60,356 nucleotides of DNA from an uncultured cyanobacterium (lineage in GTDB: Bacteria > Cyanobacteriota > Cyanobacteriia > Cyanobacteriales > FACHB-T130): the NCBI GenBank assembly GCA_936920195.1, contig CAKZHE010000231.1, positions 1-60,356 of the forward strand, read 5' to 3'. A model generated the notes under the pieces. That model ran no database searches and was not told the DNA's origin. It worked only from the letters and a program-made list of their open reading frames with translations. Numbering within the stretch: the first letter of the stretch is position 1; every line of letters begins with the position of its first letter. A program made the translations under genes and the position numbers. Of this stretch, positions 1 through 60,356 are shown in pieces.

Positions 1-137
1 AGCGATTCGTGTGATATCTTAATTAAACCAGGCTTTATATATTTTGTCAATACACTCCACTCAATGAAAATTCTGTCGGTGGTGCGTCACAGGAGGCAGT
101 CAAACAATATATTGCAACCCAGAAGCAACGCGGATAG
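1..137 (+). pseudogene. IS200-type TnpA transposase C-terminal fragment
   Basis: An open frame enters from the left edge and stops at TAG 135-137. Its last residues read VGGASQEAVKQYIATQKQRG, which resembles the C-terminal helix of the Y1 transposase TnpA of IS200/IS605 elements (typical pattern VGG-x-x-x-E-x-(I/L)-K-x-YI-x-x-Q). The catalytic HUH and Tyr regions would lie outside the window, so intactness cannot be judged. The frame further left looks poor, which suggests decay. The element-end hairpin follows directly. Confidence 0.45.
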
Positions 138-138
138 T

Positions 139-222
139 GTTAAACTAGGGGGTGTCGAACCCCCTAGTTTAACCGCGCTTACATCCCCGCCCACAAGGGG
201 ACGGGGTTTTACGCACGATCAA
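139..222 (+). repeat. IS200/IS605-like terminal hairpins
   Basis: A perfect 14-bp stem (139-152 with 160-173, loop of 7) begins GTTAAACTAG and is followed by a second GC-rich stem (CCCCGCCC near 185 with GGGGACGGGG near 197). Subterminal imperfect hairpins of this kind are the ends recognised by TnpA in IS200/IS605 elements. Placement directly after the TnpA tail supports this. The rest of the stretch up to menD (223-289) shows nothing else. Confidence 0.45.
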
Positions 223-289
223 TAAAATAATCTGCTAATATTAATACTATCAAATAGCGTTCCTGTTGTCTACTTATTATTCCTTGCCA

Positions 290-1999
290 ATGTCAATTGA
301 TTTTCGCAATTCCAATACCATCTGGGCATCAATCTTCGCCGAGAGTTTTCACACATTAGGATTGAGAACGGCAATTATTTGCCCTGGTTCTCGTTCTGCA
401 CCCTTAGCAGTGACTTTTGCTCAACAAGAGGGGATAGAAGCTATTCCAGTTTTAGATGAACGTTCGGCGGCTTTTTTCGCCTTGGGAATTGCCAAAAAAT
501 CCGGTTTGCCGACGGTGCTGATTTGTACTTCTGGTACGGCAGGAGCCAACTTTTATCCGGCAGTAATTGAAGCTAAAGAAAGTCGGATTCCTCTATTAAT
601 TTTAACGGCCGATCGTCCCCCAGAAATGCGAGAATGTCATTCTGGACAAACAATCGATCAAGTCAAATTGTATGGCAATTATCCCAATTGGCAAACGGAG
701 TTAGCTGTACCTAGTTTAGATTTAGAAATGTTGGATTATGCGCGGCAAACTGCTATCTATGCTTGGGAAAGGTCCCTTTCACCTACTCCGGGAGTGGTGC
801 ATCTAAATGTACCTTTTCGCGATCCTTTAGCTCCGCTTCCAGAAAAGGAAGCTTTGGAATTAAGTTCGCAATTAAATGAAGACGATTTTTTCGATTTCAT
901 TCATTTCTCTAAGCCTCAATTAACCTCTTTACCTACGCCAATTCCTTTACCATTCTGCGAACAAGGAATAATTATTGCTGGTACGGCACAACCCCAATTT
1001 CCGCAAGAGTATTGTGAAGCGATCGCGCAACTTTCTCGAACTCTCAAATGGCCTGTTTTAGCCGATGGACTTTCTCCAGTTAGAAACTATGCCGATCTCA
1101 ATCCCAATTTGATTTCTACCTATGATACCATTTTGCGCGATCGCCATCTGGTTCGCGAATTAATTCCTGAAGTCGTCATTCAAATTGGCGATTTACCCAC
1201 TAGCAAAGCCCTGCGAAGTTGGTTAGCGATTAAGCAACCGCAAACATGGATTATCGATCCTAGTCATCACAATTTAGATTCCCTGCACGGGAGAACCATT
1301 CGCTCCTACATATCCATCGAGCAACTGGTTTTAGAACCAATTTCAGATATACCTTTAGAGGGTGAATATCTCCGTTTATGGCAAAGGTCTGAAATCAAAT
1401 TTCGAGCCGCCATCGATGAAACTCTGAGAAAAACGGTTCACTTATTTGAAGGTAAAGCTGCCTGGTTGCTCTCTCAAATCTTGCCACCCAAAACACCTTT
1501 ATTTATTGCCAATAGTATGCCAGTTCGGGATATAGAATCTTTCTGGAAACCGAATAACTATCAAATTCAACCCTTTTTCAATCGCGGCGCAAATGGTATT
1601 GATGGCACTCTTTCCACGGCTTTAGGTGTTGCCCATCGTCAGCAAAGTAGCGTCATACTGACGGGGGATTTAGCTTTACTGCACGATACCAATGGCTTTT
1701 TATTACACCATAAATTTGTTGGGCATCTGACGATTATCTTAATTAATAATCAGGGCGGCGGCATCTTTGAAATGTTGCCCATTTCCCAATTTAAGCCCTC
1801 CTTTGAGGATTTTTTTGCTACGCCTCAAAAGGTTGATTTTGCTACACTTGCGGCGGCCTATAATATTGAATGGGAATTGATTTTATCTTGGAAGCAATTG
1901 GCAGAAAAGTTAAATCCCTTACCAGCGAAAGGCATCCGTATTTTGGAATTGCGAACTAATCGCAAAACGGATGCCCAATGGCGGCGCTCAATTTTGTGA
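290..1999 (+). CDS. menD: 2-succinyl-5-enolpyruvyl-6-hydroxy-3-cyclohexene-1-carboxylate synthase (MenD)
   Basis: MenD is a thiamine-diphosphate enzyme that adds decarboxylated 2-oxoglutarate to isochorismate. In cyanobacteria this step leads to phylloquinone, the photosystem I quinone. The protein (569 aa from ATG 290) has the N-terminal pyrimidine-binding domain with the PGSRSAPL motif near residue 31, the central TPP-enzyme domain, and the C-terminal ThDP/Mg motif, GD near residue 458 leading to NNQGGGIF about 35 residues later. The ATG at 290 is preferred because family members begin MSIDFRN; a TTG at 266 in the same frame would add eight residues that are not family-like. Length is normal. 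It stands alone, converging on the peptidoglycan-binding gene 21 bp downstream. No other men gene is in the window. Confidence 0.95.
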   Translation: MSIDFRNSNTIWASIFAESFHTLGLRTAIICPGSRSAPLAVTFAQQEGIEAIPVLDERSAAFFALGIAKKSGLPTVLICTSGTAGANFYPAVIEAKESRIPLLILTADRPPEMRECHSGQTIDQVKLYGNYPNWQTELAVPSLDLEMLDYARQTAIYAWERSLSPTPGVVHLNVPFRDPLAPLPEKEALELSSQLNEDDFFDFIHFSKPQLTSLPTPIPLPFCEQGIIIAGTAQPQFPQEYCEAIAQLSRTLKWPVLADGLSPVRNYADLNPNLISTYDTILRDRHLVRELIPEVVIQIGDLPTSKALRSWLAIKQPQTWIIDPSHHNLDSLHGRTIRSYISIEQLVLEPISDIPLEGEYLRLWQRSEIKFRAAIDETLRKTVHLFEGKAAWLLSQILPPKTPLFIANSMPVRDIESFWKPNNYQIQPFFNRGANGIDGTLSTALGVAHRQQSSVILTGDLALLHDTNGFLLHHKFVGHLTIILINNQGGGIFEMLPISQFKPSFEDFFATPQKVDFATLAAAYNIEWELILSWKQLAEKLNPLPAKGIRILELRTNRKTDAQWRRSIL

Positions 2000-2020
2000 A
2001 AATTATCTAATTCCTCATGG

Positions 2021-2590
2021 TTAACTTCCCAAAGCGATACTGGTATGGAAATTCACCGTTCCAGTTACAGGCAGATTTTTACTGATTTGAAAAGCCTTCA
2101 CCGCTTCTTCAGTAATTTTGCCGTAGATACCATCTACCTGCACTTTGGAATAACCTAACTTTTGCAAGCGCTGTTGCACTTTCTTGACTTCTTCTCCTTT
2201 GCTGCCAACCACTAAAATGTTACTATTAACACTGGTTAACTTGGTTTTAGTTGCCGGACCAAAAATACCATCGGCAGTTAATCCCGCTGCTTGTTGAAAG
2301 TTTTTGACTGCGGTTTGAGTAACATCGCCGTAGTATCCAGTTACCGTACCCGTATAAAAACCTGCTTTGATTAACCAATTTTGCAATTCTTTGACATTAT
2401 CACCGCGATCGCCTTTTTTCAACACCCCAGCAGCAGCGGCTGTTGGGGTAGCGGCAGTGAGTGTATTGTTTTTCACACTGGCAGCAGTAGTAACATTGGT
2501 GACACTGACAACCCCTGCTAAAATGGCGATTGGTAATAAAGGTTTTGCCAAGAAATTTAAAGCTTGATTAGTTGATGTAATTTTCAACAT
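2021..2590 (-). CDS. Exported protein with two peptidoglycan-binding (PG_binding_1) domains
   Basis: The 189-aa product has a hydrophobic N-terminal segment (about residues 17-38) fitting a signal peptide or anchor, an Ala/Thr-rich linker, and two PG_binding_1 repeats at about 58-118 and 127-186. Each repeat shows the family pattern: G-x-x-G-x-x-V-x-x-L-Q-x-x-L, then G-Y-Y/G-I-Y-G and T-x-x-A-V-K-x-F-Q. Such modules bind cell-wall peptidoglycan. No catalytic domain (amidase, transpeptidase) is attached, so it is probably a cell-wall-binding exported protein of unknown detailed role. Start ATG is clear; an opposite-strand frame inside it is a shadow. Confidence 0.85.
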   Translation of the reverse strand: MLKITSTNQALNFLAKPLLPIAILAGVVSVTNVTTAASVKNNTLTAATPTAAAAGVLKKGDRGDNVKELQNWLIKAGFYTGTVTGYYGDVTQTAVKNFQQAAGLTADGIFGPATKTKLTSVNSNILVVGSKGEEVKKVQQRLQKLGYSKVQVDGIYGKITEEAVKAFQISKNLPVTGTVNFHTSIALGS

Positions 2591-2729
2591 GGATCTTTTT
2601 CCTCAACCACACTAAAATTATTTTGTCTCCTTCACAGGTCTGATTCTAGCAGAATCAAAATAGATCTGCTATATCTGCGGTAACAATAAAGCACTTTTTT
2701 ACAAAAAATTGACAGCGTAGGGTATATCA

Positions 2730-2897
2730 TTATTTTCTAAGCATCGAAACTGTAACACCACCACAACTAGCGACAAAATACGATCCACTCCAAAATACAT
2801 CTTTCCAATAGAACTTTTCAAGATGGTCTGCAAATTCTTGGCGGAGTTTTCTAGATGATACAGACTTCAACTCTAAATCAGTGTATACTAAAAACAT
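2730..2897 (-). pseudogene. Truncated IS200/IS605 TnpA (Y1 transposase) remnant
   Basis: Reading the minus strand from ATG 2897 to TAA 2730 gives about 55 residues containing LKSVSSRKLRQEF, then FYWKDVFWSGSYFVASCGGV and a VSMLRK end. This matches the C-terminal half of TnpA of IS200/IS605 elements, including the conserved FWSGSYF-GG block. The N-terminal HUH region and the catalytic tyrosine helix are missing or disrupted, so the gene is dead. It lies head to head, 15 bp away, with a tnpB fragment on the plus strand. This is the divergent IS605 arrangement after a central deletion. Confidence 0.75.
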
Positions 2898-2912
2898 AAC
2901 ACCCATTAAGTC

Positions 2913-3280
2913 GAATAAGTGAGAACATCCTACTTAAAAAGTATGATGTTGTTGCAGTAGAAAAATTGAATATCAAAGGACTTGCTAAAACACGACTGGC
3001 TAAAAGTATAAATGACGCTGGATGGGGTCAATTTATTTCAATACTAACGGTCAAAGCCGAAAATGCTGGGCTGAAAGTTGTTGCTGTAAACCCAAACGGG
3101 ACTAGCCAGGAGTGTTCTAGCTGTGGTCAAAAGGTAACAAAGCCACTATCAGAAAGAACGCACAACTGCCCTAATTGTAAGGTTAGCTTGTGCAGGGATC
3201 TGAATGCCTCTATAAACATAAAGAATCGTGGGACGCACGATCTAAAAGCTCAGATTATGTCTTCAACGAAGAGTCTCTGA
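2913..3280 (+). pseudogene. Truncated TnpB C-terminal fragment (IS605 OrfB, zinc-finger type)
   Basis: An open frame from about 2913 encodes [17 protein letters not shown], the TnpB RuvC-II region, followed by the zinc-finger pair CSSCGQK and CPNC and the RuvC-III motif RDLNASINI. An ATG-less or internal start (the reported frame starts at 2966) and loss of the N-terminal two thirds, including RuvC-I, show it is a remnant. The acidic RuvC-II and RuvC-III residues are present but no full nuclease can form. It is partnered by the tnpA remnant and ends in a terminal hairpin at 3285-3315. Confidence 0.85.
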
Positions 3281-3284
3281 GAAG

Positions 3285-3315
3285 CCTACACCGCCTGATT
3301 ACAGGTCGGTGTAGG
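3285..3315 (+). repeat. IS605-type right-end hairpin
   Basis: CCTACACCG (3285-3293) pairs perfectly with CGGTGTAGG (3307-3315), with an inner CCTG/CAGG extension. It directly follows the tnpB fragment and lies 5 bp before the convergent glpK stop. It is either the right end of the IS605 remnant or a transcription terminator shared by the two convergent genes. The sequence cannot separate these. Confidence 0.5.
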
Positions 3316-3319
3316 TACG

Positions 3320-4837
3320 TCACTCAATCCAATTTTTAGCTCTTTCTACGGCCTTTAACCACTTGTGAAACTGTTCTTGAGCTTGCTCTGCCCCGGTACT
3401 AGGTCGAAAAACTTGGTCAATTTGCCGTTGGGCAATCAGTTCTTCATAACTATCCCAAAATTCTATCCCTAAACCTGCGGCAAAGGCTGCACCTTGGGCA
3501 GAAGCATCAAGAATTGCTGGACGTTCTACGGGAATGCCTAAAACATCGGCTTGAAATTGCATTAAAAAATCATTTTGACAGGCTCCACCATCCACTTTTA
3601 ATTGGATAATATCAGTACCGCTATCGAGATTCACTGCTTGGACAACTTCCTTAACTTGATAAGCGATCGCTTCCAATACGGCTCTGACTAAATGCTCCCG
3701 TTTTACGCCCCCAGTCATCCCCAAAAATGCTCCCCGCGCCTGCATATCCCAATGAGGCGCACCCAAGCCGCTTAAGGCAGGCACAAAATACACGCCGCCA
3801 TTATCGACTACTTGCCGCGCCATCATTTCTGTATCTGTCGCCGTGGAAATCATCTTTAAACCATCGCGCAACCACTGAATGCAAGCGCCGCTGGTGAAAA
3901 TGCTGCCTTCTAGGGCATAACCGACTTTTGGGGGCGCTCCGGCGACAGATTGAGTCCACGCAATCGTTGATAATAATTGATGGCGCGATCGCGCTACTCT
4001 GGCTCCAGTATGTGCCATCAAAAAACTGCCCGTACCATAGGTACATTTTGACAGACCAGGGCGATCGCAGCCGTGGGCAAATAAAGCGGCGTGTTGATCT
4101 CCTAACATGGCAGCAATGGGGATTGCCGCACCCAAAAGCTCTGGCTGAGTTTCCCCAAACAATCCGATGGAGGGTTGAATTTTGGGTAAGATTTGGGCAG
4201 GAATACCAAATAACTTTAACAGCGGTACAGACCATTCCCCCGTTCCCAAATCCATCAACATCGTGCGGCTGGCATTGCTGGTATCAGTGGCGTGGACTTT
4301 CCCCCCAGTTAAATTCCAGAGAATCCAAGTATCAATGGTTCCTGCCAGAATATGATTAAAATTAATCCGAGGATGTTGCTGTTTCGCATAATCTAACAGC
4401 CACACCAGTTTAGTTGCCGAGAAATAAGCATCAATAACTAAACCAGTGCGATTGTAAATCTCGGCAGCTTTACCTTGAGTCGTAAGTTGCTGGCATAGAC
4501 TTGCAGTCCTTCTATCTTGCCAAACAATCGCATTATAAAAGGGTTTTCCGGTAGTTTTATCCCACAGCAAGCAAGTTTCCCGCTGCACGCTGATGCCCAT
4601 CGCTGCGACATCTTTAGCTCCTACCCCTCCCTTCTCCAACGCTGTTTGAATCACCCAGCAAGTATCCTGCCAAATCTCCGTGGGGTTGTGTTCCAGCCAC
4701 CCAGGTTGGGGATAATACTGAGTTAATTCTTTGTAAGCTGAACTAACTAGCTTGCCAGCAGCATCAAACAGCATCGCTCGATTGCCAGTGGTGCCAAGAT
4801 CTAGGGAGAGAATGTAAGTAGGGATATTCAGGCTCAT
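3320..4837 (-). CDS. glpK: Glycerol kinase (FGGY family)
   Basis: Glycerol kinase phosphorylates glycerol with ATP to sn-glycerol 3-phosphate in the cytoplasm. The 505-residue protein from the ATG at 4837 carries the N-terminal LSLDLGTTGNRAMLFD phosphate motif, the substrate stretch SVQRET and WQDRRTA, the GDQHAALFAHGC block and the C-terminal FGGY signature region LKVDGGACQNDFLMQFQAD. Length is normal for the family. A further upstream ATG (4867) would add ten non-conserved residues and is less likely. It is monocistronic here: the next gene on the same strand begins 146 bp away in transcription order, and no glycerol facilitator or glycerol-phosphate dehydrogenase is adjacent. Confidence 0.95.
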   Translation of the reverse strand: MSLNIPTYILSLDLGTTGNRAMLFDAAGKLVSSAYKELTQYYPQPGWLEHNPTEIWQDTCWVIQTALEKGGVGAKDVAAMGISVQRETCLLWDKTTGKPFYNAIVWQDRRTASLCQQLTTQGKAAEIYNRTGLVIDAYFSATKLVWLLDYAKQQHPRINFNHILAGTIDTWILWNLTGGKVHATDTSNASRTMLMDLGTGEWSVPLLKLFGIPAQILPKIQPSIGLFGETQPELLGAAIPIAAMLGDQHAALFAHGCDRPGLSKCTYGTGSFLMAHTGARVARSRHQLLSTIAWTQSVAGAPPKVGYALEGSIFTSGACIQWLRDGLKMISTATDTEMMARQVVDNGGVYFVPALSGLGAPHWDMQARGAFLGMTGGVKREHLVRAVLEAIAYQVKEVVQAVNLDSGTDIIQLKVDGGACQNDFLMQFQADVLGIPVERPAILDASAQGAAFAAGLGIEFWDSYEELIAQRQIDQVFRPSTGAEQAQEQFHKWLKAVERAKNWIE

Positions 4838-4966
4838 GGTATGACTACTTGGTAAATCTCCAGCCACCTCCTGCCCAATAGCCCTAAATTGACTTCTAGA
4901 GCGGGATTAATTAGGAAGCGATCGCATTAGACATAGTTTACCGAAAAGTTGCCGAATGTATAGAGT

Positions 4967-5983
4967 TTAGGTTGAAAATCTAGCCAATAGTTCTTCCCGA
5001 CTTAACTGTAACAGCAACGGCGTAAATTCCGTGGGGGAAAGAGCGATTAATGCCGGAATAATTCTGGCTAATTGGGAGTCAACTTCTCCAAATCTCATCA
5101 CCATCAGAGTTTCCAAAGTATTCCGCCTTTCTCTTTCTGCTCCTTGTTCAATCCCTTGTTCAATCCCTCGTTCAATCCCTCGTTCAATCCCTCGTTCAAT
5201 CCCTTGTTCAATCCCTCGTTCAATCCCTTGTTCAATCCCTCGTTCAATCCCTTGTTCAATCCCTCGTTCAATCCCTCGTTCAATCCCTTGTTGTGTAGCT
5301 TCTTCTAATCTTTGCAAGTAAATGGGGGATAACTGCATAATCAACTCCTGTTCTTCCGCATCTAGCGCTTGACGCTCTCTCTGGCGTAATTCTAAAATTG
5401 CCATGAAGTTACAAATTAATTCTAGCGTACTTGCCTGCCAAGGATTATTGGCTGGCAAAGCTGACAATTCTCGAATCGCTTGTTGCTGTACTCTCCCTCT
5501 ACCTAAAATTCTCACCCAGAGGGTTTCTGGTGTTGGTGGTAGTTGGTGAATGGCAATAATGACAGTTTGGAAAATCTCTGGGAGAAAATAAATCCCTTTC
5601 ATCCATTGAGATTCATTGGTAGTTGCCTGACAGGTAGCTAATAACTCTGGGGAAGCAGTGGGTGATAAAATCCACAACCAAGGTGATGGGCGCTCTTGTC
5701 GGGCTAATTGTTCGGAAATGACGATTGCTTTCCCAATACAACTCAGAATACCACTGGGAGTGACAGGATTGCGAAAGGGTTCAATCATGGCTGGGGTGCG
5801 AGCAATTCTGCCCAATAAGCCCAAGGTATCAAGATTTTCTGAGGCTTGGGGTGAGGGTAAAAATAAAACATCAATTTCTCGAACTTCAGAAGCAATCTCC
5901 TTACTAGCTTCAACTTGTCCAAAGGGGGTTAAAAGTTCAGTAAGATATTGTTTGGCGAATTGATCGTGGATAAAACGAGTCAT
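4967..5983 (-). CDS. Cyanobacterial conserved protein with (GIE[R/Q])12 tandem repeat
   Basis: I recognise the architecture (cyanobacterial proteins of about 300-340 aa that start MTRFIHDQFAKQYL) but no established function. Residues 1-210 form a mixed alpha/beta region in which E31-x12-D/E and VLFLPSP could be a degenerate restriction-like fold, as in the Rpn/DUF4351-type proteins; this is inference. Residues about 231-279 are twelve tetrapeptides GIER or GIEQ, followed by a charged helix and a C-terminal LSPTEFTPLLLQL segment typical of the family. The repeat is encoded by a 12-bp tandem repeat and should form a charged helix. The ftsW stop codon lies 2 bp upstream of its start, so the two are probably cotranscribed. 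Confidence 0.7.
   Translation of the reverse strand: MTRFIHDQFAKQYLTELLTPFGQVEASKEIASEVREIDVLFLPSPQASENLDTLGLLGRIARTPAMIEPFRNPVTPSGILSCIGKAIVISEQLARQERPSPWLWILSPTASPELLATCQATTNESQWMKGIYFLPEIFQTVIIAIHQLPPTPETLWVRILGRGRVQQQAIRELSALPANNPWQASTLELICNFMAILELRQRERQALDAEEQELIMQLSPIYLQRLEEATQQGIERGIERGIEQGIERGIEQGIERGIEQGIERGIERGIERGIEQGIEQGAERERRNTLETLMVMRFGEVDSQLARIIPALIALSPTEFTPLLLQLSREELLARFST
5145..5290. repeat. 12-bp tandem repeat, about 12 units, inside a CDS
   Basis: Units TTCAATCCCTCG and TTCAATCCCTTG alternate about twelve times. On the minus strand they encode GIER and GIEQ. Because 12 is a multiple of 3, unit number can change without frameshift, and three reading frames stay open through the repeat. 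Confidence 0.95.
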
Positions 5984-5985
5984 AA

Positions 5986-7170
5986 TTATTTACCCCAACT
6001 TGGTCTATTTCTAGGGACTCGTTTTGGCAATAACATTACTTTCGCCTCGCTGCTCTCCCGCGCCACCCGAATCAGCAACCCGGCTGCCAGCAAACTTGCC
6101 AGCATGGAATTACCCCCATAACTAAATAGGGGTAAAGGCAATCCCGTCGTCGGTAAAGCTCCGGTGGCTACCCCAATATTTAGTAGGGATTGTCCTACCA
6201 AGAGGATTGTACAACCAACTGCGACTAATCTATGGACTGGATTTTGAGCGGCGATCGCTACCATTACCGCCAAAGTTCCATAAATTAACAACATCCCCAT
6301 TAGTATCAAACAACCGACAAAGCCAAATTCTTCGGCAAATACGGCAAAAATAAAATCTGTATATTGAATTGGTAAATAGAACAGCTTTTGTTGCGACATT
6401 CCAAAACCTTTTCCCCAAAAACCTCCAGAACCAATTGCCAACAAACTTTGGATTAATTGATAGCCATCCTGAGTAGGATCTGCCCAAGGATTCAGAAAGG
6501 ACATAATCCGCCGACGTTGATACTCTTTAATACTAATACTAATTGTGGCTAGCACCAGTCCAGTAATGGCGGTACTACTCAAATAGATATAGGGCAATCC
6601 TCCTGCCAGGGCAATTAACCAGAGAGTCATCCCACAAAGCGCTGCCGTACTCAAATTAGGTTGCAGTAAAATCCCCAAAATTACCGCCCCAAAAATTCCT
6701 AACCAAGTCATGCGACTGCGGGGTTTAAGTCTGTGCCATTGTCCAAAAATGCGAGCGCTTTGTAAAACCAGAAATGGTTTGATTAATTCCGAAGGTTGGA
6801 AAGGGAAAAGCCCAAAAGAAAGCCAACGAGTTGCTCCATTAACTGTAGTACCTAAACCGGGAATCACTGTAATTAGAATCAATCCCAATAGTAACAACAA
6901 TACCCAATTAGCCATTCTTAAAAAATAGCGCAGGGGAGAATGCACCGCAATATTAAAACCAATTAAACCCAGACCAATAGAAACAATTTGCCGTTTAAAA
7001 TAATAAAGTCCATCCCCAAAATCAGCATCAGCACTGGCATAGGAAGCCGAAAATAGTACCGCCAACCCCATAAATAGCCATAAAAAGGTTAGCCATCGTA
7101 ACCATCGGGCAGTATTAGCCCATTCTGTCACGGAGTTATCAAAAAAAGGAATTAGTTGACGTAGATTCAA
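5986..7170 (-). CDS. ftsW: Septal peptidoglycan glycosyltransferase FtsW (SEDS family)
   Basis: FtsW polymerises lipid II into glycan strands at the division septum with its partner class-b PBP. The 394-aa protein has about ten membrane segments. It carries the SEDS signatures QPSELIK, IQYTDFIFAVFAEEFG, whose Asp (about residue 271) is the catalytic acid known in RodA/FtsW, and TTGLPLPLFSYGG near the C-terminus. Length suits FtsW. RodA is a close alternative in the same family; the standalone locus and the division-type C-terminus favour FtsW, but paralogue assignment by eye is not certain. Upstream (7171-7341) are repeated TTTGCGTCC stretches and one GAACTTACGCA motif, and no gene. Confidence 0.85.
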   Translation of the reverse strand: MNLRQLIPFFDNSVTEWANTARWLRWLTFLWLFMGLAVLFSASYASADADFGDGLYYFKRQIVSIGLGLIGFNIAVHSPLRYFLRMANWVLLLLLGLILITVIPGLGTTVNGATRWLSFGLFPFQPSELIKPFLVLQSARIFGQWHRLKPRSRMTWLGIFGAVILGILLQPNLSTAALCGMTLWLIALAGGLPYIYLSSTAITGLVLATISISIKEYQRRRIMSFLNPWADPTQDGYQLIQSLLAIGSGGFWGKGFGMSQQKLFYLPIQYTDFIFAVFAEEFGFVGCLILMGMLLIYGTLAVMVAIAAQNPVHRLVAVGCTILLVGQSLLNIGVATGALPTTGLPLPLFSYGGNSMLASLLAAGLLIRVARESSEAKVMLLPKRVPRNRPSWGK

Positions 7171-7341
7171 GGTAATTTGGTTTTAAAGAATGAACAATCA
7201 ATAACTTGATTATAATCGGTTGACTCCCCTTTGCGTCCTTTGCGCTCCCTTTGCGTCCTTTGCGTTAAAAAAATCATTGATAATTAGAACTTACGCAACT
7301 TCCTCATTAATAAGGAGGAATTGCGATGGGAGGAGAAGTAA

Positions 7342-7587
7342 TCATTTTCCATTCAGGAGGTGTTTTTGTGCGATCGCGATCGCGGCCTCTATATCAACCG
7401 CACTATACCAAACTTCATCTGGTAGAATTAGTACCATTGGGCCACTACCGCAATGCCCCAAACAACCACTACCATTGATTGCCACATTTGGCAGGAGATA
7501 GTTTTGAAAAGCAGCTAAAACTTCAGCCGCACCTTGTTTGCGACAGGTACGATTTTGGCAAACGACGACGGATTTAGAGGTTGACAC
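7342..7587 (-). CDS. Thioredoxin-like [2Fe-2S] ferredoxin domain protein
   Basis: The 81-aa protein has the four cysteines of the thioredoxin-like [2Fe-2S] ferredoxin family: C10 and C15 (VVVCQNRTC), then C42 and C46 (GSGCLGHCGSGP). This is the NuoE-like fold, found as a stand-alone small protein in cyanobacteria. It probably carries electrons or serves as a redox sensor in the cytoplasm; the partner is unknown. It lies 12 bp downstream of the cysteine synthase gene on the same strand, so it is likely cotranscribed, which hints at a link to sulfur or Fe-S metabolism (inference). Confidence 0.85.
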   Translation of the reverse strand: MSTSKSVVVCQNRTCRKQGAAEVLAAFQNYLLPNVAINGSGCLGHCGSGPMVLILPDEVWYSAVDIEAAIAIAQKHLLNGK

Positions 7588-7599
7588 ATGGGAATTCCT

Positions 7600-8580
7600 C
7601 TAATTATCTGGCAGCAATCCCTTATCTGCCAACCATTGCTGATTAAACAGGCGCGACTGATACCGCGTACCGCTATCGCAGAGAATCGTCGCTATCCGAT
7701 GTCCTGGACCTAACTGTTTAGCTAATCTTACCGCCGCTGCCACATTAATTCCGGTAGAACCGCCCACAAACAAACCATCTTTTTTCAGCAGTTGATATAC
7801 TACTTGTACGCATTCTCGGTCATCAATTTGGATGGCATCATCAATGGGAGCATCAGCCAGATTAGCCGTGACGCGGCTGTTACCAATCCCTTCGGTAATC
7901 GAACTGCCTGCCATCTTAATTTCCCCAGTCTTGATATAACTATAGAGTCCGCTGCCCAAGGGGTCTGCTAAAATATTTTTAATCGCGGGATTTTGCTCTT
8001 TTAAAAATATTGATACTCCTGCCAAGGTTCCTCCCGTACCCACTGCCGCCACCCAACCGTCTACCTTACCTTCCGTTTGTTCCCAAATTTCTTTACCCGT
8101 GGTTTCGTAGTGGGCTTGACGATTGGCTAAATTGTCAAATTGGTTTGCCCAAATTGCATTTTCCATTTCCGCCGCAATCCGACCGGATAGTTTAACGTAA
8201 TTATTAGGGTCTTTATAGGGTACGGCGGGTACGGTGCGGACTTCTGCCCCCAAAGTTCTCAAAGTATCAATTTTTTCTTGGGATTGGGTATCGGGAATCA
8301 CAATCAAGCATTTATAACCTTTGGCGTTACAGATATGGGCTAAACCAATCCCTGTATTGCCAGCAGTTCCCTCCACTACTGTGCCACCGGGTTTCAGTAA
8401 GCCCTTCTCTTCGGCATCCCTGATAATATATAGTGCGGCTCGATCTTTCACCGAGCCACCAGGATTGAGAAATTCGGCTTTGCCCAGGATATCGCAACCT
8501 GTTTCCTCGCTAAAGCTATTTAACCGGATGAGTGGGGTGTTGCCGATGGTGCCAATAAAACCATTTTTAATATTCATCAT
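7600..8580 (-). CDS. cysK: PLP-dependent cysteine synthase (O-acetylserine sulfhydrylase family)
   Basis: The 326-aa protein has the beta-family PLP fold: the lysine motif NPGGSVKDR (K45 forms the Schiff base), the substrate loop EGTAGNTGIGLAH near residue 71, the phosphate-cradle GTGGTLAG near residue 181 and the C-terminal SGTRYQ. Cysteine synthase makes cysteine from O-acetylserine and sulfide. The substrate loop reads EGTAGNTG rather than the classical EPTSGNTG of CysK, a variant seen in a cyanobacterial/mitochondrial subgroup, so CysK versus a related subgroup enzyme is open. Either of the first two Met codons (8580 or 8577) could be the start. It is followed by the small [2Fe-2S] gene. 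Confidence 0.88.
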   Translation of the reverse strand: MMNIKNGFIGTIGNTPLIRLNSFSEETGCDILGKAEFLNPGGSVKDRAALYIIRDAEEKGLLKPGGTVVEGTAGNTGIGLAHICNAKGYKCLIVIPDTQSQEKIDTLRTLGAEVRTVPAVPYKDPNNYVKLSGRIAAEMENAIWANQFDNLANRQAHYETTGKEIWEQTEGKVDGWVAAVGTGGTLAGVSIFLKEQNPAIKNILADPLGSGLYSYIKTGEIKMAGSSITEGIGNSRVTANLADAPIDDAIQIDDRECVQVVYQLLKKDGLFVGGSTGINVAAAVRLAKQLGPGHRIATILCDSGTRYQSRLFNQQWLADKGLLPDN

Positions 8581-8642
8581 CAGAATTTACGCATAACTTT
8601 ATAGGGGTGTGCAGGGCAAATTGCTACAATTATACCGTACTC

Positions 8643-8696
8643 GTTCGTAGTTGGGCTTCAGCCCTTCCGGATTGGGGCTAAAGCCCAACTACGAAC
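8643..8696. repeat. 54-bp palindromic repeat (GTTCGTAGTTGGGC family)
   Basis: GTTCGTAGTTGGGCTT pairs with AAGCCCAACTACGAAC around a CCGGATTGGG centre, giving a long near-perfect hairpin. A second copy with the same arms lies at 44062-44116. It sits between cysK and a small membrane protein gene, and its dispersion suggests a small interspersed palindrome rather than a gene-specific terminator. Confidence 0.85.
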
Positions 8697-8747
8697 TTAG
8701 TTTACTGAACTGTATTGGATTATAATCAAGTTATTTGTTTTTCACTC

Positions 8748-8984
8748 CTAATGGCTTTGCTCGCTCCCAGAGTCAGGAGTGAGTTGTTGCTCTAGTTTCT
8801 TTTCCCGTTGTTCGTTGAGATTTTTAGGCTTGTCGCTGGGAAATAAACCCAAAACAAAGTTGTTGAGTTGGGTGCGGGTGCGGGTGCTGGCGCTTTTCAT
8901 GGGTTCTGGTAAAATGCGATCGCCAACAAAAACAAATAGCAAAAACAGAAAGGTAGCAATTCCAATAAGGGTTTTTGGGCGCAT
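8748..8984 (-). CDS. Small single-pass membrane protein, unknown function
   Basis: From ATG 8984 the product is 78 aa. A hydrophobic helix (about residues 4-22, TLIGIATFLFLLFVFVGD) is followed by a short polar, basic-then-acidic tail ending GSEQSH. No catalytic motif is visible. A longer frame from 9050 would add 22 residues that overlap the C-terminal codons of the amidase gene and look unlike a real N-terminus, so the internal ATG is chosen. It starts 30 bp after the amidase stop on the same strand and could be cotranscribed with it. The protein is likely real but unrecognised. Confidence 0.6.
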   Translation of the reverse strand: MRPKTLIGIATFLFLLFVFVGDRILPEPMKSASTRTRTQLNNFVLGLFPSDKPKNLNEQREKKLEQQLTPDSGSEQSH

Positions 8985-9013
8985 AACTTTAAAAGTCGAA
9001 AGTCTGATTTCCG

Positions 9014-10420
9014 CTATTCTACGGCTAAAGTGGGACGGCGATCGCGCCAAGGTTGCGCCGCTTCTATTTGGGCAGCCAGGGCAATAATCGCAATTTCTTG
9101 GGCGGGACGACCGACAATTTGCACCCCTACTGGTAAATTACGATCGGTGAAACCTGTGGGAATGGCGATCGCTGGTTGTCCGGTAGCATTAAAGGGAGGA
9201 CAAGGGGCTACCCATTCAATGATTTTTGGTAATCTTTCCTCTGGGGTGAGGTTTGCCCATGCTCCTACCCGAATCGCTGGAGACATATTGGTAGGCAGCA
9301 GGAGAGCATCGTAGTGTTCAAAAAAGCCGACAATTTGCCGCGCCACCATCTGCATTTTACTTACCGCTTGTAGGTAAAGCCCTGCGCCTACAGTACGCGC
9401 CAAAAACCAGCGATTTACCTCTTCTAGCAACTCTTCTGGAATGCCGGAGGCGGCAACCGCAGTTTGCCAAACGGCAGTAAAAGGTTCGATAAGTTCGCTA
9501 AAATCTAGTTCCACGGGATCGAGATCGTGTCCTAGATTTTCCAGCAGTTGGGCTGTATCTAATACCGCCTGCTGACAAGCAGGAGCCGCTGCCCCAATGG
9601 GAGGTAAGTTGGTAGCAAAAGCGATTCGCAATCCCCCCAAGCGCATTTTAGTAGCTTCGCGGAAAGAAATTTCGGGTTCAGGCAACCAATAGGGGTCGCC
9701 AGTCACGTAACCAGACATCACATCCAGCAAGGCAGCGGCATCGGCAACGGTACGTCCGAAGGTTCCTTGGGTAGCAATTCCACTCAGGCGATCGCCTACT
9801 GGAGCATGAGATATTCTACCCCGTGATGGTTTAAGTCCCACTAACCCGCAACAGAAAGCTGGTCCGCGAATGGAGCCACCGCCATCGGAACCCTGGGCGA
9901 TGGGGCAAAGTCCGGCAGCGAGGGCGGCAGCAGCGCCACCGCTGGAGCCTCCCGGCGTATAATCTAAATTCCAAGGGTTGCGGGTGGGAGGAAAGCCGGG
10001 GGGTTCTGTGTAGGGCATGGAACCCAGTTCCGAGGTAGCGGTTTTGCCTAAGATAATGAAACCTGCTTGCCGAATCTTGGTAACTACCCCGCTATCGTGG
10101 GTAGCTACTTGCCCTAACAATGCGCGGTTGCCATAACTGCAAGGTACTCCCGCCACCGGAGTTAAATCTTTGATGGAAATTGGCACGCCAAAAAAAGGCG
10201 GCAAGTCAGCAGAAGTGGCAGTGGCTAACTGTTCGGTTTGAGCTTTGGCAGTGGCTAGTGCCTGCTCTGCAATCACGGTAAAATAGCTGTTAATCTGGGG
10301 GTCTAAGCGCTGGATGCGTTCTAGGTATAGTTCTACCAACTCTAGGGGCGAGACTTCCTTGCAGCGAATTAGCTGGGCTTGTCCGATGGCTGAGGTAAAA
10401 GCTAGATCGACTTGATTCAT
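9014..10420 (-). CDS. Amidase signature enzyme (GatA-like amidase)
   Basis: The 468-aa protein is an amidase-signature hydrolase that cleaves amide bonds using the Ser-cisSer-Lys triad. K84 (PISIKDL), cis-Ser S159 or S160 (PGGSSGGAAAA) and the nucleophile S183 (DGGGSIRGPA) are all present, so it should be active. Its length and the C-terminal stretch (PVGVQIVGRPAQE) fit a general amidase; tRNA amidotransferase GatA is a relative, but the missing gatB/gatC context and divergent middle region argue for a stand-alone amidase of unknown substrate. The start ATG is well placed. Confidence 0.88.
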   Translation of the reverse strand: MNQVDLAFTSAIGQAQLIRCKEVSPLELVELYLERIQRLDPQINSYFTVIAEQALATAKAQTEQLATATSADLPPFFGVPISIKDLTPVAGVPCSYGNRALLGQVATHDSGVVTKIRQAGFIILGKTATSELGSMPYTEPPGFPPTRNPWNLDYTPGGSSGGAAAALAAGLCPIAQGSDGGGSIRGPAFCCGLVGLKPSRGRISHAPVGDRLSGIATQGTFGRTVADAAALLDVMSGYVTGDPYWLPEPEISFREATKMRLGGLRIAFATNLPPIGAAAPACQQAVLDTAQLLENLGHDLDPVELDFSELIEPFTAVWQTAVAASGIPEELLEEVNRWFLARTVGAGLYLQAVSKMQMVARQIVGFFEHYDALLLPTNMSPAIRVGAWANLTPEERLPKIIEWVAPCPPFNATGQPAIAIPTGFTDRNLPVGVQIVGRPAQEIAIIALAAQIEAAQPWRDRRPTLAVE

Positions 10421-10503
10421 GGGTAGGTGCGATCGCTATCTTGACTTCAACGCCTAAGCGCTTAGGGGCAATGCCATCTTATCCTATGATCGACTGCGGC
10501 GAT

Positions 10504-11322
10504 CTACTTCTTTTTCCGGTTTTGCTGGCGTGACTTAGCTGCCTGCTTGCGTTTCGCTTTTTTGTTAGGTTTAGATTTTTGAGAGGATTTACTAGAAGTT
10601 TCCATAAAACCTGATGGTGCAGGAACTTCATAAAACCACGATCTTTCTCTCCGTGGCAGTTCGTCAGCAGACTTTAATCCCAAGTCTACTTGAACATCAT
10701 CCCAATCTCCATTCATCAATATTTCAACGCAATCAGCGGCAAAAGCTTGCTCAATTAAAGGAGCAGATTCAACTGCCTTTAAATCTATCAGAGTTCCCAC
10801 TAAAAAATCATTAAACTCTGGATCATTTTCTGTAAACTTTTCCAGTTCCTTACTAATAATAGCCACGCATTCAGCACGAGTTTCTGGGTAATTTGCCGCA
10901 ATTTTTTCTAAGGATGCACTAGCAGAGACGCGAGCAAACATCTCATTTTCAGGATTAGCCAAATACTCAGACAGCACCGGAATTGCCTTCGCTCCAATCA
11001 TGCCGTAGACTTTGGGCAAGTTATCAGATATCCAGTCATCATCCTGGTTGTCAAACAAACTTAGTAGTGGTTCAATTGCCTCTTCTGCTTTTAATTGTCC
11101 TAGGGTTCGGATTGCATGAATATTTGCCCAACATTCCACGGTTTCGTCGGCATCCTCTTCATACCAAGTTTTATCTAAAGCTATGCGGATTAGTTCAGGA
11201 ATATGTTCTGAGGTGATGCCTAGTTCTTCTGGATAGTTAGGCCATTTATGAAATTCGACCTCGCGGCAATCGCCATAGGTCAGTAGCTGGTTAGCAGGAA
11301 AAGAATAGGTGGTATCAGTCAT
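10504..11322 (-). CDS. HEAT/PBS-lyase-repeat-like protein with Lys/Arg-rich tail
   Basis: From ATG 11322 (MTDTTYS) the protein is 272 aa. Residues about 40-190 look like paired helices of HEAT/PBS-lyase type (IRTLGQLKAEEAIEPLLSLF, VYGMIGAKAIPVLSEYL, ASASLEKIA, LIDLKAVESAPLIEQAF). The last 35 residues are strongly basic (KPNKKAKRKQAAKSRQQ). Such proteins are scaffolds or binding adaptors; a basic tail could contact nucleic acid (inference). It lies 112 bp downstream of dndC on the same strand, so a link with the Dnd genes is possible but unproven. An upstream ATG at 11361 is less likely. Confidence 0.7.
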   Translation of the reverse strand: MTDTTYSFPANQLLTYGDCREVEFHKWPNYPEELGITSEHIPELIRIALDKTWYEEDADETVECWANIHAIRTLGQLKAEEAIEPLLSLFDNQDDDWISDNLPKVYGMIGAKAIPVLSEYLANPENEMFARVSASASLEKIAANYPETRAECVAIISKELEKFTENDPEFNDFLVGTLIDLKAVESAPLIEQAFAADCVEILMNGDWDDVQVDLGLKSADELPRRERSWFYEVPAPSGFMETSSKSSQKSKPNKKAKRKQAAKSRQQNRKKK

Positions 11323-11434
11323 ATCAATTTTCAACCTCTGGACGCTTAGTAGCCATGCCATATTATCCCATGTTGGATGTTTTAGGAAAATGGATGGTAG
11401 AAAGAATTATATAATGAAGCGATCGCTTCATCCG

Positions 11435-12979
11435 TTACCCATCCGCTTCATTCACATTATTACCTCCAAACTTAATTCCCGCCCAAGTTAACTGTTTAAT
11501 TCTATTCAGATCTCCCTCTTGCACAGCAATTTTTAAATCGCGCTTTTCATGGGCATTTTGAATCGCCTCCTCCTTAGAACGAGAACTACTATCAAAACAT
11601 CTTTCTAACTTTTCAAAAACCCCACTACGACGCGACTTGGCATATACTTGTCTTTCCGTATCCAGCAGCTTTCTCATTAATTCCAAGTGCATTTCATCAT
11701 CATTGCAGATTTCTTGCAAAACTGACCATTCATCGCTACCTAATACAGTTCTTTCAGACCGAGGACGAATATCTTCAAAAGGCTCACCTGTAGCTTCTTG
11801 ATAAATCTGGGGCAAACTATCATCAAATTCGTGTTTTTCCTCTAGCCAAATGCGCCGAATTTCGCTTAACTCTTCTGAAGTAATCAGCGTAATATCGCGC
11901 ATTTCTGGCGGGGCGGTTTGGCGAATTTTAGTTTGCGCTTCTAATACTCTCCTTAACCAATGTTCCCGCCACTCTTTTCGATATGGACCAGGAATTGGTT
12001 CAATTTTCTCCTTGCCAAAAAGTTCAACTCTGCCATAAATCCGGCGAAAATCTCTTTTATCGCGATCGTCAGCAACATCTAATTCATTACGGATATCTAA
12101 TAGCGGCTGCATCCATTCTTTTTCTTCATCATTTTGGATCATCGCCTCCATAGATTTATCTTTATTTACCATTGTACAAACCCAGCAACCAAAACGAGAA
12201 TCGCCACAACTAGGAGTAGAAGTATCCACAACTAAAGGACATTCATTATCCGCCGTTGCGCCTCGATACATCGTAAATAAATCTTTATTACTGTTATTCC
12301 AAGGATTAGGACATTGGTTTAAGTAAATCCATACTTCATCATTGCGCCAATTTTCAATAGGGCTGTAAATCAATGAGTTGGGCAACCGCTTATTCGGGCT
12401 GAGGTGAGCGCGTACTCTACCTAACTCATATTTATTCATGGTTGCGGCACGTTGCGTACTTTCATCTTTGCGAGTACCTAATACCACAATAGTTTCACCA
12501 TAAACTCGGATCGTTTCGCGAATAAAATGGTTAACAGGCTGAATTTTCATTCGATCTGTACACCAACGAAATCCATGCCGAGGTGCTGGATAACCTTTGC
12601 CAATTAAATTTACCCAAAAGGTGTCTTTTGTGGCTGGATAGAGTAATCTAGGTGCTATCGGTATATTTTGCGACCGAGCAGCTACTTCCATTCGGTTGAT
12701 AGAATTACGCACCCAAGCCGAAACAATTGGGTTTTCTACCCGCGTGTCTGTGCTAATAACATTAATAACCTTGTGACGTTTTTCTGATGGTAGTTTAGCG
12801 ATGGCATTCCATATTAGTTGTAAAACGGCTGTACTATCTTTACCTCCGCTGTATCCTATAATCCAAGGTATCTCATCCAAGCAGTACAATTCTTGGATTT
12901 CCTGAGTTAGCTTTTCTATATCTTCAACTAACTCTGTAATTGAACGTGGTGGAAAGAGCGGTATTTGAATTTCTGTCAT
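11435..12979 (-). CDS. dndC: DNA phosphorothioation system sulfurtransferase DndC
   Basis: DndC is a PAPS-reductase-fold ATP pyrophosphatase carrying a [4Fe-4S] cluster; it activates DNA for sulfur insertion during phosphorothioation. The 514-aa protein has the PP-loop SGGKDSTA (residues 44-51), the RWCTDRMK block with C140, the LGTRKDES motif and a Cys cluster (C247, C258, C265, C268; the stretch SRFGCWVC is diagnostic). Length is normal. It is transcribed divergently from dndB across 184 bp. The other modification genes dndA (or iscS), dndD and dndE and the restriction genes dndFGH are not in the window, which is unusual because DndC needs DndD/DndE to modify DNA. A HEAT-like gene follows on the same strand. 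Confidence 0.93.
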   Translation of the reverse strand: MTEIQIPLFPPRSITELVEDIEKLTQEIQELYCLDEIPWIIGYSGGKDSTAVLQLIWNAIAKLPSEKRHKVINVISTDTRVENPIVSAWVRNSINRMEVAARSQNIPIAPRLLYPATKDTFWVNLIGKGYPAPRHGFRWCTDRMKIQPVNHFIRETIRVYGETIVVLGTRKDESTQRAATMNKYELGRVRAHLSPNKRLPNSLIYSPIENWRNDEVWIYLNQCPNPWNNSNKDLFTMYRGATADNECPLVVDTSTPSCGDSRFGCWVCTMVNKDKSMEAMIQNDEEKEWMQPLLDIRNELDVADDRDKRDFRRIYGRVELFGKEKIEPIPGPYRKEWREHWLRRVLEAQTKIRQTAPPEMRDITLITSEELSEIRRIWLEEKHEFDDSLPQIYQEATGEPFEDIRPRSERTVLGSDEWSVLQEICNDDEMHLELMRKLLDTERQVYAKSRRSGVFEKLERCFDSSSRSKEEAIQNAHEKRDLKIAVQEGDLNRIKQLTWAGIKFGGNNVNEADG

Positions 12980-13050
12980 ACGAAGAAAGAATCCCCCGAA
13001 TAATATTGTTTATTCTATCGTCTGGCATCTATAGACTATAGCACAAATTT

Positions 13051-13066
13051 TGGTTTTTAAAAACCA
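13051..13066. promoter_or_regulatory. 16-bp perfect palindrome, candidate operator
   Basis: TGGTTTTTAAAAACCA is a perfect 8+8 palindrome ending 1 bp before the -35 box of the dndB promoter. DndB-type proteins repress dnd genes in other bacteria, so this could be the operator for DndB or another regulator. That role is inference. Confidence 0.4.
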
Positions 13067-13067
13067 G

Positions 13068-13096
13068 TTGATTTAATTTGTCATAATTGATATAAT
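13068..13096 (+). promoter_or_regulatory. Sigma70-type promoter for dndB
   Basis: TTGATT (13068-13073) and TATAAT (13091-13096) are separated by exactly 17 bp, about 68 bp before the dndB start codon. A 9-bp direct repeat CTATAGCAC (13036-13044 and 13111-13119) brackets the promoter together with the palindrome. Confidence 0.6.
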
Positions 13097-13163
13097 AGGG
13101 AAAACTTTGTCTATAGCACTCTTTGAAGAGCAGGACACACCCTAGAATATTGCCAGTAAAATC

Positions 13164-14735
13164 ATGGAACAGGATAACTGCGACCAAGAGGCAATTACCC
13201 TTCTTTTAGATCAGTATCTAAATAAAGAAGACCAATTGCTAGTCCAAAAAAACCGAATGGGGAGTACGGAATCTTTTATCGGTTCTGTCACTCTGGAATG
13301 GTTGAATCGTAGAGTCAAATTCGCGGCGGAATTACCTTTATTTCACCAAAAGTTTGACCAATCTGGAAACGTTATTCGCGATGCTGAAACTATTGAAGAA
13401 ATTCAGCAACGTCCCTTAGATTGGTCGCGACAACTTCCCCTCACGCAATATTTAGCAGCTCGCAAAACCCATAAATTTCCAGCCGTTCTAGTGGTAATTA
13501 GTCCCAGTTGGGTTGATAATCCCCAGGCAGAAGAATGGGACAATCAAGGAGAAGCGCGGAAATCGGCAGCTAAATTTACCCCTTTAGATAAAGGCGAAAA
13601 TTTTGGATTATTGGATGTTAGCCAAAATTTCGATGTCTTTGCCTTGGATGGACAACATCGGTTGATGGGAATCCAAGGTTTAATGGAATTAATTCAAACT
13701 GGGAAAATTCAACGTTATAACAAAAATAAAAAACCTGTAGGCGATGGCATTACGGTGGCGCAACTTGCTCAAGGGGTTGAGATTGAATCTAGTTATTTGT
13801 CCAGTTTAGCAGAAGAGAAAATTGGGATTGAATTTATTCCGGCGGCGATCGCCGGAGAAACCCGCGCCGAGGCAAAGCGGAGAATTCGTTCTATTTTTAT
13901 TCACGTCAATTTGATGGCAGTGCGGTTAAGTGCTGGACAATTGGCAATGTTAAATGAGGATGATGGCTTTTCCATTGTGGCGCGAAAAATTGCCGTTAGT
14001 CATCCTTTATTAAAGGAGATGGCAGGTAGAAAAGATCGGGTAAATTGGGATAGCGCCACCATTGCTACTAAGTCAACTGTGCTGACGACTTTGCAAGCAT
14101 TACAAGATATGTCCGAACGCTATTTAGCACCCAAATTTCCTAGTTGGAAATCCGCGGATAAAAAGAATTTAATTCCGATGCGCCCGGTTGAAGAAGAATT
14201 GGAAGCAGGAATAGCCGCTTTTCGGCAAGTATTTGACGATTTAGCCACATTAGTCAGCTATCAACGCTTAGACGGGGGTGAAAAAACTCCGGCTTTGCGC
14301 CGCTTCAGTTTTGAACAGGATAAAGAATATCCCCGTGGTGGAGAAGCGAATATTTTGTTTCGCCCAGTCGGGCAGGTGGCAGTGATGCAAGCCTTGGGAA
14401 TCTTGGTTTTTAAAAAGGGTTTTGCCCTGAAGTCTATTTTTGAAAAACTTCGCAAATATGATGCCGATGGTGGTTTTAGTGGGATGGAAAATTACCAATC
14501 CCTTTGGTATGGTGTGCTGTATGACCCCATGAGAAGGCGGGTAATGGTTTCGGGGCGAGATTTAGCTTCTAAGTTACTGATCTACATTTTAGGCGGGATT
14601 GCCGACGATTTAGAACGGGCGCAGTTGCGGCAAGATTTGGCGAAAGCCCGACAAGTTGCCGAAAATAAGGCGATGGGCTTTCATGGCAAGTTTGTCACCC
14701 TCAAAGAGGTGGGATTGCCCTCGGTACTTAATTAA
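13164..14735 (+). CDS. dndB: DNA sulfur modification protein DndB (DGQHR domain)
   Basis: DndB belongs to the DGQHR-domain family. In studied hosts it acts as a transcriptional repressor and modulator of the dnd modification genes. The 523-aa protein has the signature DGQHR at 162-166 (FALDGQHRLMGIQGL), a long central helical region and a C-terminal segment with LASKLLIYILGGIADDLE. It is longer than the roughly 360-aa proteobacterial DndB, as in cyanobacterial relatives. It is divergent from dndC, so both may be controlled from the shared 184-bp region. Downstream lies the TnpB element rather than dndD/E, so the usual partners may have been displaced. Confidence 0.85.
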   Translation: MEQDNCDQEAITLLLDQYLNKEDQLLVQKNRMGSTESFIGSVTLEWLNRRVKFAAELPLFHQKFDQSGNVIRDAETIEEIQQRPLDWSRQLPLTQYLAARKTHKFPAVLVVISPSWVDNPQAEEWDNQGEARKSAAKFTPLDKGENFGLLDVSQNFDVFALDGQHRLMGIQGLMELIQTGKIQRYNKNKKPVGDGITVAQLAQGVEIESSYLSSLAEEKIGIEFIPAAIAGETRAEAKRRIRSIFIHVNLMAVRLSAGQLAMLNEDDGFSIVARKIAVSHPLLKEMAGRKDRVNWDSATIATKSTVLTTLQALQDMSERYLAPKFPSWKSADKKNLIPMRPVEEELEAGIAAFRQVFDDLATLVSYQRLDGGEKTPALRRFSFEQDKEYPRGGEANILFRPVGQVAVMQALGILVFKKGFALKSIFEKLRKYDADGGFSGMENYQSLWYGVLYDPMRRRVMVSGRDLASKLLIYILGGIADDLERAQLRQDLAKARQVAENKAMGFHGKFVTLKEVGLPSVLN

Positions 14736-14810
14736 ATCCCGGACAAGATCGGTTAGATTGGATATGGTTGGCTGCCCAACCGCTCTTTGATGTCTCTAGT
14801 TAATATTGCT

Positions 14811-14960
14811 CTTGACACTCCCACCGCTAATCGGAGTACCGATATAGCGGGGGATTCTTAAGAGATTTTCACCCTTAACGGCGCTGCCAAAGCGCTCCTA
14901 CCCAATCCGAACCGAAGTTCATCTAGGCTACTTTTGAAATGCTTGACCAGGATATTAGCG
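14811..14960 (-). ncRNA. Putative omega (re)RNA scaffold of the TnpB element
   Basis: TnpB nucleases use an RNA from the element's 3' end, partly overlapping tnpB, followed by a guide from flanking DNA. Just after the tnpB stop, the minus strand has a GC-rich hairpin (AATCCCCCGC, GGTACTCC, GCGGTGGG) ending GAGTGTCAAG at 14811. This resembles known cyanobacterial right ends. The guide would then be minus-strand 14810-14791. The 5' limit given here is a guess and no expression evidence exists. Confidence 0.4.
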
Positions 14961-16135
14961 GCTCCATTGCAATCAGCATTGACCAACCAACCTTTAGCGG
15001 TTCGGTACAGTCCGCGCTTGATGCGTTTGCCGCTAAAATGATAAGTCTGCGGATTGTCGGCGTTCCAAACTGGAATAGCGTCATTATCCAAGGCGCTGGC
15101 CTTGCTAGTATAGGATTCTTCCTGCTCAACAACTTCAATCCCGTAACGCTCGCAGAGGCTTTCCAGCTTGCGTTTCAGCGTAAATATCGGGATTTGAGTG
15201 AAGTTCTGATTGTTGCGTTTGCCCATGTTGACCGACTGCTTAAGGTCAGGGTTGTATCCCACAACAATTTTACTGACTTGGTGGGCTTCGCACCAATCGA
15301 CAATGTACCGAGCCGACTTATTCAGATAGTCACTGACTTGATGATTCCGCTTGTCCAACAATCCAGCTTGGCGGTTTGTCAAACCTTTAATTCCCTGCAA
15401 GTCTTTAATCGACTGCAAAAAGGCATTGCGTTTGTTGTACCACTGGTTCATGGATTTCAGTCTTCGACCATCAATGATGAACGATTGGCCTGTACTGCTG
15501 ACGCAGGTTGCCAAGTTATCCACCCCAAGGTCAATACCAAGAGCGTGACCAGTCTGTTCAACCTTCGGCATTGGTTCAGCTTCATAGACGTAGGACACAT
15601 CAAAGTATCGCGCTCCCATTTTGGGGAGAATGCGAATTTCTTTGATGACTCGATCTCGAAGTCGTTCCGGTATCTGAAAGCTGACCTCTCCATGCTCGCG
15701 CCGAAAGGCACGAGACGAGGGGACAGTGAACATCCAATCTTTCTTGGGCAATCGCTCTTTGAGATCGCGTCCTCGAACAGGGATGATCAGCAGAAAATAC
15801 CCATCCTTGGGCAAGTAATGAGGAATACTGACTTTCGCCGCCACTTCTCCACGCTGTTTCGCTTGCAGCAGCTTAAAGAACGAGCGGAACGAACGATCAA
15901 CCACCTTCAATGTCTGTTGAGCAATATCAGTCGCCAGCGCCTTGTAGTTTTCATTTTCTTTCGAGTGATGATAGTTCCCTTCATATTGAAGTAAACGACG
16001 CTCTTGAAAGAAATACTGACGCACATTAAACAGTCCCACATTGAACATATTCTTGCTCAAGCGGCAAAGCTGTCTCAGGGTGTCAGATTCCGACTGACTC
16101 AGATTAAGTCGATTGGTTTGATTCAAGAACATCAC
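14858..16135 (-). CDS. tnpB: RNA-guided endonuclease TnpB (IS200/IS605 family, no zinc finger)
   Basis: TnpB is an RNA-guided DNA nuclease that maintains its IS element. The full-length 425-aa protein has the helix-turn-helix/WED-like N-terminal region and all three RuvC acids: D202 (GIDLGVDN), E339 or E340 ([11 protein letters not shown]) and D388 ([10 protein letters not shown]). It lacks the usual CxxC...CxxC zinc finger between RuvC-II and RuvC-III, having instead [21 protein letters not shown], a known subgroup. No TnpA accompanies it, so it would need one in trans. It sits between dndB and sppA, and its 5' end is only 141 bp from the sppA start. The opposite-strand frame of 351 codons is a shadow. 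The catalytic set looks intact. Confidence 0.92.
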
Positions 16136-16159
16136 AGGGTTGCCACTGAGGACATACCT

Positions 16160-16262
16160 ATTCTAGCGGCAATCCTGTTTGCTGGCAATCTCAGGGGTCT
16201 TGAACCCCGTCGATTACCGCTCCTATCCCCCTCGCCGCCAAGCCTTGCTATGGCGGTAGTCC
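16160..16262 (-). repeat. Left end of the TnpB element (imperfect hairpins)
   Basis: Upstream of tnpB are two potential stems: CAGGGGT...ACCCC near 16190 and CGCCGCC with GGCGGTAG near 16224-16258. They resemble the hairpins next to the TnpA remnant at 139-222 in spacing and in the CCCC-rich tracts. They are consistent with an IS200/IS605 left end. The exact boundary with the sppA leader cannot be placed. Confidence 0.4.
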
Positions 16263-16276
16263 CTCGGAGAATTAAG

Positions 16277-17098
16277 ATGGTTTGGCCTTTTAAGTCTAAG
16301 TTTACTAAACAAATAGCCCGAATTGAAGTAACAGGCGCGATCGCTGGTGCTACCCGCAAGCGAGTTTTAGAAGCCCTGAAAACGATTGAGGAAAAGAAAT
16401 TCCCTGCCCTATTGTTGCGGATTGACAGCCCCGGCGGTACGGTGGGAGATTCCCAAGAAATTTATAGCGCCCTGAAGAGACTGCGGGAGAAAATCAAAAT
16501 TGTCGCCAGTTTTGGCAATATTTCTGCCTCCGGGGGAGTTTATATCGGTATGGGGGCGGAATATATCGTCTCCAACCCCGGTACTATTACTGGTAGCATT
16601 GGGGTGATTTTGCGCGGGAATAACCTAGAGCGCCTGCTAGAAAAGATTGGTATTTCTTTTAAAGTGATTAAATCTGGTCCCTATAAAGATATCCTAGCCT
16701 TTGACCGAGAACTGACCGATCCTGAAAAAGACATTTTGCAACAATTGATTGATATTAGCTATCAACAATTTGTCCAAACTGTTGCCGAGGGGCGAAAACT
16801 CGCCGTCGAAAAAGTTAGAAGCTTTGCTGATGGGCGGATTTTTACTGGCGAACAAGCCTTAGAATTAGGTGTAGTCGATCGTTTGGGAACGGAAGATGAT
16901 GCCCGACGATGGGCAGCAGAATTAGCCGGATTAGATCCTGATAAAACCGAATGCTATACCCTAGAAGAACCTAAGCCTTTTTGGAATCGCCTGGTATCGA
17001 GTCAAGTGCAGGTAAGATCTGGATTGACAGCCGGGATAGATTGGTTAGAGTTTGAACTTTCAACTAATGGTCAACCCCTGTGGCTGTATCGACCTTAA
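16277..17098 (+). CDS. sppA: Signal peptide peptidase SppA (short form)
   Basis: SppA is a serine-lysine membrane-associated protease that degrades leftover signal peptides; cyanobacterial SppA proteins also act in light acclimation. This 273-aa short form (ATG 16277, MVWPFKSKF) has LLLRIDSPGGTV, the nucleophile motif NISASGGVY (S85) and the likely base K137 (SGPYKD), plus GTITGSIGVI. It lacks an obvious N-terminal membrane helix. A longer frame reaching back to 16004 would run through the TnpB element and is not real. The GGAG at about 16266 serves as ribosome-binding site, so the element insertion has left only a short leader; promoter supply may have changed. aroH follows 34 bp downstream. 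Confidence 0.88.
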   Translation: MVWPFKSKFTKQIARIEVTGAIAGATRKRVLEALKTIEEKKFPALLLRIDSPGGTVGDSQEIYSALKRLREKIKIVASFGNISASGGVYIGMGAEYIVSNPGTITGSIGVILRGNNLERLLEKIGISFKVIKSGPYKDILAFDRELTDPEKDILQQLIDISYQQFVQTVAEGRKLAVEKVRSFADGRIFTGEQALELGVVDRLGTEDDARRWAAELAGLDPDKTECYTLEEPKPFWNRLVSSQVQVRSGLTAGIDWLEFELSTNGQPLWLYRP

Positions 17099-17132
17099 TT
17101 TATTTTCCCATCAATTCGTGGAGGATTTGGGC

Positions 17133-17543
17133 GTGGAATGGCGAGTGCGGGCAATTCGCGGGGCAACCACCGCGTCGGAAAATTCGGTAGCAGCTATCCG
17201 AGAAGTAGTGAGCGAGCTACTAGATGAACTGGAAACAGGTAATCAAATCGATGCCAATTTGATCATTAGTGTAATTTTTTCTGTTACTCGCGATCTAGAT
17301 GCCATTTTTCCGGCTGCTATTGCTCGTCAACGTCCAAATTGGGACCAAGTGGCGCTATTTGATGTCCAGCAAATGCACGTCGAAGGGGGATTAGAGCGGT
17401 GTATCCGCTTTTTAATTCATGTGAATCTTCCGGCATCTCATGGAGCAATTTACCATCCCTACCTGCGTCAAGCCAAAAATTTGCGCCCCGATTGGAGTTT
17501 AACTGAAGCGGCTGTGCCTGCGGTGCAGTCTCAACGACACTAG
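17133..17543 (+). CDS. aroH: Chorismate mutase AroH
   Basis: AroH converts chorismate to prephenate for phenylalanine and tyrosine synthesis. The protein starts at GTG 17133 (VEWRVRAIRGATT), which fits the family start MEWRVRAIRGATT, with GAGG at 17121 as ribosome-binding site. It gives 136 aa, near the usual 120-130. Family motifs RAIRGATTA, the SVIFSVTRDLDAIFPA block and the C-terminal RFLIHVN are present. The longer frame from 17052 overlaps sppA and its extra residues are not family-like. It is likely cotranscribed with sppA, and a hairpin with T-run follows at 17569-17594. Confidence 0.9.
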   Translation: MEWRVRAIRGATTASENSVAAIREVVSELLDELETGNQIDANLIISVIFSVTRDLDAIFPAAIARQRPNWDQVALFDVQQMHVEGGLERCIRFLIHVNLPASHGAIYHPYLRQAKNLRPDWSLTEAAVPAVQSQRH

Positions 17544-17568
17544 AATTAAAAGTTAAAAAGTTAGAGAG

Positions 17569-17594
17569 AAGGAGGGCGATCGCCTTCCTTTTTG
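17569..17594 (+). terminator. Rho-independent terminator after aroH
   Basis: AAGGAGGGCGA pairs with TCGCCTTCCTT with one mismatch (17569-17590), followed by a run of T. The HIP1 core GCGATCGC forms the top of the stem. It lies 26 bp after the aroH stop. Confidence 0.6.
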
Positions 17595-17624
17595 CTATAC
17601 TCAATCTCAAGCTAGGAGCCAGCT

Positions 17625-18266
17625 ATGAGTACCTTAAAAATAAAATTACCCACTGATACCTGGGTGACAGCAACTTGGGAGGAATATCTCCAAGAAATTG
17701 CTCAACCGGAGTATGCCAAAGCGAAATGCTATTACTACAAAGGACAAATGAGGATTGAAATGTCACCAGTCGGTAATCCCCACTCGCGAGATCATGCCAT
17801 TATTATTTATGCTGTTCATCTCTTTGCCTCCATCAAAGGCATAGATTTGGATGGACATGACAATTGCACTTACCGGAAAACAGGTTGCAATGAAATTCAA
17901 CCCGATGCTTCTTTTTATATTGGCAAAAATGCCGAATTAATTCCTTGGGGAACGACAATTATTGACCTTGATGTTTATCCCGCTCCCGATTTAGTAATTG
18001 AAGTTGCTAGCACCTCTTTATCTGATGATAAGGGCGAAAAACGACTCTTATATGAGGAGTTGGGTGTGAAAGAATATTGGATTTTAGATGTTAAAAATGT
18101 CAGAATTCTAGCTTTTGCGATGGAAAATGGGGGCAGTCGCAAAATTACTGAATCTCAGGTTTTACCAGGATTAGTAATGGCTGTATTAGAAGCAGCTTTT
18201 GAGCAGAGTAGAAAAACTAATCATGGTCAAGTGGGGGCTTGGTTATTAGCCCAATTTCAAAACTGA
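17625..18266 (+). CDS. Uma2-family restriction-endonuclease-like protein
   Basis: The 213-aa protein is a DUF820/Uma2-family member, a group very expanded in cyanobacteria and folded like PD-(D/E)xK nucleases. Candidate active-site residues are visible at D94 (QPDASFYIG) and E126 (APDLVIEVASTS). The middle WILDVKNVRILAF segment is also typical. Function in the cell is not established for this family; many are thought to be mobile or selfish. A MITE-like hairpin follows directly at 18269-18356. Confidence 0.8.
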   Translation: MSTLKIKLPTDTWVTATWEEYLQEIAQPEYAKAKCYYYKGQMRIEMSPVGNPHSRDHAIIIYAVHLFASIKGIDLDGHDNCTYRKTGCNEIQPDASFYIGKNAELIPWGTTIIDLDVYPAPDLVIEVASTSLSDDKGEKRLLYEELGVKEYWILDVKNVRILAFAMENGGSRKITESQVLPGLVMAVLEAAFEQSRKTNHGQVGAWLLAQFQN

Positions 18267-18268
18267 GC

Positions 18269-18356
18269 GGGACTTACGCAACTATCCTAGGAATAGGGGC
18301 AACCACGGGGGGATTGCCCCTACAAAACACTATATGTAAATGGTCTGCGTAAGTCC
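18269..18356. mobile_element. Small MITE-like element (GGACTTACGCA termini)
   Basis: GGGACTTACGCA (18269-18280) is inverted as TGCGTAAGTCC (18346-18356), with an inner inverted pair GGGGCAA (18296) and TTGCCCC (18314). The same terminal motif occurs at 55826-55998 and as single ends near 7290 and 43993. It is short, non-coding and placed right after the Uma2 stop. Confidence 0.65.
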
Positions 18357-18365
18357 TGACTGATT

Positions 18366-19640
18366 TTAACTCCTACCGGGACTTATTCTACCCAATTGGG
18401 GCGATCGCCCTCGCAAACCAGTCATTAATTGCAAAGCATAAATTTTCACTGGTTGGACAGTTTGCAAAATCCCCAAACCCAACCTTCGCAAAGCTACAAT
18501 CGGCAACCAATGATTAGAAAACATCCGGTCTAGAAAATCAGTAAAACCCAAAATAGTCAGGTTTTCCAATTGTCGCCAACTTTCGTAACGTTGGAGGACA
18601 GATAAACTGCCAATATCTTCTCCCTGCTGATGGGCGGTTTGCAGAATTTCCGCGATCGCCGCCGCATCTCGAATGCCCATATTTAACCCTTGCCCACCCA
18701 CAGGATGACAGCAGTGAGCGGCATCCCCAATCAAAGCTAGGCGGGGAAGCACATAGCGATCGCTCTGCATTAATTGTACCGGAAACAGGTAACGGGAACC
18801 TTCTAAAGCTAGTTTACCCATTTTGCTGCCATAACGTTTTTGCAATTCATTTAAAAACTGTTCATCATTCAGCGCCAATAAAGCTTTTGCCTCCTCATGG
18901 GGAGAAGTCCAGACAATCCGACAGCGATTTTCTGGCAGTGGTAAAATGGCGAAAGGACCGCTAGGCCAAAAACGTTCGTAAGCGATATTTTGATGGGATT
19001 TTTCTGGTTTAATGGTAGCAACGATGCAAGACTGCCAATATTGCCAGCCGCTGGTGGTAATCCCCGCTGCTTGACGAATCGGCGATCGCGCTCCATCCGC
19101 AGCAACTAATAAACGCGATCGCCAAATCCGTTTTTCCCCCCCTACCCGCAACTCCAGTGCTACCCCATCTGCCTGATAATTGATATTAGTTGCCTGAGCG
19201 GGGCAGAAATAAGTCACATTCGGACACTGTTGCAAATACTCCTGTAAAGGTTGCAGCAACGCTTGATGTTCTGCCACATACCCCAAATTTTCTGTACTTA
19301 ATTCCTCTGGCTGAAAATGGACTACCTGGGGATAATCCCCATCTGACAACCGCACTTGTTTAAAAGTCTCAATTTTTGGCAGCATCTCGCCCCAAACCCC
19401 AATCCCTGCAAAGATCCGGCTCGATAGCAGCGAAATCGCATAAGCTTGCCCCTTAGTTACCGCCAGTGACTGGGGTTGTGCTTCCATCACTGCCACGCTT
19501 AAACCGGAATCTTTCAAGGCGCAGGCGAGCGTCAATCCAGCAATTCCACCCCCCACAATGGCGATATCGCTGTCAAAACCTGGTGAGGAAGGAAGAGTAG
19601 GGTCAAGCAACGGGATTTGATTCGAGGATTTCAGAACCAT
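18366..19640 (-). CDS. FAD-dependent hydroxylase, UbiH/COQ6-like
   Basis: From ATG 19640 the protein is 424 aa. It has the N-terminal FAD-binding motif DIAIVGGGIAGLTLA (GGGIAG at residues 30-35) and the second FAD motif GDAAHCCHPVGGQGLNMGI near residues 300-318. Both place it in the aromatic-ring monooxygenase family of quinone hydroxylases. In cyanobacteria these may act in plastoquinone or related quinone biosynthesis, but the substrate is not shown here. An upstream frame from 19748 would add 36 residues that look unlike the family. It ends the cluster with the STAS and kinase genes; the gap of about 111 bp suggests a possible separate promoter. Confidence 0.8.
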   Translation of the reverse strand: MVLKSSNQIPLLDPTLPSSPGFDSDIAIVGGGIAGLTLACALKDSGLSVAVMEAQPQSLAVTKGQAYAISLLSSRIFAGIGVWGEMLPKIETFKQVRLSDGDYPQVVHFQPEELSTENLGYVAEHQALLQPLQEYLQQCPNVTYFCPAQATNINYQADGVALELRVGGEKRIWRSRLLVAADGARSPIRQAAGITTSGWQYWQSCIVATIKPEKSHQNIAYERFWPSGPFAILPLPENRCRIVWTSPHEEAKALLALNDEQFLNELQKRYGSKMGKLALEGSRYLFPVQLMQSDRYVLPRLALIGDAAHCCHPVGGQGLNMGIRDAAAIAEILQTAHQQGEDIGSLSVLQRYESWRQLENLTILGFTDFLDRMFSNHWLPIVALRRLGLGILQTVQPVKIYALQLMTGLRGRSPQLGRISPGRS

Positions 19641-19751
19641 CTTTAGCAGAATTGAGGAAATTGCGACAATTATCTTAATTTTTTTTATTTTAGCCCAAAT
19701 AAAAATTATGGATGTTAGCAAATCGTTCTTTATCCCCCACCCCTTCAAGCC

Positions 19752-20099
19752 CTAAATAAATTCCAACTGTAAATTTACCATTAGTCGTTGCAGATTCTTC
19801 AACGTTCGTTCCTGCCAAGAGATGTCCTTAGAGCCTTTGATTAACATCTGGACATTTCCTTTCTGGCGCACCTTCAGCACGAACTTGGATAGTACATTAA
19901 TACCAGAACTGTTAAGAAACTCTAACTCCTGTAAATTGAGGGTGAGAATCGGTGGTTCGCAATCAGCGATATCATTGAGCAACTGTTCCAGCAATTGATA
20001 ATGTTCTACTCCCTTGAGACGCAGCGCACCCTGGAAGAAGATTGTTGCCCGTTCTGGATCGTGCCAAATGCAATAATCCTCAGTCTTGATCTGCTCCAC
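19752..20099 (-). CDS. STAS-domain protein, slr1659-type regulator
   Basis: The 115-aa protein is a STAS-domain anti-sigma-factor-antagonist relative. The conserved loop EFLNSSGINVLSKFVLKV carries two serines (S64, S65), the position phosphorylated in SpoIIAA-like proteins. Residues 1-40 and the C-terminal WQERTLKNLQRL match the cyanobacterial slr1659 group. The adjacent large protein upstream in transcription order carries a SpoIIE-type phosphatase domain, a natural partner: such phosphatases dephosphorylate STAS domains to switch binding partners. It lies 132 bp from that gene. No cognate anti-sigma kinase is adjacent, so the module is incomplete or uses the distal kinase domain. Confidence 0.8.
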   Translation of the reverse strand: MEQIKTEDYCIWHDPERATIFFQGALRLKGVEHYQLLEQLLNDIADCEPPILTLNLQELEFLNSSGINVLSKFVLKVRQKGNVQMLIKGSKDISWQERTLKNLQRLMVNLQLEFI

Positions 20100-20231
20100 T
20101 ACCAGGCTCCTTGGTATATTGCTAGCGGTCTAGTTGGCTTATAACCTTTAACTATACCATTCCAGCCGTAGCGCTTCTGGGATTCTAGGGAAAAGGCGAT
20201 CGCACCTACCCGATCAACCAGCATTCATTCC

Positions 20232-23200
20232 CTATCTCTGCCTAAATACCAGCAAAGTGATATCATCATAAACCTTTTGTTGACCGATATGGCGGCGCAC
20301 ATCCTCAACTACCGCTTGGTTAATTTCCCGTACCGAGCGCTGCCAGTTATCGCTGACTACTTGACAAAGCCGCTCTAGTCCATAACGGATACCTGCCATA
20401 TTTTCCGCTTCGGTAATGCCATCAGTATAAAGCACCACCACATCTCCAGCATTTAACTGCACCGGGACTTCAGCGATAAAAGGTGTAATGTCTGCTTCTA
20501 AGCCGATCGTGAAACCTAAATCTAGCGTATCAATTAACTCTACTTTTCCTCCAGAACGGACGATAATTATTTCTTCGTGCTGTCCGCTTAAATACAAAAT
20601 GCCCTTCTCATATTCCAATAAAGAGAGGGTCATATTTTTATCAGAATTCATTCGTTTTGCATTATCATAAATAGTTCTATTAATTGAATTTAAAAACTTA
20701 ACCGCATTAGTTTCACCATTGGTCAACAAAGTTCGGATTGCCGTTTGCGCCATAATCATTAATACACCACTTTCCAAGCCATGACCAGTCACATCGCCAA
20801 TCCCAATTTTGATTCTCCCGTTATGATTAAGCACGTCATAGTAATCCCCCCCAACTTCGTCCGCTGGCTCCATAAACCCAGCAATCTCTAGCCCTTCAAT
20901 TTGGCTTAATTCTGCCTCTTTAGGTAAGATCATCTGCTGGAGTTGGCGCGTCACTTCTAACTCAGCACTCATGCGGATATTTTCAGCTTTCAATCGTTCG
21001 TTAAGAATAGTAATTTCTTGATTAGCTGTGGCTAATTGAGCCGTCCGTTCCTCAACTTTTTGTTCTAGAGTGCGATATAGTAAAGCATTTTCGATCGCAA
21101 TAGCCGCTTGAGCAGAAAGGATTTTGACAATTTCTAATCGTTCTGGAGTAAAGGCTCCTATAGCCAAATTATTTTCTAGATAAAAAATCCCAATTAATTT
21201 CCCCTGATTAATGATTGGCGTACATAAAATTGATTTGGGTTGATTTTGAACAATATAAGGATCGGCGACAAAAATTCCTTCGCTGGTAGCTTCACTTAAA
21301 ACTAAATTTGATTGAGTTCTGGCCACAAAATTGACTATTGTGACCGGAAAATTCTGAATATTATCAACAATCTCTGATTGCTGCACTCGCACCTCTGTAT
21401 CTACGTTACCTTCTGCTTCTATTTTCATTTCCCCATTGGTTGATAAAATGAGATAGCCTTTTTGCGCTCCAGCATTTTCAATGGCAAGGTTCATCAATTT
21501 TGCTAGTAACTTGTCCAGGACAATTTCGCTGGCAATGGCTTGAGATGCTCTGATTACTGTAGTTAAATCCAAGGCCAGACCAGAACTATTTCCGGTACTA
21601 GTCGCAATATTCGTGTTTTTGGTATGACTAAACTGGGTAGTTGTGGTAAAAGTGAGAAATTGAGGATACCGCAGTTCTAAGTCTTTAAGTTTAGCTACAG
21701 CACCCCATTGCTGATAGGTATAATAGGCATCTTGTAAGTAGTAACGACCAAGATGGGTTTGCCCTCTAGAAAGATAAAAACGTCCTGCTAGTTCGTAGGC
21801 CAAAGCTTCTTCATTAAGATATTGCTTTTCCCGTGCCACAGTAATAGCGCGGTCATAAAAATCTCTAGCTTCTGACCAATTACCTAGTATGCGATGTCTT
21901 TCAGCTTCAACCAAATAAAATTTGTGCAAACAATTTTGAGGATAATCTTGCGACCATTTTCCCATTTTCTCCTGATTAATTGTAACTCTTTCTATAATAG
22001 ACTTTTGGATAAATTCTGAGCTTTCAGCAAACACGGCTAGTCGGCTTAACGAATCATATAAATAGTAAATAGAACCATAAAAAGATGTGGCTAATTTGGC
22101 GAAGTACCTTTCGGTTATATTCGCATATTCAACAGCCTGGTGGAAATTTTCAAACAGATAAGATAATATCATTTTATTAAAATGTAAATTAAACATTGAG
22201 CTTTCATCTTTCCCTGCAATGTGTAGCGGCAGTAGCTTCTCTTCATCGTAAATTTCCCCACTTAAGCGATAAGGAGTTTCGCTCCGCCCCAGCAAGTTTA
22301 AAACTACCTGCCAATAAAGCAAATATCCATTGGTCATATATTCTTGTTTAAGTTTAGAAATTGCTTCAAAGTATTTGGTCATTTCTTGTTCTACTGTCGC
22401 TAATTCTATACCAGCTAAATATGACGTTACACAGTAAGTCCAAATATTATTAGAAGCAGATTCTAAATTTCCAGTTGACAATCCGATCGCATAGGATTCC
22501 AAAAATAAGGGAACTATTTCTCTGAGATGTTTCTTCCAATGTGTTAAGCAAGCATAAATCATTACACTGGTTTTAGATTTGAGTTCTTTAGCATTTAATT
22601 TTTCTAATATCTGCAAGGCAACTTGACCAAATTGATATCCAGTTTCAATGTCTCCCATGCTACTGAGAATTATACCGTACATACCATAGGCATAAGCAGA
22701 ATCAGCCCCATTACCATATTTGACAGATAAAATCACCTGTTGGGTTACCAGTAGCGGAACTAATTCATTCTTGCCTATAAAGGCTGGTGTCATCAACTGA
22801 GTAATAATCTGCATAGCTGCTAAAAAAGTTGCATCGGTCATGATTGGCAAGTTGATTAAATCCTCAGTTCGTTTCTCTCTCAGAACTAATTGCGCTTCTT
22901 GTAGCGCTGAAATTATGTCTAGCTGAGTTGGCTCTTCAGGAATATTTACATCTAACAACTTGAGGAATTCCAGACCAGTATTTAATAATACTAATAGTTG
23001 GCTTTGGGCTGCATAAGCTTGGATTTTAACATTATAAATTCTTACTTTATCTAGTGTTGTTATGGCTTGTTTTAAAACTATTGCTGCTATTTTATTCATC
23101 TCTTCAAAGTCAATATTTAGATATGCTAATTCTGCTGCTTCTAAATATAGTTCCAGAGTTATATTGTACTGACTTTGCCAACTATTTGCACTTAGAACTC

Positions 23201-25529
23201 CTATGCCAACTTGAATGTAGTTCAAAGCCGATTGATAAGCTGTAGAATATTTAGCCTTCTTCCCTGCTTGTAAATTTAGTTCCGCTAATTTATTCCGTTC
23301 GTTTCGTTTGTAAATTAACTCTTGTCCCAAATTCAATTGGTTAACAATATCAAATATCTTCTGTTCAACTGCTTCTGAAGGTGTATTTTTTAACAACAAT
23401 TTTCCAATGTGCAGATGGACTTCCTGCTTATTATTTTCGGGAATCAGCGAATAGACGGCTTGCTGAATGCGATCGTGGGTAAACTTGTATTCCACTGTCA
23501 AATGTTCGGCAAGCCCTTCGACATCAAGAGATATCAATTTGTAGGCATCGTTTAGCGGTAAGATCAATTCCTCTACTAGAGCGATCCATAAGTCTTTCGC
23601 TATTTCTTGCGGGGATTTTTCGGCAACAATTGCCAGTGTTTTTAAGTCAAACTGACTGCCAATACAAGCGGCTAATTTCAGCACTGCTTGCGTTGGAGGC
23701 AACAATTTCTGCACTTTGTTTGCCATCAATTCTACAACGTTATCTGCGATTGGTTGCAATTGAATTTGTCTTAAATTCCATTGCCAGCAGCGTTCTTGAT
23801 AGTTAAAATTCAGCAGATTTTCGGTATGTAGGGACTTTAAAAATTCAGTGATAAAGAAGGGATTACCGCCAGTTTTTGCCAGGAGCAATTCTGCCAAGGG
23901 TAAAGCAGTTAATGGCTCTGCATGGAAAAAATCGATAATTAATTCAACAATATCTGGTAATGCGAGGGGGGAAAGTAAAATATTATTAATTTTTGTCTTA
24001 GCTTTGCTAATATTATCTATTGTCATCATTAAGGGATGAGCCGCGCTCACTTCGTTATCGCGATAGGCTCCAATTAAAAATAAATATTTACTATCTACTG
24101 CGGTCATCAACAATTCAATGAGTTTTAATGAGGCACTATCTGCCCATTGCAAATCATCTAAGAAAATTACTAGGGGATGTTCAGGAGTAGTAAATACTTT
24201 AATAAAATTTTGAAAAACTATATTGAAGCGATTTTGGGCTTCGGAAAAGGATAGTTCTGGAACAGCGGGTTGGGAACCAATAATTAATTCTATTTCGGGA
24301 ATAACTTCACTGATTATTTTTCCGTTGGTGGCTAATGCTGCTAAAAGTTTTTCCTGCCATGCGGCGATATGCAATTCGCTTTCTGTGAGTAATTGCAGCA
24401 CTAATGACCGAAATGCCTGAATGATTGAAGCATAAGGAATATTTCGTTGAAACTGGTCAAATTTGCCAGAAATGAAGTAACCGCGCTGGCGAGTAATTGG
24501 TTTATAAATTTCTTTAACTAGGGCCGATTTACCAATGCCAGAATACCCTGATACCAGCATCATTTCTGCCTTACCTTGGGAGATTGCCCGCTCAATAGCA
24601 GCTATTAAAGTAGCAATTTCTGTTGAGCGTCCATATAGTTTTTGGGGAATTTGAAACTTATCTGAAATATCGTTTTTGCCTAGAGGGAAGAGTTTAATTT
24701 CAGGATTGGACTGCCACTGTTGTAGATATTCTTCCAAATCTGCTTTCAGCCCATTAGCTGATTGATAACGATCTTCAGCGTTTTTCGCCATTAACTTCAA
24801 AATAATTTCTGAGATAGTTACTGGAATATCTGGTTTAATTTCGTGGGGAGGAATAGGTTGTTTGGCAATGTGTGCATGGACTAATTCCAGTACATCATCG
24901 CTAGGAAAAGGTAACTGACCAGTTAGTAACTCGTAGAAAGTCACTCCTAAAGAATAAAAATCTGTCCGGTAATCGATTACCCGATTCATTCGTCCTGTTT
25001 GTTCTGGAGAAATATAGGACAGGGTTCCTTCTAGAAAATTGGGATTGCCAAAGGTGGTGGTTTCTCTCGATAGGGCAGTGGAAATGCCAAAATCAATTAT
25101 TTTAGTTTCTTTGGCGAGGGGATTAAAAACAATGTTTGATAAATTAATATCTTTATGAATTGTATAATTCTGGTGAATTTGGGATAAAATTCTAGTAATA
25201 TTAATGGCTAGGTTAAGAAAATCAGTCAAAATTAAATTTCCGGCTAAATTTAATTTAGCGAGAGACTGACCGCCGAAATCTTCCAAGGTCATTGCTAGAC
25301 GGTTGTTATAATCTTCCAAGCTATATGCTTGTATTATCCCTGCTGATTTCAAACTAGAGGTAATTTCATACTCTCTCTTGAATTGGGCAACTTGTTCGGG
25401 ATTGGGATAGGTTTGTTGCAGGATTTTTAGAATAATGGGTTGGCGATCGCTCAATCGAACTCCGCGAAAGACAATTGAGTTCTTGCTTTCGTGCAGTTGC
25501 TCAGTAATCTGATATTTTAAAATACTCAT
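20232..25529 (-). CDS. Large Ser/Thr kinase, AAA-type ATPase, TPR-like, GAF and SpoIIE-phosphatase protein
   Basis: The 1765-residue cytoplasmic signalling protein reads, in order: Ser/Thr kinase (about 1-265; IHKDINLSN catalytic loop, IIDFGIST and ISPEQTGRMN), AAA/MalT-like ATPase (about 290-640; Walker A SGYSGIGKSALV near residue 328, VIFLDDLQWAD), a long helical TPR-like region (about 700-1290), a GAF domain (about 1340-1490), a coiled coil (about 1490-1530) and a C-terminal SpoIIE/PP2C phosphatase (about 1535-1765; VGGDYYDVL, GDVTGHGLESG, DGITEAE, DDITLLVF). Family members usually end in a histidine kinase; here a phosphatase replaces it. The HKD loop (instead of HRD) is common in such kinases. 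It precedes the STAS protein, a plausible substrate, and follows the borosin operon terminator. Confidence 0.9.
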   Translation of the reverse strand: MSILKYQITEQLHESKNSIVFRGVRLSDRQPIILKILQQTYPNPEQVAQFKREYEITSSLKSAGIIQAYSLEDYNNRLAMTLEDFGGQSLAKLNLAGNLILTDFLNLAINITRILSQIHQNYTIHKDINLSNIVFNPLAKETKIIDFGISTALSRETTTFGNPNFLEGTLSYISPEQTGRMNRVIDYRTDFYSLGVTFYELLTGQLPFPSDDVLELVHAHIAKQPIPPHEIKPDIPVTISEIILKLMAKNAEDRYQSANGLKADLEEYLQQWQSNPEIKLFPLGKNDISDKFQIPQKLYGRSTEIATLIAAIERAISQGKAEMMLVSGYSGIGKSALVKEIYKPITRQRGYFISGKFDQFQRNIPYASIIQAFRSLVLQLLTESELHIAAWQEKLLAALATNGKIISEVIPEIELIIGSQPAVPELSFSEAQNRFNIVFQNFIKVFTTPEHPLVIFLDDLQWADSASLKLIELLMTAVDSKYLFLIGAYRDNEVSAAHPLMMTIDNISKAKTKINNILLSPLALPDIVELIIDFFHAEPLTALPLAELLLAKTGGNPFFITEFLKSLHTENLLNFNYQERCWQWNLRQIQLQPIADNVVELMANKVQKLLPPTQAVLKLAACIGSQFDLKTLAIVAEKSPQEIAKDLWIALVEELILPLNDAYKLISLDVEGLAEHLTVEYKFTHDRIQQAVYSLIPENNKQEVHLHIGKLLLKNTPSEAVEQKIFDIVNQLNLGQELIYKRNERNKLAELNLQAGKKAKYSTAYQSALNYIQVGIGVLSANSWQSQYNITLELYLEAAELAYLNIDFEEMNKIAAIVLKQAITTLDKVRIYNVKIQAYAAQSQLLVLLNTGLEFLKLLDVNIPEEPTQLDIISALQEAQLVLREKRTEDLINLPIMTDATFLAAMQIITQLMTPAFIGKNELVPLLVTQQVILSVKYGNGADSAYAYGMYGIILSSMGDIETGYQFGQVALQILEKLNAKELKSKTSVMIYACLTHWKKHLREIVPLFLESYAIGLSTGNLESASNNIWTYCVTSYLAGIELATVEQEMTKYFEAISKLKQEYMTNGYLLYWQVVLNLLGRSETPYRLSGEIYDEEKLLPLHIAGKDESSMFNLHFNKMILSYLFENFHQAVEYANITERYFAKLATSFYGSIYYLYDSLSRLAVFAESSEFIQKSIIERVTINQEKMGKWSQDYPQNCLHKFYLVEAERHRILGNWSEARDFYDRAITVAREKQYLNEEALAYELAGRFYLSRGQTHLGRYYLQDAYYTYQQWGAVAKLKDLELRYPQFLTFTTTTQFSHTKNTNIATSTGNSSGLALDLTTVIRASQAIASEIVLDKLLAKLMNLAIENAGAQKGYLILSTNGEMKIEAEGNVDTEVRVQQSEIVDNIQNFPVTIVNFVARTQSNLVLSEATSEGIFVADPYIVQNQPKSILCTPIINQGKLIGIFYLENNLAIGAFTPERLEIVKILSAQAAIAIENALLYRTLEQKVEERTAQLATANQEITILNERLKAENIRMSAELEVTRQLQQMILPKEAELSQIEGLEIAGFMEPADEVGGDYYDVLNHNGRIKIGIGDVTGHGLESGVLMIMAQTAIRTLLTNGETNAVKFLNSINRTIYDNAKRMNSDKNMTLSLLEYEKGILYLSGQHEEIIIVRSGGKVELIDTLDLGFTIGLEADITPFIAEVPVQLNAGDVVVLYTDGITEAENMAGIRYGLERLCQVVSDNWQRSVREINQAVVEDVRRHIGQQKVYDDITLLVFRQR

Positions 25530-25774
25530 TCTATTGCTTCGGGTTTCTTTATTTGTTCAAGATTTACACAACTTACACATATCTATAGCGGTTCTCAAAT
25601 AGATGAGGTACAACTGAGAAAGTCATGTTAACCCTGGAGGGCAGTGCATCGGCCTACGGCTACAGATTTACACAAATGATTCAGACGCGCTATAGAGCCA
25701 GTGTAAAAACTTTACTATACCGAATCTGGAGGGATTGCACAAGAGAAATTTTGCCCAATTATTGATTTATATGC
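25530..25774. other. Intergenic stretch between kinase and borosin genes
   Basis: No gene is seen. It holds one copy of the 13-bp motif TATAGCGGTTCTC (25584-25596), which recurs at 31535-31547 and, inverted, at 36809-36821. The promoter of the large kinase gene should lie here, but no convincing box pair stands out. Confidence 0.5.
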
Positions 25775-25808
25775 AAAAATAAAAGCCCTACTTAAGCAGA
25801 GCTTTTAT
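25775..25808 (-). terminator. Rho-independent terminator of the borosin operon
   Basis: On the minus strand AAAAGCTCT pairs with AGGGCTTTT (nine pairs with one G-U wobble) and is followed by ATTTTT. It lies 24 bp after the precursor stop codon and closes the transcription unit running from the methyltransferase. Confidence 0.75.
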
Positions 25809-25831
25809 TAAATTAACTCAATTAATCAAGA

Positions 25832-26116
25832 TTAAACAACTTTGGCAAATTGCTGTTTAATTTCTTCGGGAGGAGATTGAGGAGGATCGGGATCTGGAAG
25901 AGGATCTGGAGCAGGATCTGCAAATGAGAGTGTAGCTTGAAAAGACTTATCTGCAAAGGAAGCGGCAATTAGGCTGGAATTATTACTTTTAATTGCTGTT
26001 TGTTCCGCTTGAGATAGTCCACTCAATTCCATGACAGTATTGGGATCGGCTTTAAATACTTCTTGCTGTCTGGGATTGGTAGCTAAGTTTGTCAGAAAAT
26101 GCAATAAATTACTCAA
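25832..26116 (-). CDS. Split-borosin precursor peptide (binding-domain leader plus Pro/Asp-rich tail)
   Basis: I read this 94-aa protein as the substrate of the adjacent methyltransferase. Residues 2-50 (LLHFLTNLATNP, DPNTVMELSGLSQAEQTAIKS) look like the LigA-like borosin-binding domain of trans-encoded borosin precursors: short helices ending in a GLS-x-x-E turn. After a short linker the tail from about residue 61 runs SFADPAPDPLPDPDPP and ends QQFAKVV; this would hold the backbone-methylated core. No signal peptide or cysteine is present. The start is TTG at 26116 with AGGAG 10 bp upstream. A terminator follows. The leader assignment rests on pattern recognition, and the methylated residues are unknown. 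A LigA-domain orphan protein is the alternative. Confidence 0.68.
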   Translation of the reverse strand: MSNLLHFLTNLATNPRQQEVFKADPNTVMELSGLSQAEQTAIKSNNSSLIAASFADKSFQATLSFADPAPDPLPDPDPPQSPPEEIKQQFAKVV

Positions 26117-26178
26117 TTGACGGATCTCCTAAATCTATTTGTTGGTGGTGGTGGAATTGATATTGAAATGGCGAACGG

Positions 26179-26802
26179 CTAACGCAATTGCAATTCCGCT
26201 TTTGACAAAATCCACTCGCCTGTGTCTACAAAAATTCTGAGTTGTTTAATTGTGTCGTCGTCACTAAATATAGTAGGGTCTAGACGGGCAGCACGCAAAA
26301 GCTCCATATATGCTTCACGTTCTCTGTCTAACAAAAAAAGAGTTGCACTCCGAAAAGCGATCGCCCAAGCATACTTGTCATACAACTGGATTGCTTTGTC
26401 AAAATCTTTTAGCGCTGGTTGAAGTTCGTTCTGTTCAGTGAAGTCATAGCTACCACCTCGGTGGGCGATCGCCCAGATGTATTTAGGGGCATACTTAATG
26501 GCTGCATCAAACTTTTTCCGAGCTTCCGGCTTATATTCTCTCCCCCTTAAGCGCAGCGTCTCACCCCAGTGGGCATAAGCCCAGGAGTAATTTTCCTGTA
26601 AATTAATCGCGCATTCAAAGTTATGGATGGCTTGATCGGGAGAGCCATTTAAGCGGTATGCTTCCCCTAGGTGGGCTAAAACCCAAGCAGAAGGATTTTT
26701 GATTGAACTAAAAATCTCGATCGCTAGGTCATATTTACCCACTTGTAAGAAAGTTTCGCCTTTTTGGGCTAGCACCCAATTTTCTTTATGTGTCCCTGTC
26801 AT
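26179..26802 (-). CDS. TPR protein of the borosin operon (second)
   Basis: The 207-aa protein consists of TPR-like helical repeats with the recurring WVLAHLGEAYRL, WAYAHWGETLRL and WAIAHRGGSYD patterns. It is related to the first TPR protein upstream, which shares the AIAHRGE wording. TPR proteins bind peptides or proteins as scaffolds; here it may hold the precursor or the methyltransferase (inference). It lies 62 bp before the precursor and 161 bp after the first TPR gene, all on the same strand. Its C-terminal 25 residues (TIKQLRIFVDTGEWILSKAEL) are outside the repeats. Confidence 0.75.
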   Translation of the reverse strand: MTGTHKENWVLAQKGETFLQVGKYDLAIEIFSSIKNPSAWVLAHLGEAYRLNGSPDQAIHNFECAINLQENYSWAYAHWGETLRLRGREYKPEARKKFDAAIKYAPKYIWAIAHRGGSYDFTEQNELQPALKDFDKAIQLYDKYAWAIAFRSATLFLLDREREAYMELLRAARLDPTIFSDDDTIKQLRIFVDTGEWILSKAELQLR

Positions 26803-26963
26803 TTGGTAAATGCGTCCTTGGTAGTGTTGGCAATTCCTCAGTCAGTTATAAATCGCTCCAGTCAGGCTGACGACGAGATTTCCCAGAAATGGTCGCTAGA
26901 TTCGTTGATTTAGCGCCCATTATGGAGTATTTTACCTGCAATATTTTAAATATTTTGTTTATT

Positions 26964-27863
26964 TTACATATTTGTAACATTTGCAATTAGGGATTGAAAC
27001 TGGGGGTCAGCGTGCAAGTCAATCCAGGCAATATCCCGTCGCGCTAATTCCAGGGGTTCGCTTTCTAGAGCAATAGCTTGTGCCAGATAGTTTAATGCGG
27101 GTTCGCGATCGCCCTCCAGCGCCGCTAAACCCCCCAGTCGATAAAGAACGCTAGCTTGTGCCAAGCCATTTTCTACTGCTTGTAATACCTGCCGGGTTTG
27201 GGCAATTTCTGGGCGAGTTTTCTCTAGTCCTTGCGAACGAGCTTTGACTACTACCAGGGTATAGAGGGTGATATAATCATTGGGGTTTTCCTCTAATCCC
27301 TGCTGGCAACATTCAATCGCTTCACCATATCTTCCTAGATAACTCAGCAGCAATCCCCGTTCGCCATGCCAACTGGGAATAATGCTAGAGTCAAGGGCGA
27401 TCGCTCTGTCTAAATTAACTAAGGCTGACTGATAATCTTTCATTAAAGAATAGATCTGAGCGCGATAGAGGATTGCCCAAACGTAGTCAGGTTTTAGCTC
27501 AATTGCTCGGTTGAAATCGACTAGGGCAAGATCGTAGCGGTTCAAACGATGATGGCTAGCACCCCGATGGGCGATCGCCCAATAGTAGTTGGGATGCAAG
27601 GCCACTACTCGGTTAAAATCAGTGAAAGCGTCTTGATAGCGTTTCAGTAAATAGTAAGTTTCACCTCGATGGGCGATCGCCCAAATGTAGTCAGGCTTTA
27701 ATTCAATTGCCCGGTTAAAATCTGTTAAAGCTTGTTCATAGTTAGCCAACAGCCGATAAGCTTCACCTCGATGGGCGATCGCTCGATAGTTGTCAGGATT
27801 TTGGGCAATCTCTTGATTGAATTGAGTCAGATCGTCCGATTTTACTAAGGTGTTGAATTCCAT
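26964..27863 (-). CDS. TPR protein of the borosin operon (first)
   Basis: The 299-aa protein holds several TPR units of 34 residues from about residue 26. The consensus is AIAHRGE-Y--L-RY--A--DFNRAIELKPDY, repeated at about 26-59, 60-93, 94-127 and 128-161, with less regular helices to the C-terminus. No enzyme motif is present. It starts 41 bp after the methyltransferase stop, so cotranscription is very likely. TPR proteins between a RiPP enzyme and its precursor could be delivery or docking factors; this is inference from context. Confidence 0.8.
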   Translation of the reverse strand: MEFNTLVKSDDLTQFNQEIAQNPDNYRAIAHRGEAYRLLANYEQALTDFNRAIELKPDYIWAIAHRGETYYLLKRYQDAFTDFNRVVALHPNYYWAIAHRGASHHRLNRYDLALVDFNRAIELKPDYVWAILYRAQIYSLMKDYQSALVNLDRAIALDSSIIPSWHGERGLLLSYLGRYGEAIECCQQGLEENPNDYITLYTLVVVKARSQGLEKTRPEIAQTRQVLQAVENGLAQASVLYRLGGLAALEGDREPALNYLAQAIALESEPLELARRDIAWIDLHADPQFQSLIANVTNM

Positions 27864-27904
27864 CTCTGATTAATTTCCCATTTTGCTAAGTTAACGCAAT
27901 ATAT

Positions 27905-28678
27905 TTATGCCATGCCTAAGCGAATCATCATTTCTCGATCTACAAAGGCTGAGGGTTGGGGCGGAATGTAAAGTGTGGAAATTTCGGTAATTTTAGCTGT
28001 CGGTAGTTGGCACAGAGGCAACTTTTGAATTACGGGTTGGCAAACAGGATAATAAACTGCGGCTTCATAGACAATAACTTCGCGATCGCTGCTATAGTCT
28101 GCGGTTAAAACTTCTGTTAACACGCTCAATCCTTGCAAATAACCGTCTGGTTGATAAAATCCTAGATTGCCAATCATCGCAATCTGCCACAGTATTAAAG
28201 CACTTGTCGGATCGAATTTCCGCCGCCGAATCAAGAAATCTGTGGCTTCAAAACTTTGACATCCCGATTTTCCAGGATCGAGGCCAAGATCGGCAAATAG
28301 GCAATCTTCAGCAGAGATTCCTGGTAGCATTTGGGCGGGGAATCCTTCTTCTTGGGCTTGTCTAATTGCTGCGTGGGTAGGGGTAGCAAAAACCCCCGGA
28401 TGACCATAGAAAACGGCACAAACATTTAAACCTAGACGAACTTCTGCTAGAATTCGCTGCACAATTTCTTGATAAGTTTCGCTGCGTCGCTGATTTTTGG
28501 TATTGTAAGGTAGGGCTTCGGCGGTGGGATTGAGCGATCGCAGCCATTCCGCAGTCAAGGGATCGGCAACAGCAAACAAAACTTTATCAGCTTGCTGAAT
28601 CCAAGCTTGAGCCGCCAGGGTGAGATGCCCCACTAACTGAATGCCTGTGCCAACAATTGTTAAGGAACCAGTTCCCAA
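27905..28678 (-). CDS. Borosin-type backbone N-methyltransferase (split, SAM-dependent)
   Basis: The 257-aa protein is a tetrapyrrole-methylase-fold enzyme of the borosin family, which N-methylates peptide backbone amides with S-adenosylmethionine. It starts LTIVGTGIQLVGHLTLAAQAW and carries VLFAVADPLT, the catalytic-region Tyr58, Arg64/Arg65 and Tyr69 (LPYN, RRSETYQE), the signature VFYGHPGVFATPTHAA (Tyr91), and MLPGISAEDCLFADLGLDP. These motifs match OphMA/SonM-type enzymes. Fungal OphMA is fused to its substrate; here the protein ends after about 250 residues, so the substrate is separate. The start is TTG at 28678 with GAGG 7 bp upstream. The unit continues with two TPR genes and the precursor. 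Porphyrin methylases of the same fold lack the YGHPGVF-SP-H set. Confidence 0.88.
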   Translation of the reverse strand: MGTGSLTIVGTGIQLVGHLTLAAQAWIQQADKVLFAVADPLTAEWLRSLNPTAEALPYNTKNQRRSETYQEIVQRILAEVRLGLNVCAVFYGHPGVFATPTHAAIRQAQEEGFPAQMLPGISAEDCLFADLGLDPGKSGCQSFEATDFLIRRRKFDPTSALILWQIAMIGNLGFYQPDGYLQGLSVLTEVLTADYSSDREVIVYEAAVYYPVCQPVIQKLPLCQLPTAKITEISTLYIPPQPSAFVDREMMIRLGMA

Positions 28679-28889
28679 GTCCCACCTCTAATTAATTGCT
28701 AAAGTTTTTCAAGCTGCTTACTTGATTAAGGATACCATTGAGAATATCTGGCTCATTGCCCAAATTAGCGGGAATAGGCGATTGAGATCGGCATTAATTG
28801 ATCGGAGTTGCTCGGCAACTAACAAAGTGCCAGACATTAAGGTTCGCAAGTAAAGTATAGGGAGGGGCAAAAAGACTGGGGCGATCGGA
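28679..28889. other. Leader of the borosin operon, no gene recognised
   Basis: A 39-codon minus-strand frame (ATG at about 28836) and a second short frame exist but neither has a recognisable product or a clear ribosome-binding site. The operon promoter should lie here; no confident -35/-10 pair was found. Confidence 0.4.
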
Positions 28890-28930
28890 TTCTGGATTTG
28901 GGACTTAGGTAGTAAGTCCTAAATCCAGAA
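28890..28930. repeat. 18-bp inverted repeat, hairpin
   Basis: Arms 28890-28907 and 28913-28930 (TTCTGGATTT... and ...AAATCCAGAA) pair with one G-T mismatch and a 5-nt loop GGTAG. It lies between the divergent borosin operon and the glycosyltransferase genes. No T-run follows, so it may be a repeat or a regulatory hairpin rather than a terminator. Confidence 0.75.
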
Positions 28931-29003
28931 GCTAGAATCAGAATGGGATTTATGCACTCAGCACAATCCTAGGGATTTCCAGTTCGCTCTAAAACCTTGC
29001 CCC

Positions 29004-29933
29004 ATGAATCATCCCCGCATCTCTGCCATTATTTGCACTCACAATCGTCAGCAGTACCTAGGCGCTGCCATTGATAGCCTATTGGGGCAAAATTTCCCCA
29101 GCCTGGAAATCGTTGTAGTTGATAATGCCTCTAGCGATCGCACTCCCGAAATCGTCGCCGCACGGCAGGGAGTAAAATATATCTCAGAACCTGTCTTGGG
29201 TTTATCCGTAGCCCGCAATACGGGAGCTAGAGAATCTACGGGTGAAATTTTGGCTTATTTAGATGATGATGCAATTGCCAGCCCCCAATGGTTGCAAGCT
29301 CTGGATGGAGCTTATCGGAGTAATGAACGATTAGCGATCGCTGGGGGCAAAGTTACTCTATTATGGCCTCCAGGGATTATTCCCCCGCCCTGGCTCTCCC
29401 CTGGATTAGCTGGCAATTTGGGAGCTTACGATTTAGGAGAAACTGTAGTTAATATCCAACAACCAGGACTTACCCCCAGGGGGTTAAACTATTCTATCCG
29501 TCGGCAGTTTTTAGAAAAAATTGGCGGTTTCAATGTTAAATTAGGGCGAATTGGCACAAATTTGCTCTCCAATGAAGAAGTGTACATGACAGAAATGGCA
29601 CTGCAATTAGGTTGGCAGGTAGCCTACATTCCCGATGCTTTAGTTGCCCATAATGTTGCAGTGGAAAGATTGCAGCCTTCCTGGTTTCTCCGTCGGGGTT
29701 GGTGGCAAGGAATCAGCGAGTGCTATCGGGAGGAATTAGTTGGACAAGCGGGAATTGCCCAGTTATGGCAGGGGAGCGAACGATTGCTCAGGGGTTTGTA
29801 TAAATCTTTCCAAAATTTTGGCAATCCGGCGCTGCAATTCGATAACTTAGTATATGCTTATGGTCAAATTGGCTATCTAGGTGCAGCTATTCGGGGGATA
29901 TTGGTAGCACCTAAATCATATATTCAAAAATAA
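29004..29933 (+). CDS. GT2 family glycosyltransferase
   Basis: The 309-aa protein starts ISAIICTHNRQQYLGAAIDSLLGQNFPSLEIVVVDNASSDRTPEI, the nucleotide-sugar binding fold of GT-A family 2 enzymes, and has the DxD-like YLDDDA near residue 92 that holds the metal. Such enzymes move sugars from UDP- or GDP-sugars onto polysaccharide or lipid acceptors at the inner membrane face. No strong membrane helix is seen. It is followed 5 bp later by a second GT2 gene, so the two are an operon; the nearby hpsU-type gene hints at exopolysaccharide synthesis (inference). The acceptor is not known. Confidence 0.85.
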   Translation: MNHPRISAIICTHNRQQYLGAAIDSLLGQNFPSLEIVVVDNASSDRTPEIVAARQGVKYISEPVLGLSVARNTGARESTGEILAYLDDDAIASPQWLQALDGAYRSNERLAIAGGKVTLLWPPGIIPPPWLSPGLAGNLGAYDLGETVVNIQQPGLTPRGLNYSIRRQFLEKIGGFNVKLGRIGTNLLSNEEVYMTEMALQLGWQVAYIPDALVAHNVAVERLQPSWFLRRGWWQGISECYREELVGQAGIAQLWQGSERLLRGLYKSFQNFGNPALQFDNLVYAYGQIGYLGAAIRGILVAPKSYIQK

Positions 29934-29938
29934 TTGTT

Positions 29939-30838
29939 ATGTCCTCAAAAATTCCCATCTCAGTTTTAATTCCTGCCAAAAATGAAGAAGACAACTTATC
30001 TACTTGTCTAGAAAGCGTTAATCGGGCAGATGAAGTGTTTGTAGTCGATTCCCAAAGCAGCGATCGCTCCATTGCCATTGCCGAAAGTTATGGCGCAAAC
30101 GTGGTACAATTTCACTTTAATGGGCGCTGGCCTAAGAAGAAAAATTGGGCTTTAGAAAATCTCCCTTTTCGCCATGAATGGGTATTAATTGTTGATTGTG
30201 ACGAACGCATTCCCCCGGAACTATGGGCGGAAATTGCTATCGCTATTCAAGATCCCAACTATAACGGCTACTATCTAAATCGGCGCGTCTTCTTTCTGAA
30301 TAGATGGATTCAACACGGCGGCAGATATCCAGATTGGAATTTACGTCTGTTTAAACATCAGCAAGGACGTTATGAAAATCTCAGTACCGAAGAAGTTCCC
30401 AATACTGGCGATAACGAAGTTCACGAACACGTAATTTTAGAAGGTCAGGTAGGTTATCTTAAAAATGATATGTTACACGAAGACTTTCGCGATATCTATC
30501 ATTGGTTGGAAAGGCACAATCGCTATTCTAATTGGGAAGCTCGCGTTTACCTCAATCTCTTGACAGGGAAAGAGCAATCTCATAGTATTGGAGCAAAATT
30601 GTTTGGCGATGCAGTGCAGCGCAAGCGGTTTTTAAAAAGAGTTTGGGTGTACTTGCCTTTTAAACCCACATTACGATTTCTGTTAGTTTATATTTTCCAG
30701 TTAGGATTTTTGGATGGCAGGGCAGGATATATTTATGCCCGGTTGATGAGTCAATATGAATATCAGATTGGGATTAAACTTTATGAGTTGCGTCAATTTG
30801 GTGGGCATCTAAATATAGCTCATTCCAAAACAAAGTAG
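29939..30838 (+). CDS. GT2 family glycosyltransferase, WaaE/KdtX-like
   Basis: The 299-aa protein has the GT2 start ISVLIPAKNEEDNLSTCLESV, the DSQSSDRS motif, WPKKKNWAL and the VDCDERIPPEL (DxD near residue 82). The pattern up to LHEDFRDIYHWLERHNRYSNWEA is that of core-polysaccharide glycosyltransferases of the WaaE/KdtX type. A hydrophobic stretch around residues 240-260 (LPFKPTLRFLLVYIFQLGF) may anchor it to the membrane. It is the second gene of the operon with the preceding GT2. The sugar and acceptor cannot be read from the sequence. Confidence 0.85.
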   Translation: MSSKIPISVLIPAKNEEDNLSTCLESVNRADEVFVVDSQSSDRSIAIAESYGANVVQFHFNGRWPKKKNWALENLPFRHEWVLIVDCDERIPPELWAEIAIAIQDPNYNGYYLNRRVFFLNRWIQHGGRYPDWNLRLFKHQQGRYENLSTEEVPNTGDNEVHEHVILEGQVGYLKNDMLHEDFRDIYHWLERHNRYSNWEARVYLNLLTGKEQSHSIGAKLFGDAVQRKRFLKRVWVYLPFKPTLRFLLVYIFQLGFLDGRAGYIYARLMSQYEYQIGIKLYELRQFGGHLNIAHSKTK

Positions 30839-30915
30839 TAAGTCTTGAAGATCCATCCAAATGGGGGTTAGGGCGATCGCACTAAACAAAAAGTTGATTT
30901 TATTGCAGTATCGGT

Positions 30916-31212
30916 CTAAAAATTAGTTTGGGAGCGAATTTCTTGGAGAATATCTGAAATTTCTGCTTCTGATTGAATATGTCGTGCCAGAACTTCAGCA
31001 GTAGCCTCTAGCAAGCGGTTAGAAAATAACTTAGCTACATCTTGGCGTAAACCTTGCCCAATATAAAATTTAAGCAATGCCTCACAAGACATATCTCGAC
31101 TGCCTGCTATTTTTCTGAGCGATTCTAAAGTATCTTTGGGAATTTCCAAAGACACTGTTTCATTTGGGCGTGGGTGCAGTTGTAAAATAAATTCCTCTTC
31201 AGGATTGTTCAT
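30916..31212 (-). CDS. brnA: BrnA-type antitoxin partner of BrnT
   Basis: From the ATG at 31212 the product is 98 aa, MNNPEEEFILQLHPRPNETV and then a central SLEIPKDTLESLRKIAGSRDMSCEALLKFYIGQGLRQD that looks like a ribbon-helix-helix DNA-binding motif; the C-terminal segment is helical. It overlaps the upstream toxin gene by 14 bp, the usual translational coupling. A BrnA-type antitoxin neutralises the toxin and represses the operon. A longer frame from 31272 reads through the toxin gene and is not used. Confidence 0.7.
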   Translation of the reverse strand: MNNPEEEFILQLHPRPNETVSLEIPKDTLESLRKIAGSRDMSCEALLKFYIGQGLRQDVAKLFSNRLLEATAEVLARHIQSEAEISDILQEIRSQTNF

Positions 31213-31504
31213 AAATTTTTCTCTCGGTACGAGTTGCCGGACGAGCAGAAATAATGCGGGTTCGTAATCCACGTTCTAAATAGACTACAAGCAACAGGCG
31301 TTGTTTAAGGGAATATCCAATAAGAAAAGCGCGTTGTTCTCGGCTAGAAGCATTGATAGGGTTTGCATCACCAGTTTGGTAAAAGGGATCAAAGAAAACC
31401 TCTGTAGCCTCTTCAAAGGTAACACCATGTTTTTCGATGTTGCTCTGGGCTTTATTGCTATCCCACTCAAATTCAAGACCTTGTAGGAGGTAAACAATAT
31501 CCAT
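31199..31504 (-). CDS. brnT: BrnT-family ribonuclease toxin
   Basis: The 101-aa protein matches BrnT: LEFEWDSNKAQSNIEKHGVTFEEATEVFFDP near the N-terminus, then REQRAFLIGYSLKQRLLLVVYLERG and RTRIISARPATRTERKIYEQ at the C-terminus. BrnT is a RelE-like ribonuclease toxin of the BrnTA type II system, held in check by the RHH antitoxin encoded just downstream and overlapping it by 14 bp. All the family blocks are there, so the pair looks functional. It is on the strand opposite the glycosyltransferases, as a compact mobile module. Confidence 0.85.
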   Translation of the reverse strand: MDIVYLLQGLEFEWDSNKAQSNIEKHGVTFEEATEVFFDPFYQTGDANPINASSREQRAFLIGYSLKQRLLLVVYLERGLRTRIISARPATRTERKIYEQS

Positions 31505-31549
31505 ACGTTTATTTTATGGTCAGAGCGATCGCCTTATAGCGGTTCTCTC

Positions 31550-31846
31550 TCAGATAATGAGTACACCTGAGTCTAAGTATGTTTTCTTACACTCATGCAA
31601 TCCACCTCGACGTGCAGCTAGTTCAAGTTCAATTTCGTCTTCGTTGAGCAGTGGCAAGCCAGCAGCGATTGCTCGTTGTCGGATTGCCCATAATTTTTTG
31701 GCTAAGGGCGTTTGCGGCACAAAATCAGATTCGGGGGGTGTTGTTTCTGACTCGGTTTTAAGTAGTTCCACAAACTTCCAAACTTTTTGTTGATTTTCCG
31801 GTGCAAGTTCTCGCAAGCGTTCCAGTAGTTCAACTTCATTATCCAT
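31550..31846 (-). pseudogene. Antitoxin-like gene fused to a truncated PIN-toxin start
   Basis: The frame (98 codons) begins MDNEVELLERLRELAPENQQKVWKFVELLK and contains PLAKKLWAIRQRAIAAGLPLLNEDEIELELAARRGG, which I recognise as a cyanobacterial antitoxin family usually paired with a PIN-domain toxin. After RRGG it continues CKKTYLDSGVLII, the start of a PIN protein (KKTYLDSGVLI), then stops. The natural toxin ATG appears one base out of frame at about 31617. The toxin was therefore reduced to about a dozen residues by a deletion and a frameshift. The antitoxin part itself may still be intact. Confidence 0.55.
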
Positions 31847-31942
31847 AAGTATCTTGACCTTGGAATGATACTGCTATTTTAAAGGATAAACGCAGATTGA
31901 ACAATGTTATCTTAAGGAGGCTACCATCTGCTCGCACCGCCC

Positions 31943-32524
31943 ATGCCCCCCTCCACTTCCTGGGTAGATTTGCGCCGCTACGATCAATCCGGCTTCGATC
32001 GCGGTCGGCCTACTTGGATGATAATCTTATGGTGGTTTGTCCAAGCGATCGCTTTTCCCCTCAGTCTCCACAACTTTAACGGCTTCCGGATTGCTTTGCT
32101 GCGCTGGTTTGGAGCTAAGATTGGCACGGGGGTAGTCATTCGCCCCACAGCCAGATTCACCTATCCCTGGAAAGTCACGATTGGGGATTATAGTTGGATT
32201 GGCGATGATGTGGTTTTTTACAGTTTGGCAGCAATTCAAGTAGGAGCGCACTGCGTTGTCTCTCAGAAAAGCTATCTTTGTACTGGCAGTCACGACTGGC
32301 AAGACCCAAATTTTGCTTTAATCGTCGCTGGGATTAAAATTGAGGATGGAGTGTGGATTGCCACGGATTGTTTTATTGCGCCGGGAATATCCATTGGTGC
32401 AAATACGGTGGTGGGAGCGCGAAGTAGTGTCTTTAGCGATTTGCCTGGAGAACAGGTTTGTTGGGGAACTCCTTGCCGTCCGCAATTTGCCAGAAAAATG
32501 CAAGATTTTATAGGGAATAATTGA
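31943..32524 (+). CDS. hpsU: Hormogonium-polysaccharide-type acyltransferase HpsU/WcaF family
   Basis: The 193-aa protein is a left-handed beta-helix (hexapeptide repeat) acyltransferase of the WcaF/HpsU kind. It starts WVDLRRYDQSGFDRGRPTWM, has a hydrophobic LWWFVQAIAFPLS and then hexapeptide coils (IGTGVVIRPTARFTYPWKVTIGDYSWIGDDVV), with the active-site region SHDWQDPNF and the C-terminal VVGARSSVFSDLPGE. It should O-acetylate an exopolysaccharide sugar. Start choice is awkward: ATG 31943 lies 22 bp after a strong AAGGAGG (31914-31920), whereas a CTG at 31928 in the same frame is ideally spaced. priA follows in an overlapping or near-overlapping position. Confidence 0.75.
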   Translation: MPPSTSWVDLRRYDQSGFDRGRPTWMIILWWFVQAIAFPLSLHNFNGFRIALLRWFGAKIGTGVVIRPTARFTYPWKVTIGDYSWIGDDVVFYSLAAIQVGAHCVVSQKSYLCTGSHDWQDPNFALIVAGIKIEDGVWIATDCFIAPGISIGANTVVGARSSVFSDLPGEQVCWGTPCRPQFARKMQDFIGNN

Positions 32525-32526
32525 AG

Positions 32527-35028
32527 ATGTCTTATGCGACTTTAAATCCCATTACTACCATCCTTGCCGAACCGAAGAATCCCTACCATACCGATTCTTC
32601 GGTGACAGAAAGATGGGTGGAAGTGCTGGTAGATTGTCCGGGAGCGCCGGGACTATTTTCCTATCGCTTGCCATCGGATTTGATGGTGAAACCGGGGGAT
32701 ATTTTAAGCGTACCCTTTGGAGCGCAACAGGTGGGGGCGATCGCGATTAAAATTACCTATCTCCCCCCGCCGGATTTGCAACCTAGTCAAATTAAAGCTG
32801 TCGAAGATGTGGTAACGGCGGGATTTTTCCCGGAAACCTATTGGCAACTATTAAATAAAATTGCCGAATACTATTATACGCCTTTAATCCAAGTCATTAA
32901 AGTGGCTTTGCCGCCGGGATTGTTACGGAAATCGCAGCGCCGCATTCGATTAAAATCAGAGAATATTCCCCCTGGGGTAGAAGCTTTTTTGAGTCCGGTG
33001 GCGAAACAAGTTTTAGCCTTATTACAAGGGCAACCGCAGGGAAATTATAGTCAGCAATATATCGAGCAGAAGGTGAAGGGAGCGAAAAATGGTTTGCGGG
33101 AATTGGTGCGCCGCCATTGGGTAGAACGTTATTTGGAGCCACCCAAGATTCCACAACCCAAGTTGCAGAAAGCGGTGACGTTAGTAGTAAGTAACTTTGA
33201 AAACGATCTCACCGAAAAGCAAAGAGAGATTTTGGAAGTTTTGGCGCGGCGGGGGGGAGAACTATGGATGACAGAATTATTACAAATTTGTCGGGCTAGT
33301 TCTTCAACTTTAAAAATATTAGAACAAAAAGGTTATCTTATCATTCAAGACCGGGAAGTATTGCGAACAGAATTTGCCCCGGAATTAAGTCGCGACTTTG
33401 CCAAATCTTTGACGGCGGCGCAAACGGAATCTTTACATACCATTAATCACTTAACAGGCTTTGCCCAGGTGCTATTGCATGGGGTGACAGGTTCGGGAAA
33501 AACTGAAGTTTATTTACAAGCGATCGCCCCAATTCTAGCACAAGGTAAATCAGCTTTAGTCTTAGTCCCAGAAATTGGCTTAACCCCCCAACTAACAGAT
33601 CGTTTTCGCGCTCGATTTGGCAATAAGGTTTGCGTCTATCATAGCGCTCTCGACGTTGGAGTAAGGTTTGATACTTGGCGGCAAATGCTGTTAGGAGAAC
33701 CCCAAGTAGTTATTGGCACTCGTTCGGCAGTATTTGCGCCACTACCGAAGTTGGGTTTAATCGTTTTGGATGAAGAACACGATGATAGTTTTAAACAAGA
33801 TGCTCCCATTCCCACTTATCATGCCCGTCAGGTAGCTCAGTGGCGAGCCGAGTTAGAAAATTGTCCCTTAATTTTAGGTTCGGCTACTCCTGCTTTGGAA
33901 ACTTGGTTAGCCACCAATGGCGAACAGAAATCAACCAATATTTACTATCTTTCTTTACCAGAACGGATTCAATCTCGCCCCATGCCTCCGATTGAAGTCG
34001 TAGATATGCGGTTGGAATTGCAAGCGGGAAATAGATCGATTTTTAGTCGTGCTTTGCAACAAGCTTTGGAAACTTTGCAAGAACAGAAAAAACAGGGAAT
34101 TTTATTTATTCATCGCCGGGGACATAGTACCTTTGTTTCTTGTCGTAGTTGCGGTTATGTGGTGGAATGTCCCAATTGCGATGTTTCTTTAGCCTACCAT
34201 CATACCCATGAAGGGGCAACGGAATTATTGCGCTGTCATTATTGTAATTTTGTCCGCGTCCATCCCCATAATTGCCCCGAATGCAGTTCGCCCTATCTCA
34301 AGTTTTTTGGCAGCGGCACTCAGCGAGTGGTGCAGGAATTGGCAAAGCAATTTCCGAACTTGCGAGTAACTCGTTTTGATAGCGATACTACCAGAACTAA
34401 AGGAGCGCACCGAGCTTTATTATCTCGCTTTGCCTTGGGTGAAGCGGATTTGTTGGTGGGAACTCAAATGTTAACTAAAGGTTTAGATTTACCCCAAGTA
34501 ACCTTGGTGGGGGTAGTCGCCGCCGATGGATTGTTGAATTTGGCAGATTATCGGGCTTCGGAAAGGGCTTTTCAAACTCTCACCCAAGTCGCAGGCAGAG
34601 CGGGCAGAGGAGAAGATCCTGGTAGAGTAATTATGCAAACCTATTCTCCCGCCCATGCAGTGATTCAAGCAGTGCAGCAGCAAGATTATGCCGGGTTTAC
34701 GGCAACGGAGTTAGAACAACGGCAAGCGCTGAATTATCCCCCCTATGGGAGATTGTTATTATTGCGCCTCAGCGGTCAAACTTCAGCAGAAGTGGCAGAA
34801 ACAGCGGAAATGTTGGCAGCAGGTTTGCGCTCGGCAGAGGCAGCTTATGAGGTTTTAGGACCAGTTCCGGCTAATATTGAACGAGTAGCCAATCGTTTTC
34901 GTTGGCAGATTTTGGTCAAATTTCTCCCTAGTCAAGTGGTAGAATTACCAGATTTAGGAGAGATGCGATCGCTCTGTCCTACTACTGTTAGTTTAACTTG
35001 GGATGTAGACCCACTCTATTTAATGTAG
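32527..35028 (+). CDS. priA: Primosomal replication-restart helicase PriA
   Basis: PriA reloads the replicative helicase at collapsed forks. The 833-aa protein (ATG 32527, just after hpsU) has the N-terminal DNA-binding domain (VEVLVDCPGAPGLFSYRLP), the helicase core with Walker A HGVTGSGKTEVYL, DEEHDDSFKQ and the GSATPALET motif, the zinc-binding cysteines (CRSCGYVVECPNCDVSLAYH, CHYCNF, CPECSS) and the C-terminal helicase lobe (VGTQMLTKGLDLPQV, AGRAGRGE). All key parts are intact. A TTG at 32521 would add two residues and overlap hpsU; the ATG is more likely. kdpA begins 17 bp downstream. Confidence 0.95.
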   Translation: MSYATLNPITTILAEPKNPYHTDSSVTERWVEVLVDCPGAPGLFSYRLPSDLMVKPGDILSVPFGAQQVGAIAIKITYLPPPDLQPSQIKAVEDVVTAGFFPETYWQLLNKIAEYYYTPLIQVIKVALPPGLLRKSQRRIRLKSENIPPGVEAFLSPVAKQVLALLQGQPQGNYSQQYIEQKVKGAKNGLRELVRRHWVERYLEPPKIPQPKLQKAVTLVVSNFENDLTEKQREILEVLARRGGELWMTELLQICRASSSTLKILEQKGYLIIQDREVLRTEFAPELSRDFAKSLTAAQTESLHTINHLTGFAQVLLHGVTGSGKTEVYLQAIAPILAQGKSALVLVPEIGLTPQLTDRFRARFGNKVCVYHSALDVGVRFDTWRQMLLGEPQVVIGTRSAVFAPLPKLGLIVLDEEHDDSFKQDAPIPTYHARQVAQWRAELENCPLILGSATPALETWLATNGEQKSTNIYYLSLPERIQSRPMPPIEVVDMRLELQAGNRSIFSRALQQALETLQEQKKQGILFIHRRGHSTFVSCRSCGYVVECPNCDVSLAYHHTHEGATELLRCHYCNFVRVHPHNCPECSSPYLKFFGSGTQRVVQELAKQFPNLRVTRFDSDTTRTKGAHRALLSRFALGEADLLVGTQMLTKGLDLPQVTLVGVVAADGLLNLADYRASERAFQTLTQVAGRAGRGEDPGRVIMQTYSPAHAVIQAVQQQDYAGFTATELEQRQALNYPPYGRLLLLRLSGQTSAEVAETAEMLAAGLRSAEAAYEVLGPVPANIERVANRFRWQILVKFLPSQVVELPDLGEMRSLCPTTVSLTWDVDPLYLM

Positions 35029-35045
35029 AATAACGAATTTAAACT

Positions 35046-36809
35046 ATGTTCCAAGGGATATTTCAAATCATCTTAACGCTCATCCTCCTAGTTGCCATTG
35101 TGCCGCGCTTAGGCAAGTATATGGCTCAGGTGTTTCTGGGGGAAACCACTTTCCTAGACCGCATCGCTCACCCCATTGAACGGATGATCTATACTCTGGG
35201 GGAAATTCGCACCGATGATATGACTGGATGGCAATATATTCGCGCTATCCTCTATAGCAATTTAGTCATGGGTGTTTTCGTCTTTTTGCTCTTAATGCTC
35301 CAAGGAGTGCTGCCGCTGAATCCGACAGGATTAGCTGCACCCAGTTTCGATACCGCTTTACATACCACCATCTCCTTTTTAACCAATACCGACCAACAGC
35401 ACTATTCCGGGGAAAATACCTTTAGTTATGCTAGCCAAATCCTGGCTCTAGGATTTTTGATGTTTACTTCTGCCGCCACCGGATTAGCAGTGGGAATTGC
35501 CTTTATTCGGGGCTTAAGTGGTAAACCTTTAGGTAATTTCTATGTCGATTTAACCAAGGCTATTACTCGCATCCTGCTACCCCTATCCATTGTCGGGGCA
35601 ATAGTGCTAATTATCTTCGGCGTACCGGAAACCCTATTAGGTCCAGAAGTAGTAACTACTATAAGCGGAAATAGCCAAGCGATCGCTAGAGGTCCAGTGG
35701 CTCATTTTGAAATCATTAAACAATTGGGTGAAAATGGCGGCGGTTTCTTTGGCACAAATTCTGCCCATCCCTTTGAAAATCCTAATCCCGCCACCAACCT
35801 GATTGAAACCTTGGCAATGCTAGCAATTCCAGCATCCTTGATTTATACCTATGGGGAAATTGCCGGGAATAAAAAACAGGGCTGGTTACTGTTTTGGATG
35901 GTATTTATCATCTTCGCAGTTTTGATAGCGATCGCAACTGTGGGCGAATATCAAGGCAATCCCCTAGTTAATCAACTGCTAGATAAACAGTTTCCCAATT
36001 TAGAAGGCAAACTGCTAGATAAACAGTTTCCCAATTTAGAAGGCAAACTGCTAGATAAACACTTCCCCAATTTAGAAGGCAAAGAAACTAGGTTTGGTTG
36101 GGCGCAAACTGCTCTCTGGGCAATTTCCACCACGGCAACGATGTGCGGTGCTGTCAACGGAATGCACGATTCCCTGATGCCTCCCGCCGGAGCTGCCACC
36201 CTATTTAATATGTTTCTGCAAATCATTTGGGGAGGGCAAGGTACTGGCACTGCCTACCTATTTATTTACTTGATTTTAAGCGTCTTTCTCACCGGATTGA
36301 TGGTAGGGCGGACACCAGAATTCTTAGGGCGGAAAATTGAAAAGCGGGAAATTGTCCTTGCCAGCGTCGTCCTTTTAGTCCATCCCATTGTCGTATTAAT
36401 TCCCAGCGCGATCGCCCTCGCTTTTCCTGATACCCTAGCTGGTATTAGTAACCCCGGTTTCCACGGACTTTCCCAAGTCGTTTACGAATACGCCTCTGCT
36501 TCTGCTAACAACGGTTCTGGCTTGGAAGGATTAGCTGACAGTCAACCCGCCGCCACTGCCTTATGGTGGAATTTCAGCACCCTGGTTCCCCTATTAGTAG
36601 GGCGTTATGTCCCCATAATTGCCCTGTTGTTACTAGCAGATAGTATGACCAATAAACAACCAGTTCCTGAAAATGCCGGGACACTCCGCACCGACACCAT
36701 CCTATTTACCAACGTCACCGCTGGAGTTATCCTGATCCTCGGAGCCTTAACCTTTTTCCCCGTCATTGCCCTAGGCCCAATTGCCGAAGCCTTTCAGATT
36801 GGCAAATAG
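35046..36809 (+). CDS. kdpA: Potassium-transporting ATPase subunit A (KdpA) with internal tandem repeat
   Basis: KdpA is the channel-like membrane subunit of the high-affinity K+ pump KdpFABC, with four SKT-type selectivity-filter repeats. The 587-aa protein has the expected multi-pass profile ([57 protein letters not shown]). It is about 25 residues longer than usual: [12 protein letters not shown] is repeated three times in tandem (residues about 309-345), a 36-bp DNA repeat at 35973-36080, in what should be a loop. It is followed by kdpB after a 118-bp low-complexity gap. Confidence 0.93.
35973..36080. repeat. 36-bp tandem repeat, three copies, inside kdpA
   Basis: A 36-bp unit starting CTGCTAGATAAACAGTTTCC is present three times in perfect or near-perfect order. 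The third copy has CAC for CAG (H for Q). It keeps the reading frame. Confidence 0.95.
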
Positions 36810-36821
36810 AGAACCGCTATA

Positions 36822-36927
36822 AACATAACATTTGGCTAGAGCGCCAATAAATCCAACTATCCCACCACCCCATCACCCCATCACCCCAACCCCCCATCCC
36901 CCCACCTCCCAACCTCCCAACCCCCCT
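36822..36927. other. C-rich low-complexity spacer between kdpA and kdpB
   Basis: The spacer is dominated by CCCATCACCCCA-like and CCAACCTCC runs on the plus strand. It follows one inverted copy of the 13-bp motif shared with 25584 and 31535 (36809-36821). It is part of a longer kdpB frame (from 36832) that would give a poly-Pro tract and is not considered coding. Confidence 0.6.
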
Positions 36928-39000
36928 ATGACATCTCCCCGCCAACCTCGCGGCGCTCGCGCCACCCGCAGGCACACCCCCAAAGCCGACACCAGCGGCA
37001 TTTATCAAAGGGCAGTTCGCGAAGCCTTTATCAAACTTGACCCCCGCCTTGCCCTGAAAAATCCGGTGATGTTTCTGGTTTGGGTGGGAACTCTAGTTGC
37101 CGCGCTATCAACAATTGAACCCAATTTATTTGGCACCACACCGGGAAATAATCAACAGTTGTTTAATGCCTTAGTTACCTTTATCCTATTTTTTACCGTT
37201 CTATTTGCGAACTTTGCCGAAGCAGTGGCAGAAGGGCGTGGTAAAGCTCAAGCGGATGCCCTCCGTTCGACTAAATCTGAAACTACTGCTCGCAAAGTCC
37301 TGGCTGATGGTTCTATCGAAGAAGTTCCCTCTACTAGCCTGCACCGGGATGACCAAATTAAAGTTATTGCTGGCGACATTATCCCCGCTGATGGGGAAGT
37401 GATTGGCGGAACAGCATCGGTAGATGAATCTGCCATTACCGGAGAATCGGCTCCTGTCCTCAAAGAGCCGGGTTCTGATATTGCCAGTTCCGTTACTGGT
37501 GGCACGCGGATTATCTCTGACGAATTACTGATTAGAGTAAGTGCTGACCCCGGCAAAGGCTTTTTAGACCGGATGATTGCCCTAGTAGAAGGAGCGGAAC
37601 GGTCAAAAACACCAAATGAAATTGCTTTAACTGTACTGCTCGCCGTTCTCACCCAAGTATTTTTAATTGTGGTGGTGACGTTATTAGCATTGGCAAATTA
37701 TGTGGGCAATCCTGTCAGCGTAGTAACGTTAATTGCCCTGTTGGTGGCCTTAATTCCGACTACTATTGGCGGGTTGTTAAGTGCCATTGGAATTGCGGGG
37801 ATGGATAGGGTAGCACAATTTAATGTGGTGGCAACTTCTGGCAGGGCGGTGGAAGCTTGCGGGGATGTAAATACTTTGGTGCTGGATAAGACGGGGACAA
37901 TAACGCTGGGGAACCGTTTGGCAGAGGAATTTATTCCAATTAACGGTCATTCAATGACAGATATTGCCAGTGTAGCTTTAGCTTCGAGTATTTTTGATGA
38001 TACTCCAGAAGGGAAATCTATTGTTCGGTTGGCAGAGAATTTAGGCGCGAAGGTAGATTTTGAGCGATCGCAATCCGAAGGGATTGAATTTTCGGCTAGA
38101 ACTAGAATGAGCGGCACTAATTTGCCTGGAGGCAGCGAAGTCCGCAAGGGAGCGGTAGATGCGGTGAAGGGGTTTGTCCGTTCCCGTGGGGGGGAACTGA
38201 GTTCAGAATTAGATGCTGCCTATGAGCGGATTTCCCGGTTGGGGGGAACTCCTTTGGCAGTTTGCCGCGATCGCGACATCTATGGAATTATTTATTTGAA
38301 GGATATCATTAAGCCGGGAATCCGCGATCGCTTTGACCAATTGCGGCGGATGGGGGTTCGCACGGTGATGCTGACAGGAGACAATCGGATTACGGCGGAG
38401 GTAATTGCCCAAGAAGCGGGAGTAGATGACTTTATTGCCGAGGCTACGCCGGAAGATAAAATTGCGGTAATTCAAGCGGAACAAGCTAAAGGCAAGTTAG
38501 TGGCAATGACTGGAGATGGTACGAACGATGCTCCAGCCTTAGCCCAAGCTAATGTGGGTTTAGCGATGAATTCTGGCACTCAAGCGGCTAAAGAAGCGGC
38601 AAATATGGTGGATTTAGATTCTGACCCCACCAAATTAATTGATTTAGTCACCATTGGCAAACAATTATTAATTACTCGCGGTGCTTTAACCACTTTTTCC
38701 TTAGCTAATGACATTGCCAAATATTTCGCCATTATTCCGGCAATGTTTACCAGTGTCGGCAGTCTAAATATTATGGGGTTGGCGAGCGCTCAATCGGCGG
38801 TGTTATCGGCATTAATTTATAATGCTTTGATTATTCCGGCGTTAATTCCTTTGGCTTTAACGGGAGTCAAGTTTAGGCCATTAACTGCCAATCAACTGTT
38901 GTCGCGGAACATCTTCATTTATGGTTTGGGAGGGGTAGTGGCTCCTTTTATCGCTATCAAGTTTATTGATGTAATTATTGCTGGTGTTGGTTTGAAGTGA
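36928..39000 (+). CDS. kdpB: Potassium-transporting P-type ATPase subunit B (KdpB)
   Basis: KdpB is the catalytic ATPase subunit of Kdp. The 690-aa protein (ATG 36928) has the actuator motif TGES, the phosphorylation motif DKTGTIT, the hinge MTGDGTNDAPALAQA and seven or so membrane segments. Family length is about 680-700. It starts after a basic tail-like MTSPRQPRGARATRRHTP, plausible for the family. Downstream is the kdpF-like gene 22 bp later, but kdpC is absent. Without KdpC the pump is not expected to assemble unless KdpC is supplied elsewhere. Confidence 0.95.
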   Translation: MTSPRQPRGARATRRHTPKADTSGIYQRAVREAFIKLDPRLALKNPVMFLVWVGTLVAALSTIEPNLFGTTPGNNQQLFNALVTFILFFTVLFANFAEAVAEGRGKAQADALRSTKSETTARKVLADGSIEEVPSTSLHRDDQIKVIAGDIIPADGEVIGGTASVDESAITGESAPVLKEPGSDIASSVTGGTRIISDELLIRVSADPGKGFLDRMIALVEGAERSKTPNEIALTVLLAVLTQVFLIVVVTLLALANYVGNPVSVVTLIALLVALIPTTIGGLLSAIGIAGMDRVAQFNVVATSGRAVEACGDVNTLVLDKTGTITLGNRLAEEFIPINGHSMTDIASVALASSIFDDTPEGKSIVRLAENLGAKVDFERSQSEGIEFSARTRMSGTNLPGGSEVRKGAVDAVKGFVRSRGGELSSELDAAYERISRLGGTPLAVCRDRDIYGIIYLKDIIKPGIRDRFDQLRRMGVRTVMLTGDNRITAEVIAQEAGVDDFIAEATPEDKIAVIQAEQAKGKLVAMTGDGTNDAPALAQANVGLAMNSGTQAAKEAANMVDLDSDPTKLIDLVTIGKQLLITRGALTTFSLANDIAKYFAIIPAMFTSVGSLNIMGLASAQSAVLSALIYNALIIPALIPLALTGVKFRPLTANQLLSRNIFIYGLGGVVAPFIAIKFIDVIIAGVGLK

Positions 39001-39022
39001 TTTTCACAGGAAGGTACGCAGA

Positions 39023-39283
39023 ATGATGAATCGAAGTTTGGTTTTGTGGTCAGAATTTAGGTCAGGATTGGTTTGGTGCCGGAGGTATTATCGCCAGCAA
39101 CCTGTTCCTATGCAGTTGTTGTTATTACTATGTTTAAATTTGGTACTAGCGCCAGCAGTGCAAGCTGCCACCGGGGGAGAACTTTCGACGGGACAAGTTT
39201 TTTGGTTGACGCTGCTGGGTTTATTGACTTTAGGGATTTCAATTTACTTGTTTGTGGTGATTTTTCAACCAGAGCGATTTTAA
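39023..39283 (+). CDS. kdpF: KdpF-like small subunit with extended N-terminus
   Basis: The 86-aa protein ends LGISIYLFVVIFQPERF, the signature of the small KdpF subunit which stabilises the Kdp complex. It has a longer N-terminus of about 55 residues, with a hydrophobic stretch (LLLLLCLNLVLAPAVQA) that may be a signal-anchor, and one C-terminal membrane helix. KdpF is normally about 30 aa in enteric bacteria; cyanobacterial versions are longer. It lies directly after kdpB, where a kdpC gene would be expected next; instead a Uma2 gene on the other strand follows. Confidence 0.75.
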   Translation: MMNRSLVLWSEFRSGLVWCRRYYRQQPVPMQLLLLLCLNLVLAPAVQAATGGELSTGQVFWLTLLGLLTLGISIYLFVVIFQPERF

Positions 39284-39328
39284 CTGCACCGTATTGCCAT
39301 ATAAGGATGGAATTTCAGCGCGATCGCC

Positions 39329-39892
39329 CTAGGCCAACAATTCATCTACAGCAACGCTAAACCCTGGTAAAATAACTTGAGTGCTGGCAATTTCACCTTT
39401 ACTAAACAACAATCTTTGTTGGTGAGTAATCGCGATAATCCATTGGCTTTCTGGTAACAATAGCCAAACCTCTTCACAGCCAGATTGCAAATATTCGTTA
39501 GTTTTGGTAAATATTTCTTCGGCTCCATCATTAGGCGAAATAATTTCCGCCAGCAGGGGGAAACTGTGAGGCAGAACATTAAAATTGCCGTGTTGTGCCA
39601 CTAAATCCGGTGTTAAATAAGCCACATCCGGCACTCTTCCTCTGCCAACAGTGCGACAGGGTGTTTCGGTATAAACTTCTCCCCCTTGATGGCTAGAAAT
39701 CATATAGCTTCGCCAATAAAAGGATAACTTAGATTGCACTCTCCCAGTTTTGGCATTCATTTCGGTTTTCTCTACTAATTCACCATTTACCCACTCAGTG
39801 CCATCTGGAGGACTTTGCAACCATGCTTCCAAGGAATTTGGATGAAATTGGCTAATTTTAGTTTCGTTGGTGATAACTGTTGCGATCGCCAT
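39329..39892 (-). CDS. Uma2-family restriction-endonuclease-like protein
   Basis: The 187-aa protein belongs to the Uma2 (DUF820) family with a PD-(D/E)xK-like fold. Visible signatures are WVNGELVEKTEMNAKTGRVQ, RVPDVAYLTPDLV (Asp), and LLAEIISPND (Glu). It is separated from the kdpF stop by about 45 bp, on the opposite strand. It occupies the place where kdpC would be expected. Like the copy at 17625 it is a common cyanobacterial accessory gene of unknown cellular role. Confidence 0.85.
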   Translation of the reverse strand: MAIATVITNETKISQFHPNSLEAWLQSPPDGTEWVNGELVEKTEMNAKTGRVQSKLSFYWRSYMISSHQGGEVYTETPCRTVGRGRVPDVAYLTPDLVAQHGNFNVLPHSFPLLAEIISPNDGAEEIFTKTNEYLQSGCEEVWLLLPESQWIIAITHQQRLLFSKGEIASTQVILPGFSVAVDELLA

Positions 39893-39929
39893 TTAAGATT
39901 ATCCTCTTTTACCTGTATATTTTATCAAG

Positions 39930-39961
39930 ATAGATCCCCCCTATGCTTAAAAAAGGGGGAT
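39930..39961. repeat. Inverted repeat AGATCCCCC / GGGGGATCT
   Basis: AGATCCCCC and GGGGGATCT form a 9-bp stem around CTATGCTTAAAAAA. The core resembles the AATCCCC-type runs inside the MITE at 45963-46270. It could be a terminator for no obvious gene or a repeat. Confidence 0.5.
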
Positions 39962-40087
39962 CTAAACTTAAAACTCTAGTCGAAAAGCCAATTTGAACAA
40001 CATTTTCAGCTTAAGTTGACGTTAATGGCTGATGGGCAGTTATTTAGCAGCGCCTTGACAGAGTTCATCCGCCATCAGCGATAATCC

Positions 40088-40341
40088 GCGATACTTTGCT
40101 CCGTGCTGCTGACAATTTAAAACACTTTCTCCCAACCGATCTACAACCTTGGAATCTTGAGGCAAAAAGCCCTGATAATTTCCTAACTCAGCTTTATGAA
40201 CTTGATCCAGAAATCATGGTTGGGGTGGTGCGATCGCAAGCTCAAGATCGGCAAAAACCGATCGCTATCTTGGAATTACTAGACACGCTGAAAAAACGAT
40301 TGCCTCAGTTAGCCGCAAAGGTGCAACCACACTTTTTCTAA
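40088..40341 (+). pseudogene. PIN-domain toxin C-terminal remnant
   Basis: The frame RDTLLRAADNLKHFLPTDLQPWNLEAKSPDNFLTQLYELDP is very close to the C-terminal third of cyanobacterial PIN-domain proteins (RNADNLKDFP...ILQPYNIEALSPDEFL) with the C-terminal Val-Arg-Asp/Gln helix. The N-terminal DxD metal centre is missing. The reported start (40096) is an internal ATG. The stretch 39893-40087 upstream has no match to the rest of such a toxin. Confidence 0.6.
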
Positions 40342-40386
40342 AAGCGGCTATTTCAGTCCTCTCTGCCATATTTTATCAAAAATTTA

Positions 40387-42735
40387 TTAATTGTCACTGT
40401 TTATGGCTTGTTGCACTCTCTCAACTTGCTTGGGTGCTTCCATTTCGGTAAATAGGCGAATAGCTGTTTGAAAGTTAGGTTGACTTTTTTCCCTATCGCC
40501 CATTTTTTGATAAGTCAAAGCAAGTTGAAAGTGAGCTTCAGCCAAGTCACATTTCGCACCGATTTTATCCAACAGTTCAATTGATTCTGTATGGCGATCA
40601 AGTGCTGTTTCAAAATTTCCCTGTTCTCTGCAAAGCTCTGCCTGATTAGTTAAAACCCTACCTTTGAACTGAGTATATCGACTGTCATCAAAATATTCTA
40701 TAGCTTCTTTATAAATCTCATCGGCTTTTTCAAAATCGCCTATATTCTTATAAGTTCCCCCTAGAAAGAACAGCATATATGCTTTTCCTCTAGAAGTTGT
40801 TTCCTTCTTCCTTTCCAATCTTTCTTTATAGATTGTGTCAGCCAAATGTTTTGATTTCTCAATATTTAAACATTCAGGACATGAATATAAAAAAGCTAAC
40901 AAAGACCCAAAAGCTTTTACTTGAAAATCAAATTTATTTTCTGTACAAGTTGAAATCGCTTCTTCCAAATAATCAAACGCTTCTTTAAAATTACACAAGC
41001 TTAGTTTGCAAAGAGAAATACTGATTTGTGCAGATGTTATATTGAGTCGCAGTCTTCTTTTTAAATCGTCTCCAATTATATTATTTTTTAGGCATTGTTC
41101 CATTTTTTTAATGGATTTTTCATTATATTCAATTGCTTTGTTAATCTCACCGAGAAAGTAATATTGTACACCTAATACTTGATTAAGAATGGCTAAGTTA
41201 AATTCAGAATCAATTTTCCCAATAATTGCGTTAATATTTAATTCTAACTCATTTGACAATCCTATTCTGTCAAATGAGTTACTTAAATATTCACCAGTTC
41301 CTTTTTGATAAAATCGATTTCGTCGAGGTGTTAAAATTACTTCTGCGGCTAGATTAAACTCGTCAATATTACAATAGTGATAATAAGCTTCAAAAGCTTT
41401 TAGTGCATCTTCTACCGCTTCAACTGTCTTAACACTTTCTGTCCAAAATTCTGCTGCTTTATGATTAGCTATTTCCCAATCTTCAGTTCTTCGTAGCCGT
41501 GCGATCGCTTCTGCCCGAATTACTGGATGCAGCCAATATTCCCCTTTATTAAATTCAACTAAAGAGCGATTTCGCAAAGCGTCTATTACTCGCTTAGGCT
41601 GTGCTTCTACCACATCCCATAATAAACATAATAACCCTTCCGTGGGAACAGTTGGTACATCTTGATAGCGATAGCATCCCAATCGGCAGAGCAACTTATA
41701 TGCGTCAGGATAGAGCAATTCTAAACGATTAAATTGGCTAGTAACTAAATCTTCTAAATCTCTTTCCACTAAGAGATCGCTTTCATTTTCATGCCAATAA
41801 GCCCCCATATCTCCAGCAAATTCTTCCCGAATCTCGCCGCAGAGAATACCCATTGCTTTAGCATTGCCGCCATAGGCTTTGTGCATCGCCTTCAACACAG
41901 TAATATCTACCTGAATGCGGCGGCTAAAAAACTGCTGCCATGCCTGTTCATCCAAAGCTGGCAAGCGGTAAAGTTCCACGGCAATCCCAGATTCGCATAA
42001 CTTTTCCCGGCTGGTAATCAAAGTCAGCGATTTCACAGTTGAATCGGTTAAAACTCGCAACAATTCCACATACTTGCGATGGGTTTCAATAAATCTCCCT
42101 TGCTTATCTAGAGCAGGTTCTAAATTATCAATTAAAATTCCCACTCTCCGGGTTTGCAGTTGCCGCTTCAGTCGCCCTAAAGAGATTAAAAACTCCCTTC
42201 CCGGTTCTTCCTGAAAGTCTTTTTTCAACCATTCTTCCACAACACTTTCAACGGTGGTAATATTCTCCTTTTCCTTAGCCATCAAAAGTTCTAATATCAC
42301 CTCAAAACCTTGAGTTTTTAAATACTCCTGCGCCAAAGTTGTCTTACCAACACCTCCAGCCGCTTGAATCAGGATGACTTTTTCACCTCGTTTAACGATG
42401 GTATTGAGATAGGCAACTGCTCCCTCTCTACCCACAAAACTAGGCTCGAATTCCGCAGGTTTTGGAGTTGTTTCTATCGGGATAGTTTCATCACCATTAT
42501 TTCCCACTAAATCAGGTTTGTATCGAGCGAATAACACCTTCAAGTTGCCCCGTTTCGGTGTGGCAAAGGCATCGCAAACAGCTTTAATGTGCTGCCTCAC
42601 AGTTGCCTGAGAAATAAACAGTGCGGCAGCAATTTCAGCATCTGTCTCTCCTGCCAGAAACTTTGCCAGTACCTCTTGCTGCCTTTCGGTTAGCTCATTA
42701 AATACTTCCTGAAACCAAGCTTGGTTCATTTTCAA
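40387..42735 (-). CDS. LuxR-type HTH, NB-ARC ATPase and TPR regulator
   Basis: The 782-aa STAND-family protein has an N-terminal LuxR/GerE-like helix-turn-helix (residues 13-65; LTERQQEVLAKFLAGETDAEIAAALFISQATVRQHIKAV, read in parts), a linker, an NB-ARC ATPase (P-loop AAGGVGKTTLA, residues 125-135; IGILIDNLEP Walker B) and C-terminal TPR-like helices (about 490-780). Such proteins use ATP-driven oligomerisation to act as transcriptional switches or defence sensors. The HTH suggests DNA binding. A small membrane-peptide gene follows on the plus strand from 42878. The target genes are not identifiable. Start Met at 42735 or 42729. Confidence 0.82.
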   Translation of the reverse strand: MKMNQAWFQEVFNELTERQQEVLAKFLAGETDAEIAAALFISQATVRQHIKAVCDAFATPKRGNLKVLFARYKPDLVGNNGDETIPIETTPKPAEFEPSFVGREGAVAYLNTIVKRGEKVILIQAAGGVGKTTLAQEYLKTQGFEVILELLMAKEKENITTVESVVEEWLKKDFQEEPGREFLISLGRLKRQLQTRRVGILIDNLEPALDKQGRFIETHRKYVELLRVLTDSTVKSLTLITSREKLCESGIAVELYRLPALDEQAWQQFFSRRIQVDITVLKAMHKAYGGNAKAMGILCGEIREEFAGDMGAYWHENESDLLVERDLEDLVTSQFNRLELLYPDAYKLLCRLGCYRYQDVPTVPTEGLLCLLWDVVEAQPKRVIDALRNRSLVEFNKGEYWLHPVIRAEAIARLRRTEDWEIANHKAAEFWTESVKTVEAVEDALKAFEAYYHYCNIDEFNLAAEVILTPRRNRFYQKGTGEYLSNSFDRIGLSNELELNINAIIGKIDSEFNLAILNQVLGVQYYFLGEINKAIEYNEKSIKKMEQCLKNNIIGDDLKRRLRLNITSAQISISLCKLSLCNFKEAFDYLEEAISTCTENKFDFQVKAFGSLLAFLYSCPECLNIEKSKHLADTIYKERLERKKETTSRGKAYMLFFLGGTYKNIGDFEKADEIYKEAIEYFDDSRYTQFKGRVLTNQAELCREQGNFETALDRHTESIELLDKIGAKCDLAEAHFQLALTYQKMGDREKSQPNFQTAIRLFTEMEAPKQVERVQQAINSDN

Positions 42736-42877
42736 TAGCTAGTTGCACAAATGTTTACTCAGTTTAGCGACTAAGACTCACGGGTTTAAAAGCCTTTGTG
42801 CAGGTTTGTGAATTACCTGACTGACAACATAAAGGTATGGACTAAAAATTATCTTAGCTTCTGGGAGGCAGAGAACC

Positions 42878-43024
42878 ATGACTCGCTACGAAAAACTTTA
42901 CATTGTGTTGTTTGGTATCAATCTAATTGTGCAAGCTACTGGTTTGTGGCTGAATTTTAATAAATCTCTGCAACCTCAGATCTTGTACAATTCTGAACTA
43001 GTTCGCTCTTGCGTTCAGAAATGA
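42878..43024 (+). CDS. Small single-pass membrane protein (48 aa)
   Basis: ATG 42878 follows GGGAGG at 42863-42868 and gives 48 residues starting MTRYEKLYIVLFGINLIVQA, with a hydrophobic stretch of about residues 8-25, ending RSCVQK at TGA 43024. It is in a gap between convergent/divergent neighbours. No function is recognised. The good Shine-Dalgarno and coherent hydrophobic helix support it, but such short frames also arise by chance. Confidence 0.4.
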   Translation: MTRYEKLYIVLFGINLIVQATGLWLNFNKSLQPQILYNSELVRSCVQK

Positions 43025-43162
43025 TTGAATTTGACGGCGCATGGAGGGTGGGTTTATGAAGGTTGTTGGTGAGGATGAAAATTCATCCCCAAACCCGCCC
43101 CAATTCTAAGATACAAGAGGTAGCGCCTCGGTATGCGATCGCCTTTTTCTAGATAAAATATC

Positions 43163-43951
43163 TTATTCTCCTGATGGTGACTGAAACTGTTGGGCAGCCT
43201 GTTGAACTACTTCTAATGATAGATCTAATAACTTGGCAATATCCTCTAAACTCAATCCAAACTGGAGCATACGCGGGATACTATCCAACTTGCCTTCTAA
43301 CCGAGCTTCTTGATAAACTCTGGTTTGCTTGAGATCGCTTAATCCAAACATAGCAGCAATTTCCTCTCGACTCTTTTGCGGTAGTTTATAAACCATGATG
43401 GTTTCAATTAAATCAATCAGATTGCGCTGAATCTCTTCATGGGTTAATTGTCTTCTAGCTTGGGCAACTAGCGCCTTAGCTTTTTCTTCTGCTGTATCTG
43501 CTTTTTCAATAATCAGCTTCACTACACCCACTCCCAGCGAAGTTGGTTCTTCTTCGCCAAGCTCATCAAGATAAATGCGCCTAACACGATTTAAATTGAT
43601 GATTTCTCCAAATTGTAGCGTTTCTTCCCTTTCTACACTGCGAGTCGGATAAATTACTACTACTTGCCAAGGATGGGGGAGTCTGTATTGCTTCAGATAG
43701 AGAAACAATTCGCCAAAAAGCCTGTAGTATAGACTGGGATCTGTCTGAAATTGAACTTCGACCAAGTAGAAGGGTTGATTGGTTTGCTCCGTTGTGGGTA
43801 AAAATAACCCATCCATGCGAAAAGCTAGTTGTTTGACTTCCTGGGATGTGAATTCATAGCCAACTGCCTGTTCTGGAGAACTGCCAATTAATTCAAAGAA
43901 GATGGTGGGGAACTCTTGGAATAATTGATAAAAGATACTGTCGGTTTTCAC
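43163..43951 (-). CDS. DUF2887/Rpn-like putative nuclease
   Basis: The 262-aa protein starts KTDSIFYQLFQEFPTIFFEL, typical of the DUF2887/Rpn recombination-promoting nuclease-like proteins of cyanobacteria. PD-(D/E)xK elements are D47 (RMDGLFLP) and E65-x-Q67 (YLVEVQFQ). The C-terminal half has an HTH-like LSLEDIAKLLDLSLEVVQQA. The in vivo role is not settled; transposition-linked or defence roles have been proposed for this group. It lies upstream of the GTTCGTAGTTGGGC repeat. Confidence 0.75.
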   Translation of the reverse strand: MKTDSIFYQLFQEFPTIFFELIGSSPEQAVGYEFTSQEVKQLAFRMDGLFLPTTEQTNQPFYLVEVQFQTDPSLYYRLFGELFLYLKQYRLPHPWQVVVIYPTRSVEREETLQFGEIINLNRVRRIYLDELGEEEPTSLGVGVVKLIIEKADTAEEKAKALVAQARRQLTHEEIQRNLIDLIETIMVYKLPQKSREEIAAMFGLSDLKQTRVYQEARLEGKLDSIPRMLQFGLSLEDIAKLLDLSLEVVQQAAQQFQSPSGE

Positions 43952-44061
43952 GGTCTTGTGATTGACTGTATTTTTATTTTACCTGCATCCTCCTGACTTA
44001 CGCAACTCGCCCAAGGTCGCTAAACGAACATGGTATAAACCAATACAGTTCAGTTAACTAA

Positions 44062-44116
44062 GTTCGTAGTTGGGCTTTAGCCCTCTCCGGATTAGGGCTA
44101 AAGCCCAACTACGAAC
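44062..44116. repeat. 55-bp palindromic repeat (GTTCGTAGTTGGGC family)
   Basis: GTTCGTAGTTGGGCTTTA... pairs with ...AAGCCCAACTACGAAC around CTCTCCGGATTAGGG. It is the second copy of the palindrome at 8643-8696, differing mainly in the centre. Confidence 0.85.
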
Positions 44117-44284
44117 CTTTGCGTTCTTTGATTTATGACCACCTATTAACTGAACCGTATTGTGGTATAAACTTAATATCGGGGTAGGAGCGGGTTTGCC
44201 TAAATCCAAAGTTCTGTTGCCCAGATTCTGCTCCACCCACCCCTACATAAATTGTGGTTAATCGACTGGACTTGATATCATTCC

Positions 44285-45418
44285 TTAAGATGCTTGGATT
44301 TCTTGAATTACCCAATCTAAAGTATTAAAGATATGCTCTAATACTGCCCCCGCTTGACGCGCCGACAGAAATCCACTGAGAAAATTAGAATCTTCTACTA
44401 AACGGATACCTTGAATTTTTGGAAAGCGCTGCAACAAAGATTGATGCTTCGATTCCTCATTGAATGGCGGCGCGGAAATTTTGGCTCCAAACTGCATTTG
44501 CACATCGCCCATCAATGTATTCATTTGCACAGAAATTAAGAGATGGGATTCTCCATTATGGGGTAATAAGGCTGAAAATGCCCCATCTACCCGACCTTTT
44601 CCCCAGAGAATTTGCAACTTTTTATTCTTTGCCCAATTCAAAGTTCTTCTGGCAACTTGACCTGCATCATACTCGCTTCTCGCTTCCAATTCGTGCAAGA
44701 AAGAAACTTCATCCCATTGTCTGCCCCGACGAGGAGTGCTAGATTTTTTCTGTTGGGCTTCTTCAGTTTGTCCAACTACTTTGGGAATCAGAATTTTGGT
44801 ATCTTTGCCCACATATTGCCTGATTTCCACTGCCAAAATTTCGGCAGGGTCCATTTGGGAGTTGAGAAATTCTACTACTTTTTGTAGTTCTGGAGGAATT
44901 TCATCGGAAACAAATATCAGGCGAATTTTTCCTTCTTCTAAGTTCTTTTTAACTTGTTTCCAAAAGGGTTCTCTGTCCGCATCAATGTTCAGGAATTCCC
45001 GCAAAACTTGTTCCGGTTCTCGTCCCTTATCTTGCCAGTAGGATTCAAATTGGTCGCGAATTGTTTCCACTGACCAATACAGACTAGCATGGGTGGCGCG
45101 GTCAAAACTTTGACCAACTAGATTATGCCAAGAATCAGCGGCATTTCCTTTCACTGATACCAAGGTAGGAATGGCATCTTGATCTAAAAATAAATGATCG
45201 ACTGAACCTCGGTCTTTACCGTATTCTTCGGAGGGAACTAAAATTTGCGGCGCAATTAATAACCATTTTCTCGGTTCGGCACTGTCTATCTGATCTCCTG
45301 GTAACAAACTAGGATATTGTTCCAGAAGTTTTTGCAATCCTTTTTGGGGATGAAAACTTTCGGCGGTCATTTTAAAAAGTTGACCGTCTTCGTGGATTTG
45401 ATAGATACCATCACTCAT
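44285..45418 (-). CDS. PD-(D/E)xK-like protein, possible nuclease with altered active site
   Basis: The 377-aa protein resembles NucS/DUF91-type endonucleases in the segment KDRGSVDHLFLDQDAIPTLVSVKGNAADSWHNLVGQ. The metal Asp is D74 and the Lys is K90, but the expected Glu of the (D/E)xK triad is Ser88 (VSVK). The C-terminal half has no recognisable motif beyond SRRGRQWDE and FSALLPHNGESHLL. It may be a catalytically altered relative or a member of a different family. It is a lone gene between hairpin repeats. Confidence 0.5.
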   Translation of the reverse strand: MSDGIYQIHEDGQLFKMTAESFHPQKGLQKLLEQYPSLLPGDQIDSAEPRKWLLIAPQILVPSEEYGKDRGSVDHLFLDQDAIPTLVSVKGNAADSWHNLVGQSFDRATHASLYWSVETIRDQFESYWQDKGREPEQVLREFLNIDADREPFWKQVKKNLEEGKIRLIFVSDEIPPELQKVVEFLNSQMDPAEILAVEIRQYVGKDTKILIPKVVGQTEEAQQKKSSTPRRGRQWDEVSFLHELEARSEYDAGQVARRTLNWAKNKKLQILWGKGRVDGAFSALLPHNGESHLLISVQMNTLMGDVQMQFGAKISAPPFNEESKHQSLLQRFPKIQGIRLVEDSNFLSGFLSARQAGAVLEHIFNTLDWVIQEIQAS

Positions 45419-45543
45419 GGGAATTCCTTATTGTTTGGAATAGTGCCTACTTTAAGATTGTCTAATAGATTGATGCCACATTTCACAGAAAGCTGAATAG
45501 TCTTTTTGACTATATCAACTGGATAATGATGATTTTTAGCTTT

Positions 45544-45822
45544 TCAATTTTTGGTCTTCCCCCCGGTTTTTAAATTAGACTTGATCGAGTCTAATTCATC
45601 TTTTTTTTCGGTTAATTTCTCCCTATCCTCTGGCGGTAATCCTTTTTCAGCCGCCATTGCACGTTTTTTCCAATACTCTCGTGATGCTAATAAATCTCTG
45701 ACTTTGATTTCTAACGCTCTCAGTCTTTTCTGCTTTTCTAAAGCTTTTTCTTTCCAATTATCTCGACCAGCGCGGAACAACCGGGCTAATCTGCTCGGTG
45801 GGCTTTTAAACTCTGACATCAA
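45544..45822 (-). CDS. Small basic coiled-coil protein, unknown
   Basis: The 92-aa protein starts SEFKSPPSRLARLFRAGRDNWKEKALEKQKRLRALEIKVRDLLASREYWKKRA, a strong amphipathic helix with a basic face, then ends KGLPPEDREKLTEKKDELDSIKSNLKTG. Its N-terminal pattern resembles a short protein found next to transposases in cyanobacteria; this is a weak recollection. No domain is known to me. It is flanked by repeats and has no operon neighbour. Confidence 0.45.
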   Translation of the reverse strand: MMSEFKSPPSRLARLFRAGRDNWKEKALEKQKRLRALEIKVRDLLASREYWKKRAMAAEKGLPPEDREKLTEKKDELDSIKSNLKTGGKTKN

Positions 45823-45902
45823 CTTTTACCTCCTTCAGAAAATTGACATCGTTGTTGTATGAATAATATCACTCGAAAATTCCCAAAGTCAACAACCTAG
45901 TT

Positions 45903-45933
45903 AGTAGAGACGTTCCGCTGGAACGTCTCTACT
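45903..45933. repeat. 14-bp perfect hairpin (AGTAGAGACGTTCC)
   Basis: AGTAGAGACGTTCC (45903-45916) and GGAACGTCTCTACT (45920-45933) pair perfectly over a 3-nt loop. Such a palindrome could terminate transcription or be an interspersed repeat; no T-run follows clearly. Confidence 0.8.
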
Positions 45934-45962
45934 GATTTTAGAGAATTTGGTTAACCCTAGGC

Positions 45963-46270
45963 TAGGCTGTTGACTCTGCGGGTTTTTGAGCAATTTTATT
46001 CATGAAATAACTGTGTCTGACATTCCCTAACTGGTTCCCAGGCTCGGCCTGGGAACCGATATCGAGAGGCTCTGCCTCGCTTGGCACTCATACGAGGCAG
46101 AGCCTCTCAATGGGCATTCCCAGGCAGAGCCTGGGAACGAGTAAAATCCCCCTTTTTAAGGGGGATTTTGAGCAAATCTCCGGTTCCCCCCTTTTGAAGG
46201 GGGGTTAGGGGGGATCGAACACGGTTATTGCATGAATAAAGTTGATCAAAAACCTGCAAAGTGAGCAGCC
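45963..46270. mobile_element. MITE-like element 1 (TAGGCTGTTGACTCTG), decayed right end
   Basis: The left end TAGGCTGTTGACTCTG (45963-45978) and ATTTTATTCATGAAATAA match MITE 2 at 56706. Inside are nested palindromes: GGTTCCCAGGC pair (46033-46057), a 16-bp perfect stem 46064-46079 with 46093-46108, and CCCAGGC/GCCTGGG (46119-46135). Then comes the GGTTCCCCCC-rich block shared with MITE 2 in inverted order. The right end (GTTGATCAAAAACCTGCAAAGTGAGCAGCC region) has a degenerate TIR. No gene is present. Confidence 0.7.
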
Positions 46271-46291
46271 AGGGAACATTTACCAGTGGTA

Positions 46292-46321
46292 GGTTGGGTT
46301 TTGCTGTCGCGCAACCCAACC
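46292..46321. repeat. Hairpin GGTTGGGTT / AACCCAACC
   Basis: GGTTGGGTT and AACCCAACC pair around TTGCTGTCGCGCA just downstream of the rnj stop (46334). It may terminate the minus-strand rnj transcript or be an interspersed repeat. Confidence 0.5.
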
Positions 46322-46333
46322 GACAATTATAAT

Positions 46334-48196
46334 TTAAATTGCCACCTTCGCCGTTGAACGTCGCCGTCTGCCAGCAGATTTGATGGCTGGTTCCTCTGGC
46401 ATACTCAGCAACAATACTAGCAGGGGACGACCTTGCAATTCCCGCCGCAGCAACCGTTGTAAGTCTCGCTCCATTTGCACCTGCAAGCCAGTCCAATCGA
46501 CCTCTAATTGGTCTTCGCCAAAAGATCGGGCAAATTCTGTCCAGCGATCGCGCAATAATTCTTCTAGGGCTTTTTGCATTAATGCTTGTAATAAAGTCCG
46601 TTCTACGGAAGTTACTACCCCCCGCAGGTGAACTTCCGGCTTTGCCAGCAGTTGTCCTTCCCAATCCACTGCCACTGCTACCGTAACTACTCCATCTTCT
46701 GCTAATTGTTGCCGCTCTTTCATCACTCGGTCGTGAACCACGCCAGAATTATCGACTAATTGAATTCCTGAAGGTACTTTGTCAATAATCCGAATTGATT
46801 CTTCTGTCAACCCCACCACATCCCCGTTGTCAATAATCACCATATTTTCCGGGGGAATGCCCATACTTTGAGCCGTCTTAGAATGCTGCACCAACATTCG
46901 ATGTTCGCCGTGGACTGGTAAAAAGAATTTCGGACGGGTGAGTCCAATCATCAACTTTTGTTCTTCTTGGCAACCATGACCAGAAACATGAATCCCTTTA
47001 TCTCTGCCGTAGACCACATGAGCGCCTTGAATCATCAATTTGTCAATCGTATTGACTACCGAAATAGTATTACCGGGAATTGGATTTGCCGAGAAAACAA
47101 TCGTATCTCCCCGCCGTACTTTCACATCTCGGTGTTCGCCGTTGGCAATCCGGGTTAAGGCTGCCATTGGTTCGCCTTGGGAACCCGTGGTTAAAATCAG
47201 CACTTGCTCATCCGGCATCTGGCGAATTGCTTGTAAGGAAGCAAAAACATTATCTGTACATTTGATGTAACCCAGAGTACGCGCATGGGCAATTACATTC
47301 AACATTGAACGTCCTACCACTGCCACCCGACGATTATGTTTTTCTGCCAGTTGCAGCACAATATTCAGTCGATGGACGGAGGAAGCAAAGGTAGTAACCA
47401 GTATTCTGCCAGTCGCGAGGGAAAAAATCCGGTCAAGGTTAGGAATTACTGACTTTTCGGAAGGGGTAAATCCCGGAACTTCGGAATTAGTGGAGTCGCT
47501 AATTAGGCACAAAACCCCTTTTTCACCGTGTTCTGCCAGTCGTTGCAAGTCATAAAATTCCCCATCAACTGGAGTATGGTCAATTTTGAAATCTCCCGTG
47601 TGAATGACCACACCTACAGGAGTATGTAGAGCAACGGTGAAGCTATCAGCAATTGAGTGAGTATTGCGAATATATTCCACAAAAAAGGAAGTCCCAATCC
47701 GCACAATATCGCGAGGGCGAACGGTTCTTAGTTCGGTTCGATTGGCAACTCCAGCTTCTTCTAATTTCCCCTGTAATAGAGCCATTGCTAGCCGGGGACC
47801 ATAGATGACGGGAATATCAAATTGTTTCAAATGATAGGGAATGCCGCCAATATGGTCTTCATGTCCGTGGGTGACAATCATGCCCTTAATTTTATGGCGA
47901 TTTTCCCGCAGATAGGTCATGTCAGGGAGGACAATATTGATCCCGTGCATCCCATCGGTAGGAAAGGCAATTCCCGCATCCAGGAGAACTATTTCGTCGT
48001 TAATTTCAAAGACGCAGGTATTCTTGCCAATTTCGTGCAATCCCCCCAAAGGAATTATTTTCAAAGTTGGCGCAGCGTCTTTACTCGTTAACGGTTCTTT
48101 GTTGGGCAATGATTCTTTGATGATGGGCAATTCTTTGGTTACTGACAATGATTCTTTGATAACGGGTAGTTCTTTTCTGCTAATTGGCATTTGCAT
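46334..48196 (-). CDS. rnj: Ribonuclease J
   Basis: RNase J is a beta-CASP metallo-ribonuclease with endo- and 5'-exonuclease activity, central to mRNA turnover in cyanobacteria. The 620-aa protein has HGHEDHIGG (residues 110-118), the metal site, plus the beta-CASP motifs and the C-terminal dimer domain (LRGVVTSVERTLLQALMQKAL...). The N-terminus has an unusual extension with KELPVIKESLSVT and KELPIIKESLP, a repeated decapeptide, before the conserved TLKIIPLGG at about residue 44. It follows dapA and asd on the same strand, a known cyanobacterial arrangement. Confidence 0.95.
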   Translation of the reverse strand: MQMPISRKELPVIKESLSVTKELPIIKESLPNKEPLTSKDAAPTLKIIPLGGLHEIGKNTCVFEINDEIVLLDAGIAFPTDGMHGINIVLPDMTYLRENRHKIKGMIVTHGHEDHIGGIPYHLKQFDIPVIYGPRLAMALLQGKLEEAGVANRTELRTVRPRDIVRIGTSFFVEYIRNTHSIADSFTVALHTPVGVVIHTGDFKIDHTPVDGEFYDLQRLAEHGEKGVLCLISDSTNSEVPGFTPSEKSVIPNLDRIFSLATGRILVTTFASSVHRLNIVLQLAEKHNRRVAVVGRSMLNVIAHARTLGYIKCTDNVFASLQAIRQMPDEQVLILTTGSQGEPMAALTRIANGEHRDVKVRRGDTIVFSANPIPGNTISVVNTIDKLMIQGAHVVYGRDKGIHVSGHGCQEEQKLMIGLTRPKFFLPVHGEHRMLVQHSKTAQSMGIPPENMVIIDNGDVVGLTEESIRIIDKVPSGIQLVDNSGVVHDRVMKERQQLAEDGVVTVAVAVDWEGQLLAKPEVHLRGVVTSVERTLLQALMQKALEELLRDRWTEFARSFGEDQLEVDWTGLQVQMERDLQRLLRRELQGRPLLVLLLSMPEEPAIKSAGRRRRSTAKVAI

Positions 48197-48400
48197 TGTG
48201 ATTTTGTGGGTTGTAGGTTAATGGAAAAATTGGCATTTGAAACAATTCTGGCTATTTTTAAGATGGCGAATCAGGGGGCTGGAAAATAGCCAAATTCCCC
48301 GTCTTTTTAGCCGGAAAGACTTTATTAACTAAGGTATGAGGAATCAGAAATGGCGAACTAATAGGCCATCAACTTTAGTATTTAAATCGTAAACTTCACT

Positions 48401-48567
48401 ATTCACTATTCATTCACTATCCCCTATTCACTATTCATTCACTATCCCCTATTCACTATTCATTCACTATCCCCTATTCACTATTCCCTGTTCCCTGTTC
48501 ACTATTCACTATTCCCTGTTCACTATTCACTGTTCCCTGTTCCCCGTTCCCTGTTCCCTCTTCCCTA
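48401..48567. repeat. Short tandem repeats (CACTATTC/CCCTATTC/CCCTGTTC type)
   Basis: The stretch consists of degenerate CACTATTCACTATTCATT and CCCTGTTCC units, including three copies of a 26-bp unit starting TATTCACTATTCATTCACTA. It reads into the last codons of dapA. Such STRR-like arrays are common between cyanobacterial genes. Just upstream (48197-48400) I see only a possible inverted pair TGGCTATTTTT...AAAATAGCCA at about 48251-48293 and no gene. Confidence 0.85.
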
Positions 48568-49461
48568 AAGCAGTGATAGCTCAATCATTACATCCTCTAG
48601 ATTTTTGTGCATTTCAACTGGTAAATCGCAAAGGGGTGGGCGAGTAGTTCCCACTTCCCAACCTTGCAATTGGAGAGCAGCTTTAATAGGAATAGGATTA
48701 GTGGTACAAAACAGAACTTTAAATAAGGGGAAAAGTTGCAAGTGAATTTCAATTGCTAGTTGAGTTTGCCCATTTTCAAAGGCTTGAATTGCCTTTTGGA
48801 GTTTTAATCCTACTAAATGGCTAGCCACGCTAATTACGCCATTACCACCTACTGCCAGGGTAGGCAGGGTTAAGGAATCATCTCCAGAGTAAATGGCAAA
48901 TTCTGATGGTACTGAGCGGCGAATTTGACTAACTTGATCGAGATTGCCGCTGGCTTCTTTAATCCCGACGATATTCGGAATTTCCGCTAGTCGAACTACG
49001 GTTTCCGGAAGGAGATTTTGCCCAGTTCGTCCCGGAATGTTATAGAGGAGCAGGGGCAATTCGGGACAGGCTTGAGCGATCGCCTGAAAATGATTATACA
49101 GTCCTGCTTGGGGAGGTTTATTGTAATAGGGTACAACCTGTAGGGAACCATCTAATCCTAGTTTAGCGGCTTTTTCGGTAGCTGCGATCGCCTCTTTGGT
49201 GGAATTTGACCCAGTTCCGGCAATTATTTTCGCTTTTCCGGCTACTGCTCCTTGTACGGACTGAAATAATTCATATTCCTCCGCCCAAGTCAGGGTAGGA
49301 GATTCTCCCGTTGTCCCACAAACTACCAGGGCATCGGAGCCTTGGTCAACTAAATGGGCTGCTAGTTTGGCTGCTACTTCATAGTTTACACTCCCATCGG
49401 CTTTAAATGGTGTCACCATCGCGGTGATAATGCGTCCAAAATTTACCACACTCTTATCCAC
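48565..49461 (-). CDS. dapA: 4-hydroxy-tetrahydrodipicolinate synthase (DapA)
   Basis: DapA condenses aspartate semialdehyde with pyruvate, the first committed step to lysine and diaminopimelate. The 298-aa protein has the TIM-barrel motifs: [25 protein letters not shown], the Tyr of [11 protein letters not shown] (about residue 137) and the Schiff-base Lys of GIKEASG (about residue 165). Its neighbour asd makes the substrate, and the 14-bp gap between them suggests an operon asd-dapA-rnj. Confidence 0.95.
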
Positions 49462-49475
49462 TCCTCAAAATCAGC

Positions 49476-50516
49476 CTAAATTGTTGCGGCGGCGGCGGGA
49501 TGCAGCCAATTTTTTGCGACTAGCAATTCAGCAATTTGGATCGCATTTAATGCCGCTCCTTTGCGAATTTGATCGCCACTGAGCCACAATTCCAATCCGC
49601 AAGGATGGGAAATATCTTGGCGAATCCGCCCCACTAAAACTTCATCTTTGCCACTAGCTTCCATAGGCATAGGGAAATAATTGGCTTGCCAATCTTCCAC
49701 TAATTTCACTCCTGGGGCAGCGGCTAGGATCTCGCGAGCCTTTTCGACTGGAAAAGGATGGGCAAATTCTAGGTTAATTGCTTCTGAGTGAGCGCGGAGG
49801 ACGGGAACCCGCACGCAAGTGGCGGTAATGGCAATTTCGGGGCTACCAAAGATTTTCCGAGTTTCATTAACCATTTTCATTTCTTCCTCACAATAGCCCC
49901 AATCGTTCAATGGGGAATTATGGGGAAACAAATTAAAGGCTAAGGGATAGGGGAAAATTTCGGCTTGGGGAGTTTCCCCTTGCAAAATTGCTTGGGATTG
50001 GGTTTGCAATTCTACCATTGCTTGCGCTCCCGCGCCGCTGGCAGATTGGTAGGTGGCGGCAATCAACCGTTTGACTGGTTGAACTTGGTGTAGGGGCCAA
50101 ACTGCCACTGCCATCAAAATTGTCGTGCAGTTGGGATTGGCAATTAAACCTTGGTGGTGGGCAGCGGCTTGGGGATTGACTTCTGGGACGATTAAGGGAA
50201 CCTGGGAGTCCATCCGGAAAGCGCTGGAATTGTCAATTACTACGGCTCCGGCAGCGATCGCAGTCTTTGCCCATGCCTTGGAGGTACTCCCCCCGGCCGA
50301 TGCTAATACTAGATCAACATTAGCAAAGGATTCGGCAGTTACTGCTGCCACGGGCAAATCTTCCCCTTGAAATTTTAGAGTCCGACCCGCCGAACGGGGC
50401 GAAGCCAATAATTTTAAATTAGATATCGGAAAGTTACGACTTTCTAAGAGTTCTAATAACTCAGCGCCCACAGCGCCCGTTGCCCCCAAAATAGCAACGC
50501 GATAGGATTTCGACAA
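49476..50516 (-). CDS. asd: Aspartate-semialdehyde dehydrogenase (Asd)
   Basis: Asd reduces aspartyl-phosphate to aspartate semialdehyde with NADPH. The 346-aa protein has the Rossmann motif AILGATGAVGAELLELL, the active-site Cys C130 (IANPNCTTILM), the substrate Arg and His regions (VPVLRAHSEAI) and the C-terminal GRIRQD. It heads the minus-strand cluster with dapA and rnj. The trigger factor gene is divergent beyond 50517-51170. Confidence 0.95.
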   Translation of the reverse strand: MSKSYRVAILGATGAVGAELLELLESRNFPISNLKLLASPRSAGRTLKFQGEDLPVAAVTAESFANVDLVLASAGGSTSKAWAKTAIAAGAVVIDNSSAFRMDSQVPLIVPEVNPQAAAHHQGLIANPNCTTILMAVAVWPLHQVQPVKRLIAATYQSASGAGAQAMVELQTQSQAILQGETPQAEIFPYPLAFNLFPHNSPLNDWGYCEEEMKMVNETRKIFGSPEIAITATCVRVPVLRAHSEAINLEFAHPFPVEKAREILAAAPGVKLVEDWQANYFPMPMEASGKDEVLVGRIRQDISHPCGLELWLSGDQIRKGAALNAIQIAELLVAKNWLHPAAAATI

Positions 50517-51170
50517 ATTATTTTCCTCCAGTTATTTTCGTTAGATAAGATATATTGCAAGACCTTTATTTTAATCAAGCTCACCCAAAAATCATCATCA
50601 ATTTTTCTAAAAATTTGCTAATGCCAAAAAGCCCAATCTTCATTTAACAATGATAACTGTTTTAGCAGCTCGATAATTCCAAGTTTACCAGAAAAATGGG
50701 TATAAAGCCCCGTCATTCTAGGACGGCTTTCTGATAGAATGGTAGAAGCAGGCAGGGCATTGTCTGTTGGGCGAGATAGTGTAAGACGGGCTGCGCCTGC
50801 AACTGTTGTTTGAACCCAGAATCCCCGCACTTTTAGGGCGGGGAGTATGTCAACCAATCTTGGCTAATTATCTCATCGATCTCGATCAAAAGCAATTATT
50901 GCGTTCAGCCCTCGGATACCATCCGAGGAGCAATCCCAAATTGATTAGCTTCTGACTTCCCAATTATTGTACTATCATCAGAGACGGAACCCCAACCGGA
51001 TGCAAGCAGGCATCATTTGGCGGGAAAGGTCAACTCAGTATTCTGAGCTTGGCTGGTAAGACTAGGATATCACAAGCGATCGCTTGCCGTTCATCCCCGG
51101 TCAATGCTGCCCGCCTGCCATCCGATCGGGGATCGACACTGAGATTGAAGAAGATAGAGAATTTTTGCTA
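50517..51170. other. Regulatory region between asd and tig
   Basis: Apart from the IS relic at 50660-50855 it contains a small hairpin CCTCGGAT-ACC-ATCCGAGG at 50910-50928 and probably the promoters of tig and asd. No confident box pair was chosen. The frames within it (minus 50618-50857) do not look like genes. Confidence 0.5.
50660..50855 (+). pseudogene. IS200/IS605 3'-end remnant (tnpB tail and end hairpin)
   Basis: On the plus strand a short frame ends GRDSVRRAAPATVV then a stop at about 50811-50813. About 10 bp later comes the hairpin AATCCCCGC...GGGCGGGG and AGTATGTCAAC. This resembles the tail and right end of cyanobacterial TnpB elements (compare the end at 14811-14857). No full element is present. 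It is a low-confidence relic. Confidence 0.35.
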
Positions 51171-52577
51171 ATGAAAGTTACCCAGGAAAAGCTTCCCGCT
51201 AGCCAGATTGGTCTGGAAATTGAAGTTCCAGCCGACATCTCCCAAAAAACCTACGACAAGGTGTTTCAAGACCTCGCCCGCACAGCCAGCATTCCTGGGT
51301 TTCGCAAAGGCAAAGCACCTCGGAAAATTTTGCTGCAACGTCTAGGGACAGTGCGAATCAAAGCCGCCGCTGTCGAAGAGTTGATCCAAAATAGCCTAAA
51401 AAAAGCTGTTGAGCAAGAAACTTTGGACGTAATTGGCAGCTTTGAGTTACGTTCCTCCTTTGATGAATTAGTCGAGAAATTTGAACCAGGGGAACCGCTG
51501 ACCTTTTCAGCGGCGGTGGATGTACCGCCAGAAGTGACTTTGGCAGACTATAGCCAATTAAGCATTAAAGTGGAAGAAGTTGCTTACGATCCCGCCGAAG
51601 TAGACAAATTTTTGGAAGAACGCCGCCGGGAAAATGCCACCTTAATTCCCGTTGAAGGCCGTCCGGCTCAGTATGCAGATGTGGCAGTAGTTGACTATCA
51701 GGCTAAATTGGTGGGAGAAACTGACGAAGAAACCACCGAAATTCCCGGCGGACAAGCCACAGACTTCCAAGTGGAACTGGTGGAGGAACGCTTTTTAGAG
51801 GAATTTGTGGCGGGTATTCAGGGCATGAATATTGGGGAAACCAAAGAAATTACGGTGAACTTTCCCGAAGATTATGCCCGCGAAGATTTAGCAGGCGAAA
51901 GCGCAATTTTCACCATTACTCTCAAAGATCTGAAAGAGAAAGAATTGCCAGAGGTAAATGACGACTTTGCCCAAGAAGTGAGCGAATTTGAAACTCTAGA
52001 AGAGTTGCGGACTTCCCTAGAAACCAGATTTAAAGACAAAGCCGAACAGGAAACCAACGCTAATAAAGAGAATGCCATAGTGCAGGAACTGGTCAAATTA
52101 ATTACCGTTGACTTGCCCGAAACCATGATTGAAAAAGAAGTGGAAACCCTGCTGACTAGAACCTTTATGCAGTTGGAAAGTTACGGCATGGATGTCAGGA
52201 AAATCTTGAATGCCGAAACCATTCCCGCGTTTAGAGAGCGATCGCGTCCAGAAGCTATTGCCAGAATCCAACAATCTTTAGCTTTGGAAGAAGTTGCCAA
52301 AAAAGAATCTGTAGAAGTCGATCCAGCCGCCCTAGAAGTTAGAATTAAAGAGCTTCAGGAGCAATTAAAAGGACAAAACATCGATCAAAAACGCCTGCGA
52401 AATCTAGTCACTAACGACCTGCGGAAAGAAGCCACCGTGAAATGGCTAATTGAACGCGCTCAAATTGAATTAGTGCCTCTTGGTTCTCTCACCCCCGCCG
52501 AGTCAGAAGAATCAGACTCAGAAGAATCGGCAGAGACCACCATTGAAGCTGAAGTCACTACCACATCAGAAGCATAG
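51171..52577 (+). CDS. tig: Trigger factor, ribosome-associated chaperone
   Basis: Trigger factor meets nascent chains at the ribosome exit and has peptidyl-prolyl isomerase activity. The 468-aa protein (ATG 51171, MKVTQEKLPASQ) has the ribosome-binding GFRKGKAPRKILLQRLG signature (family core GFRxGKxP), the FKBP-like PPIase domain and the helical C-terminal chaperone region. The C-terminus is acidic with a run of SEESDSEES. An upstream ATG at 51084 would add 29 non-conserved residues. It opens the tig-clpP-clpX cluster typical of cyanobacteria. Confidence 0.95.
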   Translation: MKVTQEKLPASQIGLEIEVPADISQKTYDKVFQDLARTASIPGFRKGKAPRKILLQRLGTVRIKAAAVEELIQNSLKKAVEQETLDVIGSFELRSSFDELVEKFEPGEPLTFSAAVDVPPEVTLADYSQLSIKVEEVAYDPAEVDKFLEERRRENATLIPVEGRPAQYADVAVVDYQAKLVGETDEETTEIPGGQATDFQVELVEERFLEEFVAGIQGMNIGETKEITVNFPEDYAREDLAGESAIFTITLKDLKEKELPEVNDDFAQEVSEFETLEELRTSLETRFKDKAEQETNANKENAIVQELVKLITVDLPETMIEKEVETLLTRTFMQLESYGMDVRKILNAETIPAFRERSRPEAIARIQQSLALEEVAKKESVEVDPAALEVRIKELQEQLKGQNIDQKRLRNLVTNDLRKEATVKWLIERAQIELVPLGSLTPAESEESDSEESAETTIEAEVTTTSEA

Positions 52578-52618
52578 GACTAGGGAGTGGCGATCGCCTC
52601 TAAGATCCAAGGGCAATC

Positions 52619-52685
52619 TGTTAGGGTGGGGAATGCCCATATCTGAGCAAGTAATGTTAACCTTAGAAGGCATTGCCCACCCTAC
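52619..52685. repeat. Inverted repeat GTTAGGGTGGG / CCCACCCTAC
   Basis: GTTAGGGTGGGGAATGCC and GGCATTGCCCACCCTAC form a long imperfect inverted repeat between tig and clpP. It could attenuate read-through or be an interspersed repeat. The remaining spacer (52578-52844) shows nothing else. Confidence 0.7.
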
Positions 52686-52844
52686 TACTGGCCTAAGCCC
52701 CAATCCAGCAGAAACATTGATCTTTGTGTTAAAATCAACTCTAAATGAAAGCCCAACCACCACCAAAACCAAGTGGATAGCGGGGCAAGTAAGACACCAA
52801 AGTTTTTAAGTACGGTTCACTCTGGTTCGCCTAAACGTAGCTCT

Positions 52845-53537
52845 ATGCTTTTTTCCCAATCCCCCAACTACCAAATCGCCAGTTTGAGCCAGTTTGAAAT
52901 TTATGCCCAAACTGCCAAAAATGTTATACCTATGGTGGTAGAACAATCTGGTGTGGGCGAACGAGCCTTTGACATCTACTCTCGCCTGCTGCGGGAAAGG
53001 ATCGTGTTTTTAGGGACTGAGATCGACGATACTGTGTCTGATTCCATCGTGGCGCAGTTGCTCTTCTTAGAAGCTGAAGACCCAGAAAAAGACATCCAAA
53101 TGTACATCAACTCCCCCGGTGGGTCAGTGACAGATGGGATGGCGATCTACGATACCATGCAGCAAATCCGTCCAGATGTAGTTACAATCTGTTTTGGGTT
53201 GGCAGCTAGTATGGGGGCGTTTTTGCTCGCCGCTGGTACTGCTGGCAAGCGGATGGCGTTACCCAGCGCTCGGATTATGATTCATCAACCTCTAGGTGGC
53301 GCTCAGGGGCAAGCTGTTGATATTGAGATTCAAGCCAAAGAAATTCTTTATCATAAGCAAAAGCTAAACGAGTTACTGGCCTATCATACAGGTCAGCCTT
53401 TTGAGAACATTGCCGCCGATACCGAGAGAGACTTTTTTATGTCAGCGGCAGAAGCCAAAGATTACGGTCTCATCGATAAAGTGATTTCCAAACAACATCT
53501 TCCCACCCCGACAGCGGCTGTCACCCCATTGAATTGA
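52845..53537 (+). CDS. clpP: ATP-dependent Clp protease proteolytic subunit ClpP
   Basis: ClpP forms the heptameric proteolytic chamber. The 230-aa protein (ATG 52845) has the catalytic Ser122 ([14 protein letters not shown]) and His147 ([13 protein letters not shown]) and the [12 protein letters not shown] region with the third acid. An N-terminal extension of about 30 residues ([20 protein letters not shown]) is usual for this cyanobacterial ClpP. A longer frame from 52773 is unlikely. It is 9 bp before clpX, so the two are cotranscribed. Confidence 0.95.
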
Positions 53538-53546
53538 GAGGTCAAT

Positions 53547-54887
53547 ATGCCTAAGTACGACTCCCATTTAAAATGTTCGTTTTGCGGCAAATCTCAAGAG
53601 CAGGTACGCAAACTAATTGCAGGACCGGGAGTCTACATTTGCGATGAATGTGTGGATTTGTGCAATGAAATTCTGGATGAGGAATTATTAGATTCCAGCG
53701 CTCCTGCACCTCAACCAGTCCCCCGCACTGAACCGCCACAGAAACGTCGCGCTCGCTCTGCCAGTATCTCTTTGAGCCAGATTCCTAAGCCCAGAGAACT
53801 GAAAAAATATTTAGATGAACACGTTATTGGTCAGGATGAAGCCAAAAAAGTCCTGTCGGTGGCTGTTTATAACCACTATAAGCGGCTGAGTTTTATTCAG
53901 TCCAAAAATAGCGGTAAAGCACCAGCTGAGGAAGTGGTAGAACTCCAAAAATCCAATATTCTCCTGATTGGCCCCACGGGTTGCGGCAAAACCCTGCTCG
54001 CCCAAACCCTCGCCAGTATCCTCGATGTGCCGTTTGCAGTGGCTGATGCCACCACGCTGACGGAAGCGGGTTATGTGGGAGAAGATGTGGAAAATATTCT
54101 CCTCCGGTTGCTGCAAGTTGCCGATTTGGATGTGGAAGAGGCCCAGCGGGGAATTATCTACATTGATGAAATTGACAAAATTGCCCGCAAGAGCGAAAAT
54201 CCCTCAATTACGCGGGATGTCTCTGGGGAAGGGGTGCAGCAAGCTCTCCTAAAAATGCTGGAAGGAACGATTGCCAACGTACCGCCCCAAGGCGGACGAA
54301 AGCACCCCTACCAAGATTGCATCCAAATTGACACCAGCAATATTATGTTTATTTGCGGTGGTGCTTTTGTGGGCTTGGAGAAGGTGGTGGAACAACGGAT
54401 GGGCAAAAAATCCATTGGTTTTATTCAACCGGGGGAAACCCAACCCAAGGAGAAGCGGACGGCGGATATTCTGCGGCACATGGAACCAGACGATTTGGTC
54501 AAGTTTGGCATGATTCCGGAATTTATCGGTCGCGTACCAGTGGTAGCAGTGGTTGACCCCTTGGATGAAGAGGCACTGATGGCAATTTTAACTGAGCCGC
54601 GCAATGCCTTGGCAAAGCAATATCAGAAGTTGCTAAAAATGGATAATGTTCAGCTAGACTTTAAAGCGGATGCTTTGAGAGCGATCGCCCAAGAAGCCTA
54701 TCGGCGCAAAACTGGGGCGAGAGCATTGCGGGGCATTGTGGAAGAATTAATGCTGGATGTGATGTACGAATTGCCCTCCCGCAAAGATGTGACTCGTTGT
54801 ACCATTACGCGGGAAATGGTCGAGAAGCGCTCGACGGCTGAGTTACTGCTGCATCCTTCCTCTATTCCTAAACCAGAATCTGCTTAA
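53547..54887 (+). CDS. clpX: ATP-dependent Clp protease ATP-binding subunit ClpX
   Basis: ClpX is the AAA+ unfoldase that feeds ClpP. The 446-aa protein has the zinc-binding domain ([10 protein letters not shown] and CDECVDLC), Walker [13 protein letters not shown], Walker [11 protein letters not shown], the pore loop region [11 protein letters not shown] and sensor-2 GARALR. It is immediately followed by an alpha/beta hydrolase whose ATG overlaps the ClpX TAA by one base (54887), indicating cotranscription. Confidence 0.96.
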
Positions 54888-55726
54888 TGCCGGATATTCA
54901 AGTTCGCGGAGTCCAACATTATTACGAGTGGATTAAATCCTCTCCAACGGTGGGCAATCAACCAGTCATGGTGTTTCTTCACGGTTGGGGAGGTTCATCT
55001 CGTTATTGGCAAAGTACCGCCCAAGCCCTTACAGGCAAGTTTGACTGTTTGCTCTACGATTTGCGGGGGTTTGGGCGCAGTGCGGCTCAAACCTCTACAG
55101 GGGCAAGTTTATCCTACGAGTTGGAAGAATACGCTGAGGATTTAGCGGCATTATTGGATGCTTTGCAACTCCAGCGGGTTTATCTGAATGGTCACTCAAT
55201 GGGGGCATCCATTGTCACTTTGTTTCTCAACCGCTACCCAGAAAGAGTGGAAAAGGCCATTTTAACCTGTAGCGGAATTTTTGAGTATGATGAACCTGCC
55301 TTCAACGCTTTTCATCAGTTTGGGGGTTATGTAGTCAAGTTTCGCCCCTCCTGGCTGGCAAAAATCCCTTTTGCTGACAAGATATTTATGGCCAGGTTTT
55401 TACATCGTCCCCTGCCTAGGGCAGATAGTCTTTCTTTCCTAGAAGATTTCTTACAGGCAGATTATGGGGCGGCGTTGGGGACAATTTTCACATCGGTGTG
55501 TCAAAAAGCGACGGAAGTGATGCCTGTGGAATTTGCCAAGCTCTCTGTACCGACTTTATTGGTAGCTGGGGAACGAGATATTATTATTCCGGCGGAGATG
55601 GGGCGGCAAGCAGCGGCATTAAACGAGGGCGTGCAGTTTGTGGAAGTTGCTCAAACAGCCCATTTTCCGATGCTGGAAGATGCACAAACTTATCGGCAGC
55701 TGGTAGCAGACTTTGTGGGAATTTGA
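54887..55726 (+). CDS. Alpha/beta-fold hydrolase
   Basis: The 279-aa protein is an alpha/beta hydrolase: the oxyanion-hole HGWGGSSRYW, the nucleophile elbow GHSMGAS, the late acid AGERD and the His in HFPMLE. The substrate is unknown; it may be a lipase/esterase or proline-iminopeptidase-like enzyme. It shares a one-base overlap with clpX, so it belongs to the tig-clpPX transcription unit in this genome. No membrane segment or signal peptide is seen. Confidence 0.85.
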   Translation: MPDIQVRGVQHYYEWIKSSPTVGNQPVMVFLHGWGGSSRYWQSTAQALTGKFDCLLYDLRGFGRSAAQTSTGASLSYELEEYAEDLAALLDALQLQRVYLNGHSMGASIVTLFLNRYPERVEKAILTCSGIFEYDEPAFNAFHQFGGYVVKFRPSWLAKIPFADKIFMARFLHRPLPRADSLSFLEDFLQADYGAALGTIFTSVCQKATEVMPVEFAKLSVPTLLVAGERDIIIPAEMGRQAAALNEGVQFVEVAQTAHFPMLEDAQTYRQLVADFVGI

Positions 55727-55728
55727 CA

Positions 55729-55854
55729 ATGACACAGAAGCCTGACTTTCAAAGTATGCCGCGCCAGGAACTGAGAGGATATGCTCTTTCCCATCAAGAT
55801 GATGAGCAAGCTTTAGGAAAGAAATCAGGACTTACGCAGCTACTCCACATATAG
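55729..55854 (+). pseudogene. Truncated DUF6887-like small protein
   Basis: ATG 55729 lies just after the hydrolase stop and encodes TQKPDFQSMPRQELRGYALSHQDDEQALGKKSG, which looks like the start of the short cyanobacterial protein family with PDF-x-x-M-x-RQELR-x-Y-x-L-x-H-x-x-DxEA. After about 33 codons it runs into the MITE-like GGACTTACGCA end (55826) and stops. The C-terminal half was therefore replaced. Confidence 0.55.
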
Positions 55855-55998
55855 TCAGGACTTACGCACTTTAACGAGATTCTGTCATTTTGTTGGCGAA
55901 GCCCGCCGCAGGCTACGGGGCGCTAGCGAAGTGTTCGCGAACGCGAACGCTACACTGGGTTTCGCTCAGGATGACAATAAGTCCTTGCGTAAGTCCTG
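55826..55998. mobile_element. MITE-like element with CAGGACTTACGCA termini
   Basis: CAGGACTTACGCA begins at 55826 and again at 55856. The inverse TGCGTAAGTCCTG ends at 55998. Within it are AGCGAAG/CTTCGCT-type palindromes (GCGAAGCCCGCC..., GCGAACGCGAACGC). It is non-coding and interrupted the small protein gene at 55729. The termini are shared with 18269-18356. Confidence 0.7.
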
Positions 55999-56037
55999 GA
56001 AATATTGATAGGATAATGTATATTTTGAGGAAGAAAA

Positions 56038-56370
56038 ATGTCTTTATTACTCGCGTTACAATTTCCGCAAATATTACTAGCACAACCTAACTCTTGCCAT
56101 AATGTCGGGCAGGGAGAGTTAATCGCAATTACGGCTTTACTAGGGGGACTTATAGCCCTTGCTATTACAGTTGGTGCGTCAGCAATTACAATGGGAATAC
56201 CCGCTATAACAATGACAATTGGAATACCTGGTGTAGTCACGAAGATTCTAGCAGGTCTTGCGATTGGGGCTAGTTTGCCTAGCATCGCAGTGCCATTGGA
56301 ACCATTTGTACATATCGCGGCTGTGGCGGCTGCAGTTGAGGGAATTAAGCACATCTTAGGATGTGGTTAG
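56038..56370 (+). CDS. Small hydrophobic Gly/Ala/Ile-rich protein
   Basis: The 110-aa protein has a good ribosome-binding site (GAGGAAG at 56027-56033), a short hydrophobic N-terminus (LLLALQFPQILLAQ) and a two- or three-segment membrane body with internal repetition (SAITMGIPAITMTIGIPGVV, LAGLAIGASLPSIAVPLE). Two cysteines flank it: one at about residue 20 and one in the tail LGCG. It is unlike any family I recognise. Features such as the glycine-rich hydrophobic body suggest a membrane-active peptide, but that is inference. It lies between the MITE and an ISL3 remnant. Confidence 0.5.
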   Translation: MSLLLALQFPQILLAQPNSCHNVGQGELIAITALLGGLIALAITVGASAITMGIPAITMTIGIPGVVTKILAGLAIGASLPSIAVPLEPFVHIAAVAAAVEGIKHILGCG

Positions 56371-56412
56371 TTTCATAACTTTGTTATCAAATATGGCTCT
56401 TTTGACATTCCG

Positions 56413-56444
56413 TGGTAAAATGTAGCGCCAGCTACATTTTACCA
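56413..56444. repeat. 14-bp inverted repeat, possible ISL3 end
   Basis: TGGTAAAATGTAGC (56413-56426) and GCTACATTTTACCA (56431-56444) pair perfectly with a 4-nt loop GCCA. It sits 10 bp before the transposase-fragment ATG and may be the left end of the ISL3-type element or a terminator of the preceding gene. Confidence 0.7.
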
Positions 56445-56454
56445 GGTGGGAAAA

Positions 56455-56708
56455 ATGGACTTACATTTAGACATTTTACTAAATCTGCCTAACGTAACGG
56501 TTTTCAGTTGTTATCAGAAGGAAGGGTTAACGATTTTACAACTAGACTTTTTGAACGATAAAGTTAGTTGTAATTACTGTGGAAAATCTACCGATGACCT
56601 TCATCAAATTCGGATGAATTAAGAAATGAATTAAGAGAAATTTATGAAACCAGTACCACAGTTAAAATGGGATTGAGAAAATTGAAAAAATGGTTAGGTT
56701 TAGCCTAG
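56455..56708 (+). pseudogene. ISL3-type transposase, deletion derivative
   Basis: The N-terminal part (ATG 56455) starts LHLDILLNLPNVTVFSC and has the zinc-finger VSCNYCGKSTDDLHQIR typical of ISL3 transposases, then stops early. After a few bases another frame reads LREIYETSTTVKMGLRKLKKWL, the C-terminal tail of such transposases. The large DDE core is deleted. The TAG at 56706-56708 coincides with the first three bases of the TIR of MITE 2. Confidence 0.65.
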
Positions 56709-56934
56709 GCTGTTGACTTTGCGAGTTCTTGAGCAACTTTATTCATGCAATAACCGTGTCCGATCCCCCCTAGCCCCCCTTCAAAAGGGGGGAACCGGAG
56801 ATTTGCTCAAAGTCCCCCTTTTTAAGGGGGATTTAGGGGGATCGAAACTTATAGCGGTAGTCATAAAAGCCAATTGACCGATCAAAAACTGCATGAGCAA
56901 AAAACTCCTAAAAAGGCACAAAGTCAACAGCCTA
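56706..56934. mobile_element. MITE-like element 2 (TAGGCTGTTGACTTTG, perfect TIRs)
   Basis: The 16-bp TIR TAGGCTGTTGACTTTG (56706-56721) is inverted exactly at 56919-56934. Inner parts include TTATTCATGCAATAACCG, the CCCCCC/GGGGGG-rich block and TAAGGGGGATTTAGG. It is 229 bp, non-coding, and shares its blocks with 45963-46270 (inverted order) and with the end of the window. Its insertion point is at the end of the ISL3 remnant. Confidence 0.88.
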
Positions 56935-57104
56935 CCCTTAGCCCACCTGTAGGCATTCCCGTCCCTACTGGCTTTGAGGATTTTTTGCTTTTTTATTGAC
57001 TTTTATTTGCAATAGCCTGCTATATTATTTAATTGTTATTGCTAGTAAATCTAGAAAACACTGGCGACCTTCCTTTGACTACCTTGGAGGCTTTAGTTCA
57101 AATC

Positions 57105-58085
57105 GTGAGTAAAAATATGCTTAAGGGTGCTGGATTAGCATTACTGATTGGCTTATCCCTGACTGCGGCGGGATGCAGTCAAGAGTCAAGTACCCAGCCA
57201 TCGGCAAGCCCCCAATCCAGCGGTAATACTTCTCAGTCACCCAGTACCGAGGGGAAAAATTCTCTCACTACCCTCAAAATTGCCTTCGCCAGTCGCAAAG
57301 ACTCCCAGGATTTGGAGCGGAAAACCAAGACTGTGGCAGATTTCCTCAGCAAGGAAATTGGTATTCCCGTAGAAGCAGTCATCGGCGATGAAACCGCTGC
57401 TGTAGAAGCTTTAAATGCCAATCGAGTTGATGTGGCTTTTTTCAGCAGTCGCCCCGCCCTCAAAGCCGCCGAATTAACCGGAGCGCGGCTAGTTTTAGCA
57501 GAAGTGCGCGCAGATTATTCTGGTGGACATACCTACAAATCACTGCTTTTAGTTCGCAACGATAGTCCTCTGAAGACAAAGGGAACAGTCAAGGAAACCC
57601 TGGAGCAACTGAAAGGGAAAAAAATCGCCTTTGCTTCTCGGACTTCTGGCTCAGGGTTTATTATTCCGATTGGGGAGTTAGTCGGACAGAAATTGGTAGA
57701 TGGACCAGATCGATTAGAGAATTATTTTGGTAAAGTCACCTATGGCGATGGCTACGGTAGTGCGATGCAAGCGGTATTGCGGGGACAAGCTGATGTTGGT
57801 GCGGTATCAGAGTATGCGGTGAAACCACCCTACATCACCGAGGCAGAAGCGAAACAATTGCGGGTTCTCCATGCCATTCCTGGCGTACCTGCCCACGGAA
57901 TTTCCATTGATGATGATGTTCCGGCGGCAATGCAAGAAAAAATTGTTAATGCCCTACTGAAGTTGAATGAACCTGCTAATAATCAAATGTTACGGGATCT
58001 CTACAATTCGACCAAATTGGTAAAGGTTGACCACGAACAACATTTAGGTGGGATGCGCGATGCCTTGAAACGCGCCAAGCTATGA
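57105..58085 (+). CDS. phnD: Phosphonate/phosphite-type ABC substrate-binding lipoprotein
   Basis: The 326-aa protein (GTG 57105; ATG 57117 is an alternative) has a lipoprotein signal with the lipobox LTAAGC, a Ser/Gln-rich linker (SSTQPSASPQSSG) and a PhnD/PtxB-like periplasmic binding domain: LKIAFASRKDSQDLERKT, VDVAFFSSRPALKAAE, KGKKIAFASRTSGSGFIIPIGELV and YGSAMQAVLRGQADVGAVSEYA. It captures phosphonates, phosphite or phosphate outside the membrane. It starts a three-gene ABC importer with overlapping genes. Confidence 0.88.
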   Translation: MSKNMLKGAGLALLIGLSLTAAGCSQESSTQPSASPQSSGNTSQSPSTEGKNSLTTLKIAFASRKDSQDLERKTKTVADFLSKEIGIPVEAVIGDETAAVEALNANRVDVAFFSSRPALKAAELTGARLVLAEVRADYSGGHTYKSLLLVRNDSPLKTKGTVKETLEQLKGKKIAFASRTSGSGFIIPIGELVGQKLVDGPDRLENYFGKVTYGDGYGSAMQAVLRGQADVGAVSEYAVKPPYITEAEAKQLRVLHAIPGVPAHGISIDDDVPAAMQEKIVNALLKLNEPANNQMLRDLYNSTKLVKVDHEQHLGGMRDALKRAKL

Positions 58086-58804
58086 TGACAATTGAGTTGC
58101 AAAACCTGGAAACCCAGACTTTTTCATCTCTCAACCGTCCAATTTTGCAAGGAATTAATTGCCAAATTGGACGAGGGGAATTTGTGGCGTTACTGGGATT
58201 AAATGGGGCAGGAAAGTCTACTTTATTGCGATCGCTCCTGGGTTTAGTTCCCCTGCGACAAGGAGAAATTCGGATTAATGGGACAACTATCCATGCCCCC
58301 AAAAATGGTTCTAAAACCAGTCGGCGGGATGTGGGGATGTTATTTCAGGGCGGCGGTTTAATTCGCCAGCTATCTGCCCTGGAGAATGTCCTCTGCGGGC
58401 GTTTGGGAGCTATGTCCACCTGGCAAACCCTGTGGGGATTTCCCAAGTCAGATCGCCGTTTGGCGCTGGATCTGTTAACCCGTTTGGGGTTAAAGGATCA
58501 AGCCTATCAAAAAACTAGCCTATTGAGTGGCGGACAGCAACAGCGAGTAGCGATCGCGCGCGCCCTCATTCAATCCCCCCAAATCCTACTGGCAGATGAA
58601 CCGATTGCCGCTTTAGATGCGATCGCTGCCAAACAGGTAATGGAAATTTTATCAGCCTTGCACCGAGAACAGGGCATGACCATTATTACTGTTTTACACG
58701 ATCTGGCGATCGCCGCCAGCTACGCCCAGCGAGCCATTATTCTGGATGGGGGAAAGATAGTCTATGATGGCAAAAGTCAAAATCTCCCCGCTACCTTGGC
58801 ATGA
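58082..58804 (+). CDS. phnC: Phosphonate/phosphite-type ABC transporter ATPase
   Basis: The 240-aa ATPase has Walker A LGLNGAGKSTLLRSLLG, the Q-loop FQGGGLI, the signature LSGGQQQRVAIARAL, Walker B ILLADEPIAALD and the H-loop VLHDLAIA. It overlaps the binding-protein stop by 4 bp and the permease start by 4 bp, so translation is coupled. It should energise the importer. Confidence 0.9.
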   Translation: MMTIELQNLETQTFSSLNRPILQGINCQIGRGEFVALLGLNGAGKSTLLRSLLGLVPLRQGEIRINGTTIHAPKNGSKTSRRDVGMLFQGGGLIRQLSALENVLCGRLGAMSTWQTLWGFPKSDRRLALDLLTRLGLKDQAYQKTSLLSGGQQQRVAIARALIQSPQILLADEPIAALDAIAAKQVMEILSALHREQGMTIITVLHDLAIAASYAQRAIILDGGKIVYDGKSQNLPATLA

Positions 58805-59634
58805 AAACCGCCGCGATTTTATCAAAACTTTGGCAATCTATCATCAGACATCCCCAAGCCGTAATTCAAAATGGTCAGCCCTGGATTAATCGCCTATTAA
58901 TTCTAGTTGCTGTAATTTTGATTTACGGTTGGGCATGGCAAGGTTTGCAAGTAGATCTGGAATTGCTTAAAACCAGTTGGCCTTACATAGTAGATTTTAT
59001 CCGGCGGTTGTGGCCTCCCAACTTAGAAGTTTTAGATGTCGCTATCAAAGCCCTAATTGAAACCATCCAAATGTCTCTTTGGGGAACTACCATTGGGGCA
59101 GTTCTTTCTTTACCGATAGCAGTAGCGAGCGCCAGCAATCTTGCCCCGCCTTGGTTGAGATTGTCTGCCAATTTTGTCCAAAATGTTGTTCGTTCTGTGC
59201 CATCAATTGTTTTAGGACTATTATTTGTAGCTGCCACGGGATTAGGCGCACCTGCCGGAACTTTAGCCCTAGGAATTTACACCATTGGCTATCTCGCCAA
59301 ATTTTATCAAGAAGCAATTGAATCCGTCGATCCTCGTTCCCTAGAATCTTTGCAAATTTCTGGGGCATCCTGGTTGCAAATTGCCCAATACGGTATTCTG
59401 CCCCAAGTGCTGCCCTTGGGATTGGGCTATACCTTGTATATGTTTGAGTATAATATCCGTGCCGCCTCGGTTTTGGGCGTGGTAGGAGCCGGGGGGATTG
59501 GGTTTGAATTAGCCAGTTACATCAGAAGTTTTGAATATCCGAAAGCTACCACCATGATGCTAGTGTTATTAGTGGTGGTGACGGCGATTGATGGCTTGAG
59601 TAGTAAGTTGCGCGATCGCCTGGAAGATTCTTGA
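58801..59634 (+). CDS. phnE: Phosphonate/phosphite-type ABC transporter permease
   Basis: The 277-aa permease has about six membrane helices and the PhnE-type EAA loop EAIESVDPRSLESLQISGASWLQIAQYGILPQVLP, with the C-terminal YIRSFEYPKATTMMLVLLV. It completes the three-gene importer. No C-P lyase (phnG-M) or phosphite dehydrogenase (ptxD) gene follows in the window, so the transported ligand cannot be decided; cyanobacteria use such importers for phosphite, phosphonate or scarce phosphate. Confidence 0.9.
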   Translation: MKTAAILSKLWQSIIRHPQAVIQNGQPWINRLLILVAVILIYGWAWQGLQVDLELLKTSWPYIVDFIRRLWPPNLEVLDVAIKALIETIQMSLWGTTIGAVLSLPIAVASASNLAPPWLRLSANFVQNVVRSVPSIVLGLLFVAATGLGAPAGTLALGIYTIGYLAKFYQEAIESVDPRSLESLQISGASWLQIAQYGILPQVLPLGLGYTLYMFEYNIRAASVLGVVGAGGIGFELASYIRSFEYPKATTMMLVLLVVVTAIDGLSSKLRDRLEDS

Positions 59635-59635
59635 G

Positions 59636-60208
59636 CTAAGTTTGACTATTGTTGGGTAGACAAGCTTTTAATAGTACAAACCCTAGGGCAGCCCCTAAAA
59701 TGTTCACCATCATATCATAAATCGTATCGGTATAAAACTGAGAAAACTTATAATAATCAACAATCCCATCTTTAGCCCGCATCCAGTATTCAAAGAACTC
59801 ATTTAGATTACCAATTAAACACAACAAGCCCACAATAACGACCAGATTTTGCCACCAGGATAGTTGCTGCCAGAGATTAATCAAAGTTGGTAAAAACAGA
59901 ATTGTGGTTGCCAATGCCCAACTGGTATGTTCCAACCGATTCAGCCACCAACTATTCACAATGATATTTTGTGATAGCGCCCATTTAACCGTCGTTTCTG
60001 CCAAAGGATAAATCAACACAACGCTCAAAAAGAGTTTATGGGCTGATTCTGGCAATTTAGCTTCCAATTTAGTCAATCTGAAGATGAAAAATAAGCTAAA
60101 CCAGATCCCCACCATCAACACCCAACTAGCAAAAAGAGTGATGGAAAAACAGATCAGGCAGGTAGCCCAAAATAACCAAAACCAATTCGATTTCAAAATT
60201 TTAAACAT
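59636..60208 (-). CDS. Multi-pass membrane protein (VanZ/DUF2238-like), unknown
   Basis: The 190-aa protein has about five to six membrane segments (FWLFWATCLICFSITLFASW, LMVGIWFSLFFIF, WALATTILFLPTLI, LVVIVGLLCLIGNLNEFFEYW, MMVNILGAALGFVLLK). The motif YTDTIYDMMVNILGA recalls VanZ/DUF2238-type membrane proteins. The function is not known. It converges on the ABC permease gene with 1 bp between stops. The upstream region (60209-60282) has no clear promoter. Confidence 0.75.
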   Translation of the reverse strand: MFKILKSNWFWLFWATCLICFSITLFASWVLMVGIWFSLFFIFRLTKLEAKLPESAHKLFLSVVLIYPLAETTVKWALSQNIIVNSWWLNRLEHTSWALATTILFLPTLINLWQQLSWWQNLVVIVGLLCLIGNLNEFFEYWMRAKDGIVDYYKFSQFYTDTIYDMMVNILGAALGFVLLKACLPNNSQT

Positions 60209-60282
60209 GATCGGGACTATTGTCAGCGATTAGCCAGACACGATCGGGACTTATACCAATTCTATTATTTAGGGGTAGCGCC

Positions 60283-60356
60283 TAGGCTGTTGACTTTGTG
60301 CCTTTTTAGGGGCTTTTTGTTCATGCAGTTTCTGATCTGTTTACTCGTTCCCAGGC
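60283..60356. mobile_element. MITE-like element 3, partial at window edge
   Basis: TAGGCTGTTGACTTTGTG at 60283 and the following CCTTTTTAGG...TTCATGCAG match the right end of MITE 2 read in inverse orientation. It then continues CGTTCCCAGGC, like the inner part of MITE 1, and leaves the window. Confidence 0.75.

Follow-up and report, generated by a model that had tools for sequence, protein, structure and literature searches.

Split borosin enzymes are well studied. The locus described here resembles SonM/SonA, the type IV split borosin of Shewanella oneidensis (PMC8429565), in having a stand-alone methyltransferase of similar length with matching catalytic residues, and a separate precursor in which the predicted core directly follows a five-helix borosin binding domain. 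According to the same source, none of the type IV borosin pathways had yet been tied to a final natural product as of 2021. Fungal borosin enzymes carry their substrate in the same polypeptide (PMC11285071), whereas here it is encoded by a separate gene.

The locus was studied in a 60,356-nucleotide stretch of DNA from an uncultured cyanobacterium (contig CAKZHE010000231.1), hereafter the window. ORF calling recovered the four consecutive genes listed by the initial annotation, namely an enzyme (MT), two TPR proteins (TPR1 and TPR2) and a 94-aa peptide, all in their places on the minus strand and with TTG starts on MT and the peptide, both of which follow a Shine-Dalgarno-like sequence as judged by eye. 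The same annotation had closed the unit with a terminator. A hairpin does follow the peptide gene, but the conserved block continues into a giant kinase gene that starts ~300 bases downstream of the peptide on the same strand; since a kinase gene of this kind follows in the same orientation at 27 of 28 distinct loci, the unit extends past the peptide (Table 1).

Table 1. Features of the borosin-type locus and its downstream flank in the window
Feature	Coordinates	Strand	Length	Basis or remark
MT, borosin-type peptide backbone N-methyltransferase, SonM-like	27905..28678	-	257 aa	TTG start
TPR1, TPR repeats and TPR end-of-group domain	26964..27863	-	299 aa	Pfam, NCBIfam
TPR2	26179..26802	-	207 aa	Pfam TPR_1
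Separate precursor-like peptide	25832..26116	-	94 aa	TTG start; PDB profile, AF2, Foldseek
Terminator-like hairpin and U-tract, between precursor and kinase	25778..25809	-		RNA fold
Giant hybrid kinase	20232..25529	-	1765 aa	Pfam, locus comparison, tree
STAS-type slr1659-superfamily regulator	19752..20099	-	115 aa	NCBIfam NF047705

When MT was searched against the PDB with phmmer, it matched SonM at 5e-60 and the homologous methyltransferase domains of the fungal borosin enzymes OphMA, dbOphMA and MroMA at 1e-52 to 1e-55, whereas the non-borosin methyltransferases in the same listing scored 4e-4 or worse. MT also matches the Pfam TP_methylase superfamily at 4e-24, as would be expected if it were a tetrapyrrole (porphyrin/corrin) methylase. 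We give that identity next to no credence and have rejected it, considering the gap in E-values, the conservation of the catalytic residues and a tree, built with SonM and without the fungal enzymes, in which three TP-methylase relatives encoded by the same genome are set apart on a long branch. The NCBIfam tetrapyrrole methylase equivalog scores of MT lie far below their cut-offs. Search and tree thus place the enzyme on the SonM/OphMA side and outside a porphyrin-methylase clade, and we assign it by sequence to the borosin alpha-N-methyltransferases, with backbone methylation as its predicted activity.

The YGHPGVF signature noted earlier occupies MT residues 91–97. In an alignment with SonM, R65, Y69, Y91, E144, W164 and Q165 of MT correspond to R67, Y71, Y93, E146, W166 and Q167, and all of them are invariant in a 14-sequence alignment (A1). 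Among the residues pointed out earlier, R65 and Y69 are supported by this match, but Y58, itself invariant in A1, is a plausible and not a secure equivalent, since SonM Y58 falls on the neighboring N59 in a loop that is 3–4 residues shorter. The AF2 model of MT was poor (pLDDT 67) and was left unused. No second borosin MT was found in the same genome, the next match reaching 26 bits.

The 94-aa peptide is composed of a borosin binding domain (BBD, residues ~1–53), a linker, a short hydrophobic stretch (61–66) and an Asp/Pro tail beginning at D67. A profile of the peptide matched SonA chains in the PDB at 4e-6 to 1.4e-4, and SonA was the sole match below E 0.7, the value of the next one. The AF2 model of the peptide has five helices within residues 3–52 (pLDDT 80) and overlays the SonA leader, and Foldseek gave SonA TM-scores by target of 0.87–0.90 in the top four matches, with E-values of 0.09 or worse. 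Judged by profile and model, the precursor carries a SonA-like, five-helix BBD, and its L63 and F65 align with the methylated L63 and I65 of SonA. The precursor gene is discrete and unfused to MT in the window and at the compared loci. Since MT matches SonM and the fungal enzymes, and the peptide matches SonA both in profile and in the AlphaFold overlay, we classify the locus as a split borosin, in agreement with the initial annotation. In an alignment (A4) of 25 of the 28 peptides of this type, from which L011, L072 and L084 were left out, the DPxPDPDP tail is nearly invariant; mean majority identity is 0.89 for tail residues 68–79 compared with 0.61 for the leader.

Among the 28 distinct loci that encode this type of peptide, all 28 have TPR genes upstream of it and 25 have MT there. 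These counts use ORFs taken from the first start after a stop, ignore kinship among loci, and were made after removal of nine duplicate rows (L030=L009, L031=L006, L066=L012, L067=L017, L068=L016, L069=L013, L070=L015, L075=L010 and L077=L019). Two loci stand outside the 28: L008, where the contig ends inside TPR1, and L018, which has a shortened MT, no detected TPR gene or peptide, and a kinase that falls outside the clade of linked kinases described below. Because the arrangement recurs in nine families, it is not due to chance. By our own reading of the survey table, the DP-tail peptide occurs in 21 of 291 genomes of the order, again in nine families, and MT is present in all 21. A mobile origin was rejected: there was no phage match, and a relative of MT was found on 12 plasmid records, none of them cyanobacterial.

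The gene set does vary. At three loci (L074, L076 and L081) a TPR–peptide–kinase set occurs without MT; two of these genomes have MT elsewhere, and no MT remnants were found at the three MT-less peptide loci. Moorena bouillonii has kept the peptide locus with the kinase located elsewhere, and at L013 and L015 small ORFs separate the peptide gene from the kinase gene. Five kinase ORFs are short, those of L009, L011 and L076 reaching contig ends and those of L015 and L080 being short ORFs. Peptide loci without a local MT would fit a peptide that is an unmethylated, BBD-containing adaptor, MT having another substrate. This seems very improbable to us, given that MT accompanies the DP-tail peptide in every order genome counted and that the leader agrees with the SonM-binding domain both in its sequence and in its fold. 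At three further borosin loci of cyanobacteria (L087, L089 and L093) both the TPR genes and this kinase are absent, so that borosins as such can do without them.

Both TPR assignments held up, TPR1 matching Pfam TPR_1 at 5e-40 and NCBIfam TPR_END_plus at 92 bits (cut-off 32), and TPR2 matching TPR_1 at 2e-11. Homologs of TPR1 were found at other loci; the length of TPR2 varies widely among relatives, up to 481 aa. Chance TPR neighbors were rejected, since upstream of 25 other kinases of the same genome a TPR-profile match was seen at only two, both weak, compared with all of the peptide loci. The genes upstream of MT are mostly unshared among 23 loci. An AAA_35-type gene was considered as a constant upstream member and rejected: its one blast cluster covers 10 of the 23 loci, some members are short, one lies 3.9 kb away, and the label itself rests on resemblance to the L074 gene, the sole member scanned. 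A P450 gene lies between MT and TPR1 at three loci, and a SnoaL-like gene was confirmed at one.

The window kinase contains Pkinase (7–259), AAA_16 (297–486), GAF (1338–1479) and SpoIIE phosphatase (1570–1763) domains in Pfam and ends in SpoIIE, without a C-terminal histidine kinase. Outputs of 18 linked kinases are variable, with SpoIIE in seven, AAA_35 in seven and a histidine kinase in four. The linkage is specific to one kinase subfamily: all 24 linked kinases of sufficient length for tree building (L011, L015 and L076, short or broken, were left out of the 27) fall in a single 26-tip clade with a support of 0.963, the other two tips being the relocated Moorena kinase and a kinase beside an MT remnant. 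The window's own genome has about 26 kinases of this multidomain family. A control set of 45 other family kinases lacked the peptide throughout in 0.3–6 kb of upstream sequence (as short as 0.3 kb for some kinases near contig ends), and it was likewise not found upstream at a further 15 kinase loci. Of the 21 peptide genomes, 20 carry a protein closely related to the window kinase (E up to 1e-275), compared with 12 of 270 others (Fisher p 1e-21, with a threshold set after the scores were known and kinship ignored); in those 12 no DP-tail peptide was detected. The STAS-type regulator (NF047705, 150 bits, cut-off 100) is a possible partner of the SpoIIE output; as a constant partner it was rejected, since none of the following genes at 18 other kinase loci matched it.

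The hairpin between peptide and kinase has a 14-bp stem and a U-tract, and the whole folded stretch reaches -17.1 kcal/mol (z -3.5); a simple terminator scan did not list it. A stem search detected terminator-like stems in this interval at 10 of 25 loci, the window included, and the kinase may consequently be transcribed on its own. Such stems, together with the persistence of kinases of the linked subfamily after MT loss, would be consistent with the kinase being an old neighbor kept by descent without a functional tie, MT, TPR proteins and peptide working alone. In four genomes MT fragments were found at most 200 bases ahead of related kinases. We hold a neighbor without function to be unlikely: the upstream flanks have mostly turned over while the kinase has stayed adjacent, TPR–peptide–kinase sets exist without MT, and the upstream control with the 45 other kinases was negative throughout.

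The likely product of the gene cluster is a small peptide with backbone methyl groups. The cluster is almost always accompanied by helper proteins and a single giant signaling kinase, which hints at an internal signal rather than an ordinary antibiotic. We propose that MT binds the helical leader of the peptide and would methylate backbone amides within the short hydrophobic segment that precedes the Asp/Pro tail, and that the TPR proteins may hold the modified peptide or pass it on. The modified peptide would probably remain uncleaved inside the cell, since the constant genes comprise neither a protease nor a transporter (this covers the constant set, not a systematic screen of the flanks), and could be a ligand or regulatory subunit of the adjoining giant kinase. 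The common kinase front half (kinase–AAA–GAF) would then feed interchangeable outputs, whether a SpoIIE phosphatase, a histidine kinase or AAA_35. Such a coupling of a split-borosin modification unit to a signaling kinase, with methylation and peptide–kinase contact as its conjectural parts, has in our estimate an even chance of being correct.

Regulators commonly adjoin biosynthetic clusters, and the P450 and SnoaL-like genes resemble natural-product tailoring. Alternatively, then, the locus would specify an ordinary RiPP natural product: general proteases and transporters with genes elsewhere would cleave the borosin peptide and export it, its site of action would be extracellular, and the kinase would do no more than regulate the cluster or the stress response during which the peptide is made. 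This is conceivable but rather doubtful in view of the constant genes, the retention of the kinase and the putative product region, which is not hypervariable, as the near-invariant Asp/Pro tail indicates.

In our reading, the window unit ties a borosin module to signal transduction, with methylation and peptide–kinase contact predicted. The data suggest the peptide as a possible input to the many multidomain kinases of this cyanobacterial family. They would also allow, at somewhat less than even odds, for a class of RiPP-type modified peptides devoted to intracellular signaling, in which a backbone-methylated borosin would be the dedicated ligand or regulatory subunit of a giant eukaryotic-type hybrid kinase, TPR proteins would be carriers, and lineages would swap the output (phosphatase, histidine kinase or AAA) while peptide and sensing front half are kept. 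A search of the borosin literature returned no description of an MT–TPR–peptide–kinase module, a weak negative because the main survey papers lay beyond the search. A set kept over nine cyanobacterial families gives a split borosin role a concrete, testable form.

Compared to SonM/SonA, the window precursor has a conserved Asp/Pro tail, and the window has MT first and the precursor fourth, along with TPR genes and a giant kinase (on the Shewanella side the comparison covers the SonM/SonA pair itself). The cyanobacterial loci L087 and L093 are like the window in that a BBD peptide adjoins a borosin MT, but there the peptide precedes MT, TPR genes and a kinase of this kind are missing, and a PatG-type subtilase lies upstream. 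With the cbSTKIII/HstK dual kinases (PMC2176072), the window kinase shares an N-terminal Ser/Thr kinase, GAF and a long multidomain build; the likeness extends to the histidine kinase end in the four linked kinases that have one, whereas that of the window has a SpoIIE end. The TIGR03903 TOMM system kinase/cyclase fusion protein is also of the giant kinase type and is named for a RiPP-type system, but the window kinase scores 141 bits against its cut-off of 706 and has no cyclase domain among its Pfam matches. Unlike the 45 other family members examined, the linked kinase clade adjoins a borosin precursor.

The enzyme gene had been read initially as encoding a borosin N-methyltransferase, and this was upheld by a phmmer search of the PDB. 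The best matches were SonM, the split borosin enzyme of Shewanella oneidensis (5e-60), and the fungal borosin enzymes (1e-52 to 1e-55), whereas the best non-borosin chain, 2ybq, labelled 'methyltransferase' and presumably a uroporphyrinogen enzyme, reached 4e-4, and chains named as tetrapyrrole enzymes began at 0.006. The gap widened with a 14-sequence methyltransferase (MT) profile (SonM, 2e-84; best other, a precorrin-2 methyltransferase, 2e-4). Membership of a porphyrin-methylase clade was checked in a FastTree phylogeny of 33 sequences, built without fungal sequences and with some low internal supports: the window MT and 17 other MTs of TPR-type loci formed one group (support 0.645), SonM lay on the borosin side, and three TP-methylase relatives from the window's own genome (GCA_936920195.1) formed a long separate branch. 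Window residues R65, Y69, Y91, E144, W164 and Q165 align with SonM R67, Y71, Y93, E146, W166 and Q167, but Y58, in a shorter loop, lies one column off SonM Y58 and is a plausible but less secure counterpart; the roles of these SonM residues are those given in excerpts of PMC8429565. For the MT, AF2 gave a low-quality model. At the family level, the split-borosin assignment is nearly certain.

The precursor was likewise confirmed as separate from the enzyme, having its own gene and a leader that resembles that of SonA, the Shewanella precursor, in sequence and predicted fold. Searched alone against the PDB (up to E 10), the peptide matched only SonA chains (best 0.005, residues 1-65 without gaps), and a profile of 12 relatives matched SonA at 4e-6 to 1.4e-4, the next match being at 0.7. 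An AlphaFold model built with 25 relatives has five helices inside residues 3-52 (pLDDT about 87-94 across the first 50 residues); the SonA leader is a five-helix bundle of residues 1-53 (PMC8429565, in excerpt). Foldseek placed SonA chains on top (TM by target 0.87-0.90, rmsd 1.0-1.6 Å for the top four), with a best E of 0.09 for this small domain and none reaching 0.001. On the gapless alignment, L63 and F65 of the window peptide would occupy the positions of L63 and I65, the methylated residues of SonA (PMC11285071, in excerpt). Beyond them runs an Asp/Pro tail, D67-P-A-P-D-P-L-P-D-P-D-P78, in which P68, D71, P72, P74, D75, P76 and D77 do not vary. Mean majority identity, taken from 25 of the 28 peptides, is 0.89 for residues 68-79, 0.61 for the leader and 0.49 for residues 62-67.

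Coordinates of the gene block, of the gene that follows it and of one further ORF in the window
Feature	Coordinates	Strand	Position
MT	28678-27905	minus	first gene of block
TPR1 (TPR protein)	27863-26964	minus	after MT
TPR2 (TPR protein)	26802-26179	minus	after TPR1
Peptide, 94 aa	26116-25832	minus	after TPR2
Multidomain protein (kinase), 1765 aa	25529-20232	minus	about 300 bases past peptide
STAS-type regulator, 115 aa	20099-19752	minus	after 1765-aa protein
ORF, 425 aa, by eye resembling IS200/IS605-type TnpB	14858-16135

Since the ORFs next upstream of the MT gene, long and glycosyltransferase-like by eye, run in the opposite direction, the block starts at the MT. The initial annotation ended the operon at a terminator behind the peptide gene. 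A hairpin with a U-tract is indeed present there (14-bp stem, z -3.5 by RNA folding), but the giant kinase gene follows on the same strand. The kinase may be transcribed separately, or its expression may rest on read-through. In a loose stem search, stems between peptide and kinase were found at 10 of 25 loci, including the window, and at none of the other 15.

The MT profile matched 7 of 386 genomes in the phylum (E up to 1e-30) and 27 of 291 in the order (E up to 1e-12; this count takes in fragments and other types). Peptide-profile matches occurred in 31 of the 291 order genomes (E up to 0.001); by our own reading, 21 of these, from 9 families, have the Asp/Pro-tailed type, and the 27 MT genomes include every one of them. 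Order genomes and named genomes, with duplicates taken out and L011 included, gave 28 distinct peptide loci. TPR genes lie upstream of the peptide on the same strand at all 28, the MT upstream of the TPR genes at 25, and a window-family kinase 11 to 1089 bases downstream on the same strand at 27, with small ORFs intervening at L013 and L015. The sole locus lacking an adjacent kinase, L017 of Moorena bouillonii, has it elsewhere in the genome. The three MT-less loci (L074, L076 and L081) belong to two genomes, both with an MT elsewhere. An AAA_35-type gene is a possible frequent upstream member of the block, and tandem MT genes precede the TPR and peptide genes at L084 (10475-12294) and L085 (5314-7005). 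Upstream of the TPR-peptide-kinase set of L081, a PatG-type subtilase together with a Cys-rich ORF of 69 aa (10449-12774) may represent a second RiPP cluster.

The link is specific to one kinase subfamily. The window's own genome gave 27 matches, corresponding to about 26 kinases of this family, yet no peptide lay upstream of the others at 25 own loci or at 20 loci of other genomes (0.3-6 kb examined); a weak TPR match was found upstream of 2 of the 25. Fifteen further kinase loci of other genomes (L139-L153) had no peptide by tblastn. In a midpoint-rooted FastTree phylogeny of 68 front halves, 24 of the 27 linked kinases (three were too short or broken) fell within one clade of 26 (support 0.963), which also holds the relocated kinase of Moorena and, from genome G449, a kinase beside an MT fragment. 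Counted at E up to 1e-275, close relatives of the window kinase occur in 20 of 21 peptide genomes versus 12 of 270 others (Fisher p 1e-21, relatedness uncorrected); this threshold was set after the scores were seen, with three candidates scored per genome, and it admits the own paralogue L094 from outside the clade. The one peptide genome without such a relative, G447, has a short kinase ORF (L015). In G429, G481, G502 and G449, MT fragments lie no more than 200 bases ahead of a kinase of this kind; in G533 one lies about 5 kb upstream, and G443 has MT fragments and a TPR1 fragment ahead of the kinase, as expected if an ancestral MT-to-kinase block decayed. L139, L140 and L145-L153 yielded no MT remnant, and L144 has weak MT pieces alone, 5 kb off. 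The reverse case, L018 (2105-10728), combines a shortened borosin MT, an amidohydrolase, a Pfam-less ORF and a giant kinase from outside the clade; neither TPR nor peptide was found there.

All 18 complete linked kinases contain Pkinase, AAA_16 and GAF domains (Pfam), and their outputs vary: SpoIIE in 7, AAA_35 in 7 and HisKA with HATPase_c in 4. Even within one genus, judged by C-terminal letters, three linked kinases (L159, L167 and L168) end SpoIIE-like and a fourth (L160) AAA_35-like. A constant front half with swappable outputs would be expected if the peptide system were a shared input to that front half, which we infer it to be.

Two features argue for a role inside the cell over an exported product. 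The constant block of the compared loci contains no protease or transporter gene, in contrast to two TPR-less borosin loci that lack such a kinase and have a subtilase gene (L087 and L093, below), and the peptide tail is nearly fixed, unlike the often variable core regions of antibiotic RiPPs. In work reported by Lee et al. in 2024, methylation reportedly alters the activity of a fusion between a borosin precursor and shikimate kinase, which would be an earlier example of regulation through borosin methylation. On the other side, three loci (L072 7228-8415, L008 1647-2852 and L015 8950-10005) have a cytochrome P450 gene, a possible second modification, inserted between MT and TPR1, and one locus has a confirmed SnoaL-like gene in the interval from peptide to kinase; both are compatible with product tailoring. 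Survival of the kinase after MT loss in some genomes also counts against the cell-internal role, as do the stems that separate peptide and kinase.

Borosin genes also occur in other settings. At two TPR-less cyanobacterial loci without such a kinase, a PatG-type subtilase, perhaps a maturation protease, lies upstream of a peptide with a borosin binding domain and an MT (L087 5311-8734; L093 6370-11070); a third, L089, has a pentapeptide-repeat gene in its place. Cyanobacterial MT proteins of greater length (436 aa, L034 2772-4082; 739 aa, L035 7278-9497) are perhaps fused or other borosin types. On a Parabeggiatoa contig (L022 1-4656), borosin parts adjoin another RiPP cluster: a broken MT, together with the end of a protein like TPR1, has as neighbours a radical SAM C-methyltransferase of RiPP type (TIGR03975, scoring above cut-off) and a peptide resembling an NHLP leader that falls just short of its cut-off. 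An Anaerolineales contig (L020 5958-7112) encodes a protein of 214 aa, peptide-like at its N-terminus, directly upstream of a borosin MT cut by the contig end. On a Bradyrhizobium conjugative plasmid (L177 5980-10992), two MTs grouping with borosin enzymes accompany a TauD-type dioxygenase, a small protein and a prolyl oligopeptidase.

No description of this module was found in the literature searched, surveys of bacterial split borosins lying outside that search; such surveys may well tabulate individual cyanobacterial MTs. PMC11395268 lists borosin types 0-X and proposes a type XI, with 'kinase', 'TPR' and 'cyanobact' absent from its main text; in excerpt, PMC8429565 lacks 'TPR', 'tetratricopeptide' and 'cyanobacteri', and PMC12710340 distinguishes the borosin binding domain from the RRE. 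Making no claim to priority, we regard as the new element the constant TPR set together with a dedicated hybrid-kinase subfamily.
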